In this document: piece by piece, positions 1 through 30,467 of the stretch
Position numbering within the stretch: the stretch's first letter is position 1
Layout of the letters: each line of letters opens with the position of its first letter
Virus record (IMG/VR): IMGVR_UViG_3300025117_000188
Location: 1 to 30,467 of that record
Source: a virus
Reading direction: 5' to 3' (one strand)
DNA length: 30,467 nt
The notes under the pieces: model-generated
The model's input: only the letters and a program-made list of their open reading frames with translations
Told to the model about the DNA's origin: nothing
Databases searched by the model: none
Translations under genes and position numbers: made by a program

Positions 1-117
1 GGGGGATTTTTGGGGCTCGAGAGGTCAGTGACGTGGTGGATAGAAGGGACGATGCGGCGGAGGGTGGTGAAGGGGAAGACGATGAAGATGAGCGGGAAGG
101 ATGGTAGGAGGAGGACG

Positions 118-396
118 ATGGAGACGGAGAAGGATAAATGTGTGCGGTGCGGGCATGAGTATGGTGACTTGAACACGGATGCCGCATGCCCGGAGTGCGG
201 AATGTCGAGACCGGATCCTGAAAGGGAGGCCAGGATTGAGCGTAGGATTCACCAGATGAGCCGAATCCACGAAATCGAGCGAGAGATGATCGATGAGGAG
301 CGCGATGAGTGGATCATGTACGGGATGTGGATTCTGCGGCGGAAGAATGACACGTTGATGCTGAGTCCGTTGATAGGGATGCTGGGAGGGAAGTGA
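118..396 (+). CDS. Small zinc-ribbon protein, function unknown
   Basis: A 92-residue protein beginning METEKDKC. Two Cys pairs, CVRC (residues 8-11) and CPEC (24-27), form a zinc-ribbon-like knuckle. They are followed by a highly charged helical stretch rich in Arg, Glu and Ile (about 33-65) and a short hydrophobic tail. The frame is open upstream to position 10, but I chose the ATG at 118 because AGGAGGAGG lies at 106-114, and because the upstream extension is an Arg/Lys/Thr-rich run that looks like translated leader. The Cys pairs are seen directly; nucleic-acid or protein binding is only the usual role of such knuckles. It runs rightward and converges on the leftward block, separated by a hairpin at 423-464. 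The product is not otherwise recognised. Confidence 0.6.
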   Translation: METEKDKCVRCGHEYGDLNTDAACPECGMSRPDPEREARIERRIHQMSRIHEIEREMIDEERDEWIMYGMWILRRKNDTLMLSPLIGMLGGK

Positions 397-422
397 TGGG
401 GTGTGAGGTGGTGACGAGGAAC

Positions 423-464
423 CGCGGGGAAGCTTTCCGGATGGAAATCGGTTCGCTCCCCGCG
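423..464. terminator. Bidirectional hairpin between convergent genes
   Basis: Outer stem CGCGGGGA (423-430) pairs perfectly with TCCCCGCG (457-464). Inside it TTTCC (434-438) pairs with GGAAA (443-447) around a GGAT loop. It lies between the stop of the rightward zinc-ribbon gene (396) and the stop of the last leftward gene (484), the usual place for a bidirectional terminator. No long T-tract follows on either strand, so factor-independent termination is not certain. Confidence 0.5.
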
Positions 465-483
465 CGGGATTGTCGATAAGGGT

Positions 484-702
484 CTATATCGGATCAGTCT
501 CAAGCTTCAGCATGCGCCAAGTGCTGCGGAGCGCATCGCGTTGGGACATCCCGTGCAGGTCCATGTAGTATGCGGTGTAGCACGGGAGGTCGTGGCTGGC
601 GTTGATCTCCGCGATTCGCGCCATGGCGCCGGGGCCTACGAGTCGGACCTGGAGGGTGGTGAGGTCTTGGACTATGGAGATGTGGCTCATGTTGTCTGGC
701 AT
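484..702 (-). CDS. Hypothetical protein, last gene of leftward operon
   Basis: A 72-residue protein beginning MPDNMSHIS. The frame is open to 741, but the start at 702 is preceded on its strand by AAGGAG at good spacing, and it overlaps the upstream gene (stop at 687) by 16 bases, a typical phage operon junction. The sequence is mixed alpha/beta with no recognisable catalytic motif. It contains an aromatic segment CYTAYYMDLHGMS, followed by a basic helix. No family is recognised. It is probably co-transcribed with the four genes to its right from the promoter at 2487-2515 and ends at the convergent hairpin 423-464. Confidence 0.55.
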   Translation of the reverse strand: MPDNMSHISIVQDLTTLQVRLVGPGAMARIAEINASHDLPCYTAYYMDLHGMSQRDALRSTWRMLKLETDPI

Positions 703-1091
703 GGAGGGGCTCCTTCTTTTCTCCGCAGGATGCTCTTCCAAAACAGTCGTTCCTCGGCTGCTTTTCTTTCTTCATCGTTCTCACGCAGTCTCTGCCAGGG
801 TGCAATCCCCTTCCCCTCGTCTGCATCCACGGTTACCGTTCTCCCATAAACGCAATCCAGCCCGGAGCTGAGTGCCTGCCCGGACCAGTCCCGGCGCATG
901 TAGGCCGGCGTGATTGGGTCGCGTTTGCTGGTTCCGGGGATTCGGATATCCGTCGCGGCCAGGGAGAGGCACCGCGCCCAGGGGCGGACGTCGAGAGCCC
1001 AGTAGGTTTGAGCCAGGGACTGGAGGACTGGTTGAGTTATGGTCTGGGTGGTAATGGGTGTCGTCGGTATGGGCATGTCGGTGGTCTTCAT
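687..1091 (-). CDS. Hypothetical protein
   Basis: A 134-residue protein. The N-terminal 20 residues are Thr/Pro/Ile-rich and low in complexity. The middle carries a WALDVRPWARCLSLAA segment and the C-terminus is a charged helix rich in Arg and Glu (about 100-125). The start at 1091 is four bases after the stop of the ribbon-helix-helix-like gene, with AAGGAT as ribosome site, which indicates translational coupling. No catalytic motif, signal peptide or membrane segment is seen and the family is not recognised. It is a member of the leftward operon. Confidence 0.6.
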   Translation of the reverse strand: MKTTDMPIPTTPITTQTITQPVLQSLAQTYWALDVRPWARCLSLAATDIRIPGTSKRDPITPAYMRRDWSGQALSSGLDCVYGRTVTVDADEGKGIAPWQRLRENDEERKAAEERLFWKSILRRKEGAPPCQTT

Positions 1092-1095
1092 GGGC

Positions 1096-1311
1096 TTATC
1101 CTTTTTTGGTGGTGGTCGTTGATGTTGCTCCGCTCTCCTGGATGGTAAGGGCGTAGCCGAGCCGGTCGAGGCGGTCGGTTATGCTCCGGACCGCGAACGA
1201 GTTGAACGTTCGGCTGTCGTCCTTGGCTGCTGCCATGGCCAGAGCGGCCAGGTCCTTGTCCAGGTAGATGGTCATCTGGACTTTGTTGCCGGGGAGGATC
1301 TTCTTGGGCAT
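1096..1311 (-). CDS. Ribbon-helix-helix-like small DNA-binding protein
   Basis: A 71-residue protein. A short beta strand (KVQMTIYLDKDL, about residues 10-21) is followed by two helices (LAALAMAAAKDDSR and TFNSFAVRSITDRLDRLGY) and a Thr-rich tail. Strand-helix-helix at this size is the layout of Arc/MetJ/CopG repressors, which bind DNA as dimers through the paired strand. The fold is inferred from pattern only. Its place in the leftward operon, downstream of a promoter loaded with palindromic repeats (2487-2919), makes it a reasonable candidate autoregulator. It could instead be a non-regulatory protein of the same small fold. Confidence 0.55.
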   Translation of the reverse strand: MPKKILPGNKVQMTIYLDKDLAALAMAAAKDDSRTFNSFAVRSITDRLDRLGYALTIQESGATSTTTTKKG

Positions 1312-1360
1312 GGGTGGGGTTATCCTTTCCGCCCGGATGCCGCCGGGCTCGGTATGGTGG

Positions 1361-2023
1361 TTAATCTCCCTTTGGTGTCGTGAATCCCCACACTGCCGCC
1401 CTGATGCCTTCCTGGATGCGGTAGTAGTTCCCGCTTACCCGCACGTTGGCGTGCTGACGCTTCGTGTGGACCATGGAAGCGCGTTCACAGTACAGCTTCC
1501 CGCCAGGGGTACGAAAAAGCTTCCCGCGAATACGGTGCGTCTTCCGAAGGATCACTTCGTTTTCAATCTCCATGGCGTCTCGGGGGAGTGTCGCCGGGAC
1601 AAAAGCGATGTCACCTTGCCGGACAATGAGGTGCAACTCGTCGGAGGGGCAATCCCAGATCCTGGAAAGCACAAAAGCAACCGTGCCCTCCGGCGTCTCG
1701 AGCGCTTTCTTGGAGCGGGCCGGGGTGTCGACCGGGTGGGCGAACACGTTTCCGCTCTCAGTCCGTCCGATCAAGTAATAGTCTTTGCGGACGTGGTTGA
1801 ACCTGCGAGGGTGAAAAATGCACTGCCGTACCTGGACCACGATCAGGCTGGCGGCCTCGTCGTGGCCGTAGAGATCCACGTTGATGGAGCTTCCGCGCTG
1901 TTTGCGGAAGCTCTCGATGCCAGTGGTGTAAACGCCGGCTTTCTCGGCTTCGCGGATCAGCGTCCGGGCGAATTCAGGAATGTCGATCAATGCGTTGTAG
2001 TCGTTGCGTGCTGTCTGGTTCAT
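1361..2023 (-). CDS. Hypothetical phage protein, 220 aa
   Basis: A 220-residue soluble protein starting MNQTARNDYNALIDIPEF, with AAGGGG upstream of the ATG. It is the largest gene of the leftward block. The sequence alternates predicted strands and turns, for example SSINVDLYGHDEAASLIVVQVRQC and KDYYLIGRTESGNVFAHPVD. The C-terminal third is basic (RKTHRIRGKLFR...). No Walker, HTH, zinc or membrane motif is visible. I do not recognise the family. The gene lies between the zinc protein at 2115-2408 and the ribbon-helix-helix gene and should share their transcript. Confidence 0.65.
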   Translation of the reverse strand: MNQTARNDYNALIDIPEFARTLIREAEKAGVYTTGIESFRKQRGSSINVDLYGHDEAASLIVVQVRQCIFHPRRFNHVRKDYYLIGRTESGNVFAHPVDTPARSKKALETPEGTVAFVLSRIWDCPSDELHLIVRQGDIAFVPATLPRDAMEIENEVILRKTHRIRGKLFRTPGGKLYCERASMVHTKRQHANVRVSGNYYRIQEGIRAAVWGFTTPKGD

Positions 2024-2114
2024 GGCGTTCCCCTTCCTTGTTGGTGTGGTTGTTGTCCTCTCGCCTGCCTTCTCCCCGCGCTCCCGGTGTCCAGGTCGGG
2101 AGCGTAGGGGGAAA

Positions 2115-2408
2115 TCAGGAGATTTTTTGTGCTTCGAGGCAGTCCCTGTGCCCCCAAACCGAGCGGCATTTGTGGTAGGTCATGGCGTCAGGAGCATAAA
2201 TTCGCCCCTCGACCAAATGCCAAACCTCGGATACATGCCGCCCGCACACTTCACAGTGTCCGAATTTGGCCGATGATGCTCCCGTGTTGGTAATCCGGTA
2301 CACATACCTTCCGACGGGGGCCGAAGCCGCGGAGATTCCGTCGATTGTGGTCATGCGTTCCAGGTGGGATCTCTTTTTGTTGGTGCGGCTGTGTCCGTAA
2401 ATTTCCAT
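2115..2408 (-). CDS. Small Cys/His zinc-binding-type protein
   Basis: A 97-residue protein, first gene of the leftward operon. The C-terminal half holds CEVC (residues 52-55), H64, C81, H87 and C90, arranged like an HNH-nuclease-style or treble-clef zinc site but without an evident HNH catalytic set. The N-terminal half is basic (SRTNKKRSHLER). The first ATG at 2408 has AAGAAAG upstream; a second in-frame ATG at 2354 is possible. The promoter at 2487-2515 lies about 80 bases ahead. A nucleic-acid-binding role would fit the pattern but is not shown by it. Confidence 0.55.
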   Translation of the reverse strand: MEIYGHSRTNKKRSHLERMTTIDGISAASAPVGRYVYRITNTGASSAKFGHCEVCGRHVSEVWHLVEGRIYAPDAMTYHKCRSVWGHRDCLEAQKIS

Positions 2409-2486
2409 GATTTCTTTCTTTTCGTCCGCCTGCTTACCGGGGCGGTCTCTGTTGCCCGTTTGGGCCGTTCATGCGATGGTGAACAG

Positions 2487-2515
2487 ATAATAATTCATGA
2501 AAAATGCGTTGTCAA
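2487..2515 (-). promoter_or_regulatory. Leftward sigma70-type promoter
   Basis: On the minus strand TTGACA (2510-2515, perfect -35) is followed by exactly 17 bases and TATTAT (2487-2492, five of six -10 positions). It points at the operon 2408 to 484. The spacer contains the palindrome TTCATGAA, also part of a repeat family to the right, so a bound protein would sit between -35 and -10 and block polymerase. Confidence 0.75.
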
Positions 2516-2741
2516 CATTTTTTTGGAGTAAAATTCAAGAAAAATGTAAGGGGAGCCATAAGTAAAATGTAATCCATGAAAGAATGGCGTAGATGGCGGG
2601 CTATCCACGCATTTGAGGCTAAAATGAATGGCGATTCAGAACATTTTCGTATCGTTTGGACGGCAAAGTAGCGGAAAGACTTGATTTGTTTCAGAAATGT
2701 AATACATTCTTATCCAAATGTAATTTTTTTCATGAAAAACG
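2492..2741. repeat. TTCATGAAAAATG repeat family (putative operators)
   Basis: AATTCATGAAAAATG at 2492-2506 lies inside the leftward promoter spacer. AATTCAAGAAAAATG at 2532-2546 is one mismatch away and 40 bases further. Degenerate copies are CCATGAAAGAATG (2574) and TTCATGAAAAACG (2729). The core TTCATGAA is self-complementary. Placement over the promoter suggests a repressor site. Confidence 0.5.
2542..2724 (+). repeat. AAATGTAAT repeats
   Basis: AAATGTAA occurs at 2542-2549, 2565-2572, 2695-2702 and 2716-2723; the last three extend to AAATGTAAT. The third copy is half of a dyad, AATGTA-A-TACATT (2696-2708). Four copies in 180 bases, in an otherwise untranslated stretch, look like protein-binding sites rather than chance, although the region is AT-rich and no statistic was computed. 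Confidence 0.4.
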
Positions 2742-2859
2742 GGGTTTTTGGGAAAATCTTTGATATATCGTAAAAAAGTTGAAATATCGGCAGAGTTGGG
2801 GAAAATTCGTGAATGTTGGGCTCGGATGTTGAGTAGTGATCGAAGAATGCGAGATTTTA

Positions 2860-2918
2860 ACGAAATATCGTTAAAACTTGGAAAATTACGAAATATCGTG
2901 ATTTTAACGAAATATCGT
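2860..2918. repeat. ACGAAATATCGT dyad repeats (operator or iteron array)
   Basis: The 12-mer ACGAAATATCGT occurs perfectly at 2860-2871, 2888-2899 and 2907-2918. It is itself a dyad (ACGA...TCGT). The first copy sits in a longer palindrome with 9-base arms TTTTAACGA (2855-2863) and TCGTTAAAA (2868-2876). GAAATATCG also occurs at 2781-2789. Starts are 28 and 19 bases apart. These may be repressor operators for the rightward genes or iterons of a replication origin; the sequence alone does not decide. Confidence 0.6.
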
Positions 2919-3206
2919 GAAGGTCAGACCAGTAAATTACGAAATTGTAACCGGCCACTATGTTGTCTAATTCCTTATGGTCGGTATGAAGCACCAACGC
3001 CCCCTGTCTGCGAAATGCAGACTGCGGGAGAGTTGTGTGGTGCAGCAGTGTCGTTTTCTCCTCCTTTCGTGGGGGCGGTCACCTTGAGTCCGGTCAACTT
3101 GAGATGCTGGCTGCCCCTTTTTTATTTGCGGTCCGGTCCTGTAATTGTGTAGACTCTTGGCTATGTTGCGATGCATTTTGTGTTGCAGCACGGAGGGGGA
3201 TGCTCA

Positions 3207-3857
3207 ATGGGGGGAATGCAATCGCTCTCGCCGTCGTCATGCTCGGCGGACGGCGCGCACCTGTCCATGGCCGCCGCGCTTGGCTATGTGCAGGCTCCTC
3301 CGGTTGATCAGGAGACACGCCAGCTCGCGGCCGCCACGCTTTCTCGGGCCGCAAAGGATGCGTTGGTCGAGGCTTTCGATCCCAAGAATCGCTGGCTTAC
3401 CGGTGCTTTTCCCGTGCGCTACTGGCTGGACGACGAGCACGGGGAGGAGTGGCATACCAGTAAGGGTTTCACGTTTCGCTGGTGCCTTCAGTGCCTGGGC
3501 ATGGATGAGGCTTTCGTTCTTTCCAGGATCGCGGCCTGCGTGCTCCAAAACGCAATTATCCAATTGTGCCGGCGCTCTGTTCATGTTCGCCGCCAGGTCA
3601 TTACCGATGTTCGTCCCGAAGATCCTCTAATCAATGTCCCCATCGAAAAGTGGTTCGGCGAGTGGGCCGGGGAAGATGGCGTAAAGCCACCGGTGCTCTC
3701 GTTTTTGTGGTGCTGCGAGCTTCTGAGGCTCGATCCGCTCGCTATCAGGGTCGAGGTTGCCCGCGTGATCCGAAACTACACTCGAGGCGCGGATAACGTG
3801 GACCTCGACTGGGTGATCATGGACTATGCTCAGCGGCTTGTGATGAGGAATCGGTGA
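3207..3857 (+). CDS. Hypothetical protein, first gene of rightward block
   Basis: A 216-residue protein. The frame opens at 3171, but the ATG at 3207 has GGAGGGGG (3191-3198) at normal spacing, so I use it. It holds two similar segments, FRWCLQCLGMDEAFVLSRI and FLWCCELLRLDPLAIRVEV, sharing F-x-WC, L, a D and a final hydrophobic-R pair. This suggests an internal duplication of a small helical unit. Phage proteins with a comparable aromatic-x-x-C...LGLDP helix are common but mostly uncharacterised. As the first gene after the control region, a regulatory or early role is possible; no enzyme motif is seen. Confidence 0.6.
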   Translation: MGGMQSLSPSSCSADGAHLSMAAALGYVQAPPVDQETRQLAAATLSRAAKDALVEAFDPKNRWLTGAFPVRYWLDDEHGEEWHTSKGFTFRWCLQCLGMDEAFVLSRIAACVLQNAIIQLCRRSVHVRRQVITDVRPEDPLINVPIEKWFGEWAGEDGVKPPVLSFLWCCELLRLDPLAIRVEVARVIRNYTRGADNVDLDWVIMDYAQRLVMRNR

Positions 3858-3943
3858 GTCGCGGCGGTGAGTCGCGGCGACGAGCTGTAATGATGTTGAC
3901 CCAAGCCAGCTATCCCCCTTCGCGGAGAAAAGAAAAATGCCTG

Positions 3944-4420
3944 ATGTCTCCAACGTCCATCCCGCCCGAGAATGGAGGGCTCAGCTATGCCGTGGTCGTG
4001 ATGATCACCGGGGCCGTGGCGTTCTCGACGGCGGTCATTTCTCTCTTTTCGGCGTGGATCATGAACGAACGGCGACTCACCGACTTGTTGAATAAACAGC
4101 GACGAGACTACGAGGTGAAAGCCGAGGAGATGGCAGACGAGATGGACGGAAAATTGACGGCATCCAGGCAAGAAATCAGGGAACTGCAGGCGGAGATGCG
4201 GACGAAGTATATCACCCACGAACAATGTCAGGACTGCAAGTCTCGGGTGGCCGAAAGGGAGCATGGAATCGGAGAGGGAATCGAAAAGCTGTGTGGGCAG
4301 ATGACCACGTTCCAGGAGATCATGGAGCAGCGATTCGTGAGGTACGATAGGATTCTCATGGTCCTGGTAAATCGTTCCCCCGATATTTTGCCGGCCGAGA
4401 AGGAGGCGCTTTTCCCATGA
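3944..4420 (+). CDS. Membrane-anchored coiled-coil protein (possible i-spanin)
   Basis: A 158-residue protein from the ATG at 3944 (MSPTSIPPENGG), preceded by GGAGAAAAG. The frame opens at 3854 but the extension is Arg/Ser-rich and lacks a ribosome site. One membrane segment (AVVVMITGAVAFSTAVISLFSAW, about residues 16-38) is followed by a long charged heptad-like helix (NERRLTDLL...EIRELQAEM). A CQDC pair lies in the middle and a second amphipathic segment follows. N-terminal anchor plus coiled coil is the plan of inner-membrane spanins. The nearby small lipoproteins and endolysin support a lysis role, but other anchored phage proteins look the same. Confidence 0.55.
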   Translation: MSPTSIPPENGGLSYAVVVMITGAVAFSTAVISLFSAWIMNERRLTDLLNKQRRDYEVKAEEMADEMDGKLTASRQEIRELQAEMRTKYITHEQCQDCKSRVAEREHGIGEGIEKLCGQMTTFQEIMEQRFVRYDRILMVLVNRSPDILPAEKEALFP

Positions 4421-4608
4421 CGACTACCATCGCCGTGCTTATTTCCGTCGTTTCCGGCGCCGCCGGGATATGGCTCGGGCGAATCCGGGAGCGGGCATAC
4501 TGGGAGCCTAGGTTCCGCATCCTGATGCGAAGAATGAAGACCCAGGACCTGAGGAGGGGCGGTAGTGGGATCAGCGGGCGAGAGGTGAAAGGCGCGGCGA
4601 GGAAGTAA
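4417..4608 (+). CDS. Small single-pass membrane protein
   Basis: A 63-residue protein whose ATG overlaps the previous stop (ATGA). An N-terminal hydrophobic helix (TTIAVLISVVSGAAGIWLG, residues 2-20) is followed by a strongly basic tail rich in Arg. It could be a small lysis accessory or regulator such as a holin or pinholin, or a membrane tether. One membrane span with a basic C-tail is seen directly; function is inferred only from its neighbours. Translational coupling to the coiled-coil gene suggests they work together. Confidence 0.5.
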   Translation: MTTTIAVLISVVSGAAGIWLGRIRERAYWEPRFRILMRRMKTQDLRRGGSGISGREVKGAARK

Positions 4609-4666
4609 GACTGGAAACGGCGAAAGAATCGAAGGAACATGGCTGCGAAGCGGGAGGAGAGAAACC

Positions 4667-4828
4667 GTGAAGAAGAAAATGGATGAGAAGAAGCATCAGC
4701 AGGGTGGTGGTGTGAGTGGCCCCGGTCGAAAACATGGAGCGATGCTTCCCGGGATGCCGATGATGCCTCCAGGCAGTGGCGCGGGGAAGAAAAGTAGTAG
4801 TCAGCGAGGAGGGAAAAAATGCCGATGA
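4667..4828 (+). CDS. Small Lys/Gly/Met-rich protein
   Basis: A 53-codon frame starting with GTG, preceded by GGGAGGAGAG at 4651-4660, with its stop overlapping the first codons of the lipoprotein gene at 4819. The product is KKKMDEKKHQQ, then a Gly/Pro/Met-rich middle and a KKSSSQRGGKKCR tail. The composition is odd and it could be a spurious frame in a purine-rich leader. The ribosome site and the overlap junction argue for real translation. No family recognised. Confidence 0.35.
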   Translation: MKKKMDEKKHQQGGGVSGPGRKHGAMLPGMPMMPPGSGAGKKSSSQRGGKKCR

Positions 4829-5274
4829 TGACGATGGTGCGTGAGTGGGTCGTTGGAATGGTTGCCGGGATTGCGCTGATAGCGCTGTTTGCGGGATCGC
4901 TATTTCTCCTTCCCGGCTGCGTCCCGGTTCAGGTCAAGCCAGGTTGTGAAAACTCCATGCAATCCCAACCCGGCGTTGACATCGCCATGGCGGCCGGTGC
5001 AATCGGCCTGAGTGAGTACCTGCTGCAAAATCCGGAGGACAAGTCGGATGCGAGGAAGGCGGTAAAGGCCGCAATCGTGGTGCTCGAGCAGGACGTTGTG
5101 ACCATGGACCTTCTGGTGTCCGCGCTTCAAAAGGGGATAAGCTCTCGCGAAGTGCGATCTCGACTCGGGTATGTTGCCATTTTTGGCAGGGGGCGAACGG
5201 CGGGCACGGCGCTTGATTCGTGTGATCGGGAATACCTGTCGGCGCACTTCCAGGAATTGAGGGGAATGATATGA
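4819..5274 (+). CDS. Putative lipoprotein
   Basis: A 151-residue protein with a lipoprotein signal: a hydrophobic helix (VVGMVAGIALIALFAGSLFLLPGC) with Cys at position 34 as the likely lipidated residue. The lipobox LPGC is slightly off consensus. GAGGAGGG lies just upstream of the ATG. The mature part is helical (EYLLQNPEDKSDARKAVKAAIVVLEQDVV) with two further Cys and no enzyme motif. The stop overlaps the next lipoprotein gene. An envelope or lysis role is inferred from the two adjacent lipoproteins and the endolysin downstream. Confidence 0.6.
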   Translation: MPMMTMVREWVVGMVAGIALIALFAGSLFLLPGCVPVQVKPGCENSMQSQPGVDIAMAAGAIGLSEYLLQNPEDKSDARKAVKAAIVVLEQDVVTMDLLVSALQKGISSREVRSRLGYVAIFGRGRTAGTALDSCDREYLSAHFQELRGMI

Positions 5275-5483
5275 TGGCGAGATATATTGCAATGAAGCAC
5301 ATTCGAAGACTTGTGGCTGCGTTGGCTGTCTTGGTCATTGGTGGGATCTTGACGGCGTGTATGACCAATAAGAACACCATCAACGCCTACGAGGGATCGA
5401 CAGTCACGCAAAGCATCGACCAGAAGAAGACGGTCACGACCACGACCGATGCGTCCGTTCCTCCTGCGGCGTTGGGACTGTAG
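5271..5483 (+). CDS. Small lipoprotein (possible o-spanin)
   Basis: A 70-residue protein with a signal helix (RRLVAALAVLVIGGILTAC) ending in a good lipobox, LTAC; Cys30 is the predicted lipid site. The mature peptide is only about 40 residues and rich in Thr, Val and Asp, ending in a short Pro-Pro segment. A tiny lipoprotein near a membrane coiled-coil protein and an endolysin is the pattern of outer-membrane spanins (Rz1-like). Here the two candidates are about 850 bases apart rather than nested. The start overlaps the previous stop; a second ATG at 5274 is equally possible. Confidence 0.6.
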   Translation: MMARYIAMKHIRRLVAALAVLVIGGILTACMTNKNTINAYEGSTVTQSIDQKKTVTTTTDASVPPAALGL

Positions 5484-5485
5484 CC

Positions 5486-5713
5486 ATGGAAATGCACCAT
5501 GCCAAAGCCCAAGACGATGAAGTCCCAAGGCATCGCAAACTGAAGCGGTCTCATGAGCGACGAAGATTCACTATAGAGTATTTCACGCCCAAAGGTGGTG
5601 TGTGGAGCCGGTGGACTAAAAAGTACGTCACTGAGAAGTCCAGGGATGAAGCTGTTGTGATGTTGACCGAGAAATGCCGGTCAATTGGCTGGGTGTTTCG
5701 GGCAGGAGCATAG
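5486..5713 (+). CDS. Hypothetical basic protein
   Basis: A 75-residue basic protein: an Arg/Lys/His-rich N-terminus, then FTIEYFTPKGGVWSRWTKKYVTEKSRDEAVVMLTEKC, which reads as a small strand-strand-helix domain. It follows the lipoprotein gene by two bases. The 15 bases around its start codon are repeated exactly at the next gene (see 5717). Family not recognised. Confidence 0.5.
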   Translation: MEMHHAKAQDDEVPRHRKLKRSHERRRFTIEYFTPKGGVWSRWTKKYVTEKSRDEAVVMLTEKCRSIGWVFRAGA

Positions 5714-5716
5714 ACC

Positions 5717-5869
5717 ATGGAAATGCACCGAATCCTAAACTGCGGCTGCGCGGCGTGCCGAATGCGCGAGCGGAACGAGCTGTGCGATGCCGAGGCCATC
5801 ATCTCGCGGCTCGGTTGGGATTGGATCTGGACTTGGGCGATGAGGCCGTATCGAGACATGTGGACGTGA
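5717..5869 (+). CDS. Small Cys- and Trp-rich protein
   Basis: A 50-residue protein starting MEMHRILNCGCAACRMRER. Four Cys (9, 11, 14 and 23) could bind a metal. The C-terminus has a Trp cluster (WDWIWTWAMRPYRDMW). AGGAG at 5704-5708 precedes the ATG. The 15 bases around the start (5715-5729) are identical to those at the previous gene. Function unknown. Confidence 0.45.
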   Translation: MEMHRILNCGCAACRMRERNELCDAEAIISRLGWDWIWTWAMRPYRDMWT

Positions 5870-5934
5870 GCTGCTCCTTGCGTGGGAGCGTGGATTGAAA
5901 CAAATAGCGAGCGGGAAAGACGGGAGAAGAGACG

Positions 5935-6246
5935 ATGAACGGAGACCACCACGGACGAGTACCAAATCCGAATGCAATGCTGCTCAATCCAGAGCGCGAG
6001 CCGGAAGCAACCGGGGTTCGCACGGTTATAGACCTGCGCGTTCTCGTTACCAGCGATGGTCGTGTCCAAGTGACGGGCATCCCCCAGTCGATTGACGTTT
6101 TCTGCCAGGTGATGATGGACGCCAACCGCGCGGCCATGAAGCATTTCGTGTCACAGGCCGTAAAGGATGCGGCGGCGGGGCCTGCGTCGGACATCGTGTT
6201 GGCGAGGCCCGGGATCGTCAACCCTGGGAATGGGCGGGGGATGTGA
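5935..6246 (+). CDS. Hypothetical protein, 103 aa
   Basis: A 103-residue protein starting MNGDHHGRVPNP. The middle looks like a small beta hairpin plus helix (VIDLRVLVTSDGRVQVTGIP, then SIDVFCQVMMDANRAAMKHFVSQAV). No motif identifies a function. The leader contains a 17-base sequence, GCGGGAAAGACGGGAGA (5911-5927), that recurs before the gene at 13918. Its stop overlaps the next start. Confidence 0.55.
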   Translation: MNGDHHGRVPNPNAMLLNPEREPEATGVRTVIDLRVLVTSDGRVQVTGIPQSIDVFCQVMMDANRAAMKHFVSQAVKDAAAGPASDIVLARPGIVNPGNGRGM

Positions 6247-6488
6247 TGGAAACCTTGAATGAGCAACAACGGAAATACCTTGACCCCACAAAACCGCTAT
6301 GGCTACCGGAAGGTTCTGTCCGCGCCATCTTCACGGGCGGTGCCCTTTCCACGGCTGCGCTGTTGCTCCTTCTCCAAATCCAGGTGCCTGAATGGTTCGT
6401 GGGCTTGATCGTGATGGTGACGCAGAACTATTTCAACGCACGGGGGAATGAGACTCAAGTTCAGAAGGGGAAAGAAGGCGATGCTTGA
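6243..6488 (+). CDS. Small membrane protein (holin candidate)
   Basis: An 81-residue protein with one clear hydrophobic segment (about residues 28-59; TGGALSTAALLLLLQIQVP then WFVGLIVMVTQNYF) that could form one long or two short spans joined by a Pro. The N-terminus is polar and the tail basic. It overlaps genes on both sides and lies two genes before the possible small terminase and three before the endolysin. Size, membrane content and location fit a holin, but holins have no diagnostic motif, so this stays a candidate. ATG codons at 6243 and 6246 are both usable. Confidence 0.5.
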   Translation: MMETLNEQQRKYLDPTKPLWLPEGSVRAIFTGGALSTAALLLLLQIQVPEWFVGLIVMVTQNYFNARGNETQVQKGKEGDA

Positions 6489-6657
6489 CATCCTAACAGC
6501 CGCGCTTTTTGTCATCTTTCTTCTTACGTCACCACACCCCGTTCTCTTCGTAATCATGGTTCCCATCCTCATGGTGACGATTCACGCTCGGCTCTGGATT
6601 GTGTTTGGGCTACCGCATCGGAGGCGAGACGGGAGAAGAAGGGGTCTCCATGGCTAA
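6481..6657 (+). CDS. Small two-span membrane protein
   Basis: A 58-residue protein from the ATG at 6481 (MLDILTAALFVIFLL); the frame opens at 6448, but that start would overlap the previous gene by 41 bases with no better ribosome site. Two hydrophobic helices (LDILTAALFVIFLL and VLFVIMVPILMVTIHARLWIVF) are followed by an Arg-rich tail. It overlaps the previous gene by 8 bases and the next by 8. It is a second holin or antiholin candidate next to 6243-6488. Confidence 0.5.
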   Translation: MLDILTAALFVIFLLTSPHPVLFVIMVPILMVTIHARLWIVFGLPHRRRDGRRRGLHG

Positions 6658-7165
6658 ATTCAGTAGGAAGAAAGGAAAAACACGAGGTGCGGGGGAACTT
6701 CCCCGCGATTTCGTGGACCCCATGCCCGGAGCGGTTCGCAACCCAAACGACCTCCCTCCCGGTGAAGAATTGTCACCAGGCGCTCACGTTGCCGCCATGG
6801 TGGATCGAATGCGCTGCATGCTGGACAAGGCCTCTCCCGATGCTCTCTTCGCCTTGCGGATACTCTATTGCCTCGATTCTCCCACGGAGACGCATACTCG
6901 AGAATGGGCCATGGACACCGTGCGCCAGATCGCTGGAGGGTACGAGCTGGGAAACCTGTTCATTAAGGTAGTGGGCGGAACGATTGATTTCCGGGACCGC
7001 GAGTATATTCTTCCGAAAACGCCCAGGGCGCAGAAAATCGACGTTAACGGCAATCTACAGCTTGCGGCGCTCTTGGACAACATTGACGGAACCACGAGGG
7101 GGCTTCCTTCCGAACAGCAGTCCTGGCCGGATGAACATGAGGATGGAACTGGAGACGAAGAATGA
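6650..7165 (+). CDS. Hypothetical protein (possible terminase small subunit)
   Basis: A 171-residue protein from the ATG at 6650 (MAKFSRKKGKT), with GAAGAAGGGG upstream; the frame opens at 6599. A basic N-terminus, a central helical domain (HVAAMVDRMRCMLDKASPDALFALRILYCL...) and an acidic C-tail (DEHEDGTGDEE) are seen. Size, basic start, acidic tail and position just ahead of the large terminase fit a small terminase, but no DNA-binding motif is certain and the endolysin gene lies between. It overlaps the endolysin start by 4 bases. Confidence 0.4.
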   Translation: MAKFSRKKGKTRGAGELPRDFVDPMPGAVRNPNDLPPGEELSPGAHVAAMVDRMRCMLDKASPDALFALRILYCLDSPTETHTREWAMDTVRQIAGGYELGNLFIKVVGGTIDFRDREYILPKTPRAQKIDVNGNLQLAALLDNIDGTTRGLPSEQQSWPDEHEDGTGDEE

Positions 7166-7641
7166 CAGAGACAGAGAAGAAAAGCAGCAGCGACGCGATG
7201 GGAATCTTCGAATCCTTGAGCGACGTGGAGTTACTGACTCTCTGTCTGTGGGGAGAAGCTCGCGGAGAACCCGCTATCGGAAAGCTCGCGGTGGCGCACG
7301 TCGTTCTGAACCGAGCGGCGGCCCCGTGCTGGTGGGGGAAGACCATAAAAGAAGTGATCCTGAAGCCGAAGCAGTTTTCGTGCTTCAACGCCAACGACCT
7401 CAACCGGCATCGCCTCGAGCACCAAGTCAATTCCGGATACTACGATCCGGCATGCCTGGCCGTGGCCCAGCTCGCTCTCTCTGGTAAGACGGAAGATCCG
7501 ACAGGCGGCGGGGCAACGCATTATTGTACCGTGGATTGCCGCCCTTCCTGGGAATCCGAGATGGAGTTTCTTGTCCGCATAAATCGACATCGTTTTTTTC
7601 GGGCCAAGACCAAGACCAGTGCGACGAAAGCCGGGAGATGA
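7162..7641 (+). CDS. SleB-type cell wall hydrolase (endolysin)
   Basis: A 159-residue enzyme with hallmarks of the SleB/Hydrolase_2 family: LWGEARGEPAIGKLAVAHVVLNR (about 29-51, with Glu32 as likely catalytic acid), QFSCFN (71-76) and GGGATHYC (115-122). Family members cleave peptidoglycan glycan strands as lytic transglycosylases or glucosaminidases. There is no signal peptide, so it would need a holin to reach the wall; candidate holins lie at 6243-6657. It overlaps the preceding gene (ATGA) and sits 3 bases before the terminase gene. Length matches a single-domain phage endolysin without a binding domain. Confidence 0.88.
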   Translation: MTETEKKSSSDAMGIFESLSDVELLTLCLWGEARGEPAIGKLAVAHVVLNRAAAPCWWGKTIKEVILKPKQFSCFNANDLNRHRLEHQVNSGYYDPACLAVAQLALSGKTEDPTGGGATHYCTVDCRPSWESEMEFLVRINRHRFFRAKTKTSATKAGR

Positions 7642-7644
7642 TTC

Positions 7645-9213
7645 GTGTCATTCACCGCGCCGCAGTTGACGAACGAAGCCGCTCCAGTCTCCTTCATCAA
7701 GGAGCACGACCCGCGCCTCGGCAGCCAGTATTGGCGGCTGAATCACCTCTACCACATCAAGAACAAGAAAGGGAAACGCCAGCGATTCAGGATGAATCAG
7801 AGGCAATTCCGCCTTCTTCGTGATTTATGGTATCGGAATATCGTCGATAAATCGCGTCAGCACGGCATCACAACGGCCTGCTGTATCTTCTTCCTGGATT
7901 GCTGTCTGTTCAACAAATGTGTGTCGTCGGGCATCATCGCCCACACAAGGTCCGCGGTCACCAAGCTGTTCGAGGATAAGGTCCGGTTTCCCTACGAGAA
8001 CCTTCCGGAGTGGTTGAGGACCGCAATCCCACCGGATAAGTCCGACTCGAAGAACGAGCTCCATTTCGCCAACGACTCATCTATCCGGGTCGGGACCGAA
8101 ATGCGGTCGGCGAACCTTCAGTATCTGCTCATCAGCGAGTTCGGGAAGATCTGTTCCAAGTATCCCGAGAAGGCTACCGAAATCGTGGCCGGCGCGCTCG
8201 CTACCGTGCAGGTTGGCCAGGTGATCATCATCGAGTCCACGGCCGAGGGCGCGTTCGGGCATTTCTACGAGTATTGCGAGCGAGCGCGCAAGCTTCAACT
8301 CTCTGGGAAGCGGCTGACTCAACTTGATTGGAAGTTGTTCTTCTTTGCGTGGTGGCAGGACCCGGAGAATCGGCTCACCGATGAAGATGCCAAGATCACG
8401 CCCATCCCGGCAAAGCTGGGCGAATACTTGGCCGAGAAGGAAAAGCAGCTCGAGGTCAAATTCACCCATGCTCAGAAGGCGTGGTACTTAAAACAGAAAG
8501 AAGACCTCGGGCACAAGATCAAGTCGGAGCACCCCACCACCTACGAGGAATCGTTTGAAAAGCAGGTCGAAGGCGCGTTCTGGGCCGAGGAAACTTCAAA
8601 GGTGCGCGCGGATGGAAGGTTGTGCCGGGTTCCCTATCAGTCGAATTTGCTTGTGGATACGTGGTGGGACTTGGGCCTCGACGGCTACACGGTCATCTGG
8701 TTCACTCAGACCGTGCTGAAAGAGATTCACGTCATAGATTTCTTCTTCGCCAACGAAGGTGGGTGGCAGCTTTATGCGGACGTGCTGAAAGAGCGCGGGT
8801 ATCGCTACGGGACTCATCACGGCCCTCACGACATTGACACTCGGATCTTTGACGAAACGGCTAGGACCAGGAAGCAGGTAGCGGCCGGCGTCGGTATCAA
8901 GTTCGAAACGGTCCCAAGGGTACAGAGCAAGGCCGATGCGATAGATGCGGCCCGCGTGATTATGTCCCTGTGTTGGTTCGACCACGGGAAGTGCGAGGAA
9001 GGCTTCCTCATGCTGGAGAATTACCGGCGCAAATGGAACGAGGCCATGCAGCAGTATCTGAAAGAACCGGTCGGGGATGCGAATTGTCACGCCGCCGACG
9101 CCTTTCAGACACTCGCCATGGGGCACAAGTTTGACAGCCTGGCGGACGCTGGTATGTTGACGCATCAGGCCGTTTCCGCGGCAGCAAAGCCGTTCAAGGT
9201 TGCGAGGATGTGA
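7645..9213 (+). CDS. terL: Terminase large subunit
   Basis: A 522-residue DNA-packaging motor that translocates genome into the prohead and cuts concatemers. The start is GTG at 7645, three bases after the endolysin stop. A degenerate Walker A-like SRQHGITT lies at 70-77, Walker B-like YLLISEFG with Glu165 at 160-167, and a coupling motif IIIESTAEG near 194-202. The C-terminal nuclease shows D342 in WWDLGLD, HGPHD (392-396) and HAADA (482-486), the spaced acidic residues of an RNase H fold. It is complete for the family. Downstream is the portal, the usual order. The class (cohesive, headful or terminal repeat) cannot be judged from motifs alone. Confidence 0.92.
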   Translation: MSFTAPQLTNEAAPVSFIKEHDPRLGSQYWRLNHLYHIKNKKGKRQRFRMNQRQFRLLRDLWYRNIVDKSRQHGITTACCIFFLDCCLFNKCVSSGIIAHTRSAVTKLFEDKVRFPYENLPEWLRTAIPPDKSDSKNELHFANDSSIRVGTEMRSANLQYLLISEFGKICSKYPEKATEIVAGALATVQVGQVIIIESTAEGAFGHFYEYCERARKLQLSGKRLTQLDWKLFFFAWWQDPENRLTDEDAKITPIPAKLGEYLAEKEKQLEVKFTHAQKAWYLKQKEDLGHKIKSEHPTTYEESFEKQVEGAFWAEETSKVRADGRLCRVPYQSNLLVDTWWDLGLDGYTVIWFTQTVLKEIHVIDFFFANEGGWQLYADVLKERGYRYGTHHGPHDIDTRIFDETARTRKQVAAGVGIKFETVPRVQSKADAIDAARVIMSLCWFDHGKCEEGFLMLENYRRKWNEAMQQYLKEPVGDANCHAADAFQTLAMGHKFDSLADAGMLTHQAVSAAAKPFKVARM

Positions 9214-9265
9214 TTGTGATGCACACGAATATGATCTTCGAATCGAACCATGAAGAAGGAGCACC

Positions 9266-11581
9266 ATGAACGGAACAGGCGGCGGGCTCATGCGATCCTT
9301 TCCTCCCATGCCCACGGCATATCCACCCTATTCCCCGCCGCGACAGCAGTCCTCTCAGCAGCCGCTCATGCGTTTCGTCCCGAATGCGGAGCTGGACTAC
9401 AACGCCCGCATGCAGGCGGCAGCCGACCGCGTGCAGTCTCAGCCGCACATCCTTTCCATTGGTGCGCATATTCGGAGATGTTGGGATTCGGCGAGAAACG
9501 CCAAGCAACAGACCATCCAGCCGCGTCTTCTTCAATGTCTTCGCCAGCGCCTGGGCGAGTATGAGGACGACGAGCTTGCGCGAATCAGGCAGCGGGGCGG
9601 CTCTGAAATCTTCATCATGCTCACTCGGGTAAAATGCTCGGCTCTCGAGAGTTGGTGCCGGGACATCCTTCGCCCGCCAGGCGGGAAGCCATGGGACCTC
9701 AGCGCGACACCCATTCCTCAGCTCAGCCCCCAGATTGAAGAGCAAATCGCCATCCAAGCGCAGCGCGATATCATGGACGCTGGCGCGCCCATCTCAAGCG
9801 AAGAGTTGAAGTCAAGGATCGACAAGCTCAAGGATGCCCTCTCTTCCAGGTATGACGAGGAAGGGAAGAAGCGCGCCGCGCGGCTTGCCGAGAAGGTTGA
9901 CGACGATTTCAAGGAAGGCGGGTGGTATCAGGCGCTTGATTCCGTTCTCTATGATCTGGCGACATTTCCCACGGCGTTCATGAAGGGGCCGACCATCCGA
10001 CGCCGCGCCCGCATCGTGTGGGATTATTCGCAAAGTCTCATGTCCCCGGAGATGCGTGTCGAGCAGAAGCTCGTGAAGGAGTATGACCGTGTTTCACCAT
10101 TTGACATCTTTCCATCGCCTGGAGCCCGAACCCTGCAAGACGGCTTCCTTCTTGAGCGGGATACTATTTCTCGGAATGAGTTGTCAGCCCTGCGAGGCAC
10201 TCCCGGTTACAACACGGAGCAGATTGACGCCGTGCTCAACGCCTACGGCGAAACCGGTTACCGAGAATGGGACTACCAGGACCAGGAGCGAGCGCGGATA
10301 GAAAGCCGCGAGGACGAGTTCAACAGCGACCCGGAAGGGAAGATGGACTCCCTCATTTTCTGGGGCTCGTGCCAAGGGAAACTTCTTACCGAGTGGGGCT
10401 TGAAAGATTACGTCTCTTCCGTGAAGCGACCGGGGGCGATGGTCATCACCACCGAGCCTATCGAACCAACGAAGGAATACCAGATTTGCGCCAGAAGCAT
10501 CGGAAGTTTTGTCATTAAGGCCATGATTAATCCCAATCCCCTGGGAGAGCGTCCATACTATTCGTGCTGCTTTGAGAATGTCCCCGGCTCGATCTGGGGG
10601 AAGGCGCTACCGGAGGCCATGCGGAGCGAGCAGTATATGTGCAATGCTGCGGCGCGGGCAGCGGTCAACAATCTTGGAATTGCCTCCGGTCCTATGGTGG
10701 CCGTGGATTCGAGTCGCCTTCTTCCCAATGAGAATTCCAGAGAAATCTATCCGTGGAAGGTGTGGGAGTTTCTGAAAGACCCGTCAGGCAACAACAAGCT
10801 TCCCATTGAGTTTTTTAGTCCCAGTCCAATGATCGAGATGCTCTTAAAAGTGTTCGACTACTGGGCGAAGCAGGCCGGAGAGTCGTCGGGGATTCCGAAC
10901 TACGTGTACGGCATGTCCGAGGGGAGCGGGGCCGCGCGCACGGCGTCCGGGCTTTCCATGCTCATGAATGCGGCCGGCAAGGGCATCAAGTCCGTGATCT
11001 TCCACATTGACGATGGGATCATCATCCCTTCGGTCAGAAACCACGCCCACCACGTCATGCTTCACGACCCCGAGCCGCGACTCAAGGGTGATGTGTTCGT
11101 CGTTCCTCGAGGCTCGACGGCCCTGATCGTCGAGGAGCAACGGCAGATCCGCCTGAACGAGTTCATGGCGATTGCTCTCCGGTCTCCGATCATCCTGGAC
11201 ATTCTCGGGCGCCCGGCCGTGGCCGAGCTGGTGAAGGAGGCAGTGAAGAGCCTCGACATCGACCTCTCCGGGCTTATCCCCGACGATGAGCAGGTGCAGG
11301 CGCAGGAGGAGCAGCAGAAGGTGGTGGCCATGCTTGGGGTACTCTCCAATGCCTTCGGGATTCCCATGGAGGCCATGGCTCAGGTTTTGATGCAGGCATC
11401 ACAGCAGCAGGGTGGGCAAGGCGGCGGAAGTGCCGGCCCTGGTGGCGTGGGTGGTGCCATGGGCGGTGGTGGGAACGGCGCGGCCGGGCCTCCGCAAATC
11501 CCGGTTGACGCGAACGGCGGAGGGTTCCGTAACAGCGGGGCCGACTTTCAATCCATGATCGCGCGGCAAGGAGCGATGTGA
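9266..11581 (+). CDS. Portal (head-tail connector) protein
   Basis: A 771-residue portal, the dodecameric ring at one vertex through which DNA is packaged and ejected. Start ATG 9266 follows AAGAAGGAGCACC. Support comes from its place directly after TerL, its length, the central PFDIFPSP and PNYVYGMSEGSGAARTASGL segments with a following long helix typical of podoviral portals, and DVFVVPRGSTAL near the crown. The C-terminus (about 705-750) is Gly-rich with Gln, then IPVDANGGGFRNSG. At this size it is nearer P22-like or similar long portals than the short T7 type. It is followed by a small gene one base away. Confidence 0.88.
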   Translation: MNGTGGGLMRSFPPMPTAYPPYSPPRQQSSQQPLMRFVPNAELDYNARMQAAADRVQSQPHILSIGAHIRRCWDSARNAKQQTIQPRLLQCLRQRLGEYEDDELARIRQRGGSEIFIMLTRVKCSALESWCRDILRPPGGKPWDLSATPIPQLSPQIEEQIAIQAQRDIMDAGAPISSEELKSRIDKLKDALSSRYDEEGKKRAARLAEKVDDDFKEGGWYQALDSVLYDLATFPTAFMKGPTIRRRARIVWDYSQSLMSPEMRVEQKLVKEYDRVSPFDIFPSPGARTLQDGFLLERDTISRNELSALRGTPGYNTEQIDAVLNAYGETGYREWDYQDQERARIESREDEFNSDPEGKMDSLIFWGSCQGKLLTEWGLKDYVSSVKRPGAMVITTEPIEPTKEYQICARSIGSFVIKAMINPNPLGERPYYSCCFENVPGSIWGKALPEAMRSEQYMCNAAARAAVNNLGIASGPMVAVDSSRLLPNENSREIYPWKVWEFLKDPSGNNKLPIEFFSPSPMIEMLLKVFDYWAKQAGESSGIPNYVYGMSEGSGAARTASGLSMLMNAAGKGIKSVIFHIDDGIIIPSVRNHAHHVMLHDPEPRLKGDVFVVPRGSTALIVEEQRQIRLNEFMAIALRSPIILDILGRPAVAELVKEAVKSLDIDLSGLIPDDEQVQAQEEQQKVVAMLGVLSNAFGIPMEAMAQVLMQASQQQGGQGGGSAGPGGVGGAMGGGGNGAAGPPQIPVDANGGGFRNSGADFQSMIARQGAM

Positions 11582-11582
11582 A

Positions 11583-11930
11583 ATGACGATGCTACAGCAA
11601 CCGCGGCTGCCGACCATGGACGATGAGCCGCTCTACTGCATCCAGCAACCAAATCCCCACGAGGAAGGCGGGCGTCGACTCCTGATCGCTATGAGCGTGC
11701 TTTCCACGAACCCGGACTACCTGGCCGTGCTGCGATGGCTCGGGGCGGAATTCGAGGCGGCGTCCCGTAAGTGCATCGGCTACAGCGGGGACGCGCTTCC
11801 TCGGGCGCAGGGGGCGGCGCAGATATTGTCCGACATCCTTAAGATCCAGATCATGGCGTCCGATGTTCTGCGGGCGGCCAGCAGCAGCGCCAGCAGCAGC
11901 GCGGCAACTTCCCAGCAAAGGCGGCCTTGA
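11583..11930 (+). CDS. Hypothetical virion-module protein, 115 aa
   Basis: A 115-residue protein starting MTMLQQPRLPTMDDEP, one base after the portal stop with AAGGAG in the end of the portal gene. Helical middle (LLIAMSVLSTNPDYLAVLRWLGAEFEAASRKC) and a Ser/Ala-rich tail. Coupled translation with the portal suggests a structural or assembly role; no family recognised. Confidence 0.55.
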   Translation: MTMLQQPRLPTMDDEPLYCIQQPNPHEEGGRRLLIAMSVLSTNPDYLAVLRWLGAEFEAASRKCIGYSGDALPRAQGAAQILSDILKIQIMASDVLRAASSSASSSAATSQQRRP

Positions 11931-12003
11931 AAAGGAGGGGCCGATCCACATACACGAAAAAGAGCTATCAACTCACAACATTTTCCATGAAGGAGCATAC
12001 GAA

Positions 12004-13740
12004 ATGAAAGACAGCACGCGGCGCAACATCGGGAAGGGCCTCACTCTCTTCCTGGGGATTGTTTGTTTTCTGGGCATCACGGCGGCGGCTCGACAAGAGC
12101 TTCCCATCTTCAAGGCATTGATCGAGGCCGGCGGCAGTATCGTGTGGGAAGGGGCGACCAGAAATGCTTTCCAGACCACGTTTGCCGTCGTGGATCCCAC
12201 GGCCGACCACACCATTACGTTCCCCAATTCTACGGGGACGGTGGCGCTCAATCCGGCGGCCGGTAGTATCGAATTCGAGGGAACCACGGCGAATGATTTT
12301 GAAACGACCCTTGCCGTGACTGATCCCACCGCCGACAGGACCGTGACCATTCCAAACGCCTCCGGAACGGTCGTTCTTTCCACGCTTGCTACCAACGCCC
12401 CCGATGCGGCAAACTCGGTTACGGGCGCTTCCAATACTCTCCTGTGGGAAGGGACCGGGGTTGACGCTCACGAAATCGCTCTTGACGCAGCCAATGCCAC
12501 GGCTGATGTGATCTATCGCATGGCCGATGCAGCGGCAGGGACGTATGGCTTCATGTCGTCCACGCTTGCGACCAACGCTCCCGATATAGCCAACAGCGTA
12601 ACGGGCGGAACGAACTCCCTTATTTTTGAGGGATCGGGCGTGGATGCCTTCGAGCACACCATCATCGGCACGAATCCTACGGTAGGCGATCAGGTGTGGA
12701 CCATGCCCGACTTCGCCGTGGCCGTAACCGGTGCGTTCATGTTTTCTTCTCTGGCTACCAACGGGCCGGATATCGCCAACAGCGTGACCGGTGGGACAAA
12801 TTCCCTCATCTTCGAAGGCGCTACGGCCGATGCTTACGAGACCACGGTGACGCCCACCGATCCCACGGCTGACAGAACCATTACCATTCCCAATGCTACG
12901 GGAACGGTTGTGCTTACTCCATCTACCGTGGACATCACTGCTTCCGCCGATACTACGGGTGGCAACGCAGGGGCCAAAACGGAGTTCATCGGTCTACCGC
13001 GCATCATGAACGTAGGTATCGGTACCATGGTGAACGGGACCACGCAGACCGTACTCACCGATATTGGAGATTCCGAGACTCCTGCAACCGACTGGACCGC
13101 AGTTGACGGCGATACTGTCATGTCGAATGACTCCGCCATCTACAGGCAGGGCACGGCGTCCTTGAAAATGGCCGTCGCGGCTACGGCCGATGCGACCGAT
13201 GGGTGTACCAATGCCTTGGCCTCGGGTGACCAGGATTGGACCGATGACGAAGCTCTCGGTATGTGGATTTACACCGACAAGGCATTGGAAGCAGGGGACC
13301 TCATTCTCCAAATCCACGATGTAACGGCGGCCGGCGGATTCACCGCTGTAAATTTTCCTGCCGTTACAGCCAACGCGTGGCAATGGATAGAGTTGGACGT
13401 GACTCTCGGGAACAACAACCTGAAGGACGTCACAACCGATCTGTCCATCGTGCTGAGCGCGGCCGGGGCCGTGCAGGCAGCGGCCGGAGCATTCAACGTC
13501 TACTTCGATTTCATCGTGAAGTGGGACGTGGCTGACGAGGATACGCTTGGGCAAGCCATTCAACAGGACGGTGTTTTGTCCTTGACGATGATTGATGCGA
13601 CGGATTCCGGGGCCACCTCTGCCAACTTGGCGCTCTACACCGACTATTTCGTCCATTACCAGTCCGGGAACGATGCCATTGTTGCAATCTCGGATCAGAG
13701 TGGCGCCGACAAAGTAGGTCTTGCGCTGATTGCGTACTAA
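12004..13740 (+). CDS. Secretory-type repeat protein, putative virion/adhesin protein
   Basis: A 578-residue protein. Start ATG 12004 follows AAGGAGCATACGAA and gives a classic signal peptide (basic RRNIGKG, hydrophobic LTLFLGIVCFLGITAAA, residues 1-29); the frame opens at 11863 but would overlap the previous gene. Residues 45-307 contain five imperfect repeats of about 40 residues with the pattern S-I/L-x-W/F-EG...A-E/Q-TT...DPTADRT-IT-IPN-GTV. This repeat type is known from phage structural proteins. The C-terminal 250 residues look like a jelly-roll or carbohydrate-binding fold (GTASLKMAV...GMWIYTD...NVYFDFIVKWD) plus a small end domain. A signal peptide on a virion protein is unusual. Confidence 0.7.
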   Translation: MKDSTRRNIGKGLTLFLGIVCFLGITAAARQELPIFKALIEAGGSIVWEGATRNAFQTTFAVVDPTADHTITFPNSTGTVALNPAAGSIEFEGTTANDFETTLAVTDPTADRTVTIPNASGTVVLSTLATNAPDAANSVTGASNTLLWEGTGVDAHEIALDAANATADVIYRMADAAAGTYGFMSSTLATNAPDIANSVTGGTNSLIFEGSGVDAFEHTIIGTNPTVGDQVWTMPDFAVAVTGAFMFSSLATNGPDIANSVTGGTNSLIFEGATADAYETTVTPTDPTADRTITIPNATGTVVLTPSTVDITASADTTGGNAGAKTEFIGLPRIMNVGIGTMVNGTTQTVLTDIGDSETPATDWTAVDGDTVMSNDSAIYRQGTASLKMAVAATADATDGCTNALASGDQDWTDDEALGMWIYTDKALEAGDLILQIHDVTAAGGFTAVNFPAVTANAWQWIELDVTLGNNNLKDVTTDLSIVLSAAGAVQAAAGAFNVYFDFIVKWDVADEDTLGQAIQQDGVLSLTMIDATDSGATSANLALYTDYFVHYQSGNDAIVAISDQSGADKVGLALIAY

Positions 13741-13748
13741 GGAATACA

Positions 13749-13883
13749 ATGATCGCGCGGTCTAGGGAGAGCTCCCCGAAGAGCCCATTCTCCCGCATGG
13801 GCCTGGCCGTGCGATTTCTTCTTCCTTGTCGGTTCTTTTCCTTCCTCATGGTGGGGATGGGAGGATCTGACGAGATACTTTGA
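13749..13883 (+). CDS. Doubtful small ORF in late spacer
   Basis: A 44-codon frame starting MIARSRESSPKS with a hydrophobic stretch (VRFLLPCRFFSFLMVGMGG). No convincing ribosome site precedes it. The same DNA can fold GCCCAT (13780-13785) with ATGGGC (13794-13799), so it may instead be a spacer hairpin. Recorded because it would otherwise be an unexplained 177-base gap. Confidence 0.15.
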   Translation: MIARSRESSPKSPFSRMGLAVRFLLPCRFFSFLMVGMGGSDEIL

Positions 13884-13917
13884 ATTTCGACTTGCGGGAA
13901 AGACGGGAGAGATGATC

Positions 13918-14730
13918 ATGAGTGACGACAAAGAGCAGGTTACCGAAGACAAGGCACAAGACATCCAACAAGCTGGCCAGGTAGTCAACCCCAACCACAC
14001 AACGGCAGCCCATTTCTCCATCTTCAAGGAAGAGTGCGATTACTGGATCAAGAAGCTCGGACTCCTGGGATACAAGGTGTTCTACCTGCACAAGGACCGG
14101 GACAAGGATGATGAGGATGGCAAGCCTCGAGGATTTGCCAACTACAACGCCAGCGTGATAGGGCGCAATGCGGTCCTGTGTCTCTCCGTTAACTGGGACG
14201 ACGAAGGTTTGCAGGAGCAGCAGGACGGAAGCAAAATCACAGAGGACAAGATCAGGCAATCCGCCTTCCACGAAGTGTGGGAGCTGCTTCTTCACCGGCT
14301 TTTCCACATTGCCAGCAACCGGGCCTACACCGAATTCGATTTCGAGGAAGAGAAGCACAACATCATCCGGACCATGGAGAACGTGGTCTGGGCCGAGGAT
14401 TGGGGGAAGAGGCATCGCAATTCTATCTTCGAGAAACTCGTTCACGATAAACTGAGACCGTTCCAAGAATTTGTTAATAGAGCGGCAGCCTCTGATAAGT
14501 TAAAATACAATCCTTCTCTTAGGCGCCAAGACCGCGACGTCAGGAGGCGAGTTGTCAGGATGGATGAAAACGGCATCATCACCTTGAATACTCGCCGAAT
14601 TCCCGACTGCAAGAAAATCGTATTGATCGGAGGAAGAGGCATTGCCGGAATCGCACATAGAGGAGATTCCATCGAGATATTTTTAAAGAAGAGCAAAGAT
14701 GCCAACGTAAGTGGCCAATCATTGATGTAA
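13918..14730 (+). CDS. Putative HExxE-type metallopeptidase-like protein
   Basis: A 270-residue protein. I prefer ATG 13918 over 13912 because GGGAGAG ends at 13911. The N-terminal 40 residues are polar and Gln-rich. The domain at about 45-160 has CDYWIKKLGLLGYKVFYLH, then AFHEVWELLLHRLFHIASNR, where HEVWE with a His four residues later resembles a zinc-metal-binding helix, followed by EEEKHNIIRTMENVVW. Phage genomes often carry uncharacterised proteins of this plan. The C-terminal 80 residues are basic (RRQDRDVRRRVVR) and their DNA is visibly richer in A+T, which could mark a later addition. Peptidase activity is not shown. It is the last gene before the terminator at 14770. Confidence 0.55.
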   Translation: MSDDKEQVTEDKAQDIQQAGQVVNPNHTTAAHFSIFKEECDYWIKKLGLLGYKVFYLHKDRDKDDEDGKPRGFANYNASVIGRNAVLCLSVNWDDEGLQEQQDGSKITEDKIRQSAFHEVWELLLHRLFHIASNRAYTEFDFEEEKHNIIRTMENVVWAEDWGKRHRNSIFEKLVHDKLRPFQEFVNRAAASDKLKYNPSLRRQDRDVRRRVVRMDENGIITLNTRRIPDCKKIVLIGGRGIAGIAHRGDSIEIFLKKSKDANVSGQSLM

Positions 14731-14769
14731 ATAAGATTTAATCACCACCGCCACAACTCAGCGTTGAAC

Positions 14770-14841
14770 GGCCTAGAAGGAGAGTAATGAGACGAAGGCG
14801 ATAAGGCTTTCGTGTTCTCTCCTTCCAGGCCTTTTATTTTT
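14770..14841 (+). terminator. Strong intrinsic terminator with nested stems
   Basis: GGCCTAGAAGGAGAG (14770-14784) pairs with CTCTCCTTCCAGGCC (14817-14831), one mismatch. Inside, ACGAAGGC (14792-14799) pairs with GCTTTCGT (14806-14813). TTTTATTTTT follows immediately (14832-14841). This ends the terminase-portal transcript before the scaffold-capsid unit. Confidence 0.85.
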
Positions 14842-14855
14842 GGAGGCAGGCAATA

Positions 14856-14878
14856 CGCCCCACGGCGATTATGGGGCG
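14856..14878 (+). terminator. Second small hairpin after the terminator
   Basis: CGCCCCA (14856-14862) pairs perfectly with TGGGGCG (14872-14878) around a 9-base loop, followed by a weak T-run (CTGCTTTTCTT). It may be a back-up terminator or part of the following leader. Confidence 0.35.
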
Positions 14879-15148
14879 CTGCTTTTCTTCCAGCTAAACA
14901 AACAAACTCACCAAGCAACTTTCCACCGTTTCACCTGAACACCAATTAAAGTGAATTGCCATCTCGCACGGAACACCGATCCTTGCGCTCCCGATCGTGG
15001 CGAGCGAACAGGGCACGGCTCCGTGCGATGGCGCAACCCGAGAACACCCGGAAGGCACTGATCTCCTCCAGGCCAGGAACACCGTGACGCGAGCGGCTCC
15101 TCCTGGAAGCGGGATCACGATGCGCCGGACTCTCAAGAAGGAGTAAGT
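14879..15148 (+). other. Untranslated leader before the scaffold gene
   Basis: About 270 bases without a convincing gene. It is GC-rich in its second half and holds several short dyads, for example CGCTC (14986-14990) with GAGCG, and GCACGG/CCGTGC. CACGGAACACCG (14967) and GGAACACCGTGACG (15076-15089) resemble GGAATACCGTGACG in the capsid leader (16608-16621). A promoter is expected here after the terminator at 14841, but I find no good -35/-10 pair. Confidence 0.4.
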
Positions 15149-16483
15149 ATGTCCCTGGAAACAGCAGTTTCAACGGCCAACAATGAAATTCAGGCATGGG
15201 AACAAGCCATGAAAGGAACACCGCAAGCACCCCCGGCGACGGAAACGCCTCCGCAGCCCGGGCAAGCGACTCCTGGAAGCCCTCCCGTGGCCGCATTACC
15301 CGACGGCAGTCAAGCGACGCCTCAAGATCCATCGCAGCAGCAGCAAGCACAGCAGGCGCTGCCCGGTACGGACCTCCTTGGTCAGCAACCAAATCCCGCC
15401 GCCGCGGCATCGGTTCAGAGCGATGGGAAATGGGAGCCGATGTACCGGGCCGAGCAGCAACGGTTCCAGGTATTGCAGGGGAAGTACAACGCCGAGATCC
15501 CGCGACTCCAGCAGGAAAACCGCGCGCTTCAAGGCCAGAATACGTCCCTTCAAGGCCAGGTGTCCGACCTCACTCAGCGCATCCAGCAACTCGAGCTGCA
15601 AGTTCAGCAGGCGCAACAGGTCCAGCAGCAGCAATCAGCATCGCAGGGCGGCGGAAACGGTTCCGTCGATCCTTCAGGCATTGACTTCGAAGCCTTGGCC
15701 GGGACGTATCCGGACGATCTTGCTCCGGTGATTCGTCTCATTCCCAAGCTTACGAAGACCATCCAGGACCAGACCCAGGTAATCGCCTCGCTTCAGCAGA
15801 GGCTCGACCAGACGGCGACGAACGTGCAGCAAGTAAACGCGAGCGTTCAGCAATCCAATGTCGAGCGGGCCAACGCCAGGCACCAGGCGTACCTGGTGGA
15901 TCTTAACCGCTTGGCCCCCGGGTGGGAGAAGATAGACGAGATGCCGGAATTCGCAACATGGCTGGATCAGCGCAAGCCCATGTCGCTTAGAACGTACCGT
16001 CAGGATGCGGCCGATGCCGTTCAGGCCTTGGACGCTCGAACCGTGGCGGAGTTTTACGTCACGTTCGCCAGGGAGTTTTTGCACAACAACAATCGGCCCA
16101 ACACGCCACCCAACAACGGACAGGTCATTCAGCCGGGGCAGCAAGTAGTGCAGCAGCAAATGATGCAGCCGCCCGGAGGACAGCAAACGATGCAGCCCAT
16201 GCAGGCTCAGCCGTCGGCCCCGAGTCTCTTGGAGCAGATGATCGAGCCCGCGCCGGCCGCGTCGGGAGTGTCTCCGATGGATCAATCCCGTGGCAAGACG
16301 TATTCCACGGATGAGGTCCAGGCGCACTACAACGCGGCTTCAAAGAACCCCGGCTTGATATCCGATCCTACGTGGGTGGCCAAGGAAAAGGAAATTTCGC
16401 AGGCCTTCTTGCAGGGAAGAATAGTCGGCACTCCCCCCGTGGGGAAGATCACCGCATCCGACATGATACTGGCGGGGCGGTAG
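15149..16483 (+). CDS. Capsid scaffolding protein
   Basis: A 444-residue protein that should direct prohead assembly and leave the mature particle. The first 100 residues are Pro/Gln/Thr-rich and disordered. A long coiled coil follows at about 105-165 (RFQVLQGKYNAEIPRLQQENR..., then IQQLELQVQQAQQVQQQQ) and a second helical region at about 195-310 (IPKLTKTIQDQTQVIASLQQRL...). A Gln/Pro/Met-rich linker leads to a C-terminal helical tail, where scaffolds usually contact coat protein. Its place between portal and capsid and its Gln-rich coiled-coil make-up fit scaffolds of related phages. Ribosome site AAGGAG lies just ahead of the ATG. Confidence 0.8.
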   Translation: MSLETAVSTANNEIQAWEQAMKGTPQAPPATETPPQPGQATPGSPPVAALPDGSQATPQDPSQQQQAQQALPGTDLLGQQPNPAAAASVQSDGKWEPMYRAEQQRFQVLQGKYNAEIPRLQQENRALQGQNTSLQGQVSDLTQRIQQLELQVQQAQQVQQQQSASQGGGNGSVDPSGIDFEALAGTYPDDLAPVIRLIPKLTKTIQDQTQVIASLQQRLDQTATNVQQVNASVQQSNVERANARHQAYLVDLNRLAPGWEKIDEMPEFATWLDQRKPMSLRTYRQDAADAVQALDARTVAEFYVTFAREFLHNNNRPNTPPNNGQVIQPGQQVVQQQMMQPPGGQQTMQPMQAQPSAPSLLEQMIEPAPAASGVSPMDQSRGKTYSTDEVQAHYNAASKNPGLISDPTWVAKEKEISQAFLQGRIVGTPPVGKITASDMILAGR

Positions 16484-16658
16484 GACACCCGATGGGGCGG
16501 GAAGATTACCGTGAAAGCGGTGAGAGATATCGAGCCGCAAGGTAAGATGGACGACAACTCAACCCTGCAATGCTGGCCGCGCGGATTCTCATAATGCGCC
16601 GGGAAACGGAATACCGTGACGAAAACGGAATACCGTTTCCAGGCCAAAGGAGCTTCTC
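16484..16658 (+). promoter_or_regulatory. Capsid mRNA leader with structured element
   Basis: A 175-base untranslated leader between scaffold and capsid. Near its end GGAAACGG (16602-16609) pairs with CCGTTTCC (16633-16640); the inner CCGT/ACGG pair and two facing AATA internal-loop strands give a symmetric hairpin. It ends about 4 bases before the ribosome site AAAGGAG (16646-16652). It could protect the 5' end, be an RNase III site, or tune capsid translation. A promoter is not evident. Confidence 0.45.
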
Positions 16659-16784
16659 ATGACTTTCGTGCCAGCAGCAGGAACCCCGAGTTATTCCGGG
16701 ACTTACATTCCGTACATCTTTAGTCGTAAGGTCTTGATTAAGCTGTACGATTCACTCGTACTTCCCTTCATCAGCAACACGGAT
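16659..16784 (+). CDS. Capsid exon 1
   Basis: 42 codons, ATG at 16659 after AAAGGAGCTTCTC. It ends AAC ACG GAT; the final U (16784) forms the P1 U-G pair with G16794 of intron 1. The next in-frame codon is TAG, so an unspliced message yields only a 42-residue peptide. Confidence 0.88.
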
Positions 16785-18777
16785 TAGAAAATAGTCCCCT
16801 GTATCGGCAACGGTGCAGAGCAAATCGGGTGAATTGCGGGGAAGCCTGAGACGGTAATCCGCAGCCAAGCCTGGATGGGCATAGGTTTCCAGGAAGGTTC
16901 AACGCATAGGCTGGTGAGTCCCAACAATAATCCGGCCCACGAGCGCCCGACACCCTTTCGAGGGTGATGAGATATGCTGGGCTCATGGGAAGTCAACCAT
17001 GAGAAGCAGGGATAAAAATCCTTGCGATAACAAAACCGTATGAGGGTAAACATTGATCTTGCCCTCTTGAAACCCGGTGAATTGCTGGAACGTCCTTAGA
17101 GCCATCAACGCTACAACGTGGCCGGTAACGGAGAGCGTGAATGCTTGAAAAGTTGATGGATTGGACAATCAGCGGCCAAGGGGCCTGGAAACAGGTTCAA
17201 GGTTCAGAGACTACCAGAATTATCCTACGGCTCATGCTATGGAGAAACTGGCACGAGTGCCGGGCATCGCTCTTTCGCCATTATGTCCTTGCGTTTCCTT
17301 CCATCCTTTCCTGTATGATGGTGAGAAACGTGTTGGCCGATGGTCATGCAGTCAAGATTTTCATCGTCGTTATTTGATTTTCGTTCGTCTGCGTGATGAA
17401 CGAGGATGGATTTGTCGAGGATTATTCCGAGACGTTTTTCGACAACGAGACGATGCTCCCTCACGTAACCCTTTGAATCAGCGTGCGGGTGATCTGGCTT
17501 CATGACCAAGATGTAGCCACGATCTGTTTTTGCATACCCTTTATGGAAATAGTCGGGAATTCTGATTCCAAATTGTCTGGCAATCTTTGTAACATAGTTG
17601 CCATTGATACCAAGGATTCCCCCCATCTCAGAGGTGGAGAAACCACGCTTCGATAAAACAGAGATGGCCACGGCGTGTTTTGAGACATCTCTCTCCTTCC
17701 TGGAAATGTTGAGCTTCTTCATGTGATTCAAGATTGTCTTTTTGGATACATTGAAATGAAGTGCAACCTTCTCTGCGGAACCGAGATTGAGGTATGCGGA
17801 TTCGATTTCTTCCTTTGTGGCAAAAAGCTTCTTTTCGGCCATGTTCGCTCCTTTGTGGGTTGATTGTATCCCCACAATATCCGATCTTTTGGCGATATGC
17901 AATGAAGATATAGTCCGATCTGCGTGGAAACATGCAGAAGCACGGGATAAAGAGCCTGTGCAAAGAACAATTTTAGGAGATCAAGGCGTACGGCGACACA
18001 GTATTCATCCGGCAAGACCCCGACATCGATATCAAGGACTTCGTGCCCGGCCAGGACCTGGTGGACCAGGCTCCCGAGGAAGATGTCGTGGCCCTCTACA
18101 TCGACAAAGCCAAGTATTGGAACTTCGTCGTCGATGACATCCAACGAGCGCAAAGCGATATTGCTATCGTGGATCGCTGGTCCACGGTCGCAACGGAGCG
18201 CATGAAGCGGCGCATCGAGGCCCCCATTCTCGGGGACATTTACGCCGATGCACACGCCTCGAACATGGGGGCGACGGCCGGCGTCAATACCTCTGCCTTC
18301 AACATGGGCGTATCCGGGACACCGGTGGCCCTCGACAAGACCAACATCCTGGACTACTACGCCCATGCGGCGACGATTCTCCAGGAGCAGAACATACCCG
18401 ACGACGGGACGTGGTGGATGGTCGTCCCGCCCGTGGTGGAGAACATTGTCCAGCGGAGCGACATCAAGGACGCCTCCGTCACCGGCGACGACAAGAGCCC
18501 GCTCAGGAACGGCGGACGCATCGGAAAAATCGGGCGGTTCACCACTTATGTCACGAACAACGTGGACAACGTGGCGGACGGCTCCGGTGTTACGGCGCAT
18601 TACCTCCTTTTCGGTCACAAGATGAGTTTGACCTTCGCCATGCAGATGACGAAGAGCGAGACCCTGCGTACCGAGAAGACCTTCGGCGACAAAATGCGCG
18701 GTTTGAACGTCTATGGCTACAAGGTGGTCAAACCCGAGGCACTGGGCGTTCTGTACGCCAACGTGGTGCTGACCTAG
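16659..18777 (+). CDS. Major capsid protein, split by two group I introns
   Basis: The shell subunit of the head. The coding sequence is join(16659-16784, 17039-17047, 17977-18777), 311 residues. Exon 1 reads MTFVPAAGTPSYSGTYIPYI... to ISNTD and meets an in-frame stop (TAG 16785-16787) two residues before a conserved Y-E-G-E segment expected in this capsid type. The 9-base micro-exon TAT GAG GGT restores YEG and exon 3 continues EIKAYGDTVFIRQDPD. Both junctions follow the group I rule: U ends each upstream exon and G ends each intron. The C-terminal domain (KMSLTFAMQMTKSETLR...GLNVYGYKVVKPEALGVLY) is typical of HK97-fold coats. AAAGGAG precedes the ATG. A gene caller would report only a fragment starting at 18043. 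Family call rests on remembered patterns, position after the scaffold, and length. Confidence 0.85.
16785..17038 (+). ncRNA. Group I intron 1 (254 nt, no ORF)
   Basis: A complete self-splicing ribozyme core can be traced. P1: GGAUUA/UAGUCC with GAAAA loop, splice-site U16784 opposite G16794. P2: CUGUAUC (16799)/GGUGCAG (16812). P3: UCGGGUG (16825-16831)/CGCCCGA (16944-16950). P4: UUGCGG (16834)/CCGCAG (16859). P6: CCUGG/CCAGG (16870, 16889). P7: GCAUA (16904-16908)/UAUGC (16973-16977). P7.1: GGCUGG/CCGGCC. P8: CACCC/GGGUG (16951, 16962). P9: CUCAUGG/CCAUGAG (16982, 16997). A further hairpin GCAGGGAU/AUCCUUGC (17006, 17018) follows. The intron ends in G17038. The P7.1 element suggests subgroup IA. 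It carries no endonuclease, so it is either maintained by splicing alone or moved together with intron 2. Confidence 0.88.
17039..17047 (+). CDS. Capsid micro-exon, 9 nt (Tyr-Glu-Gly)
   Basis: TATGAGGGT. It is preceded by G17038, the last base of intron 1, and ends in U17047, which pairs with G17061 in P1 of intron 2. Its three codons bridge NTD and EIK in frame. Six of its nine bases (17042-17047) also form the exon strand of the P1 helix of intron 2 with GCCCUC (17061-17066), so codon choice and splice-site recognition are tied together. Confidence 0.85.
17237..17842 (-). CDS. HNH homing endonuclease, antisense inside group I intron
   Basis: A 201-residue protein from ATG 17842, which has AAAGGAGCG upstream on its strand; the frame opens at 17902. 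Two helix-turn-helix-like segments (about 11-45 and 55-92, ending KKTILNHMKKLNI and GNYVTKIARQFGI) should give target recognition. The HNH nuclease follows: GYVREHRLVVEKRLG (125-139), VHHADERKSNN with H149/H150, ENL with N162, and HVSHHH (171-176). Such enzymes cut intronless alleles so that repair copies the intron in. It is read opposite to the capsid gene, and its last 14 or so codons overlap the P8 and P3 strands of the ribozyme. Most intron endonuclease genes are sense-oriented. Expression cannot come from the capsid transcript; a weak local promoter is possible at 17874-17902. Confidence 0.85.
   Translation of the reverse strand: MAEKKLFATKEEIESAYLNLGSAEKVALHFNVSKKTILNHMKKLNISRKERDVSKHAVAISVLSKRGFSTSEMGGILGINGNYVTKIARQFGIRIPDYFHKGYAKTDRGYILVMKPDHPHADSKGYVREHRLVVEKRLGIILDKSILVHHADERKSNNDDENLDCMTIGQHVSHHHTGKDGRKRKDIMAKERCPALVPVSP
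17874..17902 (-). promoter_or_regulatory. Possible promoter for the intron endonuclease
   Basis: On the minus strand TTGCAT (17897-17902) and TATTGT (17874-17879) are 17 bases apart, pointing at the ATG 17842. They match consensus at three and four of six positions, so this is weak. The -35 overlaps the 3' strand of P8. Listed because the antisense gene needs its own transcript. Confidence 0.3.
17977..18777 (+). CDS. Capsid exon 3
   Basis: 266 codons plus stop, starting GAG ATC AAG (EIK) directly after the terminal G of intron 2. The codon upstream in this frame is TAG (17974-17976), so the exon cannot start earlier in frame. It contains most of the coat fold, including DFVPGQDLVDQAPEEDVVAL and the C-terminal domain. 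It ends 37 bases before the terminator at 18814. Confidence 0.88.
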   Translation, partial: EIKAYGDTVFIRQDPDIDIKDFVPGQDLVDQAPEEDVVALYIDKAKYWNFVVDDIQRAQSDIAIVDRWSTVATERMKRRIEAPILGDIYADAHASNMGATAGVNTSAFNMGVSGTPVALDKTNILDYYAHAATILQEQNIPDDGTWWMVVPPVVENIVQRSDIKDASVTGDDKSPLRNGGRIGKIGRFTTYVTNNVDNVADGSGVTAHYLLFGHKMSLTFAMQMTKSETLRTEKTFGDKMRGLNVYGYKVVKPEALGVLYANVVLT

Positions 18778-18813
18778 CACAATCGAGATTGGCTAATAAC
18801 TCTTTCAATCCTG

Positions 18814-18876
18814 GCCCCGTGTCACTGCTCCGTTGCCTGTTTTTTTACGGAGCAATGAGACGGGGCTTTCTCTTTC
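18814..18876 (+). terminator. Nested-stem terminator after capsid gene
   Basis: Outer stem GCCCCGT (18814-18820)/ACGGGGC (18860-18866) and inner stem TGCTCCGT (18826-18833)/ACGGAGCA (18847-18854), both perfect, with a T-rich loop. TTTCTCTTTC follows. It lies between the capsid stop and the next ribosome site AAGGAGC, so some read-through is likely needed for downstream genes unless they have their own promoter. Confidence 0.7.
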
Positions 18877-18888
18877 AAGGAGCAAAGC

Positions 18889-19371
18889 ATGTCCAACTAC
18901 AATGAACTGGCAAACGCCTTCGGAGCGACCTTCCGGTCTCCCGCTTACGGGCCGGCGCGCCGAGGGATTCTTTACAAGAGGTTCAGCTTCGCCAACATGG
19001 ACACCGCCCCGGTGCAGAATGACGTGGTCTACATCATGGTCATTCCGGCGAAGTCCAGGATTCATTCCGTTGATTTCGTGGTGGTGACTCCGGAAGGTGA
19101 AGCCGCCATCATCAGCATCGGCGACTATTCTGATTTGGTTGGGTCAGCCGTGGACCTCGACGGCTGGTTGGCCGGCCAGTCCATCAACGGTGCGGCCGGG
19201 ACTGGCTTCGGGACCGGCGTCAATACGGAGGCATATGGGGCCGCAGGCGGGAAGTTCTATGCGGCGGCCGCATACCTGGCAATCACTTGCCCGAGCAACG
19301 TGACCTACGACACCGCCGTGATCGACATCTTCGTCGATATCACCAAGTACGACACGGGCGGCGACGACTAA
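18889..19371 (+). CDS. Putative head decoration/virion protein
   Basis: A 160-residue protein starting MSNYNELANAFGATF after CAAGGAGCAAAGC. The sequence is strand-rich with small residues (VVYIMVIPAKSRIHSVDFVVVTPEGEAAI and YLAITCPSNVTYDTAVIDIFVDI). There is no signal peptide or coiled coil. Position immediately after the capsid and the beta-rich make-up suggest a capsid-decorating or minor head protein. The exact family is not recognised. Confidence 0.6.
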   Translation: MSNYNELANAFGATFRSPAYGPARRGILYKRFSFANMDTAPVQNDVVYIMVIPAKSRIHSVDFVVVTPEGEAAIISIGDYSDLVGSAVDLDGWLAGQSINGAAGTGFGTGVNTEAYGAAGGKFYAAAAYLAITCPSNVTYDTAVIDIFVDITKYDTGGDD

Positions 19372-19452
19372 TCAAAGCGTGAATAGGATCACTGGAATTT
19401 GATGGATTGGCACTCAACGTAAATTGACAAACCGGGAAGGGATGGTAGTGAG

Positions 19453-20256
19453 ATGGCAACAAAGATGGACTTACTCAAGGACCGTTTCCTTCCCGGTCAT
19501 GTTCCTTTCAGCGGGAGACAAGCAATGAAGACGGCAGCGACAACAATGACGAAGCAGCAGGAAGAAACCAGGATCAAGAAGCATTCCCCCTTTCTCAGAA
19601 AAAGAGGGACCACCACCGTGTTTCCGTGGACGGAGACGCTTGCCAGGCGATCCGACATGGATCCGTACTGGCCCGAGCAAGGCGGGGACAGCGCATCCAG
19701 GGCCGCATCGCTTTCCGGAATGGCCGTGGCCGACGCACGGAAGGGAGAGCGCCCGCCGTTTCTTCGAAAGCACGGCACCAACACCATTTTCCCCTGGACC
19801 GAGACGCTTTCGAAGCGGGGGGACATGGAAGCCTACTGGCCTCCCGTGGAAGGCGCCGATGATGAAGGCGAGGATGTCCCTGCTTCCGATGATGAAGGCG
19901 AGGATGTCCCTGCTTCCGATGAGGAAGGCGAGGGTGTCCCCGCTTCCGATGATGAAAGCGGCACTGTGACCCCCGGTCCCGGACTTGGCGGCCTCATGCA
20001 GCACGCGGCTCCGCTTCCTTCCCTGATTGATCCGGGACCGCCGCCCTCTCTCGATACACCCAAGACCAAGACTCCCGATGCCACGGAAGAATCCCTGAAA
20101 GCCATGAGCATGCTGGAGCTTCGGGCCTATGCTCGAGAGAAATACCAGATGACCTTCCCTCCCAGTACCCGGCAAGTGGAAATCCTCACCGAGATGATCG
20201 GGCTCCTGAACGAGGAGACCATCAACCTCAGCGCCCCCGCCCCCCTGGAAAAGTAA
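19453..20256 (+). CDS. Acidic repeat protein with SAP/HeH-like C-terminus
   Basis: A 267-residue protein. A motif of about 29 residues occurs twice: PFLRKRGTTTVFPWTETLARR... (46-74) and PFLRKHGTNTIFPWTETLSKR... (102-130). An acidic tandem repeat DDEGEDVPAS follows (136-170), encoded by a 30-bp DNA repeat. After a Pro/Leu-rich linker the C-terminus (215-255; KAMSMLELRAYAREKYQMTF...EILTEMIGLLNEE) looks like a SAP/HeH or Rho-N helix-extension-helix domain, often found at the ends of phage head proteins. The location between decoration-like and adaptor genes suggests a head or neck role. The duplicated basic PFLRK...FPWTETL motif is not one I recognise. Confidence 0.6.
   Translation: MATKMDLLKDRFLPGHVPFSGRQAMKTAATTMTKQQEETRIKKHSPFLRKRGTTTVFPWTETLARRSDMDPYWPEQGGDSASRAASLSGMAVADARKGERPPFLRKHGTNTIFPWTETLSKRGDMEAYWPPVEGADDEGEDVPASDDEGEDVPASDEEGEGVPASDDESGTVTPGPGLGGLMQHAAPLPSLIDPGPPPSLDTPKTKTPDATEESLKAMSMLELRAYAREKYQMTFPPSTRQVEILTEMIGLLNEETINLSAPAPLEK
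19858..19959 (+). repeat. 30-bp in-frame tandem repeat
   Basis: Copies at 19858-19887 and 19888-19917 are identical, 19918-19947 is diverged, and 19948-19959 is partial. They encode DDEGEDVPAS. Identical adjacent copies indicate recent slippage, so copy number may vary between isolates. Confidence 0.85.
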
Positions 20257-20268
20257 GGACACCCCTTC

Positions 20269-20967
20269 ATGGCTCTGACAGCGGAAGACTTCATATCGAC
20301 ATCTTCTCGCGTGGTGGAGGATCTCCAGGATCACCTTTCCACCACGCGCCGTTACTCCCAGCCGTCGCTCCTGCGCTACCTGAACGAGGCACAGCGGCTT
20401 ATCGTGGGTTTGCGCCCGGATATCACCGCGACGGCGAAGAGTGTCCAACAAGCATCCGGGACCAGGCAGGCCATCCCTTCCGGGGACATGCGATTGATCG
20501 AGGTAATCCGGAACATGGGTGTTGACGGGACGACGCCGGGAAGGTCGATTCGGTTGGTGGATCGCAAAGATTTGGACGCCTACAATAGGGATTGGCATTC
20601 GGCCCCGGCTTCCACGACGATCAAGTCCTATGCTTTCGACGAGCGATTCCCCAAGTATTACTATGTGACGCCCCCGGTCCATGCCTCCACGGCTGTTTAT
20701 GCGGAGATAATTGTTTCGGCAGCGCCGACGGACTGCGTGAACGATGACGATCCCATTGGGATAGACGACATTCACCAGACGGCCATCACCGATTTCATGC
20801 TTTGGATGGCATTTGGCCGTGACATAGATTCGCCTACCAACCAGGCTTTGGCCGCTCAGCATCTTCAGCACGCTTACCAGGCGCTCGGGATCAAGATGCA
20901 AGTCGATACCTGGGTGAATCCGCGGCGGTCGGGCGGCGGTGGCGGGCAAGGTCGGGCGGCGGCGTGA
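20269..20967 (+). CDS. Head-tail adaptor protein
   Basis: A 232-residue protein starting MALTAEDFISTSSRVVEDLQD. The early helices with RRYSQPSLLRYLNEAQRLIVGLRPD, then the strand-rich middle (FPKYYYVTPPVHASTAVYAEIIVSAAPTD) and a second helical part (IHQTAITDFMLWMAFGRDIDSPTNQALAAQHLQHAYQAL), match the layout of podoviral adaptor proteins that dock on the portal. A Gly-rich tail ends it. I base the call on this pattern and position; T7 gp11-like or P22 gp4-like function would be equivalent. Confidence 0.7.
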   Translation: MALTAEDFISTSSRVVEDLQDHLSTTRRYSQPSLLRYLNEAQRLIVGLRPDITATAKSVQQASGTRQAIPSGDMRLIEVIRNMGVDGTTPGRSIRLVDRKDLDAYNRDWHSAPASTTIKSYAFDERFPKYYYVTPPVHASTAVYAEIIVSAAPTDCVNDDDPIGIDDIHQTAITDFMLWMAFGRDIDSPTNQALAAQHLQHAYQALGIKMQVDTWVNPRRSGGGGGQGRAAA

Positions 20968-21013
20968 TGATGACCGTGATTGTGGCGACAAGACAAATGA
21001 GAACGGAATCGAG

Positions 21014-23224
21014 ATGACCATGAAGAATAGAAAGCTAAAGAGTTTGATCGCGGCGAGAATCATTCTTGCGTTCATTTTGGCCGTATGCCTTCTACCTTCC
21101 TTATCCTTCGCCGACTTCCCGGCATCGTCGGGTCTTGGTCGCGTCCCTGGATTGACCGTGGCGAGGACGGAGGATCAACTCCGCGCATTTTCTACCGATC
21201 CTAACGGTACCGTGAAGGTGATGGAGGATATGTCGCTCACGGCTCCCTTTATCATCCCTTCCGGGAAAACATACAGCGCGGCCCCCGATGCCGTACTGAG
21301 CACGAATGGTCAGCTTCTTACCTTCGCGGAAGGATCACGCATTGAAGACAATGGTGGGCAGATGTTTGACTCGTCTCCGGGCGAGGTGGTGTTATCATCT
21401 GAAACAATAACGCCTATTATGTTTGGAGCAGACAGGCTGGGCATACTTGATAGTTCTGATGCGTTTGAAGTAGCGACATATGTTGCGCTAGAAGGATCTG
21501 GACGGTTGAAAATACCATCTGGAACATACAAAGCCACAACGACAATAACTAGTTCCGCTATAAAAGATTTGATTGTAGAGGGTGATGCGGGATTTACCAC
21601 AATAAAACCAGCAAATAGTGGAGATGATGTATTTACAGTAAGTTTTGTTGGGGGAGAAAGATTTGCTATTTTTAAGGACATTGAAATAGATGGTGTAGAT
21701 AGGGCTGGAAATGGGATAGTTATATTCAATACAGGAAACTCTATAAGATTTGAAAATGTTCGGATAAAAAACTGCGATAAAGGAATTTTCAAATCTGGCG
21801 GCAATTGGTTTGTGGTGTATGACGGATGTACGTTATACGCAAACAATTATGGTGTTTATGCAATCAACTCAGGAATAAACCATGCAGGAGCCGATAAGTT
21901 TGTGAACGGCTCTTTAAGTGGAAATTTGCTTGTCGGATACTACATCGACGATACTAGCATGGCGGTAGGGCACACGTACATAGCGCATTCGATCATAGAA
22001 AACTGTGCGGGTTACGGAATATACATCAGAAACTATGTGAACGGAAACCCTTTCACTATTGACGATGTGTGGACAGAACTAAATGGAACGGCTGCATCTG
22101 TAGAAATAGAGCATGTTAGCGATTCTACCACGTCTACTCACACTCCAGCACATGATCTTTATGTTGGAAATGCGCTTAGGGTAAACATAAAGAATAGTAG
22201 GAATATAGTTAAGATAGACACCGTATCTTCTACAATATTCCTGGACAATGCGCGAGCAGCAGTATATGAAAATACAGATAGTATCATAGTGAGTGCATCT
22301 CCGGAACTATTAAATAACGAATTTATCTACAACCAAATTTCACTAGGGCCGCATATCCCTAGAGATAATTACCACGCTGTCTGGGTGGCTCCTCATAGGT
22401 CATCGCTTATGCGAACTAAGCCAGGGGCAACAATGGCTAATTTATGCCCGACTTATGCAACCTTTGGCTATGATGGAAGACGAGATTTTAGCGATGGGTT
22501 GCTTATGGGCTATGGTAGGTGGTTTGACTTGTTGTCTGGTGGATACCAGGTTAACCATACGAGTCTATTTGATGTTCCGGCTGGATGGGTGCTGATCACC
22601 TTTGCGCTCAAAAATCCCGATGGGCTAGTTCGCGTTTCCGTTGAGGGGGTAGGATCGGTAGATGGGTTCACGCTGGCCGATACATCAGATATTTGGAGAA
22701 CATTTGTAAGCCTGAAACATTTAGCCTCAGATCAGTCAGGGGTGAACTTTAAGGTATCAGAGGTAAGCTCCGTTCCCCAACGAGTACATATAGCAGACGT
22801 ACAAGTATTGAGTTTTGAGACGCTTCAAGCCGCCCTGGCTTATTATCAGAGTGGAATATATTCTACGAATGAGTGGCCTGTAGAGGTTTACGATTTAGCA
22901 GCTCCCTTAACCCAAGTGTGGGGGATAGGAGATAGGTGCATAAACCGTCCTGCTGCTGTAGGCACACCAAAAGCATGGACCTGCACTGTAGCTGGAGGTT
23001 CGTATTCTGCTACGAGAGCAGACAGTACAGCATACGCTGAGAGGGTGTGGATTAAATGGAGTAGCGGGACAACGGTTTGGGAGTGTACTACGGCGGGAAC
23101 CTCTGATAGTTCTGCCCCATCAATAGTTGGTAAGGTTGTGGGGGATACTGTTGTAGATGGTGGAGTGACTTGGACGTTGCGGAGTCTGACAGCGGCAACT
23201 TGGGTAAGCGAAGGGAATTTATAG
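21014..23224 (+). CDS. Tailspike, pectate-lyase-like beta-helix, AT-rich
   Basis: A 736-residue protein from ATG 21014; the frame opens at 20939 but overlaps the adaptor gene. A signal-peptide-like start (MKNRKLKSLIAARIILAFILAVCLLPSLSFA) is seen. Residues about 120-420 form a right-handed beta-helix pattern: ITPIMFGADRLGILDSSDAF, SGRLKIPSGTYKATTTI, then many short N/G-rich strands. This is the pectate-lyase-3 style used by tailspikes that bind or cleave host polysaccharide. The C-terminal third is strand-rich (CTVAGGSYSATRADST...). From about 21370 to 23220 the DNA is much richer in A+T than its flanks, with different codon use, so the receptor-binding part was probably acquired separately. 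Confidence 0.75.
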   Translation: MTMKNRKLKSLIAARIILAFILAVCLLPSLSFADFPASSGLGRVPGLTVARTEDQLRAFSTDPNGTVKVMEDMSLTAPFIIPSGKTYSAAPDAVLSTNGQLLTFAEGSRIEDNGGQMFDSSPGEVVLSSETITPIMFGADRLGILDSSDAFEVATYVALEGSGRLKIPSGTYKATTTITSSAIKDLIVEGDAGFTTIKPANSGDDVFTVSFVGGERFAIFKDIEIDGVDRAGNGIVIFNTGNSIRFENVRIKNCDKGIFKSGGNWFVVYDGCTLYANNYGVYAINSGINHAGADKFVNGSLSGNLLVGYYIDDTSMAVGHTYIAHSIIENCAGYGIYIRNYVNGNPFTIDDVWTELNGTAASVEIEHVSDSTTSTHTPAHDLYVGNALRVNIKNSRNIVKIDTVSSTIFLDNARAAVYENTDSIIVSASPELLNNEFIYNQISLGPHIPRDNYHAVWVAPHRSSLMRTKPGATMANLCPTYATFGYDGRRDFSDGLLMGYGRWFDLLSGGYQVNHTSLFDVPAGWVLITFALKNPDGLVRVSVEGVGSVDGFTLADTSDIWRTFVSLKHLASDQSGVNFKVSEVSSVPQRVHIADVQVLSFETLQAALAYYQSGIYSTNEWPVEVYDLAAPLTQVWGIGDRCINRPAAVGTPKAWTCTVAGGSYSATRADSTAYAERVWIKWSSGTTVWECTTAGTSDSSAPSIVGKVVGDTVVDGGVTWTLRSLTAATWVSEGNL

Positions 23225-23416
23225 CAGCAACCAAGATACGCTTTTCAAAATCACCGGCGAGTGCGTGGATGGTGGGGACGCCATCGCTCAGAATGTCTTG
23301 ATAGTGGAATAGTAGGTTTGTCAGGGGCATCCGGCCAACCTCGAGTCGCCATTTCAATGACGTCCAACGGACTTGAAATAATCGTTATCTTCTGAATGGG
23401 AAGAAGGACATAGCTA

Positions 23417-24007
23417 ATGGCATACTTCTCGGTCTACTTCAGTAATTCGGGGGCACCGCACACAGGCCTTGCTCCCACCATCACCTTGCGGGACATCTCG
23501 GACGGCTCCGTGGTCCTGAACGCCATCGCCATGGTGGAGAAGGGCTCGGGATGGTACGCCTATGATTACGCCGCCTACGACTATACAAAAGAGTATGTCG
23601 GCTTCTGCTACGCCGAAACGGTTCTAACCGATGAGCCATACAAGCCTATCAGCACGGGAGCGTCTCCACTCTTCGTGGCCGAGGCCGTATGGGCCGAAGT
23701 GATACCAGCGCCGGGCTCAGCCGGAAGTGCCGCCGCCAAGCTCAACCTCGCGGCAACCGGAGGGAGCCTCTCCGGGTCAGGAGCGATCTCCTGGCCGTAC
23801 ACCATCCTGGATTCCGTATCCGGGGAGCCCATCGCCGACGTTGACGTGTGGGTGACGACCGACCTTGCCGGGACCAACGTGGTTGCTTCCGGAAAGACGG
23901 ATCAGAACGGTCTCGTGACATTTGACCTGGACGCCGGAACGGCATACTTCTGGCGTCAGAAGTCCGGTGTCAACTTCACGAATCCTAACATTCAAACAGT
24001 GGCATAA
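23417..24007 (+). CDS. Putative virion protein with Ig/carboxypeptidase-regulatory-like domain
   Basis: A 196-residue protein after GAAGAAGGAC. The N-terminal half is strand-rich (YFSVYFSNSGAPHTGLAPTITLRDISDGSVV and KGSGWYAYDYAAYDYTKEYVGFCY). The C-terminal half has the pattern of a carboxypeptidase-regulatory or Ig-like fold: YTILDSVSGEPIADVDVWVT...ASGKTDQNGLVTFDLDAGTAYFW. Such domains occur in phage tail and fibre proteins. A short linker AAAKLNLAATGGSLSGSG joins the halves. The DNA returns to the GC-rich composition of the late genes. Confidence 0.55.
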   Translation: MAYFSVYFSNSGAPHTGLAPTITLRDISDGSVVLNAIAMVEKGSGWYAYDYAAYDYTKEYVGFCYAETVLTDEPYKPISTGASPLFVAEAVWAEVIPAPGSAGSAAAKLNLAATGGSLSGSGAISWPYTILDSVSGEPIADVDVWVTTDLAGTNVVASGKTDQNGLVTFDLDAGTAYFWRQKSGVNFTNPNIQTVA

Positions 24008-24031
24008 TCTTCCCCTTCAAGGAGCATCGCA

Positions 24032-24712
24032 ATGGGCGGAACAGGAACAGGCACTCCGGTAACCCCGGTCAGCACCATCGCCTTCGAGGAATTCTTACCG
24101 GAAGTCATGCCGAATGTGCCGGGATGCCCCGAGATGCTCGCGCTGAATCATATCAGGCATGCCTGCCGAGAGTTTTGCCGAATGACGACCATTTGGCGTG
24201 TAACACTGAACGCCATGAACGTGACGGCCGACGAGCACTCCTATCCTCTTCCTCTCCCGGTAGGCTCGGATTTGGTTATTCCTCATTACGTTGAGTACGA
24301 TTCCTCTCCCCTTAATCCCTTGACCGAGGACCAGCTCGACGAGAGCGTGGTTGATTGGCGAAACGCGGACAGCTCTACCCCGACGAACTATCTCATCTAT
24401 TCCCGTGGAGTGATCAGACTCTACGTGCCTCCTTCCGAGAATGGAACGGATATCCTCGTGGTCCGCGTTTCAGTCAAGCCGTCACTCAATGCGACGGCGG
24501 TCGGGGAAGTGGTCTACAACGATTGGCTGGAGGAAGTGGCGTCGGGAGCTCTCTCGAGACTCATGCGCATGCCGGGAAAGGAATGGGGCAGCCCGGACCT
24601 CAGCGTCTATCACGAGCGGATTTTTCAGAATGGAATAGCCAAAGCACGGGCGACGGCAGACCGGCATGGAAATGTCCGCACTTCGCGTCACGTCAAGATG
24701 CAGGCCTTCTGA
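24032..24712 (+). CDS. Putative tail/neck protein
   Basis: A 226-residue protein starting MGGTGTGTPVTPVSTIAFEEF after CAAGGAGCATCGCA. Middle part: ACREFCRMTTIWRVTLNAMNVTADEHSYPLPLP, then LTEDQLDESVVDWRNADSSTPTNYLIY, then SENGTDILVVRVSVKPSL and a helical C-terminus. The composition of alternating strands and helices, and its place in the tail module, suggest a head-completion or tubular tail protein of the kind next to adaptors. The exact role is uncertain. Confidence 0.55.
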   Translation: MGGTGTGTPVTPVSTIAFEEFLPEVMPNVPGCPEMLALNHIRHACREFCRMTTIWRVTLNAMNVTADEHSYPLPLPVGSDLVIPHYVEYDSSPLNPLTEDQLDESVVDWRNADSSTPTNYLIYSRGVIRLYVPPSENGTDILVVRVSVKPSLNATAVGEVVYNDWLEEVASGALSRLMRMPGKEWGSPDLSVYHERIFQNGIAKARATADRHGNVRTSRHVKMQAF

Positions 24713-24762
24713 GTAATATTTATTGCCTATTACCATCCAAGGATGAAGAGGAGTGCTCCTAA

Positions 24763-25323
24763 ATGTCAAAAGTCTTATACAAGGATTTTGCCGTCTCAAC
24801 CTTGCTCAACCCGATCACCGCCTCGGCGCTCGCCATGTCCTGTCAGTCGGGGGATGGGTCGCTGTTTCCTACCATCTTGGCCGGGACCGTCTTTTACGTC
24901 GTGCTCGAGGATGTTGACCTGAACCGAGAAATTGTGAAGGTCACAGCCAGAACCAACAATAATTTCACGATAGTTCGCGGTCGCTTCGGAACAACGGCAC
25001 GGGCCTGGGCGGCGGGTATAATCATCGACCACCGCCCGCTTGCCGAAGATCTACAGAACTTTCTGCAAGCTACCGATCTTGTGACTACCACTTGGGACCC
25101 GGCATCGATTGCCGATGGAGACGAGGAGGGCAAGACGGTCAATGTTGACGGCGTGGAGTTGGGGGACTGGCCGTTGGTTTCGTGCAACCTGGACCTCCAA
25201 GACCTTCAGATGACCTCATACGTCAAGGAGGCGGGCAAGGTGCGGGTCGTTCTTTCAAACAGCACTGGCGGGGCCATCGATCTTGACGAGATGACCCTCT
25301 ACATCCGGGTGTTCAAAAAATAA
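24763..25323 (+). CDS. Putative tail fibre/virion protein
   Basis: A 186-residue protein. The first 90 residues match a theme seen at the N-termini of phage fibre proteins: a strand-rich VVLEDVDLNREIVKVTARTNNNFTIVRGRFGTTARAW block. The rest (VNVDGVELGDWPLVSCNLDLQDLQMTSYVKEAGKVRVVLSNSTGGAIDL) is a beta-rich domain. Ahead of the ATG, AGGAG and CTCCT can pair, so the ribosome site may be partly masked. Its stop shares a base with the next start (TAATG), indicating coupling. Confidence 0.55.
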   Translation: MSKVLYKDFAVSTLLNPITASALAMSCQSGDGSLFPTILAGTVFYVVLEDVDLNREIVKVTARTNNNFTIVRGRFGTTARAWAAGIIIDHRPLAEDLQNFLQATDLVTTTWDPASIADGDEEGKTVNVDGVELGDWPLVSCNLDLQDLQMTSYVKEAGKVRVVLSNSTGGAIDLDEMTLYIRVFKK

Positions 25324-27686
25324 TGGCCACCATCGTCCTTAAGGGATTCTCCGGAGAGATACCGAGACTTGCGCCCAAGGACCTGGCCGGTAACCAGTCT
25401 CAATATGCCAAGAATTGCAAGCTCTACAGCGGAAAAATCATGCCGTGGAAGGAATCCGTCGATGTCTTGAATCTTGGCGCGATGGCGGCGGCCCCTGTTA
25501 CGATCTATCTCTTCAACGAGTTTTGGATCTGGTGGACATCGGAAGTGAACGTGGTTCGTTCTCCGATTGTTGACGTGGATGATCGTACTTACTTCACGGG
25601 AACGGATTTTCCGAGGGTATTCGATTCCACGATGATCCTCGGCTCGACGGCAGGGACGTTGTTGACTTCTTATCGGACTGGAGTTCCCGCGCCCGCATCG
25701 GCGCCGGTTCTTGTGGCTCAGAGTGTAAAGAAGGTTGATACGAGCACGTCGAGAGGCAGCATCGGGTGCAATTCTTTCGCGCAGGTGACATTTGGATGCT
25801 CCAGGGCGCTAGAAGAAGTGGAGGTGGAAACCGAGGAAGGAGTGCAGAGCCGGGTCTATGTATTTACCTATGTGAATAGTTGGGGGGAAGAAGGTCCGAC
25901 GAGTCCCGCATCGGAGATAATCGATATCGACGTTGGACTTTACAGGACGGTCGAAATCAACGGATCGTGGACGGTGGCTCCGTTGGTCCCGACCGAGTAT
26001 TTCTACGGCGGAGACGATCTGACCGAGGAGCCCTCATCGGTTAAAATCGACGAAGTGACATATTCGCGAGGGGATGTGGGCGACCTTGAAAAGGGGCAAT
26101 GGGGATGGTCCGGGAACTTGCTTTACGTCCGTTTACTTCAATCCGACCCGGACCCCAACAACTTGGATGACGACCTGGTCGTTGTCGGGTGGGTGAAGTA
26201 CGTCGATGTGAACGAGATGGCTGAAACGTATCTCGCCGATACGGCGGACCCTGATTCAGAGGCTTCGATCCACGCGGAATACCACATAGAGAAAAAACGT
26301 ATCTATCGGGTGAACCTTGGCTCATCCGCCCCGGCCTATCAATATGTTGGAGAGGTAGATATTGGAACGCTTTCCTACCGGGACAGGATACTCAACGCCG
26401 ACCTGAAAGAGGTGATCACCACTTCGACATTCTACCCACCACCATCGGACATGAAGGGGCTTACGGCCATCCCTGGAAATTTCCTGGCGGGCTTCCACGA
26501 AAACGAAGTTTGTTTTAGCGAGCCGAACAAGTGCTACGCATGGCCTCCTGGATATCGGCAGTCGGTTCATTATCCGGTCGTGGCGCTCGGGGTGTATGGA
26601 AACACCGTCATAGTAGAAACGACGGAAGAAATTTATCTCATGACCGGGACACACCCGGCAAGCATGGTGATGGACGATAACTCCATCAAGAAGGCATGCC
26701 TTTCCAGCCGAGGAAACGTCATAACCGAGAACGGAACATTCTTCCCGACCGTGGAGGGAATGCTGTTTATCGGGGCGGGCGGAGTCAGGGTTGTAACGGC
26801 CGATATCATGAAGATGAATGAATGGAAGGCGAGGCAGCCGGCCACGATGCACGCTTACTTCTATAACGGGGACATCGTGTGTTTTCATCGCGTGGATTGG
26901 TCCGAGGCCTATTATGCTCTGGTCGAGGCCATCAAACAGGAGAACATCGAATACTATTACGGGGACGAGTATCTCGCCGGAAGCTTCGGTACTCATTCCT
27001 TCGGGACAAGGACTTTTGGCGGAAGCAAGCTCAAGAGCACCCGAATTCCTTACGATCTGGAGTCGGGGGAAGGCTTTGTACTCGGGTCCGGGCTTTCCGA
27101 GGGGACCATCGTTCGTCTTGATTATGCTTTCTGTGGATTCATGGACCACTCGAGCGGATATCTCTACGTGGTACGGAAGAACGGCGACGACGAGTACGTC
27201 ATAAGGCAGCTTGACGCATCCGCCGAGAACACCATCGCGACCTGGACGTCCAAGCTTTTTCAAATGCAATTCCTCATAAACTTCGGGGCCGCGAAAGTCG
27301 TTGCCGACTTCGGGACGCCGTTGTCCGATGCCAGGAAGAGCGCCTACAACGCATACCGGGATTCCGTGATTGCGGCGAATCAGGCATTGATTGATGCCGG
27401 GGTGGGGTCCGGCGCCGTGGATACTTTCGAGATAGACGCGCTCGAAATCCACGGGGGCGGCTTGGCGGAAGTTCCCGCGGAGATCCCCGACGATCCGAGC
27501 GTGCTCTTCCGTCTGTTCATCAATCAAGCCGTGGTATTCGAAAAGCAGGTGTTCGACGCCGAGCCCTTCCGTCTCCCTTCCGGGTATCGAGAGCGAGTGC
27601 TCCACGTCCAGGTGCTGACCAATATCGACATTGACGAGGTACGATTGGCGACAAGCATCACCGAGCTTTCCGGCGGAGCGGACTGA
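25323..27686 (+). CDS. Tail nozzle-like protein (gp12-type tubular protein)
   Basis: A 787-residue protein. The N-terminus (GEIPRLAPKDLAGNQSQYAKNC, then VVRSPIVDVDDRTYFTGTDF at about 78-97) is the signature opening of podoviral nozzle or tubular B proteins, the distal part of the short tail. A later part, GLTAIPGNFLAGFHENEVCFSEPNKCYAWP... and GVYGNTVIVETTEEIYLMTG, supports a propeller-like fold. The start has no clear ribosome site but overlaps the previous stop, so translation is probably coupled. Length fits the family. Next gene begins two bases after the stop. Confidence 0.75.
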   Translation: MATIVLKGFSGEIPRLAPKDLAGNQSQYAKNCKLYSGKIMPWKESVDVLNLGAMAAAPVTIYLFNEFWIWWTSEVNVVRSPIVDVDDRTYFTGTDFPRVFDSTMILGSTAGTLLTSYRTGVPAPASAPVLVAQSVKKVDTSTSRGSIGCNSFAQVTFGCSRALEEVEVETEEGVQSRVYVFTYVNSWGEEGPTSPASEIIDIDVGLYRTVEINGSWTVAPLVPTEYFYGGDDLTEEPSSVKIDEVTYSRGDVGDLEKGQWGWSGNLLYVRLLQSDPDPNNLDDDLVVVGWVKYVDVNEMAETYLADTADPDSEASIHAEYHIEKKRIYRVNLGSSAPAYQYVGEVDIGTLSYRDRILNADLKEVITTSTFYPPPSDMKGLTAIPGNFLAGFHENEVCFSEPNKCYAWPPGYRQSVHYPVVALGVYGNTVIVETTEEIYLMTGTHPASMVMDDNSIKKACLSSRGNVITENGTFFPTVEGMLFIGAGGVRVVTADIMKMNEWKARQPATMHAYFYNGDIVCFHRVDWSEAYYALVEAIKQENIEYYYGDEYLAGSFGTHSFGTRTFGGSKLKSTRIPYDLESGEGFVLGSGLSEGTIVRLDYAFCGFMDHSSGYLYVVRKNGDDEYVIRQLDASAENTIATWTSKLFQMQFLINFGAAKVVADFGTPLSDARKSAYNAYRDSVIAANQALIDAGVGSGAVDTFEIDALEIHGGGLAEVPAEIPDDPSVLFRLFINQAVVFEKQVFDAEPFRLPSGYRERVLHVQVLTNIDIDEVRLATSITELSGGAD

Positions 27687-27687
27687 T

Positions 27688-28716
27688 ATGGCAACGGAGA
27701 GCGGGAAAAAGATCAAGTCGATCCGGAATATCCCGGTTGGGATAGATCCGGACCTTCGTATGATTCTCGAGGCCATGAAACAGCGTCTGGAGATCCTGTT
27801 CGGGGAGCGTGATACAGGCTCGGGGAGCGAATATTCAAGCCAGGCGGAAATAACGGGCTCCCTTTCGAGCATCAACCAGTCCCTGGAAGGGAAGTCCGAC
27901 CGCGAGCACGGACACGACGAAACCTACTTCGACAAGGAAGCCACGCAAGAGCTGATGTACTTCGAGAAGCTCAAGGACGTGGGGCTGAACTTGACCGAAT
28001 CTCCGGGACGCATGATTATCGTTCCGCCCGATGCCGAATACGTGAGGGCATCGTCCAGGTATAAGGAAGACGAAGACGGAAGTCAGCGCTTCGGGAACGT
28101 GGACGATGGAAATTGCGTTCTGATAGAGAGTGACGGCACCCTTGTCCTCGAAGGTGATGCGACGGTGTGGGGTGAAGCGTGGCAAATGGTTCGAGCCACG
28201 GACAATCCCACCTACGATCCGGCGGTCCCGGCGGTTGGCGCACCCACTTGGGCGCAAATAGCAAATGACGGCGCGGGAAGCATCGGTGTCTTCGGGGCGC
28301 ACTTCGCCAACGATCAATACGTCTTCCTGAACTTCGTCATGCCTCCGGGGTGGAAAGAGGGCAGCATCGTCTACCCGGTCCTTCGCTGGATGCCGACTAC
28401 CGATGTTGATCCGGCCGACAACGTGGGGATCGGGTTGGAATACGTTTGGGCCAATGTTGGCGAGGCGCTCGGGAGCAGTGCTCTCCTTATAAGGGATGTT
28501 TCGACCGGGGTCAACAATTCGTATATTCCCCACCTCGACAAATTTACGGATTCCGGTATCGACGGAACGGGAAAAACGATTGGAAGCATGCTGCTGTGCA
28601 GGCTTTACCGGCAGGCGGCCGCCGCTGACGATTATGCCGGGACGGTTGCCTATGTGGCCCTGGGGATCAAGTACGAGCGGGACACGGGTGGGGCGCGAAC
28701 CGTGGATGCGAAGTAG
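27688..28716 (+). CDS. Putative tail fibre-like virion protein
   Basis: A 342-residue protein from ATG 27688 (MATESGKKIKS); the frame opens at 27631 inside the nozzle gene. A short basic start is followed by a helical region (DLRMILEAMKQRLEILFGER...) and a central segment with MIIVPPDAEYVRASSRYKE. The C-terminus is beta-rich with a jelly-roll flavour (FLNFVMPPGWKEGSIVYPVLRWMPTT, GLEYVWANVGEAL, GTVAYVALGIKYERD). Such C-terminal domains are common in phage fibres and head-fibre proteins. No catalytic site is seen. Confidence 0.55.
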   Translation: MATESGKKIKSIRNIPVGIDPDLRMILEAMKQRLEILFGERDTGSGSEYSSQAEITGSLSSINQSLEGKSDREHGHDETYFDKEATQELMYFEKLKDVGLNLTESPGRMIIVPPDAEYVRASSRYKEDEDGSQRFGNVDDGNCVLIESDGTLVLEGDATVWGEAWQMVRATDNPTYDPAVPAVGAPTWAQIANDGAGSIGVFGAHFANDQYVFLNFVMPPGWKEGSIVYPVLRWMPTTDVDPADNVGIGLEYVWANVGEALGSSALLIRDVSTGVNNSYIPHLDKFTDSGIDGTGKTIGSMLLCRLYRQAAAADDYAGTVAYVALGIKYERDTGGARTVDAK

Positions 28717-28746
28717 ACACGGGTTTGTTGAAAGGGAAGAAGAACG

Positions 28747-29529
28747 ATGTTGAGCAAAACGTTCATGAGCCAGTATGGTAGTCCGCTTCCTCCCATGCCA
28801 AGCCTCGGCATGAAGGGGCAGGCACGGGGACTGAATAGCCAGTTGGGCGGATCTCCTCCTCCCGTGGTCGGAGGAGCGATGAATGGCGGAGTCTATGGCG
28901 GCGAAGCTCCCGGGGGAGGATCTCCAGGATCGAGTGCAAGCGATTCTTCCTCGACGAGCGGCCGTTCCGCTACTTCCGGGTTGAGCGGGATCGATGCAAT
29001 GGGCCAGGACGAAACCGACGCCGGGGTTCCTGGATACCAATCGCCGGAGCCCGGGTCCATATCGGAGATGGCTTCGAACGCCGTGGCAAAAGGTATGGAC
29101 ATGGGGGCATTCGGAGGACTCGCACAGGCTGGAGCGGCGGCCAACAACCCCGGAAAGGTAGGTCCACCGTCCACTGTTTCGGCAATGACCAGTACTCTGG
29201 GCTTGGGATCTCCCTTCGGTGGTCCCGCTCCGCTTTCTGGTGTGTTCGGGCTTATTGGCACCGTGGTTGATCAGATAGCCAACGCCTTGGGGTTTGGAGA
29301 AACGTCGGCTTACGGTGGCTTGGCCGGTTTGGGTTTGGCCGACTTTTCTGGCTTGTCAATAGGAACCGACTTGGCTGGTAATACCTTCGGGGCAACAATA
29401 GGCTCTCCGGAATCCTTCGGTGTTTCAATCGGAGATACATCCATCGGCGATCCAGGATCTTTTGGCGGTGACATGGGCGGAGAAGCAGACAATAGTGATG
29501 CTGGCGGCCTTGGTGGATTGGGAAACTAA
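28747..29529 (+). CDS. Gly/Ser-rich internal virion protein
   Basis: A 260-residue protein very rich in Gly, Ser, Ala and Pro, with low-complexity runs and no Cys. A hydrophobic stretch (about 165-185; PLSGVFGLIGTVVDQIANALGF) could act as a membrane-interacting helix. GGGAAGAAG precedes the ATG. Composition and its place after the tail proteins and before an internal-protein-like gene suggest an ejected or structural protein, but this is inferred from context. Confidence 0.5.
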   Translation: MLSKTFMSQYGSPLPPMPSLGMKGQARGLNSQLGGSPPPVVGGAMNGGVYGGEAPGGGSPGSSASDSSSTSGRSATSGLSGIDAMGQDETDAGVPGYQSPEPGSISEMASNAVAKGMDMGAFGGLAQAGAAANNPGKVGPPSTVSAMTSTLGLGSPFGGPAPLSGVFGLIGTVVDQIANALGFGETSAYGGLAGLGLADFSGLSIGTDLAGNTFGATIGSPESFGVSIGDTSIGDPGSFGGDMGGEADNSDAGGLGGLGN

Positions 29530-29553
29530 AGTTTCCGGAAAGGACAAAAATCC

Positions 29554-30467
29554 ATGGGATGGCTTGATGCGGCAGGTAGCATTGCAAGCATAGGAGGAAG
29601 TATCGTCTCGGCCTACGGAGCATACAAGGCGTCCGAGAAGGCCGGCGATATGTACGGAGCGTCCGAAGATCTCACCGAGGCCCAAATCGATCTTCTTCGC
29701 ATGATGATGGAGCAGTCCGGAGAGCAATGGCAATACTGGAAGAAGTACGAGCTTCCTGTTCAGCGCCAGCTCTCCAGGGACTACCGACGCACGTATCTTC
29801 CCCTTCAACGTGAAATGGCGCGGGAGTATCGTGACCTTCAAATACCCCTTGAGCGGCAGATCATCGAGGAAGCTCAAGAGGGGATAGATCCTCGCTACGA
29901 TACGGTCATGGGGCAAGCTTCAGCCGATGTCGCGCAGGGTTTCGGGCGCACTCGGGATGCCACGAACCGGGAGATGCAGCGCATGGGGATCAACCCAAAC
30001 AGCGCTCGGTTCGTGGATGTGAACCGGAACGCGGACATCGCTCAGTCGGCGGTCGATGCGGGGGCCAGAACGGCATCGAGGGAAGGCGAGCGGCGCCGGG
30101 TGGAAGATACGAATTGGGCGCGCCGTGTTCAGGCTTCCGGGATCAAGCGCGGGATCGCCATGCCCGCACCTTCCGGAGGATATGCCAACGCGGCGATGGG
30201 GCTTCAAGGGCAGGCCCTGGCCGGATACGGGAATGCGGCGAATCAATATCAGCAACTCGGGAACACGGCGGCGTTGCTCGGCGGGCAATCGGCATACGGG
30301 GCCGGGCAGCTTCTGAGTGGGCTCGGCGGCACGGGGAATGGGTCGCTGCAAGGGCTTTGGAACAATGTCTCGGGGTTGTTCAACAGCCCCTCCTCTTCCA
30401 CGCTGAACGCGAGCGGATACAGCTCCATTCAAAGGGAAGAAGGCGGCGACGTTTACGCCGGTGAGCG
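29554..30467 (+). CDS. Internal virion/ejection protein, truncated by window end
   Basis: The frame starts at ATG 29554 (MGWLDAAGSIASIGGSIVSAYG, after GGAAAGGA) and is still open at 30467, giving at least 304 residues. A Gly/Ala hydrophobic N-terminal helix is followed by a long charged helical region (about 40-115; DLTEAQIDLLRMMMEQ, then RQLSRDYRRTYLPLQREMAREY). Further on are MQRMGINPNSARFVDVNR and Gly/Gln/Asn-rich segments. This pattern (glycine-rich start, amphipathic helices, conserved GINPNS-type turn) is found in phage DNA-ejection or internal core proteins. The C-terminus lies outside the window. Confidence 0.65.
   Translation, partial: MGWLDAAGSIASIGGSIVSAYGAYKASEKAGDMYGASEDLTEAQIDLLRMMMEQSGEQWQYWKKYELPVQRQLSRDYRRTYLPLQREMAREYRDLQIPLERQIIEEAQEGIDPRYDTVMGQASADVAQGFGRTRDATNREMQRMGINPNSARFVDVNRNADIAQSAVDAGARTASREGERRRVEDTNWARRVQASGIKRGIAMPAPSGGYANAAMGLQGQALAGYGNAANQYQQLGNTAALLGGQSAYGAGQLLSGLGGTGNGSLQGLWNNVSGLFNSPSSSTLNASGYSSIQREEGGDVYAGE

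Follow-up and report, generated by a model that had tools for sequence, protein, structure and literature searches.

A phage major capsid protein gene with two predicted group I introns separated by a nine-nucleotide micro-exon

Organization of the gene

The major capsid protein (MCP) gene of the virus analyzed here very probably carries two group I introns only 9 nt apart, each of which would be spliced by means of its own guide sequence. The window, by which we mean the whole stretch of DNA that was analyzed, is a complete virus record of 30,467 bases, and the features of the split gene are collected in Table 1. Exon 1, with a Shine-Dalgarno-like AAAGGAG upstream, codes for MTFVPAAGTPSYSGTYIPYIFSRKVLIKLYDSLVLPFISNTD and then reads into TAG, the first in-frame codon of intron 1, while in intron 2 an in-frame TGA is the third codon; the final base of both introns is G. 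The original prediction had described this layout, and on re-reading the sequence and its translation we obtained exactly the same coordinates and intron lengths (254 and 929 nt) and the same unspliced reading of 42 codons ended by TAG, and translation of the joined exons returned the 311-residue spliced product, with its 9-nt TATGAGGGT exon, as had been claimed. Its central proposal, that two group I introns flank a 9-nt exon in an MCP gene, is supported by covariance model matches (RF00028), by the P1, P10, and terminal G elements, and by conservation, as detailed below.

Table 1. Coordinates of the split MCP gene and its predicted intron elements in the window
Feature	Coordinates	Strand	Description
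MCP gene exon 1	16659..16784	+	42 codons, ending ACG GAT; from sequence and translation
Intron 1 P1 hairpin	16781..16797	+	exon GGAU 16781-16784 with IGS GUCC 16794-16797
Intron 1	16785..17038	+	254-nt group I intron without endonuclease gene
Intron 1 P10 strand AUA	16791..16793	+	beside IGS; can pair with UAU 17039-17041, 3 bp
Intron 1 P7 5' strand GCAUA	16904..16908	+	pairs with UAUGC 16973-16977
Micro-exon TATGAGGGT	17039..17047	+	9 nt, Y-E-G; identical in L110
Intron 2 P1 exon half GAGGGU	17042..17047	+	pairs with IGS GCCCUC 17061-17066, 6 exon bp
Intron 2	17048..17976	+	929-nt group I intron with endonuclease gene
Intron 2 P10 strand UUGAUCUU	17053..17060	+	pairs with exon 3 GAGAUCAA 17977-17984, 8 bp
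Intron 2 P7 5' strand GACUA	17209..17213	+	pairs with UAGUC 17911-17915
HNH homing endonuclease gene	17237..17842	-	inside intron 2; 201 aa from ATG, Shine-Dalgarno AAAGGAG
MCP gene exon 3	17977..18777	+	E46 to stop; begins EIKAYGDTV

The identity of the predicted spliced product as an MCP of the Phage_capsid_4/phrog_267 family is clear from its sequence, which matched Pfam Phage_capsid_4 (PF25209) at 42.5 bits (cut-off 27) and the major head protein family phrog_267 at 1.1e-43 over residues 14-308, so that the family matches span most of its length. At least 80% of the product was matched by 97 phage records, and capsid proteins of known phages were at most 40.8% identical to it over 95% of its length. 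As the original prediction had proposed, we aligned the spliced product to intronless capsids, and the alignments with the nearest contiguous relatives were free of gaps at the junctions. The three micro-exon residues were present in 80 of 80 contiguous relatives in a first scan, nearly always as NTDYEGEI. The two closest contiguous relatives, L125 and L126 (61% in exon 3), have NTDYQGEIT at this position. The reading was thus not refuted by intronless relatives without YEG at this place. One search pattern of that scan spanned the exon junction, which makes it unfit for counting intron frequency. With two introns and a 9-nt exon in the gene, the virus would have to splice twice, and exactly, to make its shell, and it is a fair inference that head assembly depends on both splicing events.

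Elsewhere in the window, past the portal region in the downstream direction, a frame of 625 aa (11863-13740) contained the repeated motifs GGTNSLIFEG and ATNAPDIANSVTG.

Structure of the introns

A search with the Rfam group I model RF00028, another check put forward with the original prediction, matched both introns over the full model (1-253): intron 2 scored 58.0 bits (E 1.9e-12), above the gathering score of 50, and intron 1 scored 48.2 bits (E 2.3e-11), slightly short of that score. The homologue of intron 1 in an independent contig, L110, scored 48.4 bits, and none of 200 dinucleotide shuffles folded as well as the intron 1 region (z -3.66). Each intron has a U at the 5' splice site, a P1 with a U.G pair, a P10 pairing, and the terminal G, and intron 1 has its P7 as well. 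The P1 of intron 1 consists of GGAU/UA with UAGUCC (slash at the splice site), which places the U.G at that site and adds two internal pairs; both this helix (4 exon bp) and the 3-bp P10 are short. For the P10 of intron 2, covariation was seen between GAGATC/GATCTT in the window and GAAATC/GATTTT in L100, a capsid gene with an intron at the same site.

Streptococcus phage SW13 has a split terminase gene with a group I intron, and about 70 bases near the 3' end of intron 1 shared 79.7% identity with that intron. We considered whether intron 1 is a local copy of intron 2 and rejected this. Among trimmed cores of the introns at the site of intron 2, pairwise identity was mostly 60-80%, but it fell to 51-64% when these cores were compared with intron 1; the figures are rough, since the 5' part of intron 1 is poorly placed in the core alignment. 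Because the cores differ more from intron 1 than among themselves, a separate acquisition of intron 1 is more likely.

The nine bases of the micro-exon are fully divided between the two ribozymes, with UAU left to a possible P10 of intron 1 and GAGGGU to the P1 of intron 2, and none used twice; the earlier assignment of six of the nine bases to the latter helix was confirmed (GAGGGU at 17042-17047 with GCCCUC). In the mechanism we propose, the intron 1 guide GUCC would pair with GGAU of exon 1, and exon 1 would be ligated to the micro-exon with the aid of the 3-bp P10 (AUA/UAU); the intron 2 guide GCCCUC would pair with GAGGGU, and the micro-exon would be ligated to exon 3 with the aid of the 8-bp P10. 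The in-frame stops just past each 5' splice site would keep ribosomes off the ribozyme cores.

Inclusion of the micro-exon

The reading that competes best with this one, although we think it improbable, is that the micro-exon is often skipped and that a capsid protein without YEG is made as a minor or regulated product. The length of nine is a multiple of three, so exon 1 joined to exon 3 stays in frame, and skipping between tandem group I introns has been documented for Twort orf142 (23-nt exon), Coxiella 23S rRNA (34 nt), and the SIOphi terminase. Against skipping, YEG is almost invariant in the family, exon 1 offers the intron 2 guide only one contiguous pair, and the P10 strand of intron 1 finds no partner in exon 3, just as the P10 strand of intron 2 finds none in the micro-exon. 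The two guides also differ, which is the change that suppressed skipping in an engineered tandem-intron study. Because the guides differ and the P10 partners do not cross, inclusion is favored over skipping, and retention of the micro-exon in the mature mRNA is predicted from family conservation together with guide pairing. The one visible source of error is that the intron 1 guide can form four pairs, two of them G.U, with the last bases of the micro-exon (GGGU), which could lead to some mis-splicing.

It is far less probable that both ribozymes leave as a unit in a composite intron of 1192 nt with TATGAGGGT as intronic sequence, a removal that would also keep the frame. Both ribozymes are complete, each having a separate P1, P7, and terminal G, relatives that have the second intron alone carry the same TATGAGGGT fused directly to exon 1, and the micro-exon codons are kept in contiguous relatives, and the single intron was rejected on these grounds.

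An independent contig with the same arrangement

Two separately spliced introns around a coding micro-exon were also indicated by a contig from another dataset, IMGVR_UViG_3300009285_005364 (L084/L086/L110), which is 88% identical at the DNA level and shares both introns and, without a single difference, the micro-exon. Identical bases numbered 110/126 in exon 1, 246/254 in intron 1, 9/9 in the micro-exon, 850/925 (92%) in intron 2, and 733/801 in exon 3, with exon identities of 87-92%. At the protein level, 41 of the 42 residues of exon 1 (97.6%) were shared (dN/dS 0.107), the exon 3 peptide was 97% identical (dN/dS 0.058), and the endonuclease gene had a dN/dS of 0.125. Exons 1 and 3 and the endonuclease gene are therefore under purifying selection, and since both exons have been kept protein-coding they must be joined, or at least both translated. 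Only these two genomes show the double-intron arrangement: a scan for the intron 1 core found only L110, and in a P1 scan of introns at the second site, every other capsid gene found had exon 1 immediately upstream.

The same comparison bears on the idea that nothing is spliced, with exon 3 expressed alone from an internal GTG at 18043 and exon 1 a relic, which we regard as very unlikely. Gene callers would indeed give only this 244-aa GTG frame, but exon 1 keeps its ribosome-binding site and nearly all of its residues under the constraint just described, the residues upstream of the GTG are conserved across the family, and the in-frame start in L110 lies in the intron tail, where the window has a stop. 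Expression from the internal start was rejected given the conservation of exon 1 and of the residues before the GTG. The source is a metagenome contig, but an assembly or chimera artefact is next to inconceivable with the layout repeated, 88% identical, in a contig from another dataset, and was likewise rejected.

The second insertion site and its endonucleases

The insertion site of intron 2, YEG^E (site 2), held a single group I intron in about nine further lineages of the capsid gene (L088, L089, L090, L100, L107 (WQG), L115, L121, L149, L152 (and L155), and L153), which we located with exon 3 alone, a profile of exon 3, and a P1 pattern as queries. Every carrier had P1 and the terminal G, and its frame met a stop codon at most four codons past the splice site, and the P1 was present in all 12 of the site-2 introns examined. 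At NTD^YEG, the site of intron 1, none of the other site-2 carriers had an intron, occupancy being found only in the window and L110, and in the genome collection 15 contiguous relatives had no intron. By the sequence evidence, site 2 is a hotspot at which group I introns recur, and it falls within the part of the capsid family that is conserved best.

The exon codons fit a guide of the intron 2 type, with the exon ending in GGT in 12/12 site-2 alleles vs 56/137 intronless relatives and in GAG GGT in 11/12 vs 18/138, although p-values for these comparisons are optimistic owing to relatedness and to the pattern behind two of the twelve alleles. Those two were found with a pattern containing TATGAGGGT, and the remaining 10 are unbiased.

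On the opposite strand inside intron 2 lies a gene for a predicted HNH homing endonuclease, which was absent from the original prediction. Its product matched phrog_7545 (5e-24) and, slightly below the cut-off of 24.8, Pfam HNH_3 (23.8 bits), and the last codons of the gene overlap the ribozyme core (P3 3' strand). L090 and L152 carry similar HNH frames on the opposite strand, and L107, L115, and L149 have theirs in sense orientation; L089 had a different opposite-strand frame, L088, L100, and L121 had none, and L153 seems to carry an endonuclease remnant, the frames of L149, L152, and L153 having been read by eye from the sequence. Homologous HNH genes thus occur in one intron lineage in both orientations (17237-17842 compared with L107:3214-3813 and the L115 intron).

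Recurrence at the site and a dN/dS of 0.125 are consistent with homing by the predicted HNH enzyme. The intron 2 lineage would then comprise mobile introns that have repeatedly entered exactly YEG^E, usually with an HNH homing endonuclease, and the gain and loss of endonucleases there, we infer, follows the known cycle. Intron 1 would probably spread along with intron 2 by co-conversion. A bolder and rather doubtful extension is that the two form a linked mobile pair, in which the intron 2 HNH enzyme cuts the intron-free motif and moves both introns, and the 9-nt exon, all of whose bases serve one ribozyme or the other, imposes a set order of splicing by which capsid synthesis is gated.

Several related loci were noted. 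L088:3683-4000 and L089:3026-4000 hold nearly the same site-2 intron, without and with an endonuclease-like gene in the P5/P6 region, and with L087, their intronless sister, they form a natural gain and loss series. A third insertion position in the same motif was seen in L193 (1944-2982), where about 1 kb containing a LAGLIDADG-like frame separates ...GEIA from NTDYEG... in another capsid gene of the family; this insert had no RF00028 match. Vibrio phage 1.232.O (MG592596; L219:2501-2726) has an unannotated intron 2-like stretch directly after its annotated MCP gene, followed by an HNH nuclease gene.

Comparison with known systems

Closely spaced introns have reportedly been seen in Thiomargarita 16S rRNA genes. 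Among phage capsid genes, the MCP gene of LittleE (mycobacteriophage Cluster J) has a probable group I intron, approximately 820 nt long, whose splicing was demonstrated by RT-PCR and N-terminal sequencing; as in the window, the opposite strand of the intron holds a frame for a homing endonuclease, but there is one intron, and the endonuclease is LAGLIDADG-like rather than HNH (PMC3706429). In phage Twort, a 23-nt exon between introns 2 and 3 of orf142 has been described, with exon skipping, which resembles our case in having a short exon between two group I introns in a phage structural gene, yet the Twort introns are highly similar to each other, whereas those of the window are dissimilar, have different guides, and stand 9 nt apart (PMC10136302). 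A 34-nt exon between group I introns occurs in Coxiella 23S rRNA (PMC10136302). Adjacent group I introns in the ribonucleotide reductase of the Bastillevirinae phage phiNIT1 and in the terminase of SIOphi are spliced in vitro and in vivo and likewise enclose a small exon, but the genes serve replication and packaging rather than the capsid (PMC11878797). In phiNIT1, about 100 nt separate the two Rfam matches, an upper bound for an exon that appears far longer than 9 nt.

Mitochondria have still shorter examples. In placozoan cox1, a micro-exon is isolated, as here, by two group I introns, with RNA-seq support, but it is 1 nt long and the introns are of another core subgroup (IB) (PMC5436844). 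The adjacent introns SPAM3 and SPAM7 of Ceratocystis are also split by a micro-exon, here 1 bp in a fungal mitochondrial rnl, and linked splicing and mobility have been proposed for them (PMC8208691). In the literature accessible to us, we found no other exon as short as 9 nt between group I introns in phage or bacterial genes (Twort 23, Coxiella 34). We therefore regard the split capsid gene as a new variant, in which known ingredients (capsid introns, opposite-strand endonucleases, and 1-nt mitochondrial micro-exons) occur in a new combination.

Implications

Because its nine bases split cleanly between the P10 of one intron and the P1 of the next, the micro-exon offers a compact natural test of neighboring ribozymes, both of whether they act sequentially or simultaneously and of what determines inclusion vs skipping. 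Capsid genes of this kind are missed or truncated by gene callers, which affects the annotation of phages in metagenomes. For the capsid family, which is widespread, the finding marks a recurrent intron site in its most conserved stretch.
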